NCBI GenBank assembly: GCA_023264015.1
Contig: JALQTJ010000001.1
Span: 103,832-167,831 of the forward strand
DNA length: 64,000 nt
Direction: 5' to 3'
Origin: Flavobacteriaceae bacterium
Lineage (GTDB): Bacteria; Bacteroidota; Bacteroidia; Flavobacteriales; Flavobacteriaceae
Shown here: positions 1 through 64,000 of the stretch, piece by piece
Layout: every line of letters begins with the position of its first letter
How positions within the stretch are numbered: position 1 is the stretch's first letter
Made by a program: the position numbers and the translations under genes
Notes under the pieces: model-generated
Seen by the model: only the letters and a program-made list of their open reading frames with translations
The model's database searches: none
Told to the model about the DNA's origin: nothing

Positions 1-54
1 GGTATTGGCGAAGCATACCAAAATGAACAACAAGGGGTGTCGAAATACGTTCAT
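1..54 (-). CDS. Start of an unidentified gene downstream of menB (partial)
   Basis: The menB stop codon TAA shares a base with an ATG on the same strand (TAATG), a common translational-coupling arrangement. The frame stays open to the window edge for 18 codons, reading MNVFRHPLLFILVCFANT, which is hydrophobic after a basic residue and could start a signal peptide or membrane segment. The product cannot be identified from so little. A competing reading is an 18-codon open frame on the plus strand that ends at a TAG at 55-57. Confidence 0.4.
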   Translation of the reverse strand, partial: MNVFRHPLLFILVCFANT

Positions 55-893
55 TAGGAAATCCATTTGTCCTTATCAAAATTGGGTTTTCTTTTCTCTA
101 AGAAAGCATCTCTACCTTCTTTAGCCTCATCTGTCATATAGGCTAAACGTGTTGCCTCTCCGGCAAATAGCTGCTGCCCTACCATTCCATCATCTGTCAA
201 GTTCATGGCATATTTTAGCATTTTTATAGAGGTAGGTGATTTTTCTAAAATCTCATTAGCCCATTCCACTGCAGTCTCTTCAAGTTTGTGATGAGGGACC
301 ACTTTGTTCACCATGCCCATTTCATAGGCTTCTTGGGCCGAATAGGTTTTACCTAAAAAGAAAATTTCTCGAGCACGCTTCTGCCCCACCATCTTCGCGA
401 GGTAAGCAGATCCGTAGCCTCCGTCAAAAGAAGTAACGTCTGCATCAGTCTGTTTGAATTTTGCGTGTTCTTTACTTGCTAGAGTTAGATCGCATGTAAC
501 GTGCAAACTATGGCCTCCTCCTACTGCCCACCCTGGTACAACAGCTATTACCACTTTCGGCATAAAACGAATAAGTCGCTGCACCTCAAGAATATTTAAG
601 CGATGCTTGCCGTCATCCCCTACATAACCCCGATTACCCCTAGATCTTTGATCTCCTCCGCTGCAAAAGGCGTATACACCGTCCTTTGGTGAAGGCCCCT
701 CTCCCGTTAAGAGTACCACTCCAATGGTCGGATCTTCTGAAACTGCATAGAAGGCATCATGCAATTCACTGGTGGTAGACGGACGAAAGGCGTTTCTTAC
801 CTCGGGTCTGTTGATAGCAATTCTCGCGATAGCTCCAGAACGTTTAAAGGTGATGTCTTTGTATTCCTTTACCGTTTCGAATATGGTTTCCAT
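54..893 (-). CDS. menB: 1,4-dihydroxy-2-naphthoyl-CoA synthase MenB
   Basis: This crotonase-fold enzyme cyclises o-succinylbenzoyl-CoA to 1,4-dihydroxy-2-naphthoyl-CoA in cytoplasmic menaquinone synthesis. At 279 residues it has the usual MenB length. Visible signatures are CSGGDQ (77-82), the oxyanion and substrate loop GWAVGGGHSLH (121-131) and QTDADVTSFDGGYG (148-161). The aspartates in the last motif match the type II MenB found in mycobacteria, which uses a carboxylate side chain; type I enzymes such as that of E. coli use bound bicarbonate. The C-terminal EKRKPNF segment is also typical. The gene lies 26 bases downstream of the helicase gene on the same strand, and its stop overlaps a possible next start at the window edge. 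Other men genes are not in view. Confidence 0.95.
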   Translation of the reverse strand: METIFETVKEYKDITFKRSGAIARIAINRPEVRNAFRPSTTSELHDAFYAVSEDPTIGVVLLTGEGPSPKDGVYAFCSGGDQRSRGNRGYVGDDGKHRLNILEVQRLIRFMPKVVIAVVPGWAVGGGHSLHVTCDLTLASKEHAKFKQTDADVTSFDGGYGSAYLAKMVGQKRAREIFFLGKTYSAQEAYEMGMVNKVVPHHKLEETAVEWANEILEKSPTSIKMLKYAMNLTDDGMVGQQLFAGEATRLAYMTDEAKEGRDAFLEKRKPNFDKDKWIS

Positions 894-919
894 AAGTTCA
901 CTTTATGAGGTGGAATCTG

Positions 920-2431
920 TTAAGACTCTATCCGTGCATAACTTTGAACAAGCTTAGTTCTCAGCTTACGGACATAATCTTCTTCTAACCACTCTCTATA
1001 GTTTTTAGTCGTGTTCATAATACAATAGGTGTATTGTTTTACACGATTCTTTATATCCTCATCAAGCAAAATCATCAATTGACGTGCTTCTGTAATAGAG
1101 TTACTGTTTTCAATGCACATTTGAGCGTGCTGTTCGATACTTTCTTCAAGCACCTTCTTTGGACGCTCTCCCCTTGCAAACAATTCTTTATAGCGTTCTT
1201 TTACATCAAAGGTAACTGATGAAGACTTAGAAAACTTCGCCTTAATTTCAGCGGGGATTTCATATTCAAAATTGCGCTCAATCTCTTCATCACTCTTAAT
1301 GCTTTCAAGATAAAAATCTGGAAAGTGAAAAATATCATTCCAGTCAATAGGGTCACTCCATGGACCAAAGCGCAATGTATTGTTTCCTAAATCAATAATA
1401 GAAAAGGTGTCTTTGTTTTTCAAAACTCTTGAGCCGCGACCAATCATCTGAAAATACAAGGTCAACGAACGGGTGGCACGATTCAATATGACCGTCTCAA
1501 CTGAGGGTTCATCAAAGCCAGTAGTAAGAATACTTACAGAGGTTAAAATGGCATCAGGCGTTTTCTTAAACCAAGAGAGAATTTCTTGGCGTTCTTTAGA
1601 AGAATGCTTGTTGTCGAGGTGACGTATAGGAAGGCCTACACGTTTAAATGTCTCGTAGACCGCTACAGAAGCATTGATTCCGTTATTGAATATAAGCGTT
1701 TTACTTCCCTTGGCGTTTTCATTGTAGGCAGTGAGAAGCTTACCTAGCATTCCGTAGTTCGCATAAAACGCGTCACTACTTTTAACCGTGTAATCTCCAT
1801 TGATTCCGAGTTTTAATCCCTGTAGACTTAAATCGTAGCGATGTACCACCGCTTTTGCTAGAAAACCTTTATCGATAAGAGACTGAATAGATTCCCCTAC
1901 TATTAATTTCTTGTAGAAATCTTTCATGGGAAGTTTAATATTCGAGCTCAATGGTGTCGCAGTAACCCCTAGAACATAGGGCTGCTCAAAGTATTTAAAA
2001 AGTTTTCGAAAGGAGTTGTAATGCGCCTCATCAATAATAACTAGTCCGATATTCTCGAGAATGATTTTTTCATCATTCAGTCGGTTATTCAAAGTCTCAA
2101 CCATTGCCACATAACACATGTGAGGATCATTGGGTTCAATCTCTTTAACCGAAGAGTTTATCACTTTATTAGTGACACCGAAATCGTTGAGCATTTTTGA
2201 GGTTTGAGCACTCAACTCTATTCGGTGCGTAAGCACTACTACCTTTTTATTTCGCTCTTGAATAAAGCGTTTAGCGATCTCACTAAAAACCACTGTTTTG
2301 CCTCCACCTGTGGGTAACTGATACAGCAAATTTGTACCCTCATCGACCGAATCAAGCGCATCAAAAATCCTCAAAAGGTCTTTCTTTTGATATGCATAAA
2401 GTTCTTTAGAATTGGATGGACTATTGGCCAT
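920..2431 (-). CDS. Superfamily 2 DEAD/DEAH-box helicase
   Basis: A 503-residue ATP-dependent helicase or translocase with the ResIII/DEAD domain followed by a helicase C domain. Motifs are Walker A LPTGGGKT (39-46), DEAH (134-137), GVTATP (155-160) and motif VI QMIGRGSR (328-335). An N-terminal Q-like AYQKKDLL precedes Walker A. No nuclease, methylase or other partner lies beside it, so I cannot assign it to restriction or defence; it resembles the housekeeping UvrB/RecG-like DEAD proteins common in flavobacteria. The frame is open 63 codons further upstream, but the start MANSPSNS at 2431 is preferred. The longer form would run across a good TAnnTTTG box and into the rpoD leader, and the extra residues look non-coding. 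Confidence 0.85.
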   Translation of the reverse strand: MANSPSNSKELYAYQKKDLLRIFDALDSVDEGTNLLYQLPTGGGKTVVFSEIAKRFIQERNKKVVVLTHRIELSAQTSKMLNDFGVTNKVINSSVKEIEPNDPHMCYVAMVETLNNRLNDEKIILENIGLVIIDEAHYNSFRKLFKYFEQPYVLGVTATPLSSNIKLPMKDFYKKLIVGESIQSLIDKGFLAKAVVHRYDLSLQGLKLGINGDYTVKSSDAFYANYGMLGKLLTAYNENAKGSKTLIFNNGINASVAVYETFKRVGLPIRHLDNKHSSKERQEILSWFKKTPDAILTSVSILTTGFDEPSVETVILNRATRSLTLYFQMIGRGSRVLKNKDTFSIIDLGNNTLRFGPWSDPIDWNDIFHFPDFYLESIKSDEEIERNFEYEIPAEIKAKFSKSSSVTFDVKERYKELFARGERPKKVLEESIEQHAQMCIENSNSITEARQLMILLDEDIKNRVKQYTYCIMNTTKNYREWLEEDYVRKLRTKLVQSYARIES

Positions 2432-2450
2432 TTTAAGAGGTCTAATTTTG

Positions 2451-2458
2451 CAAAAATA
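2451..2458 (-). promoter_or_regulatory. -7 promoter box for the helicase gene
   Basis: TATTTTTG on the minus strand matches the Bacteroidota -7 consensus TAnnTTTG exactly. It lies 19 bases before the ATG at 2431. A clear -33 TTTG at the right spacing is not visible. It lies in the 157-base divergent gap between the helicase gene and rpoD. Confidence 0.5.
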
Positions 2459-2588
2459 GCCATAAATAGATGTATTACGAATGACTTTGTTCAAATTAAT
2501 CGCTTGGTGATAACTTCTTGATAAACCAACCAAGGTTCTATTGATTGGGCCTATTAAGGGTTGTAATATGTATTCAAATTTCAAGCCC

Positions 2589-3452
2589 ATGAGACAACTC
2601 AAAATCGTTAAGCAGGTCACGAATCGAGAATCTAAATCGCTGGATAAGTACCTTCAAGACATCAGTCGAATCGATCTAATTACCGCAGAAGAGGAGGTTG
2701 AACTTGCGCAGAAAATCAAAAAGGGTGACCAGCGAGCACTTGAAATATTAGTAAATGCCAATCTGAGATTTGTAGTCTCGGTTGCCAAACAATATCAAAA
2801 TCAAGGTCTCACGCTTCCTGATCTTATTAATGAGGGTAATCTTGGCTTAGTAAAAGCCGCTCAGCGCTTTGATGAAACACGTGGATTTAAGTTTATCTCT
2901 TATGCTGTTTGGTGGATTCGCCAAAGTATACTTCAAGCCTTAGCGGAGCAGTCTCGCGTGGTACGCCTGCCCTTGAACAAGATTGGTTCAATCAATAAAA
3001 TAAACAAGACCTTCTCTTATCTCGAACAAGCTCATGAACGTCCCCCATCGGCTGAAGAAATTGCGGAAGAGCTCGGATTGACAGTGACCGAAGTAAAACA
3101 ATCCTTAAAGAATTCAGGGAGACACATATCAATGGACGCTCCATTTGAACAGGGAGAAGATTCTAACCTATACGATGTGATGTCGTCAGACGTTTCACCC
3201 CTTCCCGACCATGATCTTATCAATGAATCATTGAGTACAGAGATTCACCGCGTCTTAGATACATTATCTGAAAGAGAGGCCGATGTACTGCGTTTGTACT
3301 ACGGAATAGGTCAAAATGCTACAATGACCTTAGATGAAATTGGAAGTGCATTTGACTTAACTCGTGAGCGCGTAAGACAGATTAGAGAAAAGGCCATTCG
3401 TAAACTTCGAAAGTCTGCAAAAAACGATCTATTGCAATCCTATCTTGATTAA
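2589..3452 (+). CDS. rpoD: Primary sigma factor RpoD (Bacteroidota type)
   Basis: The housekeeping sigma-70 factor, which directs RNA polymerase to promoters. At 287 residues it is the short Bacteroidota form without region 1.1. The start [22 protein letters not shown] is the family signature, so an open extension of 16 codons upstream is not used. Region 2 spans about 57-127 and includes the core-binding and -10-melting part ([19 protein letters not shown]). Region 3 follows, and region 4 carries the helix-turn-helix [19 protein letters not shown] (247-265). The TAnnTTTG boxes seen throughout the window are what this type of sigma factor is known to recognise. It is divergent from the helicase gene, with a small conserved gene 35 bases downstream. 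Confidence 0.97.
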
Positions 3453-3487
3453 GAGAAACCTCCTCTTCGTTTAAAAACTACCCAATC

Positions 3488-3904
3488 ATGTCAACACGTT
3501 CTGAAAAGATTCTTCAGCAGCGGCCCCAGATTCCAACCTCTAAGATTCATGATAATATGAGCAGGGGTGAATATTTTCAGAACGCTACGTTGAGGCCTAT
3601 TCTGAAACTTCAAAATGAATTGTTCATTTCAGCGTTCAAGAATTACATAAAGAAACACAAAAATGTTTTTCACGAGTTGAGCCTTCCCAAGAAGCTAGAA
3701 TATATTGAGAATAGCATTCAACGGGATCAAAAATTCAGGAATAAGTTAAAAGGAATGATTATAGGCCAATTTACGGTAGAAGAATTTGAGTCGTATAGCG
3801 AAGACTCTTCTTCATTGAACAAACGCATGATGAATTTGCTCATTGAACGATTGAAAGATCAAATACAACTAATCGACAGTAATTCTCAAGTCTTATCAGC
3901 CTAA
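3488..3904 (+). CDS. Conserved flavobacterial protein of unknown function
   Basis: A 138-residue, mostly helical, charged soluble protein with no signal peptide, membrane segment or known catalytic motif. A conserved-looking core reads FQNATLRPILKLQN (about 31-44), then KNYIKKHKN (52-60), GMIIGQFTVEEF (88-99) and LNKRMMNLLIERL (108-120). I recall similar flavobacterial proteins being labelled 'glyoxalase' in databases, but the sequence shows no glyoxalase metal site, so that label should not be trusted. It follows rpoD by 35 bases on the same strand and may be cotranscribed. It ends five bases before the convergent AAA+ gene. Confidence 0.75.
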   Translation: MSTRSEKILQQRPQIPTSKIHDNMSRGEYFQNATLRPILKLQNELFISAFKNYIKKHKNVFHELSLPKKLEYIENSIQRDQKFRNKLKGMIIGQFTVEEFESYSEDSSSLNKRMMNLLIERLKDQIQLIDSNSQVLSA

Positions 3905-3909
3905 GCCTC

Positions 3910-5349
3910 TTATTCTAAACCAGAAAAATAACTGTTGTAAAGGTCGTTAAACGACGTTTTGTCGTCTAAACGGCTACTATTGAGTTTGTCTTTAGCAACG
4001 AGTCCCCAAAGAATGATTTCTTTAAAAAAATAGCGCTCTTCTTCACGGCAATCAGGATAATGATTTCTAAGCAACTCATCCAAGGGTTGGATGCGATCAA
4101 GTTCGCTCTTGTAAAAATCATCCGGAGCATCGTCTAACAATTCAATGGGGTCATTTTCAAAAAACCAAGTGTAGAGTCCGTCATAAGGAGTGGCTACTCC
4201 CTTTTTCTCTAATTTGTCAATCTTCGGAAAATGTTGTTCAAAAAGATGAAGTACAGCTTTCTTTATAAGCTCTTGTGCCACAAAATCTGCTCCCTCTTGT
4301 TCGCCTTCATAGACCAACTCAACTTTTCCGGTAATAGCTGAACTGCTGTTCATAATATCTAGGACTCTAAGACTTGACTCAGACTCATTATTCTGAAGCA
4401 TTCTCAACTCTGCCCCACTAATTGCATTCTCAAAGGCACTAATACTTAGTCGAGCCGAAACGCCACTCTTTGCATCTACGTATTCACTCTTTCGTGCTTC
4501 AAAGCCAATACTTTCAATTAAGTCACGCGCCGCTTCACTAATGTGAAGTCCTTCAATAGCAGGTTTGGCCTCCTGGCGTGTTATTTCTTTAGCGATTTCA
4601 ATCGATTTCGGATAGTGCGTGAGTATTTGCGATCCAATTCTGTCCTTTAGCGGTGTTACAATACTACCTCTGTTGGTGTAGTCTTCTGGATTAGCTGTAA
4701 AGACAAAAGAAACGTCAAGTGGCATTTTTAATTTGAATCCTCTTATTTGAACTTCTCCTTCTTGCAGTATAGAAAAGAGTCCTACTTGAATTCTTGCTTG
4801 TAAATCTGGCAATTCATTAATTACAAAGAGGCATCGATTGGCCCTAGGAACCATTCCGTAGTGTATCACCTCTTCATCTGCGTAAGAAAGTTTAAGGTTT
4901 GCAGCCTTAATAGGATCGATGTCTCCGATTAGATCGGCGACACTCACATCAGGCGTAGCGAGTTTTTCATAAAAGCGCTCTGATCGATGAAGCCATTCAA
5001 TAGGTGTATCATCTCCTTTATCTCGAATAAGTTCTACGGCATATTTAGAGATTGGCTTTAAAGGATCGTCATTAATTGGCGAGCCCTTTATCACAGGAAT
5101 CTCTTCATCAAGCAATTCAGTCATCAACCGTGCGATCCTTGTTTTTGCCTGGCCTCGTAAGCCTAGAAGATTAATATTGTGCTTTGATAAAATGGCCCTT
5201 TTTAATTGAGGAATGACAGAGTGTTCATAACCAATAATACCTTCAAACAGTGGCTTATCGTTCTGGATCCGATAAATCAAGTTCTTTCTCAACTCATCCT
5301 TAATGGATTGATATTCATATCCGGCACTTTTCAAAGCACCTAAGGTCAT
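3910..5349 (-). CDS. AAA+ ATPase of the Mg-chelatase/MoxR type
   Basis: A 479-residue AAA+ ATPase related to Mg-chelatase ChlI and MoxR proteins, which usually remodel or load factors together with a VWA-domain partner. The nucleotide site is non-canonical: Walker A reads GLRGQAKT (63-70), with Ala where Gly normally precedes Lys, and Walker B reads LFVINEL (174-180), with Asn in place of the first Asp. Sensor 1 is FTANPEDYTNRG (217-228), and the arginine-finger region LKDRIGS follows at 234-240. The C-terminal 200 residues are helical and acidic. It lies 17 bases downstream of the VWA gene, so the two form a pair. Its substrate is unknown; chlorophyll or cobalamin metal insertion is not supported by the neighbours. 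Confidence 0.85.
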   Translation of the reverse strand: MTLGALKSAGYEYQSIKDELRKNLIYRIQNDKPLFEGIIGYEHSVIPQLKRAILSKHNINLLGLRGQAKTRIARLMTELLDEEIPVIKGSPINDDPLKPISKYAVELIRDKGDDTPIEWLHRSERFYEKLATPDVSVADLIGDIDPIKAANLKLSYADEEVIHYGMVPRANRCLFVINELPDLQARIQVGLFSILQEGEVQIRGFKLKMPLDVSFVFTANPEDYTNRGSIVTPLKDRIGSQILTHYPKSIEIAKEITRQEAKPAIEGLHISEAARDLIESIGFEARKSEYVDAKSGVSARLSISAFENAISGAELRMLQNNESESSLRVLDIMNSSSAITGKVELVYEGEQEGADFVAQELIKKAVLHLFEQHFPKIDKLEKKGVATPYDGLYTWFFENDPIELLDDAPDDFYKSELDRIQPLDELLRNHYPDCREEERYFFKEIILWGLVAKDKLNSSRLDDKTSFNDLYNSYFSGLE

Positions 5350-5366
5350 TGGCTTTTTCCATAGTT

Positions 5367-6512
5367 TTATTTTATCCTTCTTTTTCGATTAGCATTGTAG
5401 TCTTCAAAAATCATTTCACCCAAGTGATCGAGACCTGTGTAAAAAGCCTTTCCCTTATTGGCTTCAGTAAAACTTCGCACAAACTCCATGAGGTAAGGAT
5501 CTTGTGCGATCATGAAGGTGGTAACCTGAATGTTATTTTTTGCTGCATTTCTTGCTCGATTGTAGCATTGGGCAACAATTTCAGGGTCTAAACCAGCACT
5601 ATTTTTATAATAAGAACCATCCGGAAGATGTAAACAGCTTGGCTTGCCATCCGTAATCATAAAGATTTGTTTATTGGCGTGTTTTTTGCGAGCAAGGATC
5701 TTCATTGCTAAATCTAATCCTGCGACCGTATTGGTGTGATACGGACCGACATTAAGATATGGAAGCTCAGCAATTTTAATAGGCCAAGCATCATTTCCAA
5801 ATACAATGATGTCTAGCGTGTCTTTGGGATAGCGTGTGGTGATCATTTCGGCCAAAGCCATGGCTACTTTCTTTGCAGGAGTGATTCGATCCTCGCCATA
5901 GAGTATCATACTGTGACTGATATCAATCATCAGAACTGTGCTCATTTGACTCTTGTGTTCAGTCTCCTTAATCACCAAATCATCTTCTTGCATATTACTC
6001 AAGTCGAGACCGTGATTTCGCATCGCGTTTTGAACAGAGGCTTGCATATCTATATGCTCGATACTATCACCGAACCTGAATTCACGAACATCTCCGGAGT
6101 ATTGATCCCCCTGTCCAGTAGCCGATGTCTTGTGATTGCCTGCACTCTTCCGCTTGAGGTTACCAAAAAGCTGCTCTAAGGCTCTCTTTCGAAGTTCTCT
6201 TTCTAGTTTTGCGGTCATTTTTAGGGCTCGTTTTTGAGCCTCATCGGCTTCCTTCGAAGGTTCTCCACTAGAAGGTACCATCTCTTCTCTCAAATACCCT
6301 TTTTCTAAGAGATCTTCAAGAAAATCATCAATAGTATAGTTTTCGTCTGTCAGTTCGTATTCGCGATCCAATTGTCGAAGCCAATCTATGGCCTCGTCAA
6401 CATCTCCTGAAGTATGGGTGATAAGCTCTTGAAAGATATCGTACAGACGTTCAAAGGGAGTCTTGTTTCGTTCATTTCCAAGTGTAAAACGGTACCCAGC
6501 GTTCAAATTCAT
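5367..6512 (-). CDS. VWA-domain protein, partner of the AAA+ ATPase
   Basis: A 381-residue cytoplasmic protein. Its N-terminal 190 residues are helical and charged (about 90-120 rich in Lys, Arg and Glu), and its C-terminal half is a von Willebrand factor A domain. The MIDAS metal site is visible as DISHS (197-201), with later MITDG (285-289). This layout matches the D-type subunit of Mg-chelatase-like and MoxR/VWA pairs, in which the VWA protein bridges the ATPase to its client. It is transcribed 17 bases ahead of the ATPase gene and begins 32 bases after hisIE on the same strand. A near-consensus box TATCTTTA at 6521-6528 could give it its own promoter. Confidence 0.85.
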   Translation of the reverse strand: MNLNAGYRFTLGNERNKTPFERLYDIFQELITHTSGDVDEAIDWLRQLDREYELTDENYTIDDFLEDLLEKGYLREEMVPSSGEPSKEADEAQKRALKMTAKLERELRKRALEQLFGNLKRKSAGNHKTSATGQGDQYSGDVREFRFGDSIEHIDMQASVQNAMRNHGLDLSNMQEDDLVIKETEHKSQMSTVLMIDISHSMILYGEDRITPAKKVAMALAEMITTRYPKDTLDIIVFGNDAWPIKIAELPYLNVGPYHTNTVAGLDLAMKILARKKHANKQIFMITDGKPSCLHLPDGSYYKNSAGLDPEIVAQCYNRARNAAKNNIQVTTFMIAQDPYLMEFVRSFTEANKGKAFYTGLDHLGEMIFEDYNANRKRRIK

Positions 6513-6520
6513 AGCACCAT

Positions 6521-6528
6521 TAAAGATA
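6521..6528 (-). promoter_or_regulatory. Possible -7 box for the VWA/AAA+ pair
   Basis: TATCTTTA on the minus strand differs from TAnnTTTG only at the last base and lies eight bases before the VWA ATG. It is in the 32-base gap after hisIE and may give the pair expression independent of the his operon. The same variant box occurs before aroB. Confidence 0.3.
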
Positions 6529-6544
6529 CAATAATAGACGTCTT

Positions 6545-7138
6545 TTATTGATGACGTCCTTCGAGGATTTTCACCACATCTTTTAGAGTGAATCCTTTTT
6601 GCTCTAACAAAATCATATAATGAAACAGTAGATCAGCAGCTTCGTTTAAAAACAACTCGTCGTTACTGTCCTTCGCCTCAATAACCACTTCTACAGCCTC
6701 CTCTCCGACTTTTTGAGCAATTTTGTTCGCGCCCTTGGCAAAGAGCGAACTGACATAACTTTTTGCGTCGGGGTGTTGATGGCGCTGTTGAATGACGCTC
6801 GTAAGGGTATTCAAAAATTGAAGCCCCGTCGAATTTTCGTCCTTAAAGCAAGTAGCGCTTCCTGTGTGGCATACCGGCCCATTGGGATGAGCTTGAATCA
6901 AGATACTATCCGCATCGCAATCGATTTCATGTGACACATAATCAAGGGTATTGTCACTCGTCTCACCCTTCATCCAAAGGCGTTGTTTAGAACGAGAGTA
7001 AAACCACACCTTATTCGAATCAATGGTTTTTTTAAAGGCCTCTTCATTCATATACCCTTGCATTAAGACTGTACGTGTTGTAGCATCTTGGATTATTGCA
7101 GGAATCAAGGTATTCTTAATAAAATCAGGCGTTTTCAT
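6545..7138 (-). CDS. hisIE: HisIE: phosphoribosyl-AMP cyclohydrolase / phosphoribosyl-ATP pyrophosphatase
   Basis: A bifunctional 197-residue enzyme for histidine steps 2 and 3: it hydrolyses phosphoribosyl-ATP to phosphoribosyl-AMP and then opens the purine ring. The HisI domain (1-103) carries the metal-binding [10 protein letters not shown] (71-80) and [11 protein letters not shown] (88-98). The HisE domain (about 107-197) carries [13 protein letters not shown] (143-155) and EAADLLFH (166-173). It is the last gene of the his operon, and its start overlaps the hisF stop by four bases. HisIE fusion is common in many bacteria. Confidence 0.96.
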
Positions 7139-7890
7139 AGGCGCACGGGTATATGGGCAGAAGCCAATTCTTGTTTTAATGGTTTAATCTCTATTTCTTC
7201 AAAATGGAAAACACTTGCCGCTAGTGCGGCATCCGCTTTTCCTTTTGAAAATACATCTATAAAATCTTGGATAGTCCCGGCACCTCCAGAGGCAATAATT
7301 GGGATACTTAGGCTTTGCGATAGCTCAGAAAGAATAGTGTTGGCAAATCCTGCTTTAGTACCGTCGTGATCCATTGAAGTAAACAAGATCTCTCCAGCAC
7401 CGCGTTCCTCACATTCTTTAGCCCAAGTCAAAAGTTTAAGCTTGGTTTTCTTTTTACCTCCTGTGGTATACACCCACCAATCTCCTTGTTCAAATTTGGC
7501 GTCAATGGCTACCACAAGGCATTGAGAACCATAAACCTTAGAGATTTGACTTACTAAATCTGGATTCATAACGGCAGAAGAGTTAATGGAAACCTTATCA
7601 ACTCCTTGGTGCAAAAGGCGTCCGACCTTTTCGACGGATTTAATGCCGCCCCCAACGGTAAAAGGAATAGAGAGTGTTTTAGCTACCTCATAAACCAGTG
7701 GTTCAAATGCATCTCGCTGTTCTTCAGTTGCCGAAATATCCAAGAATACGAGTTCATCCGCTCCTTTGTCACTATACATAGAAGCTAAAACCACAGGATC
7801 TCCCGCGTCTTTCAGTCCTACGAAATTAACGCCTTTCACTGTTCTGCCAGCTAGTATATCTAAACAGGGTATTATGCGTTTAGCTATCAT
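7135..7890 (-). CDS. hisF: HisF: imidazole glycerol phosphate synthase, cyclase subunit
   Basis: A (beta/alpha)8 cyclase that uses ammonia from HisH to convert PRFAR to imidazole glycerol phosphate and AICAR. At 251 residues it has full length. The two catalytic aspartates are in the canonical places, D11 (IIPCLDI) and D130 (VVAIDAKFE). Phosphate-binding glycines are visible at VGGGI (79-83) and in the later SGGAGT segment. The start is one base after the hisA stop, and the stop overlaps the start of hisIE by four bases. Confidence 0.97.
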
Positions 7891-7891
7891 C

Positions 7892-8620
7892 CTATGCGTT
7901 ATAATTTTTTATTTCTTCTAACTTCAGGGTTTCTTCATAAATGGCTTTCCCTACAATAGCACCATAGCAGCCGATTTGATTCAACGTTTCAATATCCTTC
8001 ATCGATCGAACACCCCCACTCGCGATGAGATTCCAAGGTTGCTCTATCGCTTGAAGTAGCGATTTGTACAATGAAATTGAAGGGCCCTGTAACATACCAT
8101 CCTTTGCAATATCGGTAGCAATTACAGTTTGGATTCCTTTTTGAATATAATCGCGAATAAAGGGCTCAACACTCAACTCAGAAGCCTCTTGCCAACCTGA
8201 AACAGCAATTTTCTCATGATGAGAGTCGGCTCCCAAAATAATGCGCTTTGAAGAATACTCCTGAATCCATTGCTCGAATAATCCTGGGTTTTTCACCGCA
8301 ATACTACCTCCTGTAACTTGATGAGCACCGCTTTCAAATGCAATTTTTAGGTCTTCGCTACTTTGAACTCCACCTCCAAAATCTATGTGTAAACTGGTTT
8401 TTGATGCGAGTTGCTCTAAAATCTTGTAGTTCACTATATGCTTTTCTCTTGCTCCGTCTAGATCCACAACATGTAAGTGTGTCACGCCAAGGTCTTCAAA
8501 ACGCATAGCTACATCTACGGGATTGTTGTCGTATACTTTTGCAGAGCTGTAATCGCCCTTAGTCAATCGCACGCATTTACCCTCAATCAAATCAATCGCC
8601 GGTATAATTACAGTCTTCAT
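7892..8620 (-). CDS. hisA: HisA: ProFAR isomerase
   Basis: A (beta/alpha)8 isomerase that performs the Amadori rearrangement of ProFAR to PRFAR, histidine step 4. It has 242 residues, the usual size. The catalytic pair is D10 (IIPAIDL) and D132 (ILGADS), and phosphate loops FGGGVQS (81-87) and SGGVRS are present. It overlaps hisH by four bases upstream and is separated from hisF by one base downstream, so translation of the block is probably coupled. Confidence 0.97.
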
Positions 8621-9204
8621 AGGTTTAAAAAATTCTTCAAAATTCGCTCTCCGACCTCTCCGCTTCGTTCAGGGTGGAATTGAACGGCAAAAAAATTGTC
8701 ATTTTGTAAGGCAGCACTGTAGGGCTGTCCATAGTTTGCAACGGCAATCGTTTGCGCTGAAAGAGGAGCGTAAAAACTGTGGACAAAGTAGACATGATTC
8801 CGAGCCTCTAGTCCAGCAAACAAAGGAGATTTAAGGTCCTCTAATCTATTCCATCCTACGCAAGGCACTTTTAATCCGCTCTCAAATCGTTTAATCTCCA
8901 GATCGAATAATCCTAAACCTTTGGTATCTCCTTCTTCTGAAGATGTGCACATCAATTGCATTCCTAAACAGATCCCTAACACAGGCTGGGTCAATTGTTT
9001 TAATACGTGGTCTAGACCCGATGCGCTGAGTTGCTTTGCCGCGACTTCAGCGTGTCCAACGCCCGGAAATATAACGTGTTTGGCATTTTCAATGGTAGTA
9101 ACGTCTGAGGTTAAAACTCCTTCCCAACCCAATCGATTCAAGGCAAATCGAATGCTCTGCACGTTTCCCACCCCGTAGTCGACTATGACAACTTCATTTT
9201 TCAT
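8617..9204 (-). CDS. hisH: HisH: imidazole glycerol phosphate synthase, glutaminase subunit
   Basis: A class I glutamine amidotransferase that supplies ammonia to HisF. It has 195 residues. The triad is C79 in LGICLGMQ, with H177 and E179 in QFHPERS. An N-terminal VDYGVGNVQSI glycine-rich loop is present, as expected for HisH. The gene overlaps hisB by four bases at its start and hisA by four bases at its end. Confidence 0.97.
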   Translation of the reverse strand: MKNEVVIVDYGVGNVQSIRFALNRLGWEGVLTSDVTTIENAKHVIFPGVGHAEVAAKQLSASGLDHVLKQLTQPVLGICLGMQLMCTSSEEGDTKGLGLFDLEIKRFESGLKVPCVGWNRLEDLKSPLFAGLEARNHVYFVHSFYAPLSAQTIAVANYGQPYSAALQNDNFFAVQFHPERSGEVGERILKNFLNL

Positions 9205-10331
9205 AACAATCCCTTTGTGCTCGGCAACTGCATATGTGCTACATCCTTACGAATGGCCATCTTTATGGCCTTTGCAAAGGCCTTGAAAATGGCTTCTATT
9301 TTATGGTGTTCATTAATACCACTGGCCTTAATATTCAGGTTTGCCCCTGAAGCATCTGCAAATGACTTGAAAAAGTGAAAGAACATTTCTGTGGGTAGTT
9401 CACCAATTTTCTCTCTTTGAAATTTGGCATCCCACATTAGCCATGGCCTTCCACCGAAGTCTAGTGCCACTTGAGCGAGGCAATCATCCATCGGAAGGGT
9501 ATACCCATAACGTTCAATTCCTGCCTTATTTCCCAAAGCCTTTTTAAAGGCCTCTCCTAAGGCGATCGCGGTATCTTCTACGGTATGGTGCTCATCGATA
9601 TGCAAATCACCTTGACAGCTTAAGGTTAATGCTATTTGAGCATGCTTTGCCAATTGCTCAAGCATGTGATCAAAAAACCCGATTCCTGTGTTAATACGTG
9701 CCGGATCATTACTGTCGAGATCCAAAGCGATTTCAATTTTTGTCTCGTTCGTGTTACGCTTGTGAATAACCTTACGGCTAAGACGCGCTAATTCAAGATA
9801 AATAGTTCCCCAATCATCCGCCTTTTTTAAGATGATATCTTCTAACCTTTTCGGACTCGCCTTGACCTCTTGGTCTCCTAGTGTATTTAAGTTGATCGTT
9901 AGTGCACGAATTCCAAGGTTGTAGGCCAATTCAACATCAGTGAGCCTATCACCGACCACAAAACTGTTTTCTAGATCAAAACCTTGCATTAAATAGCCGT
10001 CTAATAACTTCGTAGACGGTTTACGCGTATCTGAAGGATTTTTAGCAAAGCTCCTATCGATGAATACATTCTCAAAATGCACTCCTTCACTTTCCAACAT
10101 CCGTAGCATTGCATTATGTGTTGGCCAAAAATCTTCCTCAGGAAAACTTGAAGTACCCAATCCATCTTGATTTGTGATCATCACAAGGGTGTACCCAAGC
10201 TGATGTTGAATTTTATTCAAATTCGAGACTACTCCCTGTAAAAACTCCAGCTTATCAATATGATCTACCTGATAGTCTTTTGGCTCTTTAATTAAAGTGC
10301 CATCACGATCAACAAAAAGTATCTTTTTCAT
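9201..10331 (-). CDS. hisB: HisB: histidinol-phosphatase / imidazoleglycerol-phosphate dehydratase
   Basis: A bifunctional 376-residue enzyme. The N-terminal HAD phosphatase (1-170) has nucleophile motif DRDGT with D8 and D10, and acts on histidinol phosphate. The C-terminal IGP dehydratase (about 190-376) has the metal motifs HIDEHH (244-249) and a later NEHHKIE. In the E. coli-type N domain a zinc-binding loop of Cys and His lies before RKP; here that stretch reads IDRSFAKNPSDTRKPS with no Cys or His, so zinc is not expected. I believe this is usual in Bacteroidota. The gene follows hisDC by one base and overlaps hisH by four. Confidence 0.95.
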   Translation of the reverse strand: MKKILFVDRDGTLIKEPKDYQVDHIDKLEFLQGVVSNLNKIQHQLGYTLVMITNQDGLGTSSFPEEDFWPTHNAMLRMLESEGVHFENVFIDRSFAKNPSDTRKPSTKLLDGYLMQGFDLENSFVVGDRLTDVELAYNLGIRALTINLNTLGDQEVKASPKRLEDIILKKADDWGTIYLELARLSRKVIHKRNTNETKIEIALDLDSNDPARINTGIGFFDHMLEQLAKHAQIALTLSCQGDLHIDEHHTVEDTAIALGEAFKKALGNKAGIERYGYTLPMDDCLAQVALDFGGRPWLMWDAKFQREKIGELPTEMFFHFFKSFADASGANLNIKASGINEHHKIEAIFKAFAKAIKMAIRKDVAHMQLPSTKGLL

Positions 10332-10332
10332 A

Positions 10333-12675
10333 TTACTTCTCTGTTAGATATGAGATTAATTTCTTGTTTTCTTCAACGGTCCCCACTGATATTCTAAGCG
10401 TATTTTCACAATTGAGTTGGGCGCTTCTATTACGAACCACAAAACCCCTTTCTACCAACGCATTGTATCTAGATGTAGCATCGTCTACCCGCACCAAAAT
10501 AAAATTTGAATCTGATGGAAATACCTTAGAAACCCATAGGCATTGCTCAAGAGCCTTTTTTAATTCCTCTCTTTGTTTTTTCAGCAATTCAATTTCACTA
10601 ACAATGTCCTTTGAGTTTTGAAGACGCTCTAAAGCAACGTTCTGACTCAATGCGTTTACATTGTAAGGAGGTTTAATGCGATTCATCCAGTTGACTAGCT
10701 CTGAGGATGTTACGGCAACACCAAGACGCAACCCGGCTAAGCCATATGCCTTAGAAAGCGTTCGCACTACAATTAGATTTGAATACTTCCCTAACCGTTG
10801 AACTAGCGAAGGACGCTCACTGAAATCTATATAGGCCTCGTCCACTACTACAAGGGTATTTGCCCGCTCTATGACTTGAATAATTTGCTCTAGGTTTAAA
10901 TGATTTCCTGTTGGATTGTTTGGCGAACAAATAAACACCATGGCCGTCATTGGATCTACGCTGGATAACAAGTTATTTGCATCGAGATCAAACTGCTCAT
11001 CTAAACCAACACGACGGTAATGAATGTCGTATTTCTCGGCTAAGACTTGATACATCCCATAAGAAGGATCAATGGCAACCACATTACTCTTCGAAGGCTT
11101 TGCGAACAACTGAAACAACAACTCTAGCACTTCATCACTTCCGTTTCCAATGAAAAGCTGACTGCGGTCAACTTCCCATAATTCAGCTAATTTCTCCTTC
11201 AACAGCATTTGTTGTGGATCAGGATAGCGATTGCGACCCGTATTAAATGGATTTTCGTTCGCATCTAACCAGGTGTAATCTTTGTTCTTGTCTTTAAATT
11301 CATCTCTGGCCGAACTGTAAACTTCAGCGGTTCTTAAATGAGGTTGAATTCGTTCTTTAAGGTTAAACTTCGGTTCTTGAATAGAATTTCCTTTAAGGAA
11401 CTCAAGACGCTTGGTGACAGCCCTTTCATGAGCCGTTAAAGATTCTGCTCTAGCCATTTCCTCTATCGCAGGTCCAAGTGTTGTAATACCCAAAGAGCTA
11501 ATGCGTTGAAAGGTTATCGCTTTTAAATAGCTGTCTAGGTTTACCCCGCTATATTGTCTAGCAAATCCATTGGTCGGCAATGTGTGGTTGGTTCCCGAAG
11601 CATAGTCTCCTGCACTTTCTGGAGTGAAATTTCCAACAAATACAGATCCGGCATTTCGAACGTGTTCGAGCATGATCTCAGGATACTCACTGGCAATGAT
11701 ATAATGCTCTGGAGCGTAGTAATTGATAAAGTCAGCAGCAGTCTTAGCATCATTAAAAACAACTGTTCTGCTATTCTCTAAGGCATCCTTAGCAAACCCT
11801 TTACGACTAAGCGATTCGAGTTGTACGTCAAGTTCTTTGTTTACTTTCTCAGAAAGCGACGCATCGGTGGTCACCAATACTACCTGACTGTCAGACCCGT
11901 GTTCTGCTTGACTTAACAAGTCAGCTGCTATAAAAGAAGGTATTGACGTCTCATCGCCATAAACCAGTAACTCACTAGGGCCGGCAGGCATATCAATTGC
12001 TACCCACTTTTGAGCCGCATACTGCTTCGCGGCAGTGACATATTGATTACCTGGACCAAAAATCTTGTAGACTTTAGAAACTGATTCTGTACCGATAGCC
12101 AATGCCGCTATAGCCTGTACCCCTCCTAAAGGGTGAACTGATGAAACTCCGCACAACTTGGCTGCGTATAGAATTTCAGGTGCAATCGGCCTATCGGCCT
12201 GTTGCGGGGTACAGAGTACAATTTCTTTACAGCCCGCAATAGTTGCAGGAATAGCGAGCATCAACACCGTAGAAAACAAAGGTGCTGTTCCTCCTGGAAT
12301 GTAAATACCTACTTTCTCAATAGGCGTCTTTTTTTGCCAACACGAAACGCCTTGCTGCGTTTCTATGTAAACCTCTGAAGTGCGCTGAGCCTCATGAAAG
12401 TGTCTTATATTTTGCGCTGCAGTCTGAATAGCATTTTTAAGCGTTTCTGAGAGCTTTTCTGCTGCTTCATCAATTTCAGAAGTACTAACTCGCAATGCTG
12501 ACAGCTTAGCCTTGTCGTATGTATGTGCAAATTCAATGAGTGCCTTGTCGCCTCGTTTTTCAACCTCTTGAAAAACACGCTCTACAAGCGTGTTGAGTTC
12601 GCTGTAATCCCTTGTTGGGCGCTCGATTAAGGCTTCCCAACTTTTCGGTTCTGGATTAACAAAACACTTCATCAC
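10333..12675 (-). CDS. hisDC: Fused HisD-HisC: histidinol dehydrogenase / histidinol-phosphate aminotransferase
   Basis: A 780-residue single frame joining two enzymes that are normally separate. Residues 1 to about 430 are HisD: metal ligands Q256, H259, D357 and H417, with the acid-base pair E323-H324 (PEHY), are all visible. Residues from about 436 are HisC, a class II aminotransferase with NRYPDP (482-487), SPNNPTGN (584-591), DEAYIDF (612-618) and PLP lysine K642 in SKAYGLAGLR. Both halves are full length, so both activities are expected. At the junction, K436 is encoded by AAG exactly where separate flavobacterial HisC proteins begin with Met (M-FNL). There is no stop or Met between the domains. 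It overlaps hisG by four bases. A sequencing error is unlikely but not excluded. Confidence 0.93.
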   Translation of the reverse strand: MMKCFVNPEPKSWEALIERPTRDYSELNTLVERVFQEVEKRGDKALIEFAHTYDKAKLSALRVSTSEIDEAAEKLSETLKNAIQTAAQNIRHFHEAQRTSEVYIETQQGVSCWQKKTPIEKVGIYIPGGTAPLFSTVLMLAIPATIAGCKEIVLCTPQQADRPIAPEILYAAKLCGVSSVHPLGGVQAIAALAIGTESVSKVYKIFGPGNQYVTAAKQYAAQKWVAIDMPAGPSELLVYGDETSIPSFIAADLLSQAEHGSDSQVVLVTTDASLSEKVNKELDVQLESLSRKGFAKDALENSRTVVFNDAKTAADFINYYAPEHYIIASEYPEIMLEHVRNAGSVFVGNFTPESAGDYASGTNHTLPTNGFARQYSGVNLDSYLKAITFQRISSLGITTLGPAIEEMARAESLTAHERAVTKRLEFLKGNSIQEPKFNLKERIQPHLRTAEVYSSARDEFKDKNKDYTWLDANENPFNTGRNRYPDPQQMLLKEKLAELWEVDRSQLFIGNGSDEVLELLFQLFAKPSKSNVVAIDPSYGMYQVLAEKYDIHYRRVGLDEQFDLDANNLLSSVDPMTAMVFICSPNNPTGNHLNLEQIIQVIERANTLVVVDEAYIDFSERPSLVQRLGKYSNLIVVRTLSKAYGLAGLRLGVAVTSSELVNWMNRIKPPYNVNALSQNVALERLQNSKDIVSEIELLKKQREELKKALEQCLWVSKVFPSDSNFILVRVDDATSRYNALVERGFVVRNRSAQLNCENTLRISVGTVEENKKLISYLTEK

Positions 12676-13529
12676 AAGAACATTTTTTCAATACTACTCA
12701 CCAAAATCCCCTCAGCCCCGTTTTCTTTTAGCTTTTCAATGACTTGCCAAAACGTTTTCTCTTCAATAACCGTGTGAACTGAAACCCAATCCTTATCTGC
12801 CAATGGAAGTACGCTTGGACTCCGCATTCCAGGAAGTAATCGTACAACCGCGTCTAGGTTAGCCTTTGGAACGTTCATGAGCACATACTTATGCCCTCTT
12901 GCGCGTAAAACCCCTCTAAGTCTAAAAAGAAGGTCTACTATACGAGGATCTTCTGCTTTACAAAGTGGAGATAGTGCCAGAACTGCTTGGCTTTTTAATA
13001 ATACCTCAACCTCTTTTAAGTTGTTTTTAAAAAGCGTGCTTCCACTACTTACGATATCGCAGATAGCATCTGACAAGCCTATATTTGGCGCGATCTCAAC
13101 TGATCCATTGATGACGTGAATATCTGCATCAATGCTGTTCTTAGATAAGAATCCTTTAACGGTATTAGGATAAGAAGTAGCAATGCGTTTACCGTCTAGA
13201 TCTTTTACCGAATTGAAATTACTTCCTTTGGGTACAGCGATGGATACACGACACTTTGAAAAGCCAAGACGCTCAATAACTGGTATTTCATCTCCTTTCT
13301 CCACCAAAAGATTCTCCCCAATGATCGCCAGATCTACCACCCCATCTTTGAGATAATTAGGAATATCTCCATTTCTGAGGTAATACACCTCTAAGGGATA
13401 GGTGTGCGATTCTACCTTTAGCTGGTCTTTGCCGTTGAACAAAGAGATGCCAGCCTCTTTTAGCAAGGCAAGAGAGTCTTCATTAAGTCTCCCTGATTTC
13501 TGAATTGCGATTTTTAATCTCTCACTCAT
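12672..13529 (-). CDS. hisG: HisG: ATP phosphoribosyltransferase, long form
   Basis: Catalyses the first, committed histidine step, joining ATP and PRPP. At 285 residues it is the long, self-contained HisG with a C-terminal ACT-like regulatory domain (about 212-285, ending SSIEKMFL), so it should be feedback-inhibited by histidine and needs no HisZ. The PRPP-binding stretch DIVSSGSTLFKNNLKE is present. It is the first enzyme gene of the operon and lies immediately after the leader peptide and attenuator. It overlaps hisDC by four bases. Confidence 0.96.
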   Translation of the reverse strand: MSERLKIAIQKSGRLNEDSLALLKEAGISLFNGKDQLKVESHTYPLEVYYLRNGDIPNYLKDGVVDLAIIGENLLVEKGDEIPVIERLGFSKCRVSIAVPKGSNFNSVKDLDGKRIATSYPNTVKGFLSKNSIDADIHVINGSVEIAPNIGLSDAICDIVSSGSTLFKNNLKEVEVLLKSQAVLALSPLCKAEDPRIVDLLFRLRGVLRARGHKYVLMNVPKANLDAVVRLLPGMRSPSVLPLADKDWVSVHTVIEEKTFWQVIEKLKENGAEGILVSSIEKMFL

Positions 13530-13533
13530 AGGT

Positions 13534-13572
13534 AAAAAATTAAGGCCCGAATGAATGCTTCAAACGGGCCTT
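13534..13572 (-). terminator. his operon attenuator (rho-independent terminator)
   Basis: On the minus strand AAGGCCCG (13572-13565) and CGGGCCTT (13549-13542) form a perfect eight-base stem around a 15-base loop, followed by AA and six U residues ending at 13534. It sits between the leader peptide stop and the hisG start, five bases before the hisG ATG, which is where a transcription attenuator should be. Confidence 0.88.
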
Positions 13573-13596
13573 TAGTGAATATATTAGACAACACCA

Positions 13597-13650
13597 TTAA
13601 CTCGTCTGAGCGGAGCAAAAAATATGGTGATGTGTGTGATTTAAAAACAT
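13597..13650 (-). CDS. hisL: His leader peptide MFLNHTHHHIFCSAQTS
   Basis: A 17-residue leader peptide with four His codons among five consecutive codons (CAC ACA CAT CAC CAT at 13638-13624), followed by a stop 25 bases before the attenuator stem. Established knowledge: ribosome stalling at His codons when charged tRNA-His is scarce favours an antiterminator. In this RNA the His codon segment CACCAT (13629-13624) can pair with ATGGTG (13597-13592), a candidate 1:2 pause hairpin. GCTCAGACG (13611-13603) can partly pair with CGTTTGAAGC (13566-13557), a candidate antiterminator. The second pairing is weak and is inference. The ATG is only four bases after the -7 box, so the message may be nearly leaderless. 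Confidence 0.88.
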   Translation of the reverse strand: MFLNHTHHHIFCSAQTS

Positions 13651-13654
13651 AAGA

Positions 13655-13685
13655 CAAAAGTAAACTTCTATTTTGACTTACAAAA
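13655..13685 (-). promoter_or_regulatory. his operon promoter
   Basis: The -7 box TACTTTTG (13662-13655) matches TAnnTTTG exactly, and the -33 element TTTTG (13685-13681) lies 18 bases upstream, starting just after the prohibitin stop codon. Transcription should start about 2-5 bases past the box, within a few bases of the leader-peptide ATG at 13650. Confidence 0.75.
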
Positions 13686-13686
13686 T

Positions 13687-14502
13687 TTAATTATTCCCGA
13701 GAATTAAGGGTAAACCGCTATCTCCTGATCCTACCACTACAACTTTACTGTTTGGAGATTCCGAAAGCTTAAGCGTAGCATCTATCCCTTTATCTTGCAA
13801 AATTTTATCCGTCAATGAAGCGCTTAGAATACGGTTCGCATCTGCTTTTCCTTTCGCTTCGATGCGCTGACGTTCGGCCTCCTTTTCAGCAGTCACAAGG
13901 CGAAACTCATACTCTAAAGTTTCTTGCTCTTGCCTTAACTTCTTTTCAATAGCCTCGCGAATGGTCGGAGGAAGGGTAACGTCTCTTACCAGAATTTCAT
14001 TCAGTTGAATATACTGGTCATCAACAATCATTTTGGTCTCAGTGAATATTTCTTGCTGAATGGCATCTCGTTTAGAAGAATAGAGTTGTTCAGGGGTATA
14101 ACGCCCGACAACACTTCGTGCAGCCGAACGAATAGCCGGCAACAAAATACGATTGACGTATTGCTCACTCTTTTCTTGATGGAGCTTTCCTAAAGTCTCG
14201 TACTTTGGTTGAAACCAAGCTGAGGCATCGATTTGAATTTCAAGTCCATTCGATGAGAGCACCTTCATCTTCTCAAAAAGCTCTTGTTGACGTACCTCAT
14301 AAACAAAAACCCGGTTCCAAGGTGCTACGATATGAAAACCTTCGCCTAAGGGGCCTTCGTCAGTGACTACCCCACCACCAAAAGTTCTATACAACACACC
14401 TGCCTGACCAGATCCAATAGTAATGGCAGATTTAGAAATCAGGATGATTAAGACAAAAAAGCCTAAGATTCCTGGCAATACGTATTTCGGTAATCGTTCC
14501 AT
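13687..14502 (-). CDS. Prohibitin-family SPFH/Band 7 membrane protein
   Basis: A 271-residue protein with one N-terminal membrane segment (about 8-28, rich in Ile, Leu and Phe), then an SPFH domain (about 30-190) and a helical coiled-coil tail rich in Glu, Arg and Lys (about 185-235). Family members form large ring or cage assemblies at the membrane and are linked to protease or lipid-domain scaffolding; the specific partner here is unknown. It is the last gene of a sucD-fabG-prohibitin run, 11 bases after fabG. Its stop lies directly before the his promoter. Confidence 0.88.
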   Translation of the reverse strand: MERLPKYVLPGILGFFVLIILISKSAITIGSGQAGVLYRTFGGGVVTDEGPLGEGFHIVAPWNRVFVYEVRQQELFEKMKVLSSNGLEIQIDASAWFQPKYETLGKLHQEKSEQYVNRILLPAIRSAARSVVGRYTPEQLYSSKRDAIQQEIFTETKMIVDDQYIQLNEILVRDVTLPPTIREAIEKKLRQEQETLEYEFRLVTAEKEAERQRIEAKGKADANRILSASLTDKILQDKGIDATLKLSESPNSKVVVVGSGDSGLPLILGNN

Positions 14503-14513
14503 AATAAATGAGT

Positions 14514-15257
14514 TTAAGTTAACATTCCGCCATCAACCAGAAGTACCTGTCCAGTAACATAAGAAGAAAGGTCTGAAGCAAAAAATAGGCAAGCATTTGC
14601 TACATCTGTAACGGTGCCACCTCTTTTAAGCGGGATTCCATCTCTCCATTGTTGAACAACAGCCTCATCGAGTTGAGCGGTCATTTCTGTTTCTATAAAT
14701 CCGGGTGCGATAGCGTTTGATCGTATGTTTCTAGATCCCAACTCTAAAGCAATTGATTTTGTAAATCCAATTATCCCTGCTTTTGAAGCTGCATAATTCG
14801 CCTGACCTGCATTTCCTTTGACTCCTACAATAGAACTGACATTGATGATAGACCCAGATCGTTGCTTTAGAAATCCGCGTTGAAATGCTTTTGTCATATT
14901 AAAAACAGACTTTAAGTTCACTCGAATTACTTCGTCAAATTCTTCTTCCGACATACGCATCAGCAAGTTGTCTCGGGTAATCCCTGCATTATTAATGAGT
15001 ACGTCTACTGTTTCGAAATCAGAGGCCACTTCACTAGCCAAGAGTTCGCAAGCCTCAAAACTTGCCGCGTCGCTTTTGTATGATTTCACTTTTACTCCAT
15101 AAGTAGAAAGCTCCTTTTCAAGCGCTAACGCCTTGCTCTCACTTGAACTGTAGGTGAAAGCTACGTTCGCTCCATTTTGAGCAAACACTTCAGCGATTCC
15201 TCTTCCGATTCCTCTACTAGCTCCTGTAATAACTGCAGTTTTACCTTTTAAAAGCAT
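14514..15257 (-). CDS. fabG: 3-oxoacyl-ACP reductase FabG
   Basis: A 247-residue short-chain dehydrogenase that reduces 3-oxoacyl-ACP with NADPH in fatty-acid elongation. It shows the nucleotide loop TGASRGIGRG (11-20), NNAG (89-92) and the catalytic S142, Y155 and K159 in YAASK. The closing SYVTGQVLLVDGGM is typical of FabG. It is 9 bases downstream of sucD and near the lpx and fabZ genes, which fits a fatty-acid and lipid A supply role. Another SDR function cannot be fully excluded by sequence alone. Confidence 0.92.
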   Translation of the reverse strand: MLLKGKTAVITGASRGIGRGIAEVFAQNGANVAFTYSSSESKALALEKELSTYGVKVKSYKSDAASFEACELLASEVASDFETVDVLINNAGITRDNLLMRMSEEEFDEVIRVNLKSVFNMTKAFQRGFLKQRSGSIINVSSIVGVKGNAGQANYAASKAGIIGFTKSIALELGSRNIRSNAIAPGFIETEMTAQLDEAVVQQWRDGIPLKRGGTVTDVANACLFFASDLSSYVTGQVLLVDGGMLT

Positions 15258-15266
15258 ACATAAAAA

Positions 15267-16139
15267 TTAGGATAAAACTTCTTTCACCTTTTCCCCAATA
15301 AGTGCAGGAGAATCAACTACATGAATACCGCACTCGCGCATAATGCGTTTCTTCGCTTGAGCCGTATCATCGCTTCCGCCTACAATAGCACCAGCATGCC
15401 CCATGGTTCTACCTGCAGGAGCTGTTTCTCCGGCAATAAATCCGATAACAGGTTTCTTGATACCACTGTTTTTATACCAGTGAGCGGCATCCGATTCTAA
15501 TTGTCCACCTATTTCGCCAATCATAACTACAGCATCGGTTTCTTCATCATTCATCAAGAGCTCTAAGGCTTCTTTAGTGGTGGTACCGATAATCGGATCT
15601 CCACCAATACCAATCGCAGTAGAAATACCTAGGCCTTGACGTACCACTTGATCTGCTGCCTCATACGTTAACGTACCCGATTTCGACACCAATCCCACAC
15701 GCCCTTTCTTAAACACAAAACCTGGCATAATACCTACTTTGGCCTCCTCTGGTGTAATTACTCCCGGACAGTTAGGGCCAATCATACGGCAATCGTGCTT
15801 TTTAAGATAATCGTAAACCTTCACCATATCAGCTACTGGAATACCCTCTGTGATCGTGATGATCACTTTGATTCCTGCATTGGCTGCCTCCATGATCGCA
15901 TCCGCTGCGAAAGCTGGCGGAACAAAGAGAATCGAAGTGTCAGCACCCGTTTCTTTGACGGCATCTCTAACGGTATTAAAAACAGGTAGATTTAAATGTG
16001 TTTGGCCTCCTTTTCCAGGGGTTACACCACCAACAACGGGTGATCCGTATTCAATCATCTGCTCTGCATGGAAGGTACCTTCGGTTCCGGTAAAACCTTG
16101 TACAATAATCTTTGAATCTTTATTAACGAGTACGCTCAT
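15267..16139 (-). CDS. sucD: Succinate-CoA ligase alpha subunit
   Basis: A 290-residue alpha subunit of the TCA-cycle enzyme that interconverts succinyl-CoA and succinate with nucleotide synthesis. The N-terminal CoA-binding Rossmann domain has [10 protein letters not shown] (15-24), and the phosphorylated active-site histidine is H248 in [11 protein letters not shown]. The beta subunit gene (sucC) is not in the window, so the subunits are encoded apart. A TAnnTTTG box 17 bases upstream suggests its own promoter, heading a sucD-fabG-prohibitin unit. Confidence 0.97.
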
Positions 16140-16155
16140 GTTGTATAATTTGTTG

Positions 16156-16163
16156 CAAAAATA
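16156..16163 (-). promoter_or_regulatory. -7 promoter box for sucD-fabG-prohibitin
   Basis: TATTTTTG on the minus strand, an exact TAnnTTTG match in the 54-base gap after efp, lies 16 bases before the sucD ATG. No good -33 TTTG is seen at the expected distance. Confidence 0.5.
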
Positions 16164-16193
16164 GGACGTATAGTTGGAACGAGAAGGTGATCT

Positions 16194-16760
16194 TTATTCT
16201 TTAACGCGTTCAATGTAAGTTCCCTTTTCTGTATCTACCTTCACCTTGTCTCCTTCATTGATAAATAAGGGTACATTGATACGTGCTCCTGTTTCGAGTA
16301 CTGCAGGTTTTGTCGCATTCGTTGCGGTATTTCCCTTAACTCCAGGCTCAGAAGAGGTTACCTCTAATACTACACTAGCAGGCATTTCAATACTCAAAGG
16401 CATATTGTCTTCAGCACTGAATAAGACAGAAACCACTTCGCCTTCTTTCAAAAGATCTGCAGCCTCTAAAAGTGAACGCTGAAATTCCATCTGATCGTAA
16501 TCTTCAGTATTCATAAAATGAAACGTATCTCCTTCAGCATACAAAAACTGAAAACTACGGGTCTCTACACGCACGTCTTCGATCTTGTGTCCAGCCGAAA
16601 AAGTATTGTCCAACACTTTACCATTTGTAACACTTTTGAGTTTTGTGCGCACAAAAGCAGGACCTTTTCCGGGTTTTACGTGAAGAAATTCAATGATTTT
16701 ATAAATGTCGTTGTTGTATCGAATACACAACCCTTTTCTAATGTCTGATGTACTTGCCAT
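16194..16760 (-). CDS. efp: Translation elongation factor P
   Basis: A 188-residue EF-P that relieves ribosome stalling at consecutive prolines. Three beta-barrel domains are consistent with the length. The tip loop of domain I reads KPGKGPAF (29-36), with K32 at the position that is modified or functional in other species; no modification gene is in the window. It follows lpxA by three bases, so it is probably the last gene of the lpxD-lpxC/fabZ-lpxA-efp run. Confidence 0.96.
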   Translation of the reverse strand: MASTSDIRKGLCIRYNNDIYKIIEFLHVKPGKGPAFVRTKLKSVTNGKVLDNTFSAGHKIEDVRVETRSFQFLYAEGDTFHFMNTEDYDQMEFQRSLLEAADLLKEGEVVSVLFSAEDNMPLSIEMPASVVLEVTSSEPGVKGNTATNATKPAVLETGARINVPLFINEGDKVKVDTEKGTYIERVKE

Positions 16761-16763
16761 AAG

Positions 16764-17549
16764 TTATGAGTGATTAAAATAGCCTTTCATAATCCCGCGC
16801 TTAGAGGCACGGATAAATTCCAATATTTCATCCCGTTCTTCAGTGGCTTCCATTTCGGCCTCAAGAATTTGAACAGCTTGGGTATTGTTATAGTTCTTTT
16901 GATAGAGTATGCGGTAGATATCCTGTATCTCACGCACTTTTTCCGTAGAGAAACCGTTTCGCCTTAAACCGACAGAATTGACTCCAACAAACGAAAGAGG
17001 TTCGCGAGCCGCCTTTACGAAAGGGGGCACATCTTTTCGAACCAGTGCACCGCCAGTAACAAAGGCATGATGACCTATAGAGACAAACTGATGAACGGCA
17101 ACCATACCTGCCATAACAACGTTTTTTCCGACCACAACGTGTCCGGCAAGTGTCGAATTATTGCTGAAAATGCATCCATCCGATACAATACAATCGTGAG
17201 CAATATGGCAGTACGCCATGATCAAACAATTTGACCCAACCTGTGTCTTGTAGCGATCAGTAGTACCCCTATTGATGGTTACACACTCTCTAATGGTAGT
17301 GAAATCACCGATTTCAGTGGTTGTTTCTTCACCGTTATATTTTAGATCTTGTGGGGGTGCTGAAATAACAGAACCCGGAAAAATATTACAATTCTTTCCG
17401 ATACGCGCACCTTCCATGATCGTCACATTCGACCCTATCCAAGTACCCTCTCCGATTTCAACATTATTGTGAATCATTGCGAAAGGTTCGATGACTACAT
17501 TTTTAGCAATCTTAGCACCGGGGTGAACGTAGGCTAAAGGTTGATTCAT
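16764..17549 (-). CDS. lpxA: UDP-N-acetylglucosamine acyltransferase LpxA
   Basis: Carries out the first acylation step of lipid A synthesis, transferring 3-hydroxyacyl from ACP to UDP-GlcNAc. The 261-residue protein is a left-handed beta helix of hexapeptide repeats with a helical C-terminal domain (about 190-261). The catalytic histidine is H118 in HIAHD (115-119), and GHHAFVTGGALVRKDVPP, typical of LpxA, follows. It lies between lpxC/fabZ (14 bases upstream) and efp (3 bases downstream). Confidence 0.97.
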   Translation of the reverse strand: MNQPLAYVHPGAKIAKNVVIEPFAMIHNNVEIGEGTWIGSNVTIMEGARIGKNCNIFPGSVISAPPQDLKYNGEETTTEIGDFTTIRECVTINRGTTDRYKTQVGSNCLIMAYCHIAHDCIVSDGCIFSNNSTLAGHVVVGKNVVMAGMVAVHQFVSIGHHAFVTGGALVRKDVPPFVKAAREPLSFVGVNSVGLRRNGFSTEKVREIQDIYRILYQKNYNNTQAVQILEAEMEATEERDEILEFIRASKRGIMKGYFNHS

Positions 17550-17563
17550 TTATGTGGTATAGC

Positions 17564-18949
17564 TTATTTAGTTTTTACGATTTGAGCCATCAACTCGGCC
17601 TCTGAAACCAACTTCTCTCCCACAAAAGCCGTAGCTTTCATATGACAGATACCTCGGCGAATTGGGGTGACTAGTTCACAATTAAAGATGAGGGTATCGC
17701 CTGGGTTTACTTGGTGTTTAAATCTCACGTTATCCATCTTCATGAAAAACGTTAGATAATTTTCAGGGTCTGGAACAGTACTTAATACCAGAATACCTCC
17801 TGTTTGCGCCATAGCCTCCACCTGTAAGACACCGGGCATAACAGGAGCTCCCGGAAAGTGACCCACAAAGAACGATTCATTCATGGTTACGTTTTTCAAC
17901 CCTACCACATGAGAATCGCTAAGCTCAAGAATCTTATCTATTAGCAGAAATGGCGGACGATGCGGTAAGATCTCCATTATTTTCACCGTATCCATTAAAG
18001 GCTCGGCGTTTACATCAACCTTCGGTCTACCAGTACGGCGCTCTTCTTTAATTTTTTTGTGGAGGAGTTTAGCAAATTCTGTATTTACAAAATGACCCGG
18101 CTTACACGCAATAATCCTCCCCTTGAATTTGGTTCCTACTAAAGTTAAGTCTCCAATAACATCTAATAATTTATGACGGGCTGCTTCGTTCGAATGTTTT
18201 AACTCTAGGTTATTCAATATCCCGTTCGGAGTGACCTCAATATCGTCACGTCCAAAGGCCTTTTTTAGCTTTTCTAGTGTAGCGGCTGAGAGCTCCTTGT
18301 CTACGTATACAATGGCATTATTCAGGTCTCCACCCTTGATTAATCCTTCATCTAAAAGGGTCTCTATATCATGTAAGAAACTGAAGGTACGAGCATCAGC
18401 AATTTCTGTAGCAAACTCATTCAGTGAATTCATGCTTGCATTCTGCGTGCCTAAAACATTTGTTCCAAAATCAACAAGTACAGATAACTCGTAGGTGTCA
18501 GAGGGTAAAACAATAACCTCGCTACCTGTCTTTTCATCTTTAAAATGTATCGGGTCTATCACCTCATAGACGTCGCGCTCTTCTTCTTGCTCAACGCTAC
18601 CTCCTTTTTGAAGTGCTTCTACAAATGCAATGGCTGATCCATCCATTATCGGAGGTTCACTCGCATCTAACTCAATAATGGCGTTATCGTAATCTAGACC
18701 TGTAAGTGCAGCTAAAACGTGTTCAGAGGTATGAATTTCAACACCATCTTTATCCAAAACTGTACTGCGTTGGGTGCGCGTCACATACTTAGATAAAGCC
18801 GGAACCTCTGGAGTTCCAGGAAGATCTACGCGTCTAAAAACAAATCCAGTATTTGGTTCTGCAGGACAAAAGGTAACCGTTACCTTTTTCCCTGTATGTA
18901 ACCCAATTCCTGACAGAGAAACGGGTTGTGCTAGCGTTTTCTGATTCAC
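17564..18949 (-). CDS. lpxC/fabZ: Bifunctional LpxC deacetylase / FabZ dehydratase
   Basis: A 461-residue fusion. Residues 1 to about 305 are LpxC, the zinc deacetylase that commits to lipid A; ligands H77 (SEHVLA), H259 and D263 (HKLLD) and catalytic H286 are visible. Residues from about 318 are FabZ, the 3-hydroxyacyl-ACP dehydratase, with H364 and E378 in GHFPGAPVMPGVLQVEA. The fusion places the two enzymes that compete for 3-hydroxyacyl-ACP use on one chain and is the known arrangement in Bacteroidota. It overlaps lpxD by four bases. Confidence 0.97.
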   Translation of the reverse strand: MNQKTLAQPVSLSGIGLHTGKKVTVTFCPAEPNTGFVFRRVDLPGTPEVPALSKYVTRTQRSTVLDKDGVEIHTSEHVLAALTGLDYDNAIIELDASEPPIMDGSAIAFVEALQKGGSVEQEEERDVYEVIDPIHFKDEKTGSEVIVLPSDTYELSVLVDFGTNVLGTQNASMNSLNEFATEIADARTFSFLHDIETLLDEGLIKGGDLNNAIVYVDKELSAATLEKLKKAFGRDDIEVTPNGILNNLELKHSNEAARHKLLDVIGDLTLVGTKFKGRIIACKPGHFVNTEFAKLLHKKIKEERRTGRPKVDVNAEPLMDTVKIMEILPHRPPFLLIDKILELSDSHVVGLKNVTMNESFFVGHFPGAPVMPGVLQVEAMAQTGGILVLSTVPDPENYLTFFMKMDNVRFKHQVNPGDTLIFNCELVTPIRRGICHMKATAFVGEKLVSEAELMAQIVKTK

Positions 18950-19980
18950 GAGTTTTGTGTTTTGAGTTGTTGCTCTAATTCCTTTATTCGTTGCTCTAAT
19001 TTGGCAAGATTCTTAAACAGTACGTAAGACTTATTGTAATTCGTATAATCGATTGCGGGAGTGCCCTGTAACTTTTCATTATCCTTAACATTTCGAGCAA
19101 TTCCTGTCTGTGCTTGAACCTTCACGTCATTTCCTATTGAAAGATGCCCAACAATACCCACTTGACCTCCTATTAAGGCACGTTTTCCTATTTTGGTAGA
19201 TCCTGCAATACCTGATTGAGCTGCGATAGCCGAATGGGCCCCAACGGTAACATTATGGGCTAAGTGTATCTGATTGTCAAGTTTGACACCCTCTTCAATT
19301 ACAGTACTGCCAAAGGTTGCTCTATCTATGGTGCAGCACGCTCCAATCTCGACATGGTCTTTCACAACCACATTGCCTAATTGTGGAATCTTAGAATAAA
19401 CCCCTTCAGCATCTGGAGCAAACCCGAAACCATCTGATCCTAAAACAGCGTTTGCATGTACAATCACATGTTGACCAATTTGAGTGCCGTGATAAAGCTT
19501 AGCACCTGTAAACAAAACACTATGGCGACCTATCTTAACACCTTCTCCCACAAATACTTGAGGATGAATCTCTACGCCTTCTTCAATCACCGCTCCTTTT
19601 GAGATGACAGCGCCTTCTCCGATGTAACAACTTGGATCTACTTGAGCGCCTTCATGTATACATGCAGACGAACTAATCCCTTCATAGGTAGGTCGTACCA
19701 TCTTTTCATACATTCGAAGCAATGCAGTAAAACTCGCATAAGGGTTTTTGACTTTAAGCAAAACAGCTTTAACAGGATGTTTGAGCTCTAAACCCTCATC
19801 TACAATAACAGCCGAAGCCTCGGTGGTGTATAGGTAATTTTCGTATTTCGGATTCGCCAAAAAAGACAAGCCTTTTGGGTTCCCTTGTTCAATAGCTGAA
19901 AAGTGGTCGATTTCAACAGAAGGGTCTCCAACTACCTTTGCCTCAATCCATTCTGCAATTTGTTCAACCTTGAAAATCAT
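18946..19980 (-). CDS. lpxD: UDP-3-O-acylglucosamine N-acyltransferase LpxD
   Basis: Adds the second acyl chain, on nitrogen, in lipid A synthesis. The N-terminal uridine-binding domain (about 1-100) is followed by a left-handed beta helix of hexapeptide repeats (about 105-300) and a C-terminal coiled coil (KNLAKLEQRIKELEQQLK). The catalytic histidine is H242 in HLAHNVTVG. I chose the start MIFKVEQIAEW at 19980, giving 344 residues. A start at 19989 would fall inside a perfect -7 box at 19987-19994 and so could not be transcribed from it. First gene of the lpxD-lpxC/fabZ-lpxA-efp run. Confidence 0.95.
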   Translation of the reverse strand: MIFKVEQIAEWIEAKVVGDPSVEIDHFSAIEQGNPKGLSFLANPKYENYLYTTEASAVIVDEGLELKHPVKAVLLKVKNPYASFTALLRMYEKMVRPTYEGISSSACIHEGAQVDPSCYIGEGAVISKGAVIEEGVEIHPQVFVGEGVKIGRHSVLFTGAKLYHGTQIGQHVIVHANAVLGSDGFGFAPDAEGVYSKIPQLGNVVVKDHVEIGACCTIDRATFGSTVIEEGVKLDNQIHLAHNVTVGAHSAIAAQSGIAGSTKIGKRALIGGQVGIVGHLSIGNDVKVQAQTGIARNVKDNEKLQGTPAIDYTNYNKSYVLFKNLAKLEQRIKELEQQLKTQNS

Positions 19981-19986
19981 AGAGCG

Positions 19987-19994
19987 CAAAGTTA
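19987..19994 (-). promoter_or_regulatory. -7 promoter box for the lpx operon
   Basis: TAACTTTG on the minus strand matches TAnnTTTG exactly. Only six bases separate its end from the chosen lpxD ATG, so the leader should be very short or absent. The box lies in the 28-base gap after the HD hydrolase gene. Confidence 0.5.
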
Positions 19995-20008
19995 AACAAT
20001 TCTAAGGT

Positions 20009-21265
20009 TTAGAGCGTCGGAGAACACAGGTAGTTTTTGCGGTGTATCGCAGAGAATGCCTGAGTTCCCAAATACTTACTTGCCCTCATGAAATCTTGAA
20101 CAGACTGATCTCGAAATAAGATGCGAATAGGCTCCTTGGTTTCGTCATAAGCCCTGTTCCACAAAGAACCTGTATACACCAAGTAAGAGGATTGATGCTC
20201 ATCTAACCCATAACGCTCACTCACCTTACTTAGCGTTTGTTTAAGGAGTTCCTCAGAAACTGGTTCTTCACTAAATCGCACATCGAGTAATGTTCTGTCT
20301 AAAATAGAAGAACTTAAAAACGACAAAACAAAATCTTTTGACTGTCTCCAGCGCTTTAGAGCACTGATCACATCATAATCATCTAAAATGGCAAATCCAT
20401 TAATGTCAATACCCTCAATGTTAATTTGCCCAGTGGTTAGTGCTGAATTTAAAAATCCATCAAGCGGTGACGCTATGGCGTGTTCGTCATTAAGAAGTAA
20501 CAATTCTCTTGCACGCTCAATTGCCTTTGACAGCATGAGTTCTGCAACGATACTTGTTTTGTGTAGGTAGACTTGCCAATACATAAAACGCCTGGCCATC
20601 AAAAATTTTTCGACAGAGTAGATTCCTTTTTCTTCAATAACCAACTGGTCGTCTACAACGAAAAAAGTATTGATTAAACGTTCTGAATTGATATTTCCTT
20701 CAGTCACCCCGGCATAAAAGCTATCGCGCTTTAAATAATCCAAACGATCTACATCCAATTGACTTGAAACAAGTTGATTTAAAAACGCTCGGGGATATTC
20801 TCCTTTAAAAATGGCTATAGCGGTATTTAAAGCTCCGTTAAACTCCTTATTGAGTTCGTGCATAAACGCGAGGGTTAACACCTCATGATGCGCATGAATC
20901 AGCTTGTATTCGAGTGCATGAGAAAAAGGGCCATGCCCGATATCATGCAGCAATATGGCAATCAATAAGCCTTCTTCTTCTTGATCGCTTATCGATACAC
21001 CTTTAGCCCTAAGAGTGCGAATAGCCTTGTCCATAAGATGCATGGCGCCTAGGGCGTGATGAAATCTAGTGTGATGGGTGCCTGGATATACGAGATAAGA
21101 CAAGCCCATTTGAGAAATCCGTCTTAACCTCTGAAAATAGGGATGACTTATAATATCAAAGATGAGAGGGCTTGAAATACGAACAGCATTGTAAACGGGA
21201 TCGTTTATAACCTTTAACTTTTTAGGCGCACTCACTATCTTTAAATTTGGATGGTAAAGATCCAT
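20009..21265 (-). CDS. HD-domain phosphohydrolase
   Basis: A 418-residue metal-dependent phosphohydrolase of the HD superfamily, related to dGTPase and SAMHD1-like enzymes. The metal-site motifs are HTRFHH (65-70), HDIGHGPFSH (107-116) and a later VDRLDYLKRD. The N-terminal KKLKVINDPVYNAV segment is typical of this subfamily. Substrate is not determined; nucleotide triphosphates or ppGpp-like compounds are possible from family knowledge. Its start is only five bases from the divergent tsaE start, so each gene's promoter must lie inside or at the edge of the other's coding sequence. Confidence 0.85.
   Translation of the reverse strand: MDLYHPNLKIVSAPKKLKVINDPVYNAVRISSPLIFDIISHPYFQRLRRISQMGLSYLVYPGTHHTRFHHALGAMHLMDKAIRTLRAKGVSISDQEEEGLLIAILLHDIGHGPFSHALEYKLIHAHHEVLTLAFMHELNKEFNGALNTAIAIFKGEYPRAFLNQLVSSQLDVDRLDYLKRDSFYAGVTEGNINSERLINTFFVVDDQLVIEEKGIYSVEKFLMARRFMYWQVYLHKTSIVAELMLSKAIERARELLLLNDEHAIASPLDGFLNSALTTGQINIEGIDINGFAILDDYDVISALKRWRQSKDFVLSFLSSSILDRTLLDVRFSEEPVSEELLKQTLSKVSERYGLDEHQSSYLVYTGSLWNRAYDETKEPIRILFRDQSVQDFMRASKYLGTQAFSAIHRKNYLCSPTL
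21242..21249 (+). promoter_or_regulatory. -7 promoter box for tsaE
   Basis: TAAATTTG is an exact TAnnTTTG match, located inside the first codons of the divergent HD gene and 21 bases before the tsaE ATG. A weak TTTA lies 18 bases upstream as a possible -33 element. Confidence 0.4.
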
Positions 21266-21270
21266 AGAAT

Positions 21271-21711
21271 ATGTCAGAAACCAAATCGGACTCAGAATAT
21301 ACCTCCCTTGTATTCACTTTAGACTCTATCGATGCAGTTGCAGAAGCGATTGTCGAGCAAATGAAACATAAGGTGTTTACCATTGTGGGTCAAATGGGTG
21401 CCGGAAAAACAACTTTAATCAAGGCTATAGCCAAAAAGCTGGGAGGTAGAGACGAAGTTTCTAGCCCTACCTTTTCAATCGTAAATACCTATTTAACGCA
21501 TTCTAAACATCCTATTTTTCATTTTGATTTGTATCGCGTTCGTTCAATTGAGGAATTATTTGAACTCGGATTTGAAGCATATTTTGAAGAGAATGGGTTT
21601 ATCTTTATCGAGTGGCCTGAACATTTATTTGACTTTAAACTTCCTGAACACCATAGTTTAGAACTTGAAGTTATTTCAGACGACAAAAGAAAATTACGTC
21701 TAAAAGGATAG
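21271..21711 (+). CDS. tsaE: tRNA t6A synthesis ATPase TsaE
   Basis: A 146-residue P-loop ATPase that works with TsaB, TsaC and TsaD to make threonylcarbamoyladenosine at position 37 of tRNAs reading ANN codons. Visible motifs are Walker A GQMGAGKT (40-47), SSPTFSIVNTY (64-74), HFDLYRV (84-90) and FIEWPE (112-117), all TsaE signatures. The other tsa genes are not in the window. It is followed by the alanine dehydrogenase gene with a 19-base gap and may be cotranscribed. Confidence 0.95.
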   Translation: MSETKSDSEYTSLVFTLDSIDAVAEAIVEQMKHKVFTIVGQMGAGKTTLIKAIAKKLGGRDEVSSPTFSIVNTYLTHSKHPIFHFDLYRVRSIEELFELGFEAYFEENGFIFIEWPEHLFDFKLPEHHSLELEVISDDKRKLRLKG

Positions 21712-21730
21712 CGTCACGAAGTTGATAAGA

Positions 21731-22924
21731 ATGAGTAAATCTCCATTTTCTAGGCAAGAGTTGCTTCCTCAAGAAGAGAGGCTGGCAATTGTAGATTCTT
21801 CTTCTACCCTGAATATTTCGTTTGCGAAGTCTTCATCATTACAAGAGAGAAGGGCCCCTATCTCACCAGATGGTGTAGCAGTACTTACTTCACACCTACA
21901 TCAGGTCACCGTAGAATCTGGAATCGGTATAGCTGCGGGTTATTCAGACAGAAGCTACTCTGAAGCTGGTGCAAAAATCACCTCTGACCTTTCAGAACTC
22001 TATCAATCTCAGATTATTGTTAAAGTCGACCCCCCTTCACTCGATGAAATCAAGTTCATACAAAAGGGGGCGACATTAATCTCTGCGCTACAGATCAAAA
22101 CGAGAGAAAGGCGTTTTTTTGAAGCCCTTTTTAAAAAGCAAATCGTTGCTATTGCCTTGGAATTTATTCAAGGAAGTCAAGGCAGTTATCCGTTCGTAGA
22201 AAGCTTAGGCGAAATTTCAGGGATTAGCTCTGTGCTCACTGCCGGTGAATTGTTGGCGTCATCTGTACATTCAAAAGGGATGCTATTCGGAAACATCAGT
22301 GGGGTCAAACCCTTAAAAACCGTTGTAGTGGGTGCCTCTGCACCAGGATTAGTAGCCGCTCGAACCGCCCATGCATTAGGTAGTTCTGTTGAGCTCTTCG
22401 ATCTTGATATCTCTAAACTGCGCAAAGCAAAGCTTGAAATCTCTCCTCAACTCTCAACTCAATTGATCGCCGATGCGGCACTTTTTGAATCTTTAAAAAG
22501 CGCCGACGTTGTTATTGGCGCTCTTTTTGGAGAACGCCGAGCGCCTGTGGTGATTCGAAGTGCAATGGTTGATCAGATGCAAGAAGGATCTGTGATTATA
22601 GATATTTCGATTGACAGTGGAGGTTGCGTAGAAACCTCTGAACTCACCACTCACGACAACCCTACCTCAGTATACAATGGGGTAATTCACTATGGAGTAC
22701 CTAATATTCCCTCTAGATATCCTAAAAGTTCAACAGATGCATTAAACGCCCTTCTAACTCCGTTTGTTATGAAATTGGCAAATGGAGGATCTATTGAAGA
22801 GGCGGTAAGCAAAGAACCCTATCTGGCTTCAGGAGTTTATAGCTATAAAGGCAAAGCAACGAACCTAAGCCTTACAGATTGGTTTGGTTTTGAATACCAC
22901 GACCTTAAACTCTATTTAATTTGA
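21731..22924 (+). CDS. ald: Alanine dehydrogenase
   Basis: A 397-residue NAD-dependent enzyme of the alanine dehydrogenase / pyridine nucleotide transhydrogenase alpha family, converting alanine to pyruvate and ammonia. The N-terminal domain has ERRAPISPDGV (about 37-47) and AAGYSDRSYSEAGAKI. The Rossmann domain has VVVGASAPGLVAARTAHALG, and a later SVIIDISIDSGGCVETS matches the family active-site stretch. It is of the divergent Bacteroidota type. A TTG three codons upstream (21722) is also possible, but the ATG at 21731 is preferred. The stop codon overlaps the next gene's TTG start. Confidence 0.88.
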   Translation: MSKSPFSRQELLPQEERLAIVDSSSTLNISFAKSSSLQERRAPISPDGVAVLTSHLHQVTVESGIGIAAGYSDRSYSEAGAKITSDLSELYQSQIIVKVDPPSLDEIKFIQKGATLISALQIKTRERRFFEALFKKQIVAIALEFIQGSQGSYPFVESLGEISGISSVLTAGELLASSVHSKGMLFGNISGVKPLKTVVVGASAPGLVAARTAHALGSSVELFDLDISKLRKAKLEISPQLSTQLIADAALFESLKSADVVIGALFGERRAPVVIRSAMVDQMQEGSVIIDISIDSGGCVETSELTTHDNPTSVYNGVIHYGVPNIPSRYPKSSTDALNALLTPFVMKLANGGSIEEAVSKEPYLASGVYSYKGKATNLSLTDWFGFEYHDLKLYLI

Positions 22925-23265
22925 AACGAACTCTTTCTACCTTCCTAAAGCGTCTTTTATACTTTTCAATAGGACTGTCGCTTGGTATCGTTTTTTTAAA
23001 TTTTATCATTGATAAAAAAACAAATGGGCAAGGAATGGACTTTTGTTACTTGCCGAATTGTAGAGTGCTTAAAGAACTCAGAAACACACCCTTAAGACCT
23101 ATTCAAGATTCTGCAGTAATCGCGCCTGTTCTTTTAAATGGTAAAGTGGTGTTCTCAGAGAGTGATCCTCGAAGAAAGCCTTGCAAGCAATATGTGGTTA
23201 CTTATCAAGGTGAGCGCTATATTTTTGAGCGTTGCGACACGTATCTCACTTACCACAAGCCTTAA
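22921..23265 (+). CDS. Small membrane-anchored DUF4258-like protein
   Basis: A 114-residue protein with one N-terminal hydrophobic segment (about 12-29: LLYFSIGLSLGIVFLNFI) and an outside-facing domain with four Cys residues (NCR, PCKQY, RCD among them). Flavobacterial genes of this size and pattern lie beside alanine dehydrogenase, and I recall them being assigned to DUF4258; the role is unknown. It starts with TTG, overlapping the ald stop as TTGA; the first in-frame ATG would remove the membrane anchor. Its end overlaps the convergent proline dehydrogenase gene by four bases. Confidence 0.75.
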   Translation: MKRTLSTFLKRLLYFSIGLSLGIVFLNFIIDKKTNGQGMDFCYLPNCRVLKELRNTPLRPIQDSAVIAPVLLNGKVVFSESDPRRKPCKQYVVTYQGERYIFERCDTYLTYHKP

Positions 23266-24425
23266 GAACTTCTTCTTTTCTGTTCAGCTCTCAAAAGCTT
23301 TAACTCACGCCCCGTCTGACCTGCAATCGAGGTGTTTTCTTCCGCTCTACGCACTAAATAAGGCAACACTTCTTTTACTGGACCATAAGGAATCAATTTT
23401 GCAACTCTCGCTCCAACATGAGACAAATTGTAGGTGATTTGATCGCTCATTCCCTGAAGCTGTCCAAACCAGACATTGGGGTGATTCACAGTGCCGTAGG
23501 TTTTCAAGGCTAATTGTGCCGCTTTTTCAGTACTCTTTTCGTTGTGGGTTCCCAGAAAGACAGAAACGCGTTCAGGATATTCAAAAGCTAAAGTTACTCC
23601 TTTGTCGAATAGTTCGTCAGTAGCGTCTTTTGAGATACACACGGCAGAAGGAATACCCATTTTTTTAGCATATGCTCTTTCCTTTTCCATATAGGCGCCA
23701 CGAACGAACTTTACTCCTAACTTAAAGTCCCTAGACTTTGCGCGTTCAATCCATGCTTCTAATCGCTCGTAACTGTCTGCTAAATACATTTGAAGCGTGT
23801 TGTAGATGATCACTTCTTCTTGGTTAAAACGCTCCATGAGTGCTAAGGCCAATTCATCAGCAGATGCTTGCATCCAACTCTCTTCGCCATCAATCATGAT
23901 ACGCTGTTTCAATGTTTTAGCCGTTTCGCCAATAGAGAAATAACGCTCTTTAATACGATCAAATTCAGGCGATTCTGCAGTAGGATCTTTTGAAAGCAGT
24001 TCAAAGGTCGCTAAACGACCAATCGATGTAGGTTTAAAAACCGCAAACGCCACGCCCTCATTGGATGCGGCATTTTTAATCTCTTCTTGAATCAAGAGGG
24101 TGTTTTGATCAAACTGTTCCTCTGAATCTTGCCCTTCAACAGAATGATCCAATATGGCATGAACCCCTGACTCATTAAGCTTTTCAACTAAAGAAGCGCA
24201 ATGGTCTAAAGAAATTCCTCCGCAAAAATGCTTAAATACAGTCGCTTTAATAATCCACTCAACGGGTAGTTTTAAAGCTAAAGCCCATTGCAGTAGCTTA
24301 TTCGAGAAATTTACCAGTTGTCTATTTTTAAGGATTTCAAAAAGCAATCGCGCACGGGTGAGTTCCGTATTTGATTTCGAAGCAAAAGCTATTTCAGTAT
24401 TTTGAAAATCGACGATCTTATCCAT
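23262..24425 (-). CDS. Proline dehydrogenase
   Basis: A 387-residue FAD enzyme that oxidises proline to pyrroline-5-carboxylate, feeding electrons to quinone. The stand-alone PRODH form is seen; the P5C dehydrogenase part of PutA is absent and not nearby. Family motifs include KLGVKFVRGAYMEKER (a substrate and FAD region), FLGTHNEKS and the C-terminal GPVKEVLPYLVRRAEENTS containing the Arg pair that binds the proline carboxylate. The start MDKIVDFQNTEIAFA at 24425 is preferred to an ATG eight codons upstream, which would overlap a perfect -7 box at 24447-24454. Confidence 0.93.
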   Translation of the reverse strand: MDKIVDFQNTEIAFASKSNTELTRARLLFEILKNRQLVNFSNKLLQWALALKLPVEWIIKATVFKHFCGGISLDHCASLVEKLNESGVHAILDHSVEGQDSEEQFDQNTLLIQEEIKNAASNEGVAFAVFKPTSIGRLATFELLSKDPTAESPEFDRIKERYFSIGETAKTLKQRIMIDGEESWMQASADELALALMERFNQEEVIIYNTLQMYLADSYERLEAWIERAKSRDFKLGVKFVRGAYMEKERAYAKKMGIPSAVCISKDATDELFDKGVTLAFEYPERVSVFLGTHNEKSTEKAAQLALKTYGTVNHPNVWFGQLQGMSDQITYNLSHVGARVAKLIPYGPVKEVLPYLVRRAEENTSIAGQTGRELKLLRAEQKRRSS

Positions 24426-24446
24426 TCTCAATCTGCAATTTTTGGG

Positions 24447-24454
24447 CAAATATA
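24447..24454 (-). promoter_or_regulatory. -7 promoter box for proline dehydrogenase
   Basis: TATATTTG on the minus strand matches TAnnTTTG exactly, 21 bases before the preferred start. It lies in the divergent gap with aroB. Confidence 0.5.
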
Positions 24455-24487
24455 CCCTAATTGGGTCTTGGAATAATGCAGAGAATG

Positions 24488-24495
24488 TATCTTTA
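24488..24495 (+). promoter_or_regulatory. Possible -7 box for aroB
   Basis: TATCTTTA differs from TAnnTTTG only in the last base, with a TTG 17 bases upstream as a possible -33 element. It ends four bases before the aroB ATG, which would make the message nearly leaderless. Confidence 0.35.
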
Positions 24496-24499
24496 AATC

Positions 24500-25546
24500 A
24501 TGATTCAGCCACCAGAACTATATTTTAATGCAGCAGCACAGTCGTATCTGAACAATTTAAATGAGCAGCTACGTTTTTCTAAGCTTTTTGTTTTGACAGA
24601 TACTAATACTTCAACTCATTGCTTGCCTGCATTTAAAGAACAACTCGGACATTCAGATTTCACTGAAATCACTTGTGAAGCGGGCGAATTAAATAAAAAC
24701 ATTCAAACTTGCTCTAAAATTTGGAGCGTTCTCACAGCACATAAAGCAGATCGAAATGCTCTAATAGTTTTGCTAGGAGGAGGTGTACTCACTGATATGG
24801 GGGCATTCGCGGCAAGTTGTTATAAGAGAGGAATACGCTTTTTAAATATCCCCACTACATTACTTGCTATGGTAGATGCCTCTACCGGGTCAAAAACAGG
24901 GATTGATTTTGAAGGGCTTAAAAATCATATCGGCTTATTTTCTTCACCTGTAGCTACTTTAGTGGATCATCAGTATCTAAAAACGCTAGACCAGCGCAAT
25001 TTGAAGAGTGGGGTTGCTGAAATGTTTAAACACGGATTAATTTACAATCGAGAGCATTGGAAAAACCTATTAGAGCAACAATCAAAACCTGAAAGTCTCA
25101 TTGCGGATTCGGTGGCTATCAAAATTGAAATAGTCAATCAAGACCCAACTGAAAAAGGATTGCGTAAAATTTTGAATTTTGGACACACTTTAGGTCATGC
25201 CATAGAGACCCACTTTCTAGAAACATCGCAGCCACTTCTTCATGGTGAGGCAATTGCGTTAGGAATGATACTCGAAGCTTATTTATCGCATGCTTACGGT
25301 TCGTTAGCAAAAGAAGAGCTCACCGAGATCACAGCAACCTTGAGCTCCTTCTATGACTTACCTGAACTGACCGCTGCAGATCGCAAAGCGATTGTCCCTC
25401 TTCTTCAACACGACAAAAAAAACACGTCAAACGCCATTCAATTTGTAGGGTTAAAACAAATAGGTAAAGCACTTTATGATGTTCAGTATAGTTCAGAGGC
25501 TATCAATGATTCCTTTGACTATTACGAAGGAATTACATGTCGTTGA
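24500..25546 (+). CDS. aroB: 3-dehydroquinate synthase
   Basis: Carries out the second step of the shikimate pathway, converting DAHP to 3-dehydroquinate with NAD and a divalent metal. The 348-residue length is usual. Motifs visible are GGGVLTDMGAFAAS, NIPTTLLAMVDASTGSKTG, the metal-binding EMFKHG, NFGHTLGHAIE and HGEAIALGM. It stands alone between divergent proline dehydrogenase and the convergent Lrp-type regulator, whose 3' end it overlaps by 14 bases. Confidence 0.96.
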   Translation: MIQPPELYFNAAAQSYLNNLNEQLRFSKLFVLTDTNTSTHCLPAFKEQLGHSDFTEITCEAGELNKNIQTCSKIWSVLTAHKADRNALIVLLGGGVLTDMGAFAASCYKRGIRFLNIPTTLLAMVDASTGSKTGIDFEGLKNHIGLFSSPVATLVDHQYLKTLDQRNLKSGVAEMFKHGLIYNREHWKNLLEQQSKPESLIADSVAIKIEIVNQDPTEKGLRKILNFGHTLGHAIETHFLETSQPLLHGEAIALGMILEAYLSHAYGSLAKEELTEITATLSSFYDLPELTAADRKAIVPLLQHDKKNTSNAIQFVGLKQIGKALYDVQYSSEAINDSFDYYEGITCR

Positions 25547-26012
25547 AGATTCTGTGCATCAGCCTCTTCTTGTCATTAATCGACTCTTCCATTGATATCA
25601 TAGTCTCGGTGCGGCTTACACCATCAATATCATCGATCTTAAAGATGATATTTTTCGCATGAGTGGTATCTCTTGCCCTGATCTTACAAAAGATGTTGAA
25701 TTTACCAGTGGTGATGTGCGCCACAGTTACAAAGGGTATTTCTTCAAGACGTTCTAAGACAAATTTGGTTTGGTGCGTCTTTTCTAGATATATACCGATG
25801 TAGGCGATAAAAGAGTAGCCCAATTTCACATAGTCTAGCGTAAGAGAAGACCCTTGAATGAGCTCCGCATCCTCCATTTTTTTTACACGAACGTGAACTG
25901 TTCCAGCAGAGATGAGCAACTTTTTGGCAATATCGGTGTAAGGCACACGCGTGTTTTCAATAAGCATATCAAGAATCTGATGGTCTATTTCGTCAAGTTT
26001 AATCTTTGCCAT
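25533..26012 (-). CDS. Lrp/AsnC-family transcriptional regulator
   Basis: A 159-residue regulator with an N-terminal winged helix-turn-helix (about 5-60; LDEIDHQILDMLIENTRVPYTDIA, then KKLLISAGTVHVRVKKME) and a C-terminal RAM ligand-binding domain (about 70-150). Members bind DNA as octamers and sense amino acids. The target is not known; the alanine and proline catabolic genes within 4 kb would be reasonable candidates by function, but this is inference. The 101-base upstream gap contains a -7 box and several inverted repeats that could be an autoregulatory site. Confidence 0.92.
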   Translation of the reverse strand: MAKIKLDEIDHQILDMLIENTRVPYTDIAKKLLISAGTVHVRVKKMEDAELIQGSSLTLDYVKLGYSFIAYIGIYLEKTHQTKFVLERLEEIPFVTVAHITTGKFNIFCKIRARDTTHAKNIIFKIDDIDGVSRTETMISMEESINDKKRLMHRIFNDM

Positions 26013-26029
26013 AAAATGCGGTTATTTTA

Positions 26030-26100
26030 CGAATTATTGTGAATTATAGAATAATTTTCGATGAATGGCAAAAATAATTAAGAATTCTTCGAAAATCGAA
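26030..26100. promoter_or_regulatory. Promoter and palindromes upstream of the Lrp/AsnC gene
   Basis: The -7 box TATTTTTG (26076-26069, minus strand) matches TAnnTTTG. Around it lie the inverted repeat AATTATT-11-AATAATT just downstream, the perfect ten-base palindrome AAGAATTCTT (26080-26089) and TTCGA-AAA-TCGAA (26088-26100). Lrp-type proteins often repress themselves through such AT-rich repeats, so these are candidate operators. Confidence 0.4.
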
Positions 26101-26113
26101 AGAGTTGCCAACT

Positions 26114-27100
26114 TTATTTTAATCCACGAAAAAAGAAGAAATCATTGGCCACGGGATCTAATTTTTCGAAGGCCTGGTCTTTAAATACAACACCATTATC
26201 ACCCAAATGCTCTGAGTATCGCATTCCAAACCATTGTTCCTTTAGCGTATCAAAATACCCCAAATCGTATCCGTATTTCGTGTTTTCTGGTATAGTCAAA
26301 TAGGTTTCGAGCGCATCTGTTTCTGAAGAAGTTGCACTAAACCCTACTATTATGTGATGCAAGGTCTCATAAACTAAACGACGGGTAATTACACGATCGT
26401 AATCACTACCCCATTGACCCGCTTCTACCAAAATAGTAGGCACTCCTTTTTGAGTAAGATAATCTCCAAAACATTGGGCGTTGAAACTGTCGTCGAACCT
26501 CCCAATTCTAGATTGAACAGAACGATTGAACTGTTGATATACATAGCTAATAACCCGAACAGCCTCCAAACGGGCTTTTGTCCATGTTCTTGCTGTATCT
26601 GCCGATGGTGCCAAAAATGAAAGAGCCGCTTCTTTTTTAGTAGTTCCAACCGTAAATAAGGTTCTTTGATCGTGGAGATTCAGGCAGAGGTCAGGTGCAT
26701 ATACTTCAAAAAAATCCATAAATGCCTTCGTCTCAGGCTGTGAAACGGCTAAGGCATCTCGATTAAGATCTACCCCATTCGCATTCTCTCGAGTATAACG
26801 AAAGGCTCCATCAGGATTCAATTGCAGTATAAAGGCAAAACTACATTGGCTCAATAGCTGTTTATCGCCTTTTATTCGTTCGATAAAATCAAATAAACCC
26901 CTTGTTGTAGTGGATTCATTTCCGTGCATCTGAGACCAACCAAGTATCTTCTTAGATCCTGTTCCAAGACGCAAACAATATATAGATCGCCCCTCTACCG
27001 ATTGACCAATTGAAACACATTCAAGCTTAGTATCAACAGCTTCCATAAGTAGTTCCTGAGGTAGGTAACGATAAGGAAAGACAGAAAACGCTTTGGTCAT
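26114..27100 (-). CDS. M14-family zinc carboxypeptidase
   Basis: A 328-residue protein with the M14 zinc site: H and E in MHGNEST, the second His in NLHDQR, and the catalytic Glu in ILVEAGQWG. The substrate-binding QLNPDGA and ANGVDLNRDA (carboxylate-binding Asn-Arg) are also visible. No signal peptide is evident, so it is probably cytoplasmic or exported by another route. Its substrate is unknown; peptidoglycan peptides or ordinary peptides are possible. Its 5' end lies close to the divergent lipoprotein gene. Confidence 0.88.
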   Translation of the reverse strand: MTKAFSVFPYRYLPQELLMEAVDTKLECVSIGQSVEGRSIYCLRLGTGSKKILGWSQMHGNESTTTRGLFDFIERIKGDKQLLSQCSFAFILQLNPDGAFRYTRENANGVDLNRDALAVSQPETKAFMDFFEVYAPDLCLNLHDQRTLFTVGTTKKEAALSFLAPSADTARTWTKARLEAVRVISYVYQQFNRSVQSRIGRFDDSFNAQCFGDYLTQKGVPTILVEAGQWGSDYDRVITRRLVYETLHHIIVGFSATSSETDALETYLTIPENTKYGYDLGYFDTLKEQWFGMRYSEHLGDNGVVFKDQAFEKLDPVANDFFFFRGLK

Positions 27101-27120
27101 TCTATACGGTTTTAGGAATG

Positions 27121-27128
27121 TATCTTTG
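27121..27128 (+). promoter_or_regulatory. -7 promoter box for the lipoprotein gene
   Basis: TATCTTTG is an exact TAnnTTTG match, and its last base is only four bases before the ATG at 27133. This implies a near-leaderless message and argues against the upstream start at 27118, which would lie inside the promoter. Confidence 0.5.
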
Positions 27129-27132
27129 TTTT

Positions 27133-27522
27133 ATGAAACAATTGAAAGCTACAAAAATAGGATTCGCAACAGTAATACTCACCCTTACAGGTTGTTATTC
27201 TTTACCCGAGAGAGACTGTGCAGCTTATAAAACGGGTTTATTTGAGTTTGTCTCAGTGGTTGAAGGAGATACACTCAGAAGCACTTTTGAGCGCTTTGAA
27301 GATTACGAAATTGATTTTTATGAAGGTAAAACCGATACTTCTAGTGTAAAGTGGATTAATGAGTGTGAATTTGTACTGCGCAACCAAAATCCAAAATCAA
27401 TTAGTGAACAACAAGCGGTTCACATCAAGATCCTAAGTACCGATAAAGAGGGTTATTCTTTTGAATACGGTGTTCTTAAGGACAGTAAACGACTCAAAGG
27501 TTACGCTCGGGTTTTAAAATAA
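27133..27522 (+). CDS. Small lipoprotein of unknown function
   Basis: A 129-residue protein with a basic N-terminus, a hydrophobic stretch and a lipobox LTGC with the lipidated Cys at residue 21, so it should be an outer-membrane or periplasmic lipoprotein. The mature part is small and beta-rich (RSTFERFEDYEIDFYEGKT). I recall this flavobacterial family being mislabelled 'DNA topoisomerase IV' in databases, probably because it lies next to parC; nothing in the sequence supports that name. It ends nine bases inside the convergent parC gene. Confidence 0.78.
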   Translation: MKQLKATKIGFATVILTLTGCYSLPERDCAAYKTGLFEFVSVVEGDTLRSTFERFEDYEIDFYEGKTDTSSVKWINECEFVLRNQNPKSISEQQAVHIKILSTDKEGYSFEYGVLKDSKRLKGYARVLK

Positions 27523-30102
27523 TCGAAGATCGCCGTTTTCTGACTCTTCAACATCGTCTTCCGAACCCCCTTCATTTTTGCTTTCTTGAACCTCTTCTTC
27601 ATAGGGCAATGGCTCATTTACGACGATCTGCTTGATCTTGTGCGCAGTTAGCTGGTTACCGATCGCTTTGATCCCCTTAACAGCAATAAAATCAGCTACA
27701 TCTACTTCTAAAGGCGGTAGTTCGTCTTTACCTCTAGGTTTTACAAACTCAATTTTTATGGAAGGGCGATAGTCTGAAAGTATCGCCATTAAAGTAGCTC
27801 CCTTGGTATCTGTGAGTACAGACTCTTCTTTCTCCTCTTGTTCGATAAGAAAACGCTTGATATAATAACGATCGCGTTCAGGATCAAAGTGAATTACAGA
27901 TAGAGGTTTCTTAGGTACCCACTTTTCAATCAGCACCGTATTTTCTGCGATGTGAAGACTGAGGTCAGGCATAACTGTTTTTACTAATCCGTCCTCGGTC
28001 GCAATGAGTAATAAATCATTTGATGTGAAATCACCCAAATAACGTCCACGCTTGTCTGTATTAAGTCGTAAAGTGACATCATCAAACCAAATTGACCTTG
28101 GCTTAAGCGTACTTTTCCCAGGAGACTTAAACTCTACTCTCTTAACGGGATACTTAGAAACTATATTTCCTTTTGAGGCTCTTCCCTTGATGAGAATGTC
28201 TGAAAAATCAATATCCCATTTTAGTTTCTTAACACTTCCTGTTTGCCTTAATAACACCGTTACGACCTCTGCCTCTCCGTTCGGGTTTGCTGAGAAATAG
28301 AGCACTGATGCCCCTTCAACATCTCCCACAAGACTATAAGATTTATCTCTAGTGATGGAAGTAACATTAAAGCGTTTAATATATGAGGCCCCCCCTTTTG
28401 GAAGCTTGTAGATCATATTGTATACCATCCGCTGGTCATTCTTCTTGAAGACTCCAGCGTAAAGGATATCCTTACCCACAAAAACCTTAGCATCGACCTT
28501 TGTGACCATCATTGTTCCATTCTGCAAAAAGACTATTACATCATCGATGTCGCTGCACTCTGCGACATATTCGTCTTTTTTTAATCCCGTACCAATGAAG
28601 CCCTCTTCTCTATTCATATAGAGTTTGAGGTTACGTATAACTACTTTGGTCGCTTCTATAGCGTCGAATACTCGAATTTCTGATTTGCGCTCTCTCCCTT
28701 CACCGTATTTTTTCTTTAATGCTTTAAAGTGCTGTATGGCATAGTCAACGATGTTATCTAGATGGTTCTTCACCTCTAAAATGTCGCCCTCTAGAGATTC
28801 GATAAGCGCAGCAGCTTTATCGATATCGAACTTTGAAATTCTCTTAATACGAATCTCGGTTAACTTCTCTATATCTTGTTCAGTAACAGCTCTCTTTAAA
28901 TTTTTTACGTGAGGCGCTAATCCTTTGCTAATAGCGGCTAAGACACCCTCCCAGGTTTCTTCCTCCTCTATGTCTCGGTAGATTCTATTTTCTATAAAGA
29001 TGCGTTCAAGAGATGCAAAATGCCATTGTTCTTCGAGTTCTTGAAGCTGAATATTGAGTTCTGCTTTTAGAAGCGCTACAGTTCTATCTGTAGAACGCTT
29101 TAGAATTGTTTTTACATCTAAAAATGCAGGTTTATTGTCTTCAATTACACAAGCCAAAGGTGCTATCGATTGTTCGCAACCGGTAAAGGCGTACAAGGCG
29201 TCTAAAGTCTTATCAGGCGATATGCCTGATGGAAGGTGAATAAGGATCTCTACATGTTCAGCGGTATTATCCTCTATCTTCTTGATTTTGATTTTTCCCT
29301 TCTCATTCGCCTTCAAAATAGATTCGATCAAAGAAGAAGTATTGGTTCCAAAAGGAATCTCTCGAACGACCAAGGTATTCTTGTCTTGAATATCAATCTT
29401 AGCGCGCACCCGGATACGTCCTCCTCTTAAGCCGTTATTGTAATTTTCAACATCTATAAGACCTCCAGTCGGAAAGTCTGGTACCAACGTAAACGATCGG
29501 TTGTTCAAATAGGCGACACTGGCATCGATGAGTTCGTTAAAATTGTGAGGTAGAATTTTTGTCGACAACCCCACCGCTATTCCCTCGGCACCCTGAGCGA
29601 GTAACATTGGGAACTTAACGGGTAAATTAACGGGTTCCTTTTTTCTGCCGTCATAAGACATCTGCCACTCGGTAACCTTAGGGCTAAAAACCACCTCTAA
29701 GGCAAACTTAGAAAGGCGTGCTTCTATGTAACGAGATGCTGCCGCACTGTCTCCGGTTAGAATATTTCCCCAGTTCCCTTGAGTGTCAATTAGCAGGTCT
29801 TTTTGACCCATTTGAACCATGGCGTCAGAAATACTCGCATCTCCGTGCGGATGGTATTGCATCGTATGTCCGACTACGTTCGCTACCTTATTGTAACGCC
29901 CGTCATCGAGCTCTTTTAACGCATGCATGATTCGCCTTTGTACCGGCTTGAATCCATCTTCAATAGCGGGTACTGCACGTTCAAGAATTACATAAGAAGC
30001 ATAATCTAAGAACCAGTCTTTGTACATACCGGTTACGGTGATCATGCGCTCTTGGTTCAGATCTTGAGCTTCTTCAGCATTATGTAGCGATTCATCACTC
30101 AT
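27514..30102 (-). CDS. parC: DNA topoisomerase IV subunit A
   Basis: The 862-residue DNA-cleaving subunit of a type IIA topoisomerase that decatenates chromosomes. The catalytic tyrosine is Y125 in [10 protein letters not shown], and the N-terminal domain has [14 protein letters not shown] and [14 protein letters not shown]. The C-terminal part forms a divergent beta-pinwheel without a clear GyrA box and ends in an acidic tail (about 835-862). Pairing with the ParE-type subunit next to it supports topoisomerase IV and not gyrase. It overlaps parE by eight bases. Confidence 0.94.
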
Positions 30103-31942
30103 CGGCCACGTCCAATTCTACTTTTAAATTCTGTATGACAAACTCTTGACGCTCAGGCGTATTCTTACCCATGTAGAAATCGAGCAGTTGATCGATACTC
30201 ATTGCTCGATCAAGTAGCACGGGTTCAAGACGAATTTCTTCTCCTATAAAGTGTTTGAATTCATCAGGAGAAATCTCTCCTAGTCCTTTAAATCGAGTAA
30301 TTTCTGGCTTTCCCGTAAGTGCCTGAAGGGCTTCTTTGCGTTCTTTCTCGCTATAACAGTAATACGTCTTCTTTTTGTCACGCACTCGAAATAAGGGTGT
30401 CTGTAAGATATACAGGTGGTTTTCTTTTATAAGCTCAGGAAAGAACTGAAGAAAAAAGGTGATTAGCAAAAGGCGGATATGCATTCCGTCCACATCAGCA
30501 TCTGTTGCTATTACGATGTTATTGTAGCGCAGGCTCTCTATTGATTCTTCAATATCTAAAGCCGATTGAAGCAGATTAAACTCTTCATTCTCGTAGACGA
30601 TCTTTTTAGACATTCCAAAAGAATTAAGAGGCTTTCCTCTCAAACTAAAAACGGCTTGAGTATTTACATCTCTAGACTTTGTAATCGAACCTGAGGCCGA
30701 GTCACCTTCGGTAATGAAGAGCGTACTTTCTAATCTTCGGTCGTTTTTAAGGTCGGTTAGATGAACACGACAATCTCTTAGTTTTTTATTGTGTAAACTC
30801 GCCTTCTTAGCACGTTCTTTTGCCAACTTTCGAATACCCGACAACTCTTTGCGCTCGCGCTCCGCTTGGATAATCTTGCGTTGAATGGCCTCTGCCGTTT
30901 CTGGGTTTTTGTGGAGGTAGTTGTCCAAGTGATGCCCTACAAAATCATTAACATAGGTTCTGACCGTTGGAAGTTCTCCGCCCATATCTGTAGACCCCAG
31001 CTTTGTTTTGGTTTGGCTCTCAAAAACGGGCTCCATCACCTTAATAGCGACTGCAGAAATGATAGATTTTCGAATGTCAGAGGCATCGTAATTCTTTCCG
31101 TAAAAATCTCGAATGGTCTTTACCACAGCCTCTCTAAATGCAGATTGGTGTGTACCTCCTTGGGTAGTATGCTGGCCATTGACAAAAGAATGGTATTCTT
31201 CACTGTATTGCGATTTGCTATGAGTAATCGCAATTTCAATGTCTTCTCCCTTCAGATGTATGATCGGATATAAAAAGTCGTCACTCGAGTTCTGATCTTC
31301 TAAGAGGTCTTTTAATCCATTCTCAGAATAAAATTTTTGACCGTTATATTGAATGGTCAAACCCGGATTCAGAAACACGTAATTTTTGAGCATGCGCTCT
31401 ACGTATTCATCTCTAAACCTATAATTTTTAAATATGGTTGGGTCTGGAACAAACTCAATAAGGGTTCCGCTTCGCTGTTGTTTTTCTTCTTGTTGTTCAT
31501 CGATTAAAACTCCTTGTTCAAACGAAGCGATCTTGCGTTGACCTTCTCTAAATGAAGAGACTTTAAAACTGCTTGAAAGCGCATTCACCGCCTTAGTCCC
31601 TACTCCATTTAGACCTACTGATTTTTTAAAGGCTCGTGTGTCGTATTTACCCCCTGTATTCATCTTTGAAACGACATCAACTACTTTACCCAGGGGGATA
31701 CCGCGTCCGTAATCGCGGACACTCATATGTCTTTCGTTGAGTGAAATTTCGATAGTTTTTCCGGCTCCCATGACGAATTCATCAATACTATTATCGATGA
31801 TTTCTTTAAGTAAGATGTAAATACCGTCATCTGCAGATGAACCGTCACCCAACTTACCTATATACATACCCGGACGCAGGCGAATGTGCTCGCGCCAATC
31901 TAGAGAACGGATATTATCTTCAGTATAGGTGTTTTGAGACAT
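30095..31942 (-). CDS. parE: DNA topoisomerase IV subunit B
   Basis: The 615-residue ATPase subunit. GHKL ATPase motifs are DNSIDEF (50-56), DYGRGIP (78-84) and [13 protein letters not shown] (110-122). The TOPRIM domain has EGDSA (412-416) and the later DADVDG. It lacks the long insertion seen in some gyrase B proteins. It lies just upstream of parC with an eight-base overlap. The 99 bases between it and ychF hold no clear promoter; TATATTGC is only a partial -7 match. Confidence 0.95.
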
Positions 31943-32041
31943 GAGAACGGTCAGGGAAAAAACTAGGATGCAATATACTTGACCAGAGCCCTTTAATTAA
32001 GAGGGTTCCCATGAAAGTAATTAACAAAACGGAAGGAAGTT

Positions 32042-33136
32042 TTACACATTAAAACGAAAATGCATCACATCTCCGTCTTTCACTACGTATTCTTTTCCTT
32101 CGACACGCATTTTTCCGGCCTCTTTAACCTTTTGCTCGCTCTCAAAGGTGATGAAATCATCAAAGGCGATAACCTCCGCTCTAATAAAACCTTTTTCAAA
32201 ATCGGTATGAATCACACCGGCTGCCTCTGGAGCAGTGCTTCCTGAGGGAATTGTCCAAGCCCTTACCTCTTTCTTGCCCGCTGTAAAATAGGTTTCGAGT
32301 CGAAGCAATTCATACGCCTTACGAATGAGTTTTGCTGATCCCGGTTCGTCCAATCCAACGTCTTCGAGAAAAAGTTGTTGCTCTTCATGCGTTTCTAATT
32401 CAGCAATATCAGCCTCTAATCCTACAGCTAAGACAAGTACTTGAGCATTCTCGGCGGCAACGAATTCTTTAACGCGCTCTACATGCGCATTCGTACCACT
32501 GGCTGAAGACTCATCTACATTACAGACGTATAGCACCGGCTTGTCAGTAATGAATTGAAGAGTGGCAACAAATTCTTCACGTTCAGTATCTGAAAGTTCC
32601 ACGGCTCTAACAGATATTCCTTGTAGTAGGGCCTCTCTTACCTTATCAAGGGTATTTTTTTCATTCTGAGCCTCTTTATTTCCTGTTTTAGCCGCCCGCG
32701 ATACTTTATCTAATCGTTTCTCTACCGTTTCAAGATCTTTGAGCTGAAGCTCGAGGTCTATGGTTTCTTTGTCGCGAATGGGATCAACCGAACCGTCTAC
32801 ATGAACAATGTTGTCGTTATCAAAACAGCGCAAAACGTGAAGAATAGCATCTGTTTCTCGAATATTTCCTAAAAACTGATTTCCCAATCCCTCTCCTTTA
32901 CTTGCACCTTTCACAAGACCCGCAATATCAACGATTTCTACGGTTGCCGGTATGACGCGCTCTGGCTGAACCAAAGCCTCTAATTGTTTTAACCTTGGAT
33001 CTGGCACGTTAACGACACCGATATTTGGTTCAATGGTACAAAACGGAAAATTTGCACTCTGTGCTTTGGCGTTAGACAAACAATTGAATAAGGTGGATTT
33101 TCCCACATTGGGCAATCCAACAATGCCTGCTTTCAT
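32042..33136 (-). CDS. ychF: Ribosome-binding ATPase YchF
   Basis: A 364-residue Obg-related P-loop protein that prefers ATP and binds the ribosome, linked to translation and oxidative stress control. It has G1 GLPNVGKST, DIAGLVKGASKGEGLGNQFLG and a C-terminal TGS domain ending DVMHFRFNV, all YchF signatures. It follows the ferredoxin gene by nine bases and is probably cotranscribed from that promoter. Confidence 0.97.
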   Translation of the reverse strand: MKAGIVGLPNVGKSTLFNCLSNAKAQSANFPFCTIEPNIGVVNVPDPRLKQLEALVQPERVIPATVEIVDIAGLVKGASKGEGLGNQFLGNIRETDAILHVLRCFDNDNIVHVDGSVDPIRDKETIDLELQLKDLETVEKRLDKVSRAAKTGNKEAQNEKNTLDKVREALLQGISVRAVELSDTEREEFVATLQFITDKPVLYVCNVDESSASGTNAHVERVKEFVAAENAQVLVLAVGLEADIAELETHEEQQLFLEDVGLDEPGSAKLIRKAYELLRLETYFTAGKKEVRAWTIPSGSTAPEAAGVIHTDFEKGFIRAEVIAFDDFITFESEQKVKEAGKMRVEGKEYVVKDGDVMHFRFNV

Positions 33137-33145
33137 ATTTTAGAA

Positions 33146-33499
33146 TTAGGAGTTAGGGTGCATTAACTGCTGCTTACCCAAGAGTTGGGTTTCAGTCTCA
33201 ACATGATTCGGATCTGGCACACAGCAGTCAACCGGACATACGGCAGCGCATTGAGGCTCTTCGTGGAATCCCATACATTCTGTACACTTATCTGGAACGA
33301 TATAATACAATTCATCGTTCAGCGCTTCGTTCACTGCATCTGCATCAATGGTTTGACCCGAAAGCAAGTCTACTGAACCTTTTAGACTAGTACCATCACT
33401 ATATCTCCAAGAATCCGCACCCTCATAAATAGCCGTATTAGGACACTCTGGTTCACATGCCCCACAGTTAATACATTCATCAGTGATAACGATTGCCAT
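33146..33499 (-). CDS. 4Fe-4S dicluster ferredoxin
   Basis: A 117-residue electron carrier with a first cluster motif C9-x2-C12-x2-C15-x3-C19 followed by Pro, and a second set at C72, C75, C84, C88 and C92 with the insertion typical of the 7Fe or 8Fe YfhL/FdxN type. Redox partner is not evident. It is transcribed with ychF and divergently from the LuxC-like reductase gene, with a shared palindromic promoter between them. Confidence 0.92.
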
Positions 33500-33509
33500 A
33501 GTCTTTAAT

Positions 33510-33525
33510 TACTTTTGCAAAAGTA
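33510..33525. promoter_or_regulatory. Back-to-back -7 boxes of a bidirectional promoter
   Basis: TACTTTTGCAAAAGTA is a perfect 16-base palindrome. Each half is an exact TAnnTTTG box, facing the LuxC-like gene on the plus strand and the ferredoxin gene on the minus strand. The minus-strand copy has a -33 TTTG (33549-33546) at 20 bases, an ideal spacing; the plus-strand copy has only a TTG at a short 14-base spacing. Simultaneous polymerase binding in both directions looks impossible. Confidence 0.65.
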
Positions 33526-33548
33526 CTTCTGACCTCACTTAAAAACAA

Positions 33549-34580
33549 ATGCAAGAAGCCGCTTTAAAAAAGAGAATCACTACTCTTGATCAATTGGGTA
33601 AAACCCTAAGCGCATTATTGAAGGCTCCCCTTTCAGAAAATGAGCCTTTAGCATCACTAATGCGAATTGCTGAAGCTCAAAACAAGTGGTTTACGGCTGA
33701 ATATACGCTTAAAGCCTTAAGTTATTGGTCTAAACAATTGAGCGCCGAAAAGCTATTGAAATGGACCGCTCCCTACATGCTAAACCCTGAACGTGAAAAG
33801 CGGGTGCTATTAATAATGGCCGGAAACATTCCTCTAGTAGGTTTTCACGATCTTATTAGTGTATATCTTTCGGGGCATCATTGCATTATAAAACCTTCTC
33901 AAAAAGACAGTTCACTCATACGTTTTATGGTTGAGCAAATACACCTATTTGATAATGAAGCCACTCAATCCGTCCAAATTCGCATTAACCCTGGAGCAGA
34001 TTTTGACGCCGTTATCGCCACTGGATCAAATAATTCTGGAAGGTACTTTGACTATTACTTTAAAAAATATCCACACCTGATCCGAAAAAACAGAAATAGT
34101 GTAGCGCTACTTACTAAAGACACCCAAAAGCATGAACTTGAGCTCTTGGCGAACGATATTTTTGATTACTTCGGATTAGGCTGTCGAAATGTTACACAAC
34201 TTCTTATTGAACAAGGATTTGAGCTTGATGCACTCACCCGGGTTTTATCGTCGCGAAATGAATTATTACAACACAATAAGTATGCGAACAATGTAGAATA
34301 TCAGCGTTCTTTGTTGTTGTTAAACCAAGCTGAGTTCATTGACGCCGAAACGATTTTAATGATAGAAGACGAATCAATTCACTCGCCTATCGGAGTACTC
34401 CATTACAAATGGGTCGAAAACCTAGATGCGGCTAATCATTGGACCACCGTTCATTCAGATGAGATTCAATGTAGTGTAGGTCCGTTCCCTCAAGGAATTC
34501 CTTTCGGGCAATCTCAACAGCCCGCATTAGATACTTATGCCGATCAAATCGACACCTTAACCTTCTTATCCAATCTATAG
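33549..34580 (+). CDS. LuxC-family acyl-CoA reductase
   Basis: A 343-residue relative of the fatty acyl-CoA reductase LuxC in the aldehyde dehydrogenase superfamily, expected to reduce acyl-CoA or acyl-enzyme to aldehyde with NADPH. The nucleophile is C212 in FGLGCRNV, and VLLIMAGNIPLVGFHD (86-101) and VIATGSNNSGRYFDYYF (155-171) match the nucleotide-binding region. No luciferase, LuxD or LuxE gene is present, so light production is not suggested. It lies directly before serC with no gap and is divergent from the ferredoxin gene. Substrate unknown. Confidence 0.85.
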   Translation: MQEAALKKRITTLDQLGKTLSALLKAPLSENEPLASLMRIAEAQNKWFTAEYTLKALSYWSKQLSAEKLLKWTAPYMLNPEREKRVLLIMAGNIPLVGFHDLISVYLSGHHCIIKPSQKDSSLIRFMVEQIHLFDNEATQSVQIRINPGADFDAVIATGSNNSGRYFDYYFKKYPHLIRKNRNSVALLTKDTQKHELELLANDIFDYFGLGCRNVTQLLIEQGFELDALTRVLSSRNELLQHNKYANNVEYQRSLLLLNQAEFIDAETILMIEDESIHSPIGVLHYKWVENLDAANHWTTVHSDEIQCSVGPFPQGIPFGQSQQPALDTYADQIDTLTFLSNL

Positions 34581-35648
34581 ATGAAGAAAATTAATTTTGG
34601 TGCAGGACCCTGTATTTTACCACAATCTGTTTTTGAATTAGCCGCTGAAGCGGTAATTGACTTTGATCAACTTGGGTTGTCAATTTTAGAAATAAGTCAC
34701 AGGTCTCAAGCGTTTATAGATGTAATGGAAGAGGCACGATCTCTTGTTCTTGAGTTAATGGATCTCGACGTGTCAACCCATACCGCTCTTTTCTTACATG
34801 GTGGAGCCAGTCAACAATTCGCTATGGTACCCTACAACTTTCTTAACAAAACAGCGGCTTATATTGATACAGGCGTATGGAGTCAAAAGGCCATTAGCGA
34901 AGCTAAAAAGGTAGGTCGAGTAGAAACTATTGCCTCTTCAAAAGAAAATGGATACAAATCTGTTCCAACAGACATCCCTATTAAAGGCACCTATGACTAC
35001 GTGCACCTGACATCAAATAATACCATTTACGGAACTCAATTTGATGCGTTTCCTTCATTCGCTGATATACCAGTGATTGCCGACATGAGTTCGGATATTT
35101 TATCAAGACCAAGAACTTATACTGCCTTTGATTTAATTTATGCAGGAGCACAGAAAAATATTGGACCAGCAGGAACAACCCTTGTGGTAATAAAAAATGA
35201 TTTTTTAAGCCATCTGAATGCACTCGATAGATTTAAATTTCTTGACTATAGTGCTCATATTAAGGCAGAAAGTATGCTAAATACCCCAACGGTATTTTCT
35301 ATTTATACAAGTCTACTCAATTTGCGCTGGATTAAACAACGTGGATTGGCTGCTATATTTTCTGAAAATCAACAAAAGGCATCCCTACTTTACAAAACAC
35401 TAGATAAGACCGAATGGATTCTTCCTTTTGCAGAACCTTCAAGCAGATCCTCTATGAATGTAACTTTTACCATTCCCGATGCCTCTCATGCAGCTCTTTT
35501 TGACTCGTATTGCAAGAAGTACGATCTTCACGGTCTGAAAGGGCATCGCCTTGTTGGAGGCTACAGAGCTTCTCTCTACAATGCGCTTTCGCTATCAAGT
35601 GTAAAAATACTAACCGACGTTATAGACGAAGTCAATACGCATGTCTAA
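34581..35648 (+). CDS. serC: Phosphoserine aminotransferase
   Basis: A 355-residue class V PLP aminotransferase converting 3-phosphohydroxypyruvate to phosphoserine in serine synthesis, and also used in pyridoxine synthesis. The start MKKINFGAGPCILP and the PLP lysine K192 in GAQKNIGPAG are diagnostic. It follows the LuxC-like gene without a gap and overlaps the next small membrane protein gene by eight bases. serA is not next to it, although that is the common order. Confidence 0.96.
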   Translation: MKKINFGAGPCILPQSVFELAAEAVIDFDQLGLSILEISHRSQAFIDVMEEARSLVLELMDLDVSTHTALFLHGGASQQFAMVPYNFLNKTAAYIDTGVWSQKAISEAKKVGRVETIASSKENGYKSVPTDIPIKGTYDYVHLTSNNTIYGTQFDAFPSFADIPVIADMSSDILSRPRTYTAFDLIYAGAQKNIGPAGTTLVVIKNDFLSHLNALDRFKFLDYSAHIKAESMLNTPTVFSIYTSLLNLRWIKQRGLAAIFSENQQKASLLYKTLDKTEWILPFAEPSSRSSMNVTFTIPDASHAALFDSYCKKYDLHGLKGHRLVGGYRASLYNALSLSSVKILTDVIDEVNTHV

Positions 35649-35952
35649 ATCACCATTGTTTACTCGATTAAAAAAGAAATGGGGAATCTCCTCAAACCTT
35701 CAATTTACCCTCATTTTTATTGTTTTCGGGTTAACCGGTACCGCCGCATCGCGTTTAGCAGGACCGGTTATGCACTGGCTTTTTGAAGAACCCGAGACAC
35801 TTAACCCATTGGTGTATTGGCCACTACGAATTGGTTTAATATTTCCGTTATACCAAGTTTTATTGGTATTGATCGGGGCGCTATTCGGACAGTTTGACTT
35901 TTTTTGGGGATTTGAAAAGAAGATGTTAAGGCGTTTCGGTTTGAAGCTTTAG
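35641..35952 (+). CDS. Small membrane protein, DUF6787-like
   Basis: A 103-residue protein with three likely membrane segments (about 21-40, 60-78 and 81-95) and basic ends. The first holds GLTGTAASRLAGP and the last part FDFFWGFEKKMLRRFG. I recall this Bacteroidota family as DUF6787, with some entries misnamed prolipoprotein diacylglyceryl transferase; the function is unknown. It overlaps the serC end by eight bases, so it is in that operon. It ends 20 bases before the convergent msrA. Confidence 0.78.
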   Translation: MSKSPLFTRLKKKWGISSNLQFTLIFIVFGLTGTAASRLAGPVMHWLFEEPETLNPLVYWPLRIGLIFPLYQVLLVLIGALFGQFDFFWGFEKKMLRRFGLKL

Positions 35953-35972
35953 CTCCTTTTACAAAAGCACAG

Positions 35973-36512
35973 TTAACTCTTTAAATAGTCCTTTAAAGCG
36001 GCTCTGAGGTGGGCCAGTTTCGGGGCAATAATCACCTCGCAATAGCGCATGTCAGGATTTCTTTCATAGTACCTATGGTGCTCTTGTTCTGCTTCGTAGA
36101 AACTGCTATAAGGCAATACCTCGGTGACTATTGGAGAAGGGAATACTCCTTTATCTGTCAATTGGGTAATGAAATCTTGAATACCCTTCTTTTGATCCTC
36201 AGAAGTATAGAATAAAGCACTTCGATATTGTGTACCCACATCATACCCCTGGCGATTAAGTGTGGTAGGATCATGTGTTGAGAAAAACGCAGATAGCAAC
36301 ACGTCTAATGAAATTTCTTTAGGATCGTATTCCACGCGAACGCATTCTGCGTGACCAGTGGTTCCATTGCACACTTCTCTATAACACGGGTTTTTCACAA
36401 ATCCTCCGGCATAACCTGAACGTACTTCTACTACCCCCCTAAGAGTAGTAAATACGGCTTCGGTACACCAAAAGCAGCCACTCGCAAAAAGCATCATTTG
36501 ATTGTCGTTCAT
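35973..36512 (-). CDS. msrA: Peptide methionine-S-sulfoxide reductase
   Basis: A 179-residue repair enzyme that reduces methionine S-sulfoxide in proteins. The catalytic cysteine is C13 in the family motif GCFWC (12-16), with further signatures GYAGG and GHAECVRV. C16 in the same motif and C44 and C48 could act in recycling. It is a single-domain MsrA without MsrB fusion and without a signal peptide. A TAnnTTTG box lies 20 bases upstream in the divergent gap with the ABC gene. Confidence 0.96.
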   Translation of the reverse strand: MNDNQMMLFASGCFWCTEAVFTTLRGVVEVRSGYAGGFVKNPCYREVCNGTTGHAECVRVEYDPKEISLDVLLSAFFSTHDPTTLNRQGYDVGTQYRSALFYTSEDQKKGIQDFITQLTDKGVFPSPIVTEVLPYSSFYEAEQEHHRYYERNPDMRYCEVIIAPKLAHLRAALKDYLKS

Positions 36513-36531
36513 TATCTTTCGGTACTTTACA

Positions 36532-36539
36532 CAAAAATA
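36532..36539 (-). promoter_or_regulatory. -7 promoter box for msrA
   Basis: TATTTTTG on the minus strand is an exact TAnnTTTG match, 19 bases before the msrA ATG. A TTTG lies 16 bases upstream, slightly short for a -33 element. Confidence 0.5.
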
Positions 36540-36547
36540 TAGCGAAT

Positions 36548-37210
36548 ATGCTTCTCAAAGCATCTCACATCTTTAAAACGAAACAGCATGTTGATATTTT
36601 AAATGATGTTAGTTTAGCACTCAATGCTTCTGAAATAGTAGCAATTACGGGACCTTCAGGCGCAGGTAAAACCACGCTATTGAATATTTTAGGAACCCTA
36701 GAGCAACCCGATAAACACCCCAACACCTCATTAGAATTCGATGGCCGTTCACTGCTAGCTTTGAACGAGCAGCAATTGGCTGAAGTACGCAATCAATCCA
36801 TTGGCTTTATTTTTCAACATCATGGGCTCTTAGAAGAATTTACTGCACTAGAAAATATTTGTCTTCCGGGGCTTATCATGAAAACGCCTCAAAAGAGGGT
36901 TCAAGAGTATGCCCATGAACTCTTAGACACTTTAGGACTATCACATCGATCCAATCACAAACCACAGGCGCTATCTGGCGGAGAAAAACAACGTATTGCA
37001 GTGGCACGGGCTTTAATCAATCATCCAAAGTTGGTACTTGCGGATGAACCTAGCGGAAACCTTGATAGTCCGAATGCACTGCAGTTACACGAACTCTTTC
37101 ACCAGCTTGTAGATCAATTAAAATGTTCTTTTTTAGTGGTTACTCACAACCAAGAAATTGCTCAAAAATCAGATCGGATACTAGTATTGCGCGATGGGAA
37201 AATGGAATAG
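36548..37210 (+). CDS. ABC transporter ATP-binding protein, LolD/MacB-like
   Basis: A 220-residue ATPase with Walker A GPSGAGKT (35-42), signature LSGGEKQRIAVARAL and Walker B LVLADEPSGNLD, closest in pattern to LolD-type lipoprotein-release ATPases. No permease gene lies beside it, so it is an orphan subunit and its partner must be encoded elsewhere. It overlaps the following DUF2400 gene by 17 bases, an unusually long co-directional overlap. A TATCTTTC sequence upstream could be a weak -7 box. Confidence 0.9.
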   Translation: MLLKASHIFKTKQHVDILNDVSLALNASEIVAITGPSGAGKTTLLNILGTLEQPDKHPNTSLEFDGRSLLALNEQQLAEVRNQSIGFIFQHHGLLEEFTALENICLPGLIMKTPQKRVQEYAHELLDTLGLSHRSNHKPQALSGGEKQRIAVARALINHPKLVLADEPSGNLDSPNALQLHELFHQLVDQLKCSFLVVTHNQEIAQKSDRILVLRDGKME

Positions 37211-37970
37211 CACTGATCTCAAAATTTATCTCGATGAAAAGGCTGAACAGTATGAAAAGCCTGGATTTCTTGAAACAGACCCTTTGGGTATACTTCATGA
37301 ACTTGATCATCCTTCTGATCAAGAAATTTTAGGTCTTTTAGTCGCAACCATCGCATGGGGAAACCGTGCGTCTATTATTAAAAGTGGATGTGATTTGCTC
37401 AAACGCTTAGATCATCAACCCTATACTTTTATTGTAAACGCCACTGAATTGGAGCTCAAACAAATGAGTAAAGGTTTTGTACATCGGACATTTAATGAAA
37501 ATGACCTTTTTTTCTTTTTAAGTAGTCTTAAGTGCGCATATACCCAATCCTCAAGTTTAGAATCATTTTTCATCTCTCCAGAGTCCCGATTGGATCAAGG
37601 AATTATCAATCTAAGGACCTTTTTACTCCAGACCCCTCATGAGACCCGCACCCGAAAACATCTTGCAGATCCAGAAAAGTCTAGCGCATCAAAACGGCTC
37701 CATCTCTTTTTAAGGTGGATGGTTAGAGGCGCAGAAAAAGGTGTTGATCTAGGAATTTGGAAACAGGTTAAGACTTCTCAATTGTCTTGCCCACTTGACG
37801 TTCACTCAGGTCGTATCGCTCGATCTTTGGGCCTTTTAACCCGAAAGCAGAACGATTTGAAGGCATTAATCGAATTGGATACTAAGCTCAGAGCCTTCGA
37901 TTCTAATGATCCGGTTAAATACGATTTCGCCCTTTTTGGGATTGGTGCCTTTGAATTTGTAGATTTGTAG
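37194..37970 (+). CDS. TIGR02757/DUF2400 family protein
   Basis: A 258-residue soluble protein of a conserved family (TIGR02757, DUF2400) with no established function. Visible landmarks are QEILGLLVATIAWGNRASII (43-62), SKRLHLFLRWMVRG (166-179), CPLDVHSGRIARSLGLL (199-215) and YDFALFGIGAFE (243-254). The first and third resemble the helix-hairpin region and PVDTH motif of HhH-GPD DNA glycosylases such as the Nth encoded in this same window, which suggests a distant relation. It overlaps the ABC gene by 17 bases and is followed 16 bases later by the dihydroorotase-like gene. Confidence 0.85.
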   Translation: MGKWNSTDLKIYLDEKAEQYEKPGFLETDPLGILHELDHPSDQEILGLLVATIAWGNRASIIKSGCDLLKRLDHQPYTFIVNATELELKQMSKGFVHRTFNENDLFFFLSSLKCAYTQSSSLESFFISPESRLDQGIINLRTFLLQTPHETRTRKHLADPEKSSASKRLHLFLRWMVRGAEKGVDLGIWKQVKTSQLSCPLDVHSGRIARSLGLLTRKQNDLKALIELDTKLRAFDSNDPVKYDFALFGIGAFEFVDL

Positions 37971-37986
37971 GATTTATTTTGATTCT

Positions 37987-39225
37987 GTGAATAAGCTTCT
38001 TCAATCTGTAACGCTGCATGAACCCTCACATTCTTTACATCAAACAGTTGTTGATATTCGGATTGTTGATGGAAAGATCAAACAGATCGCAAAGAAAATC
38101 AAACCGCTTTCCTCTGATTCAATAGAAGACCTAAAGGGCCTTCACGTTTCTTATGGGTGGTTTGATCCTGAGGTAAACTTCAGTGAACCAGGATACGAGT
38201 CCAAAGGGCGCTTCGTAGACGATTTAAATAGTGCAGCCCATTGCGGATATACTGCTTTGGGAATTATGCCTGATACCCTTCCCCATCCGAATAACGGAAG
38301 TGCATTAGCTTTTTACAATGGTTTTAGTGCTCATCCCGTTAACGTCCACCCCTTTGGGACTTTAACACATGATGCAAAGGGAGTCGATCTTTCTGAATTA
38401 TATGATTTACAAAAGGCAGGTGCCCTCGGATTCTATGACTACAAAAGACCACTAGTAGAATCTAACCTTCTTAAACTTGCACTTCAATACAGCAAAGGAT
38501 TCGACGGAAAAATAATGGTTTATCCTCAAGACGCTTCAATGAGTAAAGGCGGACAATTAAGAGAAAGTCCATTAAACCTTACACTCGGGCTTAAGTCTAT
38601 TCCTGATTTGAGTGAATACTTGGCGGTGCAAATGTGCATTGAGTTATTGCGCTATACCAATGCTAAGCTTCATTTGACAGGAATTTCGACAGCAAGTGCG
38701 CTTACTCTAATTAAGAAAGCAAAAAAGGAGGGTCTCAATCTCAGCTGCAGTACGACCATAGGGTTATTGTATTTTGATGAAAAAGAGCTTCAGGCCTTTG
38801 ATCCTAGATACAAGCTTGCGCCTGCGCTAACAGACCAAAAAACGCGAAAGGCACTCAAAGACGCACTTTCTAGTGGGGTGATTGACTATGTAACTTCTGA
38901 TCATAATAATGTGTCGGTTGAAGAAAAAGATGTTGAGTTTTCTGATGCTGTTTTTGGTAGCAGAAGTTTAAACGCACTGTTTCCGGCCTTATGTGATCTC
39001 TTTGGGCTAGAAAAGGCCATCGAACTAATGAAAAGACCCTATGCAACCTATGGTTTAGGAAGGGCAGAAATCAAAGAAGACACTAGGGCACAACTCTCGC
39101 TTTTCAAAATCCAAAAACACCGCATTCAAGAGCGTGAAAATCAGACCCACCTCTTTAATAATCAAGAGTTTACTCATAAAGGTGTCGGAGTATTTTCTAA
39201 AGGTCAATTCATGGTTTCCCTTTAG
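37987..39225 (+). CDS. Dihydroorotase-like amidohydrolase lacking metal ligands
   Basis: A 412-residue amidohydrolase-fold protein matching flavobacterial proteins annotated as dihydroorotase, which closes the ring of carbamoyl aspartate in pyrimidine synthesis. The metal site is degraded: the D-x-H-x-H-x-x-E-P-G motif reads FDPEVNFSEPG, the usual HAED-like His position reads VYPQD, and the HVST position reads TGIST. Only SDHNN keeps an Asp-His. It therefore may be a non-catalytic partner of aspartate transcarbamoylase, as known for other pseudo-dihydroorotases, or may use a different mechanism. Sequence is otherwise intact, so it is not a pseudogene. Confidence 0.82.
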   Translation: MNKLLQSVTLHEPSHSLHQTVVDIRIVDGKIKQIAKKIKPLSSDSIEDLKGLHVSYGWFDPEVNFSEPGYESKGRFVDDLNSAAHCGYTALGIMPDTLPHPNNGSALAFYNGFSAHPVNVHPFGTLTHDAKGVDLSELYDLQKAGALGFYDYKRPLVESNLLKLALQYSKGFDGKIMVYPQDASMSKGGQLRESPLNLTLGLKSIPDLSEYLAVQMCIELLRYTNAKLHLTGISTASALTLIKKAKKEGLNLSCSTTIGLLYFDEKELQAFDPRYKLAPALTDQKTRKALKDALSSGVIDYVTSDHNNVSVEEKDVEFSDAVFGSRSLNALFPALCDLFGLEKAIELMKRPYATYGLGRAEIKEDTRAQLSLFKIQKHRIQERENQTHLFNNQEFTHKGVGVFSKGQFMVSL

Positions 39226-39229
39226 TATC

Positions 39230-39862
39230 ATGATGGACCTAAGCTTTCTCTATCAAGCACCTGAACAAGAAAGCCATAAAGCTATCTTCTTGATTCACGG
39301 CTACGGAAGTTCTGACAAAGACTTGTTTCAATTTGCTCCTCACCTCCCTAAGGATTATCATATTTTCTCGCTCAGAGGTCCTTATACATTAGGATACGAG
39401 CAGTTTGCATGGTATGCCATCCATTTTGATGAAAATCAGAAAAAATTTAACGATCTAGATCAAGCTAGGAGTTCCTTAAATGCAATAAAAGCGTTCATCG
39501 ATACCGAGAAAGAAAAATTAAAACTCCATCACATCGACCTCATGGGTTTTAGTCAAGGATGCATTTTGAGTCTAGCCTTAGCCCTAAACCATCCTGGATG
39601 CTTTAACCGCGTAGCAGGACTCAGCGGTTATCTCAATCTTGAAATGCTTGAGCATGCTGAAGCTATTGAAAAGCAAACCACAGCATTCTTTTTATCTCAC
39701 GGTCTAGAGGATGCTGTCATTCCGTTTACATGGGCCCAAGAGACACGAGATTTATTACTTAAGCACGACTTAAATGTAGCATGGCATGAATACCCTACCG
39801 GTCATACCGTCTCTTACGACAACTTCAAAGATCTAATTACCTTCTTGAGCGTTCAGGTCTAA
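39230..39862 (+). CDS. Alpha/beta hydrolase, carboxylesterase type
   Basis: A 210-residue esterase of the phospholipase/carboxylesterase family. The catalytic triad is S108 (GFSQG), D161 (GLEDAVIP) and H192 (TGHTVS), and the oxyanion-hole region is FLIHGYGSSDKD (20-31). The natural substrate is unknown. The start at 39230 is preferred; an open frame 32 codons longer would lie wholly within the preceding dihydroorotase-like gene. Its last 30 bases overlap the convergent small coiled-coil gene. Confidence 0.88.
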   Translation: MMDLSFLYQAPEQESHKAIFLIHGYGSSDKDLFQFAPHLPKDYHIFSLRGPYTLGYEQFAWYAIHFDENQKKFNDLDQARSSLNAIKAFIDTEKEKLKLHHIDLMGFSQGCILSLALALNHPGCFNRVAGLSGYLNLEMLEHAEAIEKQTTAFFLSHGLEDAVIPFTWAQETRDLLLKHDLNVAWHEYPTGHTVSYDNFKDLITFLSVQV

Positions 39863-40036
39863 TTTAGCGGTCGCTTCTAATTGTTCAATCTTTTTGTTTA
39901 GTCCTTCGATCACCTTTTCTTGACGCTCAATTTTTTGATTCAGCGCTATAAACGTCTTGTTAGAATTAACTAATTGAAACAATAAAATGAGTGCAGTAAA
40001 AACAAATAGATAGAGAAAAATGGAGCGTTTAAGCAT
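39833..40036 (-). CDS. Small membrane-anchored coiled-coil protein
   Basis: A 67-residue protein with an N-terminal membrane segment (about 6-22, FLYLFVFTALILLFQLV) followed by a heptad-like coiled coil (about 30-57, KTFIALNQKIERQEKVIEGL). It is two bases after the metallo-hydrolase gene on the same strand, so it is cotranscribed. The layout resembles a FtsB/FtsL-like small bitopic protein but no such motif is certain. Function unknown. Confidence 0.7.
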   Translation of the reverse strand: MLKRSIFLYLFVFTALILLFQLVNSNKTFIALNQKIERQEKVIEGLNKKIEQLEATAKLDLNAQEGN

Positions 40037-40038
40037 TG

Positions 40039-40809
40039 TTATAGGGTTACGGTTAAGGTGTCATAGGCCAAGAACATCTGCTCTGGAAGTGACTCTTGTA
40101 TCTCCTTATGAAATCCAAGAGTATGACTAATATGGGTGAAATAGGTTCTCTTTGCCCGAAGCTCATGAGCTAATGCTATTGCTTCGTTTAACGACAAATG
40201 AGAGTGATGAGGCTCGTGACGTAATGCATTCAATACAAGTACTTCACAATCCATAAGCAGTGCTTTTTGATCGGGTGTAATCGATTTAATGTCGGTTACA
40301 TAAGCCATGTCTTGTATTCTAAATCCGAAAACAGGCATTCCGGCATGATCGACTTCAACCGGTAACATGGTGAGATCCTTAATTTGAAACGACTGATTCT
40401 TTTGTATTTCGTGCTTGGTTATCTCAGGAATCCCTGGATAATTAAAATTTGGATCAAAAATGTAATCAAATCGTTTACTAAGCGAAGAAAAAACTCTAGC
40501 ACTAGCATAGAAATGGATATCTCCTTGTCGAAAGAAAAAAGGACGAATATCATCTAATCCCATCGTATGATCTGCGTGCTCATGGGTCAATAAGATTGCA
40601 TCAAGATGATCAACGGGATTTCTTAAAATCTGCTGTCTAAAATCCGGACCGCAATCGATGACAATGTTCCCCTTATTCCAAGAAATTAAAACAGAGCTTC
40701 TGAGTCGTTTGTCTCTAGGGTCTTCACTTTTACATACAGGATGGTCGCTTCCAATTACTGGAATCCCTTGAGAGGTACCCGTTCCTAAGAAGGTTAAATT
40801 TAAGCTCAT
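40039..40809 (-). CDS. MBL-fold metallo-hydrolase, PhnP-like
   Basis: A 256-residue metallo-beta-lactamase-fold hydrolase with the metal motif HEHADH (76-81), GTGTSQGIP (9-17) and a C-terminal His in TYFTHISHTLGFH. The pattern is that of PhnP and lipoate- or cyclic-phosphate-type hydrolases that act on phosphodiesters, but no phn genes are near. It is transcribed with the small coiled-coil gene and diverges from the large unknown gene. Confidence 0.88.
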   Translation of the reverse strand: MSLNLTFLGTGTSQGIPVIGSDHPVCKSEDPRDKRLRSSVLISWNKGNIVIDCGPDFRQQILRNPVDHLDAILLTHEHADHTMGLDDIRPFFFRQGDIHFYASARVFSSLSKRFDYIFDPNFNYPGIPEITKHEIQKNQSFQIKDLTMLPVEVDHAGMPVFGFRIQDMAYVTDIKSITPDQKALLMDCEVLVLNALRHEPHHSHLSLNEAIALAHELRAKRTYFTHISHTLGFHKEIQESLPEQMFLAYDTLTVTL

Positions 40810-40859
40810 TATAAGGTTAAAAATAGGTCGTTTTAACGAGACTTAGCCCTCTTTAGTCT

Positions 40860-40867
40860 TACCTTTG
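40860..40867 (+). promoter_or_regulatory. -7 promoter box for the 494-residue unknown gene
   Basis: TACCTTTG is an exact TAnnTTTG match, 28 bases before the ATG at 40896, in an 86-base divergent gap. A -33 TTTG at normal spacing is not clear. Confidence 0.45.
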
Positions 40868-40895
40868 AATAGGAATATAATACCATAAATGCGCT

Positions 40896-42380
40896 ATGAG
40901 TAAGATCGTTTTTAGAGAGAATGAATATGAGGTAGTCCCTTCTATACAAGACAAAACACTTCGTATAAACCTCAATCAAAACATCTACGGCTCTTTTGCA
41001 GAAATAGGCGCGGGTCAAGAAACAGCACGCCACTTCTTTAGAGCAGGGGGAGCATCAGGAACGATTGCAAAGGCCATGAGCGCCTACGACAAGTCATTTA
41101 GTGACGCCGTGTACGGACGCGAAGAAGACGGAAGATACGTCACCGAGTCGCGTTTAAATAAGATGCTTGACCACGAGACGAACCTTCTCGAAGAGCGCAT
41201 AGATCGTTCAAATAACCCTGAGTACCTCTTTTTCACCTATGCTAACACGGTAGCCACCATTGATTTCTCTAAGCGCTACAAAGGACACGGATGGATCGGT
41301 ATTCAATTTCAATTAGAGCCTAATCAAAAAGAATATAACCGTATCGTACTTCACGTACGATTCAAACAAATTGAGGCACGCCTTCAGCAAGAAACTTGCG
41401 GTATTGTGGGGGTTAATCTTATCTACGGTGCATTTTACAAGCACGATGAGCCCAAAAAGCTTTTGCGTTACCTCTACGATCATATCGACAAAGACACTCT
41501 AGAGATCGATATGATTAACTTTTCGGGTCCTCATTTTAGTCAGGTTGACAATCGTCTAATGAGTCTACAGTTGATTAAAAATGATATGACCGAGGCAGTA
41601 ATGTTTGGCCCAGACGGAAACAATATGCTGCCTGCAGCCCTACTCTACAAAAAGAATATACTTGCCTTACGCGGAAGTTTCCGTCCCGTTACTAAGGTCA
41701 ATATAGACATGCTCGAAAAGTCACAAGAACTCTTTTGTACCATCCCTAAGGTCGCTAAAGCGAATACAGAAATCATATTCGAAATAACGCTAGAAAACCT
41801 CAAAGCCTACGGAGATATTGATGAGAAAGACTTCTTGGCTAGAGCCGAATTGATAGGCTCTTTAGGACATATCGTAATGATTTCAAAATTCAAGGAGTAC
41901 TACAAACTCGTAGAATATTTCGACAAATACACGAAGAGCCGCATTGCCTTGAGCATGGGGGTCAATAGTCTAGTAGATATTTTTGACGAAAAATATTACC
42001 GTCACCTAAGCGGTGGTATTCTTGAGGCTTTCGGTAAGCTCTTTTTCAAGAATGTTCAAGTCTATCTTTATCCGATGAAAGATCCGAATACTGGAGCTAT
42101 CATCAATAGTGACAATCTTATAGTTAGTGAACAAATGAAGGATCTTTACAAATTCTTCAAACACAACAATAAACTTACCGATATAAAGGATTACGAAGAA
42201 GCGAACCTCTCTATTTATTCAAGAGAGGTCCTACAAATGATTTCCAATGATGTTCAAGGGTGGGAGGCTATGCTTCCTGAGGGTATAGCAGATATCATTA
42301 AGAAAAATCAACTGTTCAAGAACACAAAAGTTTCTGAAGAGGTATTCCCATACAAAAACGTATTACCCAATCAGCTCTAA
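40896..42380 (+). CDS. Conserved Bacteroidota protein of unknown function (494 residues)
   Basis: A soluble 494-residue protein with no signal peptide or membrane segment and no catalytic motif I recognise. Strong landmarks include YGSFAEIGAGQETARHFFRAGG, split here as YGSFAEIGAGQET and ARHFFRAGGASG (about 32-56), KGHGWIGIQFQ (about 129-139), CGIVGVNLIYGAFYK (about 168-182), MFGPDGNNMLPA (about 240-251), LRGSFRPVTKVN (about 262-273) and RHLSGGILEAFGKLF. I recall database names such as nicotinate-nucleotide adenylyltransferase for this family, but the HxGH motif of NadD is absent, so that name is unsupported. It is divergent from the MBL hydrolase and overlaps the convergent bcp gene by 18 bases. 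Confidence 0.85.
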   Translation: MSKIVFRENEYEVVPSIQDKTLRINLNQNIYGSFAEIGAGQETARHFFRAGGASGTIAKAMSAYDKSFSDAVYGREEDGRYVTESRLNKMLDHETNLLEERIDRSNNPEYLFFTYANTVATIDFSKRYKGHGWIGIQFQLEPNQKEYNRIVLHVRFKQIEARLQQETCGIVGVNLIYGAFYKHDEPKKLLRYLYDHIDKDTLEIDMINFSGPHFSQVDNRLMSLQLIKNDMTEAVMFGPDGNNMLPAALLYKKNILALRGSFRPVTKVNIDMLEKSQELFCTIPKVAKANTEIIFEITLENLKAYGDIDEKDFLARAELIGSLGHIVMISKFKEYYKLVEYFDKYTKSRIALSMGVNSLVDIFDEKYYRHLSGGILEAFGKLFFKNVQVYLYPMKDPNTGAIINSDNLIVSEQMKDLYKFFKHNNKLTDIKDYEEANLSIYSREVLQMISNDVQGWEAMLPEGIADIIKKNQLFKNTKVSEEVFPYKNVLPNQL

Positions 42381-42824
42381 GAGTTGATTCGCGTGATCTT
42401 TCGTTTTTACCTTTTCGATTACATGTGAGATAATTCCTTCTTTATTAATCACGAAAGTAGTTCTGTGAAGTCCGTCGTATTCTTTACCCATGAATTTCTT
42501 AGGACCCCAAACTCCATATTTCTCAATGATTTCGTGCTCAGTATCTGCCAGTAGCGGATACTGAAAATTGTATTTCTCTTTAAAGGACCGTTGTTTCTTT
42601 GGGTTATCTTCACTTACCCCGAAAATACGATACCCTTTTTCACTGAGTTCCTTATAACCGTCCCTAAGACTGCAGGCCTCAGCCGTACAACCTGGAGTAT
42701 TTGCCCGAGGGAAGAAAAAAAGGATATAGGCGGTACCTTGTAAAGATTTAGAATCTACCGTATTTGACATTTCGTCGAGAACTGAAAAATCAGGGGCTTT
42801 ATCCCCTACTTTGAGCATATTCAT
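42363..42824 (-). CDS. bcp: Thiol peroxidase, Bcp/PrxQ-type peroxiredoxin
   Basis: A 153-residue thioredoxin-dependent peroxidase that removes hydrogen peroxide and organic peroxides. The peroxidatic cysteine is C46 in TPGCTAEA and the probable resolving cysteine C51, five residues later, is the atypical two-Cys PrxQ pattern. Start at the first Met (MNMLKVGDKAPDF) or the third residue are both possible. It overlaps the unknown 494-residue gene at its 3' end and diverges from nth. Confidence 0.95.
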   Translation of the reverse strand: MNMLKVGDKAPDFSVLDEMSNTVDSKSLQGTAYILFFFPRANTPGCTAEACSLRDGYKELSEKGYRIFGVSEDNPKKQRSFKEKYNFQYPLLADTEHEIIEKYGVWGPKKFMGKEYDGLHRTTFVINKEGIISHVIEKVKTKDHANQLLELIG

Positions 42825-42827
42825 AGT

Positions 42828-42835
42828 TATTTTTG
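42828..42835 (+). promoter_or_regulatory. -7 promoter box for nth
   Basis: TATTTTTG is an exact TAnnTTTG match, 17 bases before the nth ATG in the 28-base divergent gap with bcp. Confidence 0.45.
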
Positions 42836-42852
42836 TTTTAAAGTTACACTAA

Positions 42853-43512
42853 ATGAAAAAGAGTGAAAAGGTATCTTTTTGCATCGAAACACTTGAAGAA
42901 CTGTATCCAGAGGTTCCTGTCCCTTTAGATCACAAAGATCCGTACACCCTTTTAATAGCTGTTTTACTTTCTGCTCAAAGCACCGATGTCCGTGTCAATC
43001 AAATCACCCCTCTCCTGTTTGCTAAAGCAGACAATCCTTACGATATGGTAAAGCTTTCTGTTGAAGAAATTCGTGAGATTATAAAACCTGTAGGTTTATC
43101 GCCAATGAAATCTAAAGGCATACACGGATTGTCTCAAATACTTATAGAGCGCTATAATGGAGTCGTCCCCCAAGAGATCGAGGCCTTGGAAAAATTTCCT
43201 GCTGTGGGCCATAAAACCGCAAGTGTTGTCGTTTCACAAGCCTTTGGAATACCTGCCTTTCCGGTAGACACGCATATACATCGTCTTATGTATCGATGGG
43301 GATTTTCATCAGGTAAAAGTGTGGTTCAAACCGAGAGAGATGCCAAAAGATTGTTTCCGCAAGAAAAATGGAACAAGCTTCACCTCCAAATCATCTGGTA
43401 CGGTCGAGAGTATTCGCCAGCAAGAGGATGGAATATTGAGAACGATCCAATTACCAAGACCATAGGAAGAAAAGCTGTGATAGACGCCTATTATAAAAAG
43501 TCGAAGCCTTAA
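42853..43512 (+). CDS. nth: Endonuclease III-type DNA glycosylase without iron-sulfur site
   Basis: A 219-residue HhH-GPD glycosylase/AP-lyase for oxidised pyrimidines. The catalytic residues are present: K121 in FPAVGHKTASVV and D139 in FPVDTHIHR. Classic Nth ends with C-x6-C-x2-C-x5-C holding a 4Fe-4S cluster; here that region reads GREYSPARGWNIENDPITKT (184-203), and the only cysteine in the whole protein is C10. The cluster is therefore absent. The rest is intact and the same ending is, I believe, shared by flavobacterial relatives. It is one base before uvrA, forming a DNA repair pair. Confidence 0.93.
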   Translation: MKKSEKVSFCIETLEELYPEVPVPLDHKDPYTLLIAVLLSAQSTDVRVNQITPLLFAKADNPYDMVKLSVEEIREIIKPVGLSPMKSKGIHGLSQILIERYNGVVPQEIEALEKFPAVGHKTASVVVSQAFGIPAFPVDTHIHRLMYRWGFSSGKSVVQTERDAKRLFPQEKWNKLHLQIIWYGREYSPARGWNIENDPITKTIGRKAVIDAYYKKSKP

Positions 43513-43513
43513 T

Positions 43514-46282
43514 ATGAAATCCAACGAAATCTACATAAAAGGCGCTCGCTTACATAACCTTAAAAACATAGATGTTCGAATACCTCGAAATAAGCTAACC
43601 GTTATCACGGGGCTTTCGGGATCAGGAAAATCATCTCTCGCTTTTGACACCCTTTATGCTGAAGGACAACGCCGGTATGTTGAAAGCTTATCGAGTTACG
43701 CACGGCAATTTCTTGGAAAACTCGACAAACCTAATGTAGATGCCATTCAGGGTATTGCCCCTGCAATTGCGATTGAACAAAAAGTGAATAGCACCAATCC
43801 GCGCTCTACGGTCGGTTCAACCACTGAAATCTATGACTATCTCAGATTACTATTCGCTAGGATAGGTGAAACCTATTCTCCTATAAGTAATGAAAAGGTT
43901 CAAAAAGATACCGTCAGTGATGTAGTAGATTACATCTTACAACAGCCCGCTGGAACCAAACTCTTACTTGTTGCACCTATTGTATTAAAAAAACATCAAG
44001 AACCGCTTAAAAAGGCACAGTTGTACAATGCGGCGGGCTTTGCACGAATTTATGTAAACAACCAGATCGTACGGATTGATCAACTTGATGACACGTTCAA
44101 CGAAGATTTTAGTTTGGTAGTAGATCGCGTGGTAGTGCAACAGGATGATGAAGACTTTACCAATCGTCTTTCTTCTGCCGTTGACAACGCCTTTTATGAG
44201 GGCCAAGGACAGTGTGAGGTGATCCATTTAGAGGATGAAGCAAAGGCTGTTTTCAATGACAAATTTGAAAGAGATGGAATCGTGTTTGATGAACCTAGCA
44301 TTCACCTTTTCAATGCCAATAATCCCTTTGGAGCATGCCCACGCTGTGAAGGATACGGAGATGTACTCGGAATCGATCCCGAATTGGTGATTCCCGATAC
44401 GAGAAAGTCCATTTATGAAGGAGCTATTGCTCCATGGAACGGCGATCGCTTCGCAAAATTTAAAGACCAACTCGTCGAAGGAGCGGCACAAGTAAAAATC
44501 CCCATTCACAAACCTTGGTTTGAGCTTACAGAAGATCAGCAAGAAATGGTGTGGAATGGCACTCAATCTTTTAGAGGGATTTATCAATTCTTTGAAAAGA
44601 TCGAAGAGAAAACCTATAAGATTCAGAATCGTGTACTGCTCTCTAGGTATAGAGGAAAATCAAAGTGTCCGAGTTGTAAAGGTAATAGGCTTAGAAAAGA
44701 GGCGAATTACGTCAAAGTTGATGGATATGCGATTACAGACCTCTTGAATATGTCGATCAAAGAGTTGATCAAAGTCGTTCATTCAATTCAGCTTAACCCC
44801 TACCAACAATCCGTTTCAAAGCGAATACTTTTGGAATTGAAAACGAGATTAGAATACCTCAATCGCGTAGGCCTTTCTTATCTCACTCTAAATAGAAAAT
44901 CTAATACACTATCGGGTGGAGAAAGTCAGCGTATTAATCTAGCAACCTCTGTAGGTAGCAGTTTAGTCGGGTCAATGTATATCCTAGATGAGCCGAGTAT
45001 TGGACTTCACTCTAAGGATACAGAAAACCTGATTAGCGTACTAAAATCACTTCGAGATCTAGGAAACACTGTTATTGTTGTCGAGCATGATGAGGACATT
45101 ATGAAAGAGGCAGATCACATTATAGATATAGGCCCTTTAGCCGGAGCACTTGGCGGTCATGTAGTGGGTGAAGGTCCTTATGAAACCTTCACGAAACTAG
45201 ATACGCTAACTGCCCACTATTTGACGCATCAGAAACAAATTGAAATTCCTAAAAAAAGAAGAGTTTCTAAGCATTCAATTAAGTTTAAAGGCGCCCGTCT
45301 GCATAACCTAAAAAATGTAGAAGTACAAATTCCATTAAATGCAATTACGGCAGTCACAGGGGTTTCTGGAAGTGGAAAAAGCACTTTAGTAAGCGATATC
45401 ATCCATCAAGGTCTTCTACATCATTTAGGGGGGTATCAAGGACGATTCAAATATCTAGACGAACTCAGTGGTGATTTGCATAAAATAAAGGCAGTAGAGT
45501 TTGTTGATCAAAATCCTATCGGTCGATCTTCAAGATCAAATCCAGTTACCTACATCAAGGCCTATGACGATATTCGTTCCCTTTATGCAGCCCAACCTCA
45601 GAGTAAAGTATTTGGGTTACAACCTAAACACTTTTCATTCAATGTCGAGGCCGGACGTTGTGAAAATTGTAAAGGCGAAGGGACTGTAACTATCGAAATG
45701 CAATTTATGGCCGATGTTGTACTAGAATGCGAAGAGTGTAAGGGAAAACGATTCAAATCTGAAATATTAGAAGTACGCGTAAACGAAACTTCGATTTACG
45801 ATTTATTACAGTTAACCGTTGACGAGGCGATGCTCTTCTTCAATCAAAACGGGAACGAAAAGATTGCACAAAAATTAAGCCTCCTCGCACAGGTTGGACT
45901 AGGGTACATCACCCTGGGACAGTCTTCTTCAACCCTATCTGGCGGTGAAGCACAGCGCATTAAACTCGCTTCATTCCTGAGTAAAGGAAATCAAAGCTCA
46001 CCAACCCTTTTCATTTTTGACGAACCCACGACAGGTTTGCATTTTGAAGATGTACGTACCCTTAAAAAAGCCTTTGATGCATTGATAGATAACGGACATA
46101 CGATTATTCTCATTGAACACCATTTAGATCTTGTCAAAGGAGCTGATTATATTATCGAATTAGGACCTGTTGGCGGAACCGAAGGGGGTTATTTACTCGC
46201 CACAGGAACTCCCGAAGAAATTGCCGATTCAGAGGCGTCGGTCACGGGCTCTTACCTTAAAGAGAAGCTACTAGAGGCTTAA
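43514..46282 (+). CDS. uvrA: Excinuclease ABC subunit A
   Basis: The 922-residue damage-recognition ATPase of nucleotide excision repair. Two ABC cassettes are visible, with Walker A GLSGSGKS near the N-terminus and GVSGSGKST in the second half, and signatures LSGGESQR and LSGGEAQR. Zinc-finger cysteines are CPRC, CPSC, CENC and CEEC. The [17 protein letters not shown] and [14 protein letters not shown] blocks are typical. It follows nth by one base. Its last 12 bases overlap the convergent flippase gene. Confidence 0.96.
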
Positions 46283-47689
46283 GAAGGATTTAGTAAGAAC
46301 TTTATAGCGTATCAATAAGAGTACAGAAAGCGCAAATCCAATGAAGTAAAAGAGTGTACTCAGCGTATGATCAGGAATGAATTCTAGAGCCATCAGAAAA
46401 ACTACCAATACTCCGGGCCAAAAATGTGTACGAGAAAGTACCTGAACGTCTAAAATCATATAGGCTAATCCCACCTTTACAGCGCTGAATAAAGAAACAG
46501 CTATAAATGAAGCTAATGCCGCCCCAAAGATTCCATACTTGGGGATCATCCACAGGTTAAGAAAAACCATAGACACTAAAAACAAACTACTGATCGACAA
46601 ATACCATCTGTAATAACGCGTATACTGAAAGATTATACCGGCAGGAGAAAAAGCACTGTCCATTATTTTTAAGACCAGTACAATAGGAAAAATTGCAAAG
46701 GCCTCGTGGTAAGCCATTGGCAAAAAAGAAAGCATTAAAGGTTCGGTAAATAGTAAAAGTGCCACGATAAAAACCCCAATAACAAGGCTTATCTCAATGG
46801 CCTTCTGAACCAGTGTATTAAGTTGCTCCCGTTGACCATGGGCCAAAAATTTTGCAGACTTTGCATTAAAAACAGGTTGCACAGCCCGAAGAGGTATAGC
46901 TACGGTAGTAGCAATAAAAACAATGACGGTGTATAAAGCCACTTCAGAAGCATTTCTAAGACTATGTAGCATCACCTTATCAATTTCTAAAAAGGCCATA
47001 CTTAACCCACTTCCGATTACCACCAACGCACCGTATCGCAAATAGGTAATTCTTCGGTGAAGGTCAAGGCCGTAAAAAAAATGAAACGGAAGTAAACGAT
47101 AAGACCTAAGTCCCATCAAAAAAGCACGAATCACGTACACCGTAATTAGTACTTGTATGAAACCTTCTAACGAAAGTGGGTTGAGCCAATAATGAGTGCT
47201 TAATACTATTGTGATCACAAGTCTAGGAAACACTTCTTTAAAGAAAATCCCTCCCGTAGATCGGTAATTCACTTTCGACCAGGAAAAGAACAGCTCAAAA
47301 AAAGCCATTGAGATCGCTACTGCAGCCATTGAAAAAAGAGCGGTCTGTGACAGGGTATTTTTTGCTTCTAAAACACTACGCAACTCAGATTCAAAAGCGT
47401 ACACCAATACAATCACTAGAATACTGACCAATACCAATAGCTGAAGGCTATTTGCCATAAGTGCTTTACGGCCATTTTCATCATTGGATTCAAAAAATCG
47501 AATAATAGTTTGTTGAACACCCAAAGAAATCAGTGGAAATACAAGTGTTGCACTTGCCAAAATAAAAGACAGGGTTCCGTAGGCTTCAGGAGTAAATACT
47601 CGAGTGTAGAGAAAGAGCACGTTTATGGCTCCTAAGAGAAATCCAAAGGCAATTAAAAGTCCATTGTACTTAACTTGATTGTCACTCAT
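46271..47689 (-). CDS. Polysaccharide flippase (oligosaccharide transporter)
   Basis: A 472-residue integral membrane protein of the MATE/MVF-like polysaccharide biosynthesis family, with about 12-14 hydrophobic segments, for example GLLIAFGFLLGAINVLFLYTR near the N-terminus. It should move a lipid-linked sugar across the inner membrane. It is last in a three-gene run after a glycosyltransferase, which its start overlaps by four bases, so the pair probably act on the same glycan. The glycan itself is unknown. Confidence 0.88.
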   Translation of the reverse strand: MSDNQVKYNGLLIAFGFLLGAINVLFLYTRVFTPEAYGTLSFILASATLVFPLISLGVQQTIIRFFESNDENGRKALMANSLQLLVLVSILVIVLVYAFESELRSVLEAKNTLSQTALFSMAAVAISMAFFELFFSWSKVNYRSTGGIFFKEVFPRLVITIVLSTHYWLNPLSLEGFIQVLITVYVIRAFLMGLRSYRLLPFHFFYGLDLHRRITYLRYGALVVIGSGLSMAFLEIDKVMLHSLRNASEVALYTVIVFIATTVAIPLRAVQPVFNAKSAKFLAHGQREQLNTLVQKAIEISLVIGVFIVALLLFTEPLMLSFLPMAYHEAFAIFPIVLVLKIMDSAFSPAGIIFQYTRYYRWYLSISSLFLVSMVFLNLWMIPKYGIFGAALASFIAVSLFSAVKVGLAYMILDVQVLSRTHFWPGVLVVFLMALEFIPDHTLSTLFYFIGFALSVLLLIRYKVLTKSFLSL

Positions 47690-48984
47690 AAGCTTCGAAT
47701 ATATGTAGCTAATGCTTTAGTAAGCTCTTTATGTTGGAACTTAGCGACATCTCTTTGTAAACGCGGGGGCTTTTGATCTTGATTGAATGCAGAACGGCAA
47801 CGTTCAATAAAGGGTATGATAGGTGCTTCTTCATGATGAGATAATGAAAGAATCATCGGGTAATCTTTTACCATCTCAGTCACCTCCCATCCCTCAGGTC
47901 CTATAATCATTAAGGGAGCCTGAATCGAAAGATATTCAAAAAGTTTACCTGGGATGACGTAATCGTACGCCTCAGACTCTCCCTCAACAAGCAGTAGTAA
48001 TGAAGCTTTTGAAGTATATTCATGGAGTTTGTCTTTGGGAACATATCCAAAAAATGAACATTGATCTTCTAAATCGTGGGCTCGTAAAGAGGCTTTCACC
48101 CTTTCATCTACCTCTCCAACAAACCAGAGTTTCATCTTAGATGAGGCATACTTCTCTTGCATAGAAATGGTCTGGATACAATGCCATAATCTTTCTGGGT
48201 TGCGATGGGCAAATAAGGACCCAACATGAAGTAGAATAAATTCTTCAGTAGCTTCATCTACTTTTGAATTCAGTTCAGAAAAACCATTGGTAACGGATTC
48301 ACAAGATATAGAGTAGCTACTTTTGAAATGATATGCCAACCGCTGGGTTGTTGTTAAAACCAAAGAAGCTTTTCGAAGTACTTGAGCTTCTAAGTGTTGA
48401 TGTCTTTTTTTCGCTAAAGCACTCATAGGTAGCAATTGATGGTATCCAATATCTGTCCACGGATCCCTGAAATCGGCGATCCATTTAAGATTACTTAATT
48501 GCGACGTTAATTTTAAGCCCGTTAAGTGAACGCTGTGAGGTGGCCCTGTAGTGATTAGCAAACGAATAGAGCGCTCATCAATAAGCCTGCGGACCACACG
48601 GGTAACGGGTTTAACCCAAAAAACACGTGAGTCAGGAACAAATAAGCTTCCGCGAATACTAAATAGAAGTTTTTGTATCCATCCCTTAGGCCGATCAGGT
48701 AGTAGTCCTTTGGCGTATTCTTTAGTGTTCGAAAATCCTAATCGCCTTGCCCATCTTAAGGGTTCAATGATAGGCACACGGATCACTTCAAGTTCCTTGA
48801 TAGCGGTATCTGATAAACTCGTATCTACTTGCGGATAAAAGGGGTTTTCAGGTACAATCACAATGGGATTAAATCCATTTTCTGTAAAGTATCTGGTAAA
48901 GCCCAACCATCTTTGAACACCTGGACCCCCTGCTGGTGGCCAATAATAGGCGATTACAACGACCGACTCTAACCCTTTCTCCAT
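47686..48984 (-). CDS. Glycosyltransferase family 4-like protein
   Basis: A 432-residue GT-B glycosyltransferase. The N-terminal domain has VIAYYWPPAGGPGVQRW (10-26), typical of GT4-like enzymes, and the C-terminal domain has ILLHVGSLFAHRNPERLWHC and PGKLFEYLSIQAPLMIIGP with the acid residues that bind the nucleotide sugar. Cytoplasmic face of the inner membrane is expected. It overlaps the YfhO gene by 16 bases upstream and the flippase gene by four downstream. Confidence 0.9.
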   Translation of the reverse strand: MEKGLESVVVIAYYWPPAGGPGVQRWLGFTRYFTENGFNPIVIVPENPFYPQVDTSLSDTAIKELEVIRVPIIEPLRWARRLGFSNTKEYAKGLLPDRPKGWIQKLLFSIRGSLFVPDSRVFWVKPVTRVVRRLIDERSIRLLITTGPPHSVHLTGLKLTSQLSNLKWIADFRDPWTDIGYHQLLPMSALAKKRHQHLEAQVLRKASLVLTTTQRLAYHFKSSYSISCESVTNGFSELNSKVDEATEEFILLHVGSLFAHRNPERLWHCIQTISMQEKYASSKMKLWFVGEVDERVKASLRAHDLEDQCSFFGYVPKDKLHEYTSKASLLLLVEGESEAYDYVIPGKLFEYLSIQAPLMIIGPEGWEVTEMVKDYPMILSLSHHEEAPIIPFIERCRSAFNQDQKPPRLQRDVAKFQHKELTKALATYIRSL

Positions 48985-51380
48985 CTTATCAGTGGAATTA
49001 GTAGCAATACAATTAGAAATAAACCTTGGGCCGGAATACGAATAAGATCAGCCCTTTCAATAATTCGAGGTCTAAAATTAAGCTTTACCCGGTGTTCTCC
49101 TGCGGGTAATTCAGCCCCAATTAACGCATAATTAGCGCGATATAATGGAATATTCTTGCCATCTACTTTCATCACCCAATCTTCAGGACTCGGAGTATAA
49201 AACCACTCTGAGAAAACAGCGAAACTATTTTCAGCGGCTGAATAGCGGTATTCTATCTCACCCTCTTCAGCATGTACGACTTCAATAAAGTCAGCGTCAC
49301 TTCGGTTGTAATCCATTTGACTTGGCAGTGTACCTATAATAGAAGCCTCGCTATGGTAGTCTTGGTCCTTCAATGCCAGTAGCGCTTCTTGATCACTTTC
49401 TACAGTAAATAGCGAAGAAACAAACCATGCAGGTCCAAGCGTAGATGGGTAAGGAACACTAATTTCCTCCCCATTTTGATCAGTGGTAATCAAATACTTT
49501 ACATTGAGAATATCCAATACCTCAGGGTGGTCTTGATAGACTAAGTATTCAGTGACATGATCAATAAATGCTGGCTTTGCCGCATGATAACCACCAAGAG
49601 ATCTATGAAAATAAGAGGTTCTAGCCCCATTTAAACCCTCGTTAATATTGAATACCTTGAAGTAAGAAGTATCCTTTTTAAGTTCAAGATCTACTGCTGA
49701 AGCTTGAAAAGGCCGATCTACTCGTGATTGACTTACAAAATCGTCTGGGGTTATATACCGTTTAGCCACACCACCCAAGTCGAAAACTACTAAAGCTCCG
49801 ATGAGCAGGTAGTTGTACTTCTTCACTCTTGGCACATCTTGAAAATAAAGAACGAGTACCACGAGCACTCCTAGAACTAATGAACGTATGAGATCGGAGT
49901 AAAAAACATCTTGACGATCTCTAATGAGGGCATCGACAAAAGCATTCCCATAGTTATCTTGATATAGAACATCCGAAGCACCCGTAAAATCACTTAGAAG
50001 TCCATATGCGAGGGCCAATCCACCCATTACTAAAAGTCCTATAGATAATGATTTTAAGAGTGTTTTCCTCGGTACTTTTAGATACTGATACAGCCCATAA
50101 GCTCCGAGTAGAGGTACCAATAAAGAGAGTGTCACTTGAATGGATGAAACCGCTCTAAACTTATTGTAAAGCGGAACGTATTCTATCATAAAGGAAGTAA
50201 GTGAAGAAAAATTCTTACCCCAGGAAAGGGCCAAAAAGACTAGACCCATAGAAATCAATGTCCATCTATAGGTGCGATTGAGATACCAAAGACCAATGAA
50301 TGCGAGTAAAACTAGGGTTATTCCTAAATAGGCAGGCGCTGCTACGATGGGTTGACTCCCCCAGTACAAAGGAGCATTTTGTATAAAATCCAAAGCCGAT
50401 ATCCGCGGAACGTTATTCGCTCTAAGGAACTGGAAAAGCGCTGAGTCTTCTCCTAACGGTTCGGCGTTTCCACCTCCAACAAACCTAGGAAACAAAAGAT
50501 TTAGAGATTCCATTATTCCGTAGCTATATTGAGTGATATACTCAAAGCTTAGACCATCTACAGGTTCTATTGGATTCCCTTGCGCATCTATGGTTAATGT
50601 CGATTCTCCTCTAGTACTAAACGCTGCATATTCTCGCGTGGCCAAAATTGAAGTGGCATTTAAGGCTATCGCCCAAATTAACGCCAAAGCAAACATTCCT
50701 GAAGAAAGAGCAAAATCTCGTATCTGCTTTGTTTTCAAGTGCTGCCATCCTATGACCAACCACAACAAACCAATAGCCATAAAGAGGTAATAGGTCATCT
50801 GGTAATGATTCGCATAAATTTCTAGGCCCATAAACAAGGTCAGCGCTAAAGTAAAGAGCATCTTACGCTTACCCAGAAACAATCCGTAAAGCGCGGCCAA
50901 AACAAATGGAAAGTATCCTATTGCGTGAGCTTTAGCATTGTGACCCACATCTAGAATAATCAAATGATACGTTGCTAATGCAAAACCGAGGGCTCCAATT
51001 ACCGCTCCCCTGTATCCTACTCCAATTAATAGCAAAAATAAATAGGCCCCTGTAAGATACAGAAACACATAATCAGCTGGCCTCGGCAGAAATCGAATGA
51101 CCCTATCCAATGCTCTTAGCATGTTATAGCTATAATGTGCCCCTAATTGATAAGTAGGCATACCCCCAAAAGCAGCTTGTGTCCAGTACGATTCTTTTCC
51201 TTCAAGTCTTACCTGGTCCCGAAAGTGAGCCATTCCTTTGTACTGGGCAATGTCAGATTGATATAACGCCTTCCCTTGGAGAATTGGATAAAATAACCCT
51301 AGAGAGAGCCCCACAAAGCCCAATCCGACAAGAAGGTGTGTTCGCAATGATCTCATGATGCTTATCAACTGCTCTTTCAT
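48969..51380 (-). CDS. YfhO-family multi-pass membrane protein
   Basis: An 803-residue membrane protein with about 12-13 hydrophobic segments in the first two thirds, an outside domain near the C-terminus and a final membrane helix (IPAQGLFLIVLLLIPLIRW). YfhO proteins resemble GT-C glycosyltransferases and are thought to add sugars to envelope polymers. Conserved-looking loops include YQSDIAQYKGM (about 39-49) and WTQAAFGGMPTYQ (about 61-73), where acidic residues could be catalytic. It heads the YfhO-glycosyltransferase-flippase run; the acceptor is unknown. Confidence 0.88.
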   Translation of the reverse strand: MKEQLISIMRSLRTHLLVGLGFVGLSLGLFYPILQGKALYQSDIAQYKGMAHFRDQVRLEGKESYWTQAAFGGMPTYQLGAHYSYNMLRALDRVIRFLPRPADYVFLYLTGAYLFLLLIGVGYRGAVIGALGFALATYHLIILDVGHNAKAHAIGYFPFVLAALYGLFLGKRKMLFTLALTLFMGLEIYANHYQMTYYLFMAIGLLWLVIGWQHLKTKQIRDFALSSGMFALALIWAIALNATSILATREYAAFSTRGESTLTIDAQGNPIEPVDGLSFEYITQYSYGIMESLNLLFPRFVGGGNAEPLGEDSALFQFLRANNVPRISALDFIQNAPLYWGSQPIVAAPAYLGITLVLLAFIGLWYLNRTYRWTLISMGLVFLALSWGKNFSSLTSFMIEYVPLYNKFRAVSSIQVTLSLLVPLLGAYGLYQYLKVPRKTLLKSLSIGLLVMGGLALAYGLLSDFTGASDVLYQDNYGNAFVDALIRDRQDVFYSDLIRSLVLGVLVVLVLYFQDVPRVKKYNYLLIGALVVFDLGGVAKRYITPDDFVSQSRVDRPFQASAVDLELKKDTSYFKVFNINEGLNGARTSYFHRSLGGYHAAKPAFIDHVTEYLVYQDHPEVLDILNVKYLITTDQNGEEISVPYPSTLGPAWFVSSLFTVESDQEALLALKDQDYHSEASIIGTLPSQMDYNRSDADFIEVVHAEEGEIEYRYSAAENSFAVFSEWFYTPSPEDWVMKVDGKNIPLYRANYALIGAELPAGEHRVKLNFRPRIIERADLIRIPAQGLFLIVLLLIPLIRWRKG

Positions 51381-51429
51381 ATTCTGATTTTAGACTATGC
51401 TTTCTTGAATTTTGAAGTACTTTAGAAGC

Positions 51430-52548
51430 ATGATTTCTATCGAAGAATTACACGGCAAGAAAGCACTTGAGATCTTTATACGTTTTCCTTTTGAACTCTA
51501 TAAAGGTAATAAGTATTGGGTACCCCCAATTATCGCCGACGAATTAGATTTCTTTGATCCTGAAATCAATCCCGTTTTTGAGCACGCTGAAGCACGCTAT
51601 TTCATAGCGAGAAAAGATCATAGAATAGTCGGACGTATAGCCGCCATCATAAATCGCCTTGAAATCAATGAACAAGGTGTACCTAAAATGCGTTTTGGAT
51701 GGTTCGATTTTATCGATGATTACGAAGTTTCTAAAGCGCTCTTAGATGAGGTTGTTGAAATTGGAAAGAAAGAACAACTCTCCTTCATTGAAGGGCCTGT
51801 GGGCTTTTCTAACATGGACAAGGTTGGGGTGTTAACCGAAGGATTTGAGCGAATCGGTACAATGATATCGTGGTACAATCACGAGTATTATGAAAACCAT
51901 TACAAACGATACGGTCTTAAGGCTGAAAAGAAATACCGTGAGAGCGAGTTTCTAATCTCAAATGTAGACTCTAAACTCATTGAAAAATCTAGTGATCTGA
52001 TACAAAGAAGGTATCAATTGCGTATCAAGAATTTCACAAAGACTTCAGAGGTGCTCTCCTCTGCAGATCAAATGTTTGATCTTTTTAATGAATCCTACGC
52101 CAGTCTTCCTTCTTTCGTACCAATTAGTGAACGTCAGAAAGATTATTTCAAGAAGAAATACCTCACTTTTATCAATCCAGAGTACATCAAATTTGTTTTT
52201 GATAGTGACGGCAACATGATCGCCTTTGCCATCACGATGCCTTCATTTTCAAAAGCATTGCAGCGTGCAAATGGAAAGCTGTCTTTATGGGGAATCTTGA
52301 ATCTTTTGTGGGCAAAGCGTCATTCAAAAACAGCAATTCTCTACCTCATAGGAGTACATCCAGAATTCCAAAACAAAGGTATTACGGCCTTACTCTTCGC
52401 AGCCCTAAAGAAGGAATACGACAAAAGAGGGGTGAAAATTGCTCACAGAACTCCAGAACTAGAAGACAATCTAGCCATACAGCGATTGTGGAAAGACTTT
52501 GACCCTTACGTCACCCAAAAAAGGGCTACCTATAAAAAAGAAATTTAG
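51430..52548 (+). CDS. Acetyltransferase-like (GNAT) protein
   Basis: A 372-residue cytoplasmic protein with a C-terminal GNAT-like core: AILYLIGVHPEFQNKGITALLFAALKKE contains the acetyl-CoA-binding Q-x-x-G-[IV] pattern (FQNKGI). The N-terminal part has FPFELYKGNKYWVPPI and ARKDHRIVGRIAAIIN, typical of a conserved Bacteroidota family with a double GNAT arrangement. The substrate is unknown. The ATG at 51430 is preferred to a TTG six codons upstream (51412). It is divergent from the YfhO gene and convergent with the PLP enzyme gene. Confidence 0.82.
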   Translation: MISIEELHGKKALEIFIRFPFELYKGNKYWVPPIIADELDFFDPEINPVFEHAEARYFIARKDHRIVGRIAAIINRLEINEQGVPKMRFGWFDFIDDYEVSKALLDEVVEIGKKEQLSFIEGPVGFSNMDKVGVLTEGFERIGTMISWYNHEYYENHYKRYGLKAEKKYRESEFLISNVDSKLIEKSSDLIQRRYQLRIKNFTKTSEVLSSADQMFDLFNESYASLPSFVPISERQKDYFKKKYLTFINPEYIKFVFDSDGNMIAFAITMPSFSKALQRANGKLSLWGILNLLWAKRHSKTAILYLIGVHPEFQNKGITALLFAALKKEYDKRGVKIAHRTPELEDNLAIQRLWKDFDPYVTQKRATYKKEI

Positions 52549-52554
52549 CGCGAA

Positions 52555-53814
52555 CTACTCGTTCATAGCAGCTGAAACAGCTGCCGACAACCTCTTATAG
52601 GTTCCGTTTTCAAGTCGTTCCCTAATAGAAGAGAATGCGTCTAGCGTGATCGCAACGTCTTCAAGTGTGTGTGTCGCCGTAGGAATCATTCTTAACAAAA
52701 TAAGACCTTTAGGAATTACAGGATAGACAACAATCGAACAGAAAATACCATAGTTCTCACGTAAGTCTTTAACCAAGGCCATTGCCTCTGGGATACTCCC
52801 GTTCAAATAAACGGGGGTTACACAACTTGAAGTGGTTCCGATGTCAAAACCACGTTCTTTGAGGCCGTTTTGAAGGGCATCTACATTCTCCCATAGTTTC
52901 TGCTTGATTTCAGGCTTACTGCGCAGCATATCAAGGCGCTTCAGCGCTCCTTTTACGTAAATCATTGGAAGCGACTTAGCAAACATCTGAGAGCGCAAAT
53001 TATACTTCAGGTAATCGATGATTTCTTTATCTGCCGCAAGGAATGCCCCAATACCAGCCAATGATTTAGCGAAGGTAGCAAAGTAAACATCTATGGCATC
53101 TTGGACCCCTTGTTCTTCACCGGCCCCTGCTCCTGTAGCACCTAAGGTTCCGAAACCGTGTGCGTCGTCTACTAAAAATCTGAAATTGTATTTCTCTTTT
53201 AGCGCAGCAATTTCTTTAAGCTTACCCTGTTCTCCACGCATTCCGAATACTCCCTCAGAAATCACCAGAATTCCTCCATTTTGTTGTTCTGCAAGCTTCG
53301 TTGCGCGCTCTAAGTTCTTTTCTAAGCTTTCAATGTCATTGTGCTTGAAGGTGAAACGCTTACCGAGGTGCAAACGCACACCATCAATAATACAAGCGTG
53401 ACAATCCACGTCATAAACAATGATGTCATCTTTACTCACCAAGGCATCAATAGCAGACATAATACCTTGATAACCAAAGTTTAAAAGATAGGCTGCTTCT
53501 TTATTCACAAAAGAAGCCAATTCATTTTGTAATTGTTCATGAGCATCTGTATGACCACTCATCATTCGTGCTCCCATCGGATAAGCTGCACCATAAGTAC
53601 TAGCAGCCTCTGCATCTACGGCCTTTACTTCATCTAGATTTGCCAAGCCCAAATAGTCATTAATACTCCAGGTGATGACTTCTCTACCCTGAAACTTCAT
53701 CCTATTTGAAATCGGACCTTCTAGCTTTGGAAAAACAAAGTAACCTTCAGCATGTTCAGCCCATTTACCTAGTGGACCTTTATTTTCAATGATACGATCG
53801 AATAAATCTCTCAT
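52555..53814 (-). CDS. spt: Serine palmitoyltransferase-type PLP enzyme
   Basis: A 419-residue alpha-oxoamine synthase. The PLP lysine is K250 in FAKSLAGIGAF, the PLP-stacking histidine H139 and DDAHG (216-220) are present. This family includes serine palmitoyltransferase, glycine C-acetyltransferase and 8-amino-7-oxononanoate synthase. The N-terminal GKWAEHAEGYFVFPKLEGP and NDYLGLANL match Bacteroidota enzymes of the serine palmitoyltransferase type, which make sphingolipids, so this is the preferred call. Glycine C-acetyltransferase remains possible because no dedicated sphingolipid gene is adjacent. It lies 80 bases downstream of the cysteine-synthase-like gene and has its own -7 box. Confidence 0.82.
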   Translation of the reverse strand: MRDLFDRIIENKGPLGKWAEHAEGYFVFPKLEGPISNRMKFQGREVITWSINDYLGLANLDEVKAVDAEAASTYGAAYPMGARMMSGHTDAHEQLQNELASFVNKEAAYLLNFGYQGIMSAIDALVSKDDIIVYDVDCHACIIDGVRLHLGKRFTFKHNDIESLEKNLERATKLAEQQNGGILVISEGVFGMRGEQGKLKEIAALKEKYNFRFLVDDAHGFGTLGATGAGAGEEQGVQDAIDVYFATFAKSLAGIGAFLAADKEIIDYLKYNLRSQMFAKSLPMIYVKGALKRLDMLRSKPEIKQKLWENVDALQNGLKERGFDIGTTSSCVTPVYLNGSIPEAMALVKDLRENYGIFCSIVVYPVIPKGLILLRMIPTATHTLEDVAITLDAFSSIRERLENGTYKRLSAAVSAAMNE

Positions 53815-53847
53815 AAAGTTTTAAATCAATGTGTGTGGAAGTACTGG

Positions 53848-53855
53848 CAAAAGTA
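53848..53855 (-). promoter_or_regulatory. -7 promoter box for the serine palmitoyltransferase-type gene
   Basis: TACTTTTG on the minus strand is an exact TAnnTTTG match, 33 bases before the ATG, in the 80-base gap. A TTTA about 16 bases upstream could be a weak -33 element. Confidence 0.5.
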
Positions 53856-53894
53856 AGATTAAAACTTAAATGCTGTACACGTTTAAATGGGTCA

Positions 53895-54956
53895 TTATTG
53901 GACGCTTTTTGAGGGTTCAGCAGTGGTCTTAATTGCCTCTTCTTCTGTAAAGCCCTGATCTAGCATCCATTGATCATTGTAGATCTTACTCAAGTATCTT
54001 GAACCGTGATCTGGAAATATAACCACAATCACGCTGTTCTTGTTGAACGCACCCTCTTCAGCGTATTGCAAAACTCCTTGCAAGGCAGCACCAGAGGTAT
54101 ATCCCGCAAAAACGCCCTCTGTTTTTGCCAAGTTCCGTGCACTAAATGCGGCATCTTTATCGGTTACCTTTATAAATCGGTCAATACTATCAAAGTCTGT
54201 AGCCGTAGGTATTAAGTTTTTACCTAATCCCTCTATTCTGTACGGATGGATCTCGTTTTCGTCAAGCTCACCTGTTTCGTGGTATTTTTTAATAACAGAC
54301 CCGTAGGCATCAATACCAAGTATTTGAATGTTTTTATTCTTTTCTTTCAAATAACGGGCAGTACCGGAGATAGTCCCCCCCGTACCGCTACATGCCACCA
54401 AATGAGTAATGGTACCCTTGGTCTGATCCCAGATTTCAGGACCGGTAGTGAGGTAATGCGCTTCTGTATTTAGCGCATTGAAATACTGATTGATGTAAAT
54501 GGAGTTCGGTGTCTCTTGGTGAATACGCTTCGCGACCTCATAATACGATCGTGGATCTTCGGCTGAAACATGCGCCGGACAAACGTGCACCTCAGCGCCC
54601 ATTGCCTTCAACGTATCAATTTTATCCTGAGATGATTTAGAACTAACCGCCAAAATACACTTATATCCCTTAACCATACTGGCCATAGCGAGACTAAAAC
54701 CTGTATTTCCTGAAGTAGTCTCTACAATAGTGTCTCCAGGCTTTAACAACCCTTTCTTCTCAGCATTCTCAATAATGTGGAGGGCGATTCGATCTTTAGA
54801 AGACTGACCTGGATTAAACCATTCAAGTTTAGCGTAAACAGTACCAGGGACAGATGAAACAGAGCGATTGAGTTTTAATAAAGGTGTGTTCCCTACTAAA
54901 TGAAGGAAAGAATCAACCGCTTTAACTTTTTTTCGTTTACTAAAAGGTAGAAACAA
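53895..54956 (-). CDS. Cysteine synthase / cystathionine beta-synthase-like PLP enzyme
   Basis: A 353-residue fold-type II PLP enzyme using serine or acetylserine. The PLP lysine is K54 in PGQSSKDR, and phosphate-binding loops TSGNTG (81-86) and GTGGTISG are visible. It lacks the heme-binding N-terminus and CBS-domain tail of animal cystathionine beta-synthase. Bacterial enzymes with the [15 protein letters not shown] pattern can be either O-acetylserine sulfhydrylase or cystathionine beta-synthase, so the reaction is not settled. A TATATTTG box lies upstream. Confidence 0.87.
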
Positions 54957-54970
54957 ACCAAAAATTTTGA

Positions 54971-54978
54971 CAAATATA
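54971..54978 (-). promoter_or_regulatory. -7 promoter box for the cysteine-synthase-like gene
   Basis: TATATTTG on the minus strand is an exact TAnnTTTG match, 14 bases before the ATG in the 30-base gap after the oligopeptidase gene. Confidence 0.5.
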
Positions 54979-54986
54979 ATTAAACT

Positions 54987-57050
54987 CTAAAAAGTCTGAT
55001 TATCAGCCAGTTCAATGATAAAGGCGTATTCCTTCGCAATCTCCTTGAGTTGCTCAAACCTCCCAGATGCCCCTCCGTGTCCTGCAGATAAATCAATATC
55101 CAAGAGCACTTTAGTAGCTGCAGTGTTGTGTTTTCTGAGTTTTAATACCCATTTCGCAGGCTCCCAATATTGTACTTGAGAATCGTGAAAACCTGTACTG
55201 ACATAAATATGAGGGTAATCTTGAGTTTTCACGTTATCATATGGAGAATACGAAAGCATAGTGTAGTATTCTTTTTCATTATTAGGATTACCCCATTCGT
55301 CATACTCTCCGGTAGTAAGGGGAATAGAATCATCAAGCATAGTTGTAACAACATCGACAAACGGAACCGCTGCTATCACCCCTTGATAAAGATGAGGAGC
55401 CTTATTGAGAATGACACCCATTAGTAATCCACCAGCAGATCCACCCATGGCGAAGAGTTTGTCTTTATGCGCAATACCAGAAGCTAAAAGATGTTCAGAG
55501 ACCGCTATGAAATCGTTAAAGGTATTCTCCTTGTGCTCCATCTTACCCAAATCGTACCACGGTCTACCTAAGTATTGAGATCCTCTAACATGAGCGATTG
55601 CAAAGATAAAACCGCGATCTAATAACGATAAGCGAGAAATCGAAAAAGTAGGATCAACGGTGTGACCGTAAGACCCATAGGCGTACAAGAGCGTTGGCGC
55701 CTGCTCTGTAGCATCTTTGCGTTTCACTAGGCTTACCGGAATTTCAGCTCCGTCTTTAGCGGTTACCCAAATGCGGGATGAGACGTACTGGGTTTCATCA
55801 TATCCACCAACAATTTCTTGCCGTTTCAGCAGTGTTGAGGACTTCTCCTTAACATCATAAGCATATACACTAGCAGGAACAGTCATTGAATTCACATAAT
55901 AGCGAATAATCGAAGTATCAAACTCTGGGTTATCGTAAAGGTCACAGACATAGGTCTCCCCTTCCATAGGAATAAAAAAATCATCCGATCCATCCCATTT
56001 TATGATGCGTAATCGAGTTAGCCCCCTTTCTCGCTCGGCGAGCACATAGAATTTGCGAAAACAATCAAAATCTTCTAACAAAACTTCAGGGCGGTGGTCT
56101 AAAAACATTTGCCAATGGGCAGCGGACGTTTGATCGACTGAAGTCCGCATCAATTTAAAATTCGTCGCCCCATCCTTATTGGTAAGAATGTAAAAGTGAT
56201 CTCCAAAATGATCGATGCTGTACTCTAATCCGCGTTCTCTAGGACTAAACAAGTCAAATGAACCAAAGGGATCTGAAGCTGAGAGGATTTGGTATTCAGT
56301 CGTTAAGGTAGACCCCGATACGATGATAATATACTTTTTGCTTTTAGACAGGTAAACCCCAACATTAAAGGTTTCATCTTCTTCTAAAAACACACAAGTA
56401 TCTTCGGTAACATCAGAGCCTATAACATGTCTATATACAGCATAGGCTCTAAGTGTTTCAGGGTCTTTTTTGACGTAAAAAAACACCTGATTACTTTCAC
56501 TCCAGCAACCCGATCCCGTGGTGTTCTCAATGCGATCTGGTAAGAGTGTTCCGTCTTGCAGTGATTTTATACCAATAGTGTACTGTCTTCTTGATATAGG
56601 ATCTTCAGCGTAGAGTGCAAACTGATTGTCGAAACTTACACGTATTCCCTTTAGATCATAATAATCATGACCTTTTGCCATGGCATTCACATCAAAAAGA
56701 AGTTGGGCTTCTTTCTTCAGCTTCGGATCCTTGTAACGCACGTGAATAGGATACTCTAACCCTTCTTTAAATCTCGATTCGTACCAATAGCCATTTCGAA
56801 ATACAGGCAAGGTCGTATCGTCTTCTTTGATACGCGATCTAATCTCTTTGTAAAGCGTTTCTTTAAGAACGCGCTGCTCTGCTGTAACCCCTTCATAATA
56901 GTCTTTCTCTCGTTGTAAATGAGCTAAGACCTCAGGCGATTCACGCTCTCTGAGCCAATAATACGGATCTACTCTGGTATGGTTGTGCTTCTCTAAGGTA
57001 TACGGATGTTCCACCGCAATCGGCGGAACTAAAGGATTTTTTTTCGGCAT
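54987..57050 (-). CDS. Oligopeptidase B-like S9 prolyl oligopeptidase
   Basis: A 687-residue serine peptidase of family S9A with an N-terminal beta-propeller (about 70-410) and C-terminal alpha/beta-hydrolase domain. The catalytic triad is S538 in GGSAGG, D623 in FHDSQV and H658 in SAGHGG. The N-terminal RVDPYYWLRERESPEV is typical of oligopeptidase B. No signal peptide is visible, so it is probably cytoplasmic and degrades short peptides after basic residues. It lies five bases downstream of the large metalloprotease gene and is probably cotranscribed. Confidence 0.93.
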   Translation of the reverse strand: MPKKNPLVPPIAVEHPYTLEKHNHTRVDPYYWLRERESPEVLAHLQREKDYYEGVTAEQRVLKETLYKEIRSRIKEDDTTLPVFRNGYWYESRFKEGLEYPIHVRYKDPKLKKEAQLLFDVNAMAKGHDYYDLKGIRVSFDNQFALYAEDPISRRQYTIGIKSLQDGTLLPDRIENTTGSGCWSESNQVFFYVKKDPETLRAYAVYRHVIGSDVTEDTCVFLEEDETFNVGVYLSKSKKYIIIVSGSTLTTEYQILSASDPFGSFDLFSPRERGLEYSIDHFGDHFYILTNKDGATNFKLMRTSVDQTSAAHWQMFLDHRPEVLLEDFDCFRKFYVLAERERGLTRLRIIKWDGSDDFFIPMEGETYVCDLYDNPEFDTSIIRYYVNSMTVPASVYAYDVKEKSSTLLKRQEIVGGYDETQYVSSRIWVTAKDGAEIPVSLVKRKDATEQAPTLLYAYGSYGHTVDPTFSISRLSLLDRGFIFAIAHVRGSQYLGRPWYDLGKMEHKENTFNDFIAVSEHLLASGIAHKDKLFAMGGSAGGLLMGVILNKAPHLYQGVIAAVPFVDVVTTMLDDSIPLTTGEYDEWGNPNNEKEYYTMLSYSPYDNVKTQDYPHIYVSTGFHDSQVQYWEPAKWVLKLRKHNTAATKVLLDIDLSAGHGGASGRFEQLKEIAKEYAFIIELADNQTF

Positions 57051-57055
57051 ATTAT

Positions 57056-59470
57056 TTATTCAAACGAACACATCATGTCCATTCCGATAGGAGACCCATC
57101 CGGAATAGTCACTACTTCTAAATCAGATTTGTACCCTCTCGGATTTCCTAAAAATCGATCTATTTCTTTTCTCATATAAATTGAGGTAGGATCGGCTTGC
57201 TGATCTCCTAAAAACGTTTTCAATCGCATCATTTCAAATACTATTGCCTCCGTCACTTGAGGATATACCGTGTCACTAGAAGCTAATTCCATCAATCGTT
57301 TTAGTACGGTAAACTGAATCACCTCCTGCACCATCCCCTCAAAGCCATTGAGCGCTTTTTGTCTCAACGTCTTTTCAAAGACAATTTTCAAGAATTCAGG
57401 GAATCCCAATTGCTCCTTGTCTAACATGGATTGATAAACTACGCGATTAGCTCGTTCAGGATTAAACAAGAAGGTAAGCGTAAAATCAGTAGCTGTTTCA
57501 GCAGCTGCAATCGGATCAAAAGCTACCCCCAATTTTGACTTGAACGACTCGCGGGTACGACCGTAACCATAGGTGCGTGGTCCAAAAAGCTGCAATTTAT
57601 CTTCAGGAATACTCAATGCATATGGAGAAAGTGTTTGCAATACCCCGTCTAGGGCACTCAATTGTTCTTCTTTAGAAACAAAAAACCAAGGCTCGTAACT
57701 CTCTTTATAAGCGTGCTTGTAATGAATACCTCCTATTAATTTGGCAACTGCCTCAGTTTGATAACGGTGCATAAAGTACACAGGAGCAAATACATCTTCA
57801 AGCTCAGACATACTCGATGTAGATGGAATATTATCTATCGAAAACTGGTCAATCACTTTATCCCTTAACGACAACATACGCTGTAATTCGTAAGCAACAT
57901 CTCGCCCATTATCCCAAAGGTGTGCCGTAGCGCTGGCTGAAGAAACAGGACGCGCATCACTATCGGTTAAATAACGGTACCCCATGGCGTTTGAGCGTTC
58001 TAAAATTTCATTTAGGGCTGCTTTTTCATTTGTTCCTTCTGGAAAATCACTATAGGCATAAGCCACTGAGATCTTATCCCATTCTCCTATTCCTACTTCG
58101 TAAGCCTGTTCGAAATTGAGCTGATCTCCTTCAGCATCTAGCACAAACATATGCGGATAGTCCATGACCGAATTTCTATTGACGGTGCTTGCCGCAAAAT
58201 TGTGTGCAAAGCCTAAAGTATGTCCCACCTCATGAGCCGACAATTGTCGAATACGTGCTAGCGCCATTTCTAGCATTTGCTTTTCAGCTTCAGATTGCTG
58301 TGCGTAAGGTTTGTTCATTAAACCCTGAGCAATAAGATAATCTTGACGAATTCTAAGACTCCCTAAGCTTACATGTCCTTTCAAAATCTCTCCGGTTCTC
58401 GGATCAACAACCGAAGATCCATAACTCCAACCTCTGGTAGAGCGGTGTACCCACTGAATAACGTTGTAACGCACATCGAGCGGATCTGCATCGTCTGGCA
58501 TAATTTCAACTTGAAACGCATCTTTATACCCTGCTGCCTCGAAGGCCTGATTCCACCATTTAGCCCCGTCTAAAAGCGCAGACCGTATGGGTTCAGGGGT
58601 TCCGTTATCTAAGTAATACACTATTGGTTCAACCGCTTCACTGATGGCTGCCTCTGGATCTTTCTTCTCGAGGCGATGACGTCTAATAAACATCTTGTCA
58701 ATGGGCTCGTTTACTGCAGCAGAATAATCACTATAGCTAAAGGGATAAGACCCAGAACGCGCGTCATAAGGGCGAAGCTCAAAAGAAGACAATTCTGGCA
58801 ATTCAATGAATGAATGGTGCTGATACACGGTAACTAAGGTCGGCTCGGGTGTGACTGAACGAATTTCATACGACTTAGGCTTCCCTGAAAAGGTCAGCAT
58901 CAAATCAATTTCAATATTCTTTTCAAAAGACTTCGTTCTAGCAGTATTTAAAGCACTTTTTGAACGGTCTAAAGCGTAATTACCTTGTCCCCTAGACGCT
59001 AGGCGATCAACAACGCCGTGAACATCTTGAAACAAGAAGGGGGTAATATCGATCAGAAACTTATCCTCTGAGGCTTCTATAACCTCAAATCCGTAAAGCA
59101 CCGATGAGGCGAAGGCTTGTGTAATTGACTTCATCTCATTCTCGTTAGACGAGGATCCTCTATAATCTAAATTCGGTTGAATTAAATAAATGCGATTCCC
59201 CATCTTTTCAAAACGAACCACCCGCTGTGGTCCAAGTTGTCCACGATCTAAGCCGATGTCATTGCTCCCAATCCCTGAACTTAGAGATGAAACGTGCAAA
59301 AAGTCTTCATTGAGTTGCGAAACCGCGAGATACACCTTATCCGATGCATCATCAAAATACAATACCTGAAAACCTTCAACCTTTCGCATGCCGCTGGTAT
59401 ACTCGAAATCTTGAGCACTGTAGGCGTGGGTAATAAGTAGAACGAAAATTGAAGTCAAGAGCTTTTTCAT
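57056..59470 (-). CDS. Secreted zinc metalloprotease (DUF5117-type)
   Basis: An 804-residue zincin with a signal peptide (about 1-19, ending YSAQD) and no lipobox. The metzincin-like zinc site HEVGHTLGFAH (413-423) has three His ligands and the catalytic Glu, with the following FAHNFAAS (421-428) typical of the DUF5117/DUF5118 zinc-dependent metalloproteases. A large N-terminal region (about 25-280) is mostly beta. No T9SS C-terminal secretion domain is evident. It is the first gene of a pair with the S9 peptidase and is divergent from prfB. Confidence 0.9.
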   Translation of the reverse strand: MKKLLTSIFVLLITHAYSAQDFEYTSGMRKVEGFQVLYFDDASDKVYLAVSQLNEDFLHVSSLSSGIGSNDIGLDRGQLGPQRVVRFEKMGNRIYLIQPNLDYRGSSSNENEMKSITQAFASSVLYGFEVIEASEDKFLIDITPFLFQDVHGVVDRLASRGQGNYALDRSKSALNTARTKSFEKNIEIDLMLTFSGKPKSYEIRSVTPEPTLVTVYQHHSFIELPELSSFELRPYDARSGSYPFSYSDYSAAVNEPIDKMFIRRHRLEKKDPEAAISEAVEPIVYYLDNGTPEPIRSALLDGAKWWNQAFEAAGYKDAFQVEIMPDDADPLDVRYNVIQWVHRSTRGWSYGSSVVDPRTGEILKGHVSLGSLRIRQDYLIAQGLMNKPYAQQSEAEKQMLEMALARIRQLSAHEVGHTLGFAHNFAASTVNRNSVMDYPHMFVLDAEGDQLNFEQAYEVGIGEWDKISVAYAYSDFPEGTNEKAALNEILERSNAMGYRYLTDSDARPVSSASATAHLWDNGRDVAYELQRMLSLRDKVIDQFSIDNIPSTSSMSELEDVFAPVYFMHRYQTEAVAKLIGGIHYKHAYKESYEPWFFVSKEEQLSALDGVLQTLSPYALSIPEDKLQLFGPRTYGYGRTRESFKSKLGVAFDPIAAAETATDFTLTFLFNPERANRVVYQSMLDKEQLGFPEFLKIVFEKTLRQKALNGFEGMVQEVIQFTVLKRLMELASSDTVYPQVTEAIVFEMMRLKTFLGDQQADPTSIYMRKEIDRFLGNPRGYKSDLEVVTIPDGSPIGMDMMCSFE

Positions 59471-59531
59471 GAGAGTAACAATTTGAGGGCCTTAAATTAT
59501 TGATTTTTTCAGCAGCTCTTATCAGAGTCAC

Positions 59532-59539
59532 TATTTTTG
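59532..59539 (+). promoter_or_regulatory. -7 promoter box for prfB
   Basis: TATTTTTG is an exact TAnnTTTG match, 22 bases before the prfB ATG, in the 91-base divergent gap with the metalloprotease gene. No clear -33 TTTG is seen. Confidence 0.45.
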
Positions 59540-59561
59540 CACCAATTACTATTCCATACAA

Positions 59562-60663
59562 ATGACGAAGAACGAACAGTTCAAAGATCTCATTGATCGC
59601 CTAGGTGCGTTAAGGAGGTATCTTTGACATAGATGCCAAGCGAATCGAAATAGAGCATCAAGAAGAGAAATCCGCAGCTCCCGGCTTTTGGGACGACCCT
59701 AAAACTGCCCAAGAACATATGAAAGTCTTAAAAGGACTTCAATCTTGGGTTAAAGAATACGAAGAAGCCGTTGAAGTAAAAGACGAAGTAGAAATATTGC
59801 TCGAGTTTCTGAATTCCAATGAAGTGGCTGAGGAGGAAGTCACTCAAAAACTTGGTGCGCTCTCTAATCATGTCGAAGCCTTAGAATTCAAAAACATGCT
59901 CTCAGACGAAGGAGACGAACTTTCTGCAGTCATTCAAATCACTGCGGGTGCTGGCGGAACAGAAAGCTGCGATTGGGCTTCTATGCTCATGCGTATGTAC
60001 CTCATGTGGGCTGAGTCGAAACGATACACAGTGCGTGAACTGAATTATCAAGAAGGTGATGTAGCAGGCATTAAAACGGTCACGTTAGAAATCCAAGGTG
60101 ACTTTGCTTTTGGATGGCTCAAAGGGGAAAACGGGGTACACAGATTGGTGCGTATATCGCCCTTTGACAGTAATGCAAAACGCCACACTTCATTTGCGTC
60201 TGTATACGTTTACCCCTTAGTCGATGAAAGTATAGAGGTAGAAATCAATCCAGCGGATATTGAAATCACTACTGCACGTTCAAGTGGAGCTGGAGGCCAG
60301 AATGTCAATAAAGTGGAGACAAAAGTGCAACTTGTTCACAAACCGACAGGTATACAGATCAGTTGTTCAGAGACGCGTTCACAACACGACAATCGCGCAA
60401 GAGCGCTTCAGATGTTGAAATCGCAGCTCTATGAAATCGAATTGCGTCGTAAAATGGAGGCGAGAAAAGAAATTGAAGACGCAAAAATGAAGATCGAATG
60501 GGGTTCTCAAATCAGAAACTACGTCATGCATCCTTATAAATTAATCAAGGATGTTAGAAGTGGTGAAGAAACCGCAAATGTAGAAGGTGTGATGAACGGA
60601 GATATCGATGCCTTTTTGAAGGCTTATCTAATGGTAAATGGACAGAAATCATCTGCCGAATAA
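59562..60663 (+). CDS. prfB: Peptide chain release factor 2 with programmed +1 frameshift
   Basis: RF2 terminates translation at UGA and UAA. The gene starts at the ATG at 59562 and runs 21 codons to an in-frame TGA at 59625-59627; skipping T59625 continues in the +1 frame to 60663, giving 366 residues, the normal RF2 length. The slip site is AGG AGG TAT CTT TGA C, with an internal Shine-Dalgarno-like AGGAGG three bases before CTT, which is the classic RF2 autoregulatory frameshift. The stop-codon recognition tripeptide is SPF (199-201) and the catalytic GGQ is at 244-246. No other prf gene is near. The earlier ATG at 59719 would remove 52 residues. Confidence 0.96.
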
Positions 60664-60705
60664 TCTCTAAATAATAGAATTTAAAATGTTAAAATCTACT
60701 TGAAT

Positions 60706-61188
60706 ATGAAACGATATTACTTTTTGGCATCATTGTTGGTATTGCTAACGTGTTTTGAAAGTTTTGGCCAGTTTGGAATGCCAATGGGACGAGGCGGAAT
60801 GATGGGAAACCCCTACGGGAACCCCATGAGAGGTATGAATCAATTTCCGTCACGAACTCAAGAAGAGGAACCCTTAACGGCTGAAGATATTGTCGAGCTT
60901 TCAATAAACAGGGTTAAAGAAACTATTGAAATCAATGCCTTTGAAGAAGCGGTCTTGCGTTCTATCATGCTAGAAGCAACCAAAAAGCGCATCGAACTTC
61001 AAATTTTGAATCTTGAGCCCAATGCGATGAAAACGGCTTTAGAAGAGATTGAATCTCTAGAAGATGCCAGACTAGAAAACGAGTTGCCGCCCGCTTTGTA
61101 TGCCCATTTAAAAGCATTGAAAGAAGAGCGCAACCCAAAAACAAAACGCAAAAAAGAAAAAAAGAAAAAAAGTAAAACGAAGACATGA
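60706..61188 (+). CDS. Small secreted protein with Met/Gly-rich and Lys-rich parts
   Basis: A 160-residue protein with a signal peptide (about 1-22, ending in a small residue). The mature start is rich in Gly and Met (FGMPMGRGGMMGNPYGNP), followed by a helical, acidic middle (about 55-130) and a strongly basic Lys-rich tail (about 138-160). The Met-rich stretch might bind metal or protein, but this is inference. Its stop codon overlaps the TonB-dependent receptor start as ATGA, so the two are coupled. I do not recognise a function. The ATG at 60706 is preferred to a TTG two codons upstream. Confidence 0.75.
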   Translation: MKRYYFLASLLVLLTCFESFGQFGMPMGRGGMMGNPYGNPMRGMNQFPSRTQEEEPLTAEDIVELSINRVKETIEINAFEEAVLRSIMLEATKKRIELQILNLEPNAMKTALEEIESLEDARLENELPPALYAHLKALKEERNPKTKRKKEKKKKSKTKT

Positions 61189-63716
61189 AAAGACTGACTC
61201 TGCTGATTGTATCCCTGATAGGTTTAACACAGCTCAATGCCCAGCAATTCTCTCAGAGACCTGCAATGCAACCTATAACAATCAGCGGTAAAGTTGTTGA
61301 TAAAGAAACAGGAACTCCTCTAGAATACGCAACTTTAGTATTGCAAAGCGTTCGATTCCCAGAGCGTGTTACCGGAGGAATTACCGACGAGAACGGTCAA
61401 TTCAGTGTGGAAACCTTTCCTGGAGCCTATAACCTTCGTGTTGAATTCATATCCTTTACTTCTTATACACAAGACAACGTAAGGTTTACCGCTTCTACCG
61501 ATCTCGGCACTATCAGTCTTGAAGCCAACGTGGAGCAGTTAGACAATATAGAGCTGGTAGCAGAGCGAACCACCGTAGAACTTAGGTTAGATAAAAAAGT
61601 TTACAACGTAGGCCAAGACCTTACCGTGAAAGGAGGTACGGTTACCGACGTATTAGACAATGTGCCTTCTGTCAGTGTTGATGTAGAAGGAAACATTGCG
61701 TTGCGCGGAAATGGAAGTGTTCAAATCTTAATAAACGGTAAGCCTTCTGCCCTATCTGGTTTAAGCACAGATGCTCTTCAGCAGCTTCCTGCCGATGCTA
61801 TAGAGCGTGTTGAAATCATTACCAACCCCTCTGCTCGTTATGATGCAGAAGGATCAGCAGGTATTATCAATATCATCTTAAGACAAGAAAAAACAAAAGG
61901 AATTAATGGATCTGCTACAGCCTATGTAGGTTCGCCAGAAAACACTGGAGGCAACCTTAACCTCAATTTACGTCGCAAATCGTTCAACCTCTTCTCAAAC
62001 ACTTCGTACCGCAAGACCAATTCGCCTGGTAACGGTATCAATGAACAAACGAATTACGATCTGGCCGGTAACGTTTTAAGCTATCAAAATGAGATTGGCA
62101 GAAACGATCGATTAAGAGACGGTTTCAATACCAATATTGGGTTAGAGTTACTTTTCAATGAGAAGACCTCTCTCACCCAAACGTTTTTCTACAGAACTCA
62201 AGAAGGCCAAAACATCAATAGGACTCAGTTCTTTAATTTCGACGAGAACTATGACCCAACCATCTCTAGAGAACGTATCAACTCAGGCGACGAAACAGAC
62301 ACCAACTATCAGTATGCCATCAACTTCGTCAAAGATTTCGAAAAAACGGGGCATAAGTTAACGGCTGACTTTCAGTACTCAACTGGTGAAGAATTAGGAA
62401 ACAATTACATTGATGAGAACGTTAATGAAGATGCCTCAATTTTTGTTCCGTCTGAATACACCTTCACCGGTGAATCTCAGATCAACCGCTTATTTCAATT
62501 TGATTATGTATTGCCTTTAGGTGAGAAAGGTCAAGGGCAATTCGAAGCGGGTTACCGCGGAACATTCAATGATTTCTACACCGACTTTGAATTTGAGATT
62601 CAGCAAGAAAACGGAGGTCCCTTGGTACGCAACAATGAGCTAAGCAATGAATTAGAATACAAAGAATACGTGAATGCTGCCTACATGCAATTAGGAAGTA
62701 AATTCAATAAATTCTCAGTTCTAGGGGGATTGCGTATGGAGGCTTCTGACATCCAAGTCAATTCAACAAGTGAAACCCAAGAGAGTAGAAATGAGAAGAT
62801 CTATTCCAACTGGTTCCCTTCGCTTTTCTTGGGATATGAGATCTCAGAAATGGAACAATTTACGCTCAGCTACAGCAAGCGTTTGAGAAGACCTCGCTCT
62901 TGGTTTATTAATCCGTTTATTAGAAGAAACAGCAATACCAACCTGTTCAGTGGTAACCCAGATCTTGATCCAGCCTATACAGATGCTTTCGATTTCGGAT
63001 ACCTGAAACGTTTTGGAAAGTTAACGCTGAACACCTCAGTATATTACAATCAAACTTCAGGGGTATTTCAGTTTATTCAGCGCGAAACCGGTGAAACGGT
63101 GAGCATTGAAAATCCTGAAGGCGGATTCGTTGAGGTTCCTGTTCAATTGCGCTCTCCTATTAACCTCGCTTCTGAATACAGAACAGGTGCTGAACTTACC
63201 ACCTCCTATTCACCAAAACGCGGTGTTAGATTTTCATGGAATTTCAATGTATTCCAACAAGGTTTAGAAGGAGACTTCACCTACACCAACAGTAAGGGAG
63301 AAACCATATCTCAGGTATTCAACACTGACAATTTTACCTGGTTCTCACGAGCAAGTGCTCAGTTTCCATTACCAGGAAAAATCGATTTTCAGACCAATGC
63401 CTTTTATAGAGGAAATTCAGTGAATCCGCAAGGAACAGACAAAGGTATCTTGTCTATGAACCTTGCCATGAGTAAGCAAATTTTAAAAGACAAAGGTTCA
63501 ATTTCATTTAATGTAAGCGACCTCTTTAATAGCAGAAAGCGTATCTCAGATATCCGCACAGCTACTGTAGCTACGTATAGTGAATTCCAGTGGAGACAGC
63601 GTCAAGCCACGTTGACATTCAGATATCAATTCAACGAGCAAGACAATAATCAAAGAAGAAGAAACAATCGCCAAGACATGGGCGGTGAAGAAGAAATGGA
63701 GTTCGGAACTCCATAA
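61185..63716 (+). CDS. TonB-dependent outer-membrane receptor
   Basis: An 843-residue outer-membrane protein. A signal peptide (about 1-19) is followed by a carboxypeptidase regulatory-like beta domain (about 31-115), a plug domain (about 135-235, with GGTVTDVLDNVPSV and AIERVEIITNPSARYDAEGSAG) and a long beta barrel. This layout fits the Bacteroidota outer-membrane beta-barrel family related to TonB receptors but no SusD partner is present. The barrel ends near residue 815 and is followed by a polar tail rich in Asn, Arg and Glu, so the C-terminus does not end with the usual aromatic residue. Coupled by ATGA to the small secreted protein gene. Substrate unknown. Confidence 0.88.
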   Translation: MKRLTLLIVSLIGLTQLNAQQFSQRPAMQPITISGKVVDKETGTPLEYATLVLQSVRFPERVTGGITDENGQFSVETFPGAYNLRVEFISFTSYTQDNVRFTASTDLGTISLEANVEQLDNIELVAERTTVELRLDKKVYNVGQDLTVKGGTVTDVLDNVPSVSVDVEGNIALRGNGSVQILINGKPSALSGLSTDALQQLPADAIERVEIITNPSARYDAEGSAGIINIILRQEKTKGINGSATAYVGSPENTGGNLNLNLRRKSFNLFSNTSYRKTNSPGNGINEQTNYDLAGNVLSYQNEIGRNDRLRDGFNTNIGLELLFNEKTSLTQTFFYRTQEGQNINRTQFFNFDENYDPTISRERINSGDETDTNYQYAINFVKDFEKTGHKLTADFQYSTGEELGNNYIDENVNEDASIFVPSEYTFTGESQINRLFQFDYVLPLGEKGQGQFEAGYRGTFNDFYTDFEFEIQQENGGPLVRNNELSNELEYKEYVNAAYMQLGSKFNKFSVLGGLRMEASDIQVNSTSETQESRNEKIYSNWFPSLFLGYEISEMEQFTLSYSKRLRRPRSWFINPFIRRNSNTNLFSGNPDLDPAYTDAFDFGYLKRFGKLTLNTSVYYNQTSGVFQFIQRETGETVSIENPEGGFVEVPVQLRSPINLASEYRTGAELTTSYSPKRGVRFSWNFNVFQQGLEGDFTYTNSKGETISQVFNTDNFTWFSRASAQFPLPGKIDFQTNAFYRGNSVNPQGTDKGILSMNLAMSKQILKDKGSISFNVSDLFNSRKRISDIRTATVATYSEFQWRQRQATLTFRYQFNEQDNNQRRRNNRQDMGGEEEMEFGTP

Positions 63717-63718
63717 AT

Positions 63719-63750
63719 AAAAAGGCCCCGCGATTGCGGGGCCTTTTTTT
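63719..63750. terminator. Strong rho-independent terminator after the TonB receptor gene
   Basis: AAAGGCCCCGC (63721-63731) and GCGGGGCCTTT (63736-63746) form a perfect 11-base stem with a GATT loop, extended by A-U pairs to about 13 bases, and followed by T residues to 63750. It works in both orientations because A residues flank it on the left, so it may also end transcription of the convergent small gene. Confidence 0.93.
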
Positions 63751-63771
63751 AATCCTATAACGAAAGGAGAC

Positions 63772-63942
63772 TTAGCTTTTAGAAGCTTCGCGCTCCTTTT
63801 TCTTTTCTTTTAAGAATTCAATGAGACTTCCTGTTACCCAATAAGGGATTACGAAAGTCAAAAGAAAAATCATCAACCAAAACCCAATGGTTAGAATGGT
63901 TAAAAAGGCAATAAATCCTAAATATTGATCGAATTCAATCAT
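63772..63942 (-). CDS. Small membrane protein of 56 residues
   Basis: A short gene for a protein with one or two hydrophobic helices (about 8-36, rich in Ile, Leu, Phe and Trp) and a Lys/Glu-rich tail (EFLKEKKKEREASKS). Supported by a clean start and stop, coding-like composition, a terminator after it and a weak -7-like TATATTCG about 25 bases upstream with TTTG 21 bases further up. The function is unknown. The remaining bases to the window end (63943-64000) hold only that possible promoter. Confidence 0.55.
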   Translation of the reverse strand: MIEFDQYLGFIAFLTILTIGFWLMIFLLTFVIPYWVTGSLIEFLKEKKKEREASKS

Positions 63943-64000
63943 GCTGTTTCTTTTACGCTACGAATATAAGTCGATTTCAATGTACAGTACAAACCTGAAG

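Follow-up and report, generated by a model that had tools for sequence, protein, structure and literature searches.

Dihydroorotases (DHOs) that have lost their activity are already known to serve as subunits of aspartate transcarbamoylase (ATCase). In Pseudomonas, the gene of such a pseudo-dihydroorotase (pDHO) usually lies beside pyrB. The pDHO of P. aeruginosa is inactive, yet it is required for the trimerization of PyrB and for ATCase activity, the assembly being known as a class A2 ATCase (PMC7053772). In the class A1 complex of Aquifex aeolicus (3d6n), three DHO dimers hold two ATCase trimers (PMC7053772), and the DHO, which keeps His61, His63 and Asp153, is zinc-bound and active in the complex (PMC3880350). 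His180 and His232 of the same enzyme are dispensable, alanine replacements costing little activity, and its loop A becomes ordered upon ATCase binding (PMC3880350). A dead DHO is also a structural part of the ATCase-containing assembly in fungal CAD-like proteins such as yeast URA2, where it is a domain fused in one polypeptide (PMC4581275), whereas the Bacteroidia protein described here is free-standing. PRK09236-type DHOs belong to the same superfamily, and for their representative from Porphyromonas gingivalis (2gwn) two bound zincs are listed (PMC12524618). In the open-licence literature, to which our search was confined, these Pseudomonas, Aquifex and fungal precedents were found and nothing on Bacteroidia; an earlier description is possible.

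A Dihydroorotase Homolog without the HxH Zinc Ligands

The window analyzed here is a stretch of 64,000 nucleotides from the genome of a Flavobacteriaceae bacterium, below called the host genome. At positions 37987–39225 of its forward strand, to which all features below belong, it encodes a protein of 412 amino acids with a GTG start codon; in the relatives, the start codon lies at the identical point and is either GTG or ATG. The protein has the sequence and the fold of a type-I DHO (PyrC). It aligns over its length with the DHOs of A. aeolicus and B. anthracis, and its monomer model (pLDDT 89.7) superposes on type-I DHOs with TM scores of 0.88–0.90, the best matches including 3d6n, the A. 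aeolicus enzyme that ATCase activates (TM 0.88), while the structural match to 2gwn has just 21% identity. A Pfam search with the window protein gave no match, and the protein falls below every curated NCBIfam dihydroorotase cut-off (at best 217 bits against 456). It scores 182 bits against TIGR00857 (cut-off 279) and 95 bits against NF006688, the model of PRK09236-type DHOs (cut-off 535), and is thus not of the PRK09236 type. The pDHO genes score solely against dihydroorotase models, and annotation pipelines will probably label them active dihydroorotases. When named genomes were scanned with this single protein, just two close relatives were obtained, both from uncultured MAGs, including Flavobacteriaceae bacterium JM.27. 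Among close orthologs the dN/dS ratio is 0.056–0.091 and, as judged from the sequences, the product is a protein maintained by selection and not a pseudogene.

Alignment to the A. aeolicus DHO locates the changes. In the degenerate DxHxH motif DPEVNFSEPG (approx. 38158–38187), the HVH of the A. aeolicus enzyme, which represents the HxH alpha-zinc ligands of active type-I DHOs, is replaced by EVN (H61 to E and H63 to N), and R65 is replaced by serine. Tyrosine occupies the position of His180 in VYPQD (approx. 38518–38532), glycine that of His232 in LTGIST (approx. 38674–38691) and valine that of the later AxH histidine. Both Asp153 (D151 here, in GFYDYK, of which FYDYK lies at approx. 38431–38445) and the pair Asp305-His306 (in TSDHNN, with SDHNN at approx. 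38896–38910) have been kept. The first-pass annotation had singled out PEVNF, VYPQD, TGIST and SDHNN, and all four motifs were read correctly; it had also held that only SDHNN was left of the metal site, which is right for SDHNN and wrong in that the alpha-site aspartate D153 is kept too. Because the A. aeolicus enzyme can do without His180 and His232 (PMC3880350), the absence of HxH is the telling loss against zinc binding.

The loop formed by residues 181–210 (38527–38616), which follows the lost His180, is where confidence in the monomer model is lowest. Its residues E193, G201 and E210 are invariant or nearly so, and the loop overlaps loop A of the A. aeolicus DHO. By this circumstantial analogy, it is a candidate partner-contact loop.

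Loss of the Site across the Class Bacteroidia

An intact site was absent from 30 of 30 aligned sequences representing the genus, the family and the order, and the alignment of flavobacterial relatives that had been suggested as a check revealed losses shared by every ortholog in the genus and the family. Sampling of relatives across the phylum (n = 107) yielded 23 fully intact and 84 degenerate sequences, and 22 of the 23 intact ones come from outside the class Bacteroidia. Neither chance nor sequencing error explains the loss, because it is common to every ortholog of the genus and family as well as to the 84 degenerate relatives. For the same reason the earlier suggestion of a lineage-specific variant had the scale wrong, the loss being common to nearly the whole class. 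Pseudo-dihydroorotase matches with one in-frame stop were encountered in five genomes (G415, G353, G339, G383, and G320), for which a sequencing error, a stop located at the match edge and recent decay of the gene are all conceivable.

The residues found at the ligand positions differ from one another among the 84 degenerate sequences, and the columns of the histidine ligands are among the more variable ones (66th–96th entropy percentile). Conserved positions include many glycines and prolines of the fold, alongside Asp153 (77/84), Asp305 (67/84), and His306 (84/84). In a tree that came from a short search and contains several long branches, two changes between the intact and degenerate states suffice, the f26 lineage apart. 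In many other families of the same phylum, an intact PyrC directly adjoins pyrB (L090, L091, L093, L097, L098, L100, L101, L104, and L106; also L116). Family f26 (L117 and L124), in which a degenerate pDHO is still directly beside pyrB, is a second lineage with such a protein; it is basal, lies outside Bacteroidia, and its loss was apparently independent.

Considering that the losses are class-wide, that the replacing residues differ and that nearly all intact relatives are found outside Bacteroidia, pDHO is best seen as a decayed ancestral active PyrC. Descent from an intact PyrC of its own phylum also implies a loss in Bacteroidia independent of that in Pseudomonas.

A Second Dihydroorotase in the Host Genome

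If the genome had no other DHO, the first-pass annotation reasoned, the window protein would have to work by an unknown chemistry, and a search for a second enzyme was advised. That search found a PRK09236-type DHO, split by a contig gap into two pieces at contig ends. The N-terminal 199 amino acids at the end of contig C89 contain CIDNQVHFREPG, VKLFLGSSTGNMLVD, and AHCED, and the C-terminal 166 amino acids at the end of C104 contain ATDHAPH. From the complementary matches and the positions at contig ends, we infer that the two fragments are parts of one gene. The protein has the loop LGSSTGNMLVD of 2gwn. DHOs of this type retain a lysine, two histidines and an aspartate as ligands, and the presumed active Bacteroidia enzymes (L011:1423–2019 (+), L010:1447–1947 (-), L048, and L179–L206) show QxH where other DHOs have HxH, although 2gwn is listed with two zincs. 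With this second DHO in the genome no unknown chemistry is required. As in class A2 ATCases, a separate and putatively active DHO thus accompanies the pDHO.

Of 217 Bacteroidia genomes, 213 have a DHO of the PRK09236 family, the host genome among them, and this occurrence bears on whether pDHO might itself be an unorthodox active dihydroorotase or amidohydrolase, working through Asp153, Asp305-His306 and other ligands. The retention of these three residues in most degenerate members and the dispensability of His180 and His232 in A. aeolicus would fit such an enzyme. We nevertheless regard it as very improbable, for the HxH motif, R65 and the substrate-side AxH histidine have been lost in a manner that varies by lineage, the variable histidine-ligand columns hold no common replacement ligand set, and nearly all genomes have the other DHO.

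Gene Neighborhood

Upstream of pDHO in the window lie a conserved neighbor encoding a LolD-like ABC transporter ATPase (36548–37210) and, directly adjacent, a TIGR02757-family gene (37194–37970); a gene for an esterase-like alpha/beta-hydrolase (39230–39862), a neighbor conserved in the family, follows downstream. The order in relatives is LolD-TIGR02757-BatA-pDHO. The gene for the BatA-domain membrane protein has been lost in the window, where the TIGR02757 gene abuts pDHO (37970–37987) at the place at which relatives such as L066 have BatA. Conservation of the BatA-pDHO order extends across Bacteroidia (L049–L088), and TIGR02757 often lies upstream of the pair.

With 4 kb taken on either side of 40 pDHO loci sampled across the class, 31 had a BatA-cluster gene, in most cases immediately upstream of pDHO and on the same strand. 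This frequent association might suggest that pDHO and the BatA-domain protein share an envelope function unrelated to pyrimidines, which the distribution of the two genes makes highly unlikely. BatA was not found anywhere in the host genome or in six genus-mates, all of which keep pDHO. Conversely, four genomes, namely G109, G203 and the PyrI-containing G386 and G407, keep BatA together with the genes downstream of it but have no pDHO in between; G354, G312, and G341 also have BatA and no pDHO. On account of this double dissociation, the BatA-domain protein was rejected as a functional partner of pDHO.

Co-Occurrence with PyrB Type and PyrI

Among the same 217 Bacteroidia genomes, 190 carry the native PyrB of the class, with 64–76% identity to the PyrB of the host genome where measured, and all but three of the 190, hence 187, also have pDHO. 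In two of these exceptions (G458 and G465), the gene usually found in front of pDHO runs to the contig end, so that the sequence stops right at the expected start of pDHO; in the third (G463), native PyrB is present and pDHO was not found. Degenerate pDHO occurs in none of the 21 genomes with a non-native PyrB: in 10 of them an E. coli-type PyrB is accompanied by PyrI, seven belong to family f89 and one to f5, and the others are G330, G354, and G109. All 10 PyrI genomes are accordingly without pDHO. The PyrB of the f89 genomes and of G330 has approximately 49% identity, for which replacement and strong divergence are both possible. Fisher's test gives 4e-26 for PyrB type against pDHO and 4e-10 for PyrI, values that treat the genomes as independent when there are about six distinct replacement events.

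Single genera repeat the pattern. In g162, the PyrB of G354 is of E. coli type and the 313 bases between BatA and the contig end contain no pDHO, whereas its mates (e.g., G397 and G416) retain both native PyrB and pDHO. In g50, G203 lacks PyrB and pDHO alike, and in G109 the degenerate pDHO is absent and an intact PyrC adjoins PyrB instead. G312 and G341 have neither PyrB nor either of the DHOs.

Several further genomes deserve mention. The sole PyrB of G354 is a divergent E. coli-type protein without PyrI, and G397 has two PyrBs, one native and one of E. coli type, the latter without detected PyrI (L129, L130, and L154). Contamination was considered for G354, a worry lessened by the gene after its PyrB, which is 75% identical to a genus-mate gene. 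Well-covered genomes without detectable PyrB (G312, G341, G203, G025, and G032) are likely to represent pyrimidine auxotrophs or assembly gaps. In G298, where PyrB was not detected, a very diverged pDHO relative (L128) adjoins a BatA-like gene, perhaps under relaxed constraint.

The association with native PyrB could mainly reflect shared ancestry, pDHO being kept for some other moonlighting role, for example by interacting with CarAB or with the active DHO. Such a role would agree with the small number of lineages, about six, in which non-native PyrB occurs, so that phylogeny inflates the statistics, and with a mirror-tree comparison in which the rate covariation of pDHO with PyrB, relative to the PRK09236-type DHO, did not exceed expectation (partial r 0.23, p 0.08; one control row is perhaps the wrong paralog). 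We consider it improbable nonetheless. Within g162, G354 departs from its mates in PyrB type and pDHO alike, and within g50 the two were either both missing or exchanged for a linked intact pyrB-pyrC pair; the PRK09236-type DHO is present with or without pDHO and does not explain why pDHO is retained.

The type of PyrB alone is not decisive, because the score of native PyrB is the same, 204 bits, against A. aeolicus ATCase (3d6n_B), which forms a complex with DHO, as against B. subtilis ATCase, which is a free trimer.

Proposed Origin and Role of the Bacteroidia pDHO

With the moonlighting role set aside, dependence of PyrB on pDHO is the reading we favor: it is quite probable that pDHO is a dead descendant of the phylum's ancestral type-I PyrC, retained because native PyrB needs it. 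Judged from gene content, its role today is most probably that of a PyrB partner without catalytic activity, with the second DHO doing the chemistry. The scaffold for ATCase proposed in the first-pass annotation is well supported, if indirectly, by the co-occurrence with one PyrB lineage, the mutual exclusion with PyrI and the descent from a pyrB-linked active PyrC.

In the sequence of events that we propose, the catalytic step would have passed to the other DHO, of the PRK09236 family, in the ancestor of Bacteroidia. The old PyrC would then have shed its zinc ligands, differently in each sub-lineage, and would have been retained by the need of native PyrB for it. Most likely, pDHO would act as its counterparts in class A1 and A2 ATCases do, its dimers bridging or stabilizing PyrB trimers into a larger holoenzyme. 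Tuning or regulation of PyrB by pDHO, in the place that PyrI has in E. coli-type ATCase, may be a further function. It is by analogy with the described complexes that we infer physical binding of pDHO to PyrB, its stoichiometry and any regulatory role. A bolder version, which we hold to be rather unlikely, is that the decayed PyrC is an obligate PyrI-like ATCase subunit across Bacteroidia, its emptied barrel pocket, no longer engaged in catalysis, now serving as an effector site, specific to the lineage, through which pyrimidine synthesis is regulated.

The system resembles the Pseudomonas class A2 ATCase in having a DHO homolog with a destroyed metal site, in the occurrence of PyrB without PyrI (the host PyrB is encoded on contig C109) and in the non-catalytic partnership with PyrB that is proposed here (PMC7053772). 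It differs from it in that pDHO is unlinked from pyrB in most genomes, among them the host genome (C109 vs. C60), in that the decay differs by sub-lineage and in that the complex is deduced here from genes. In the open-licence literature, no description was found of the class-wide occurrence, the apparently independent origin, the unlinked gene or the exchange with PyrI or other PyrB types.

Pathway reconstructions may count the dead pDHO as an enzyme. If the proposed role is true, most Bacteroidia would rely on a class A2-like ATCase of independent origin for the committed step of their pyrimidine synthesis, and the class would provide natural experiments on the exchange of one ATCase partner for another.
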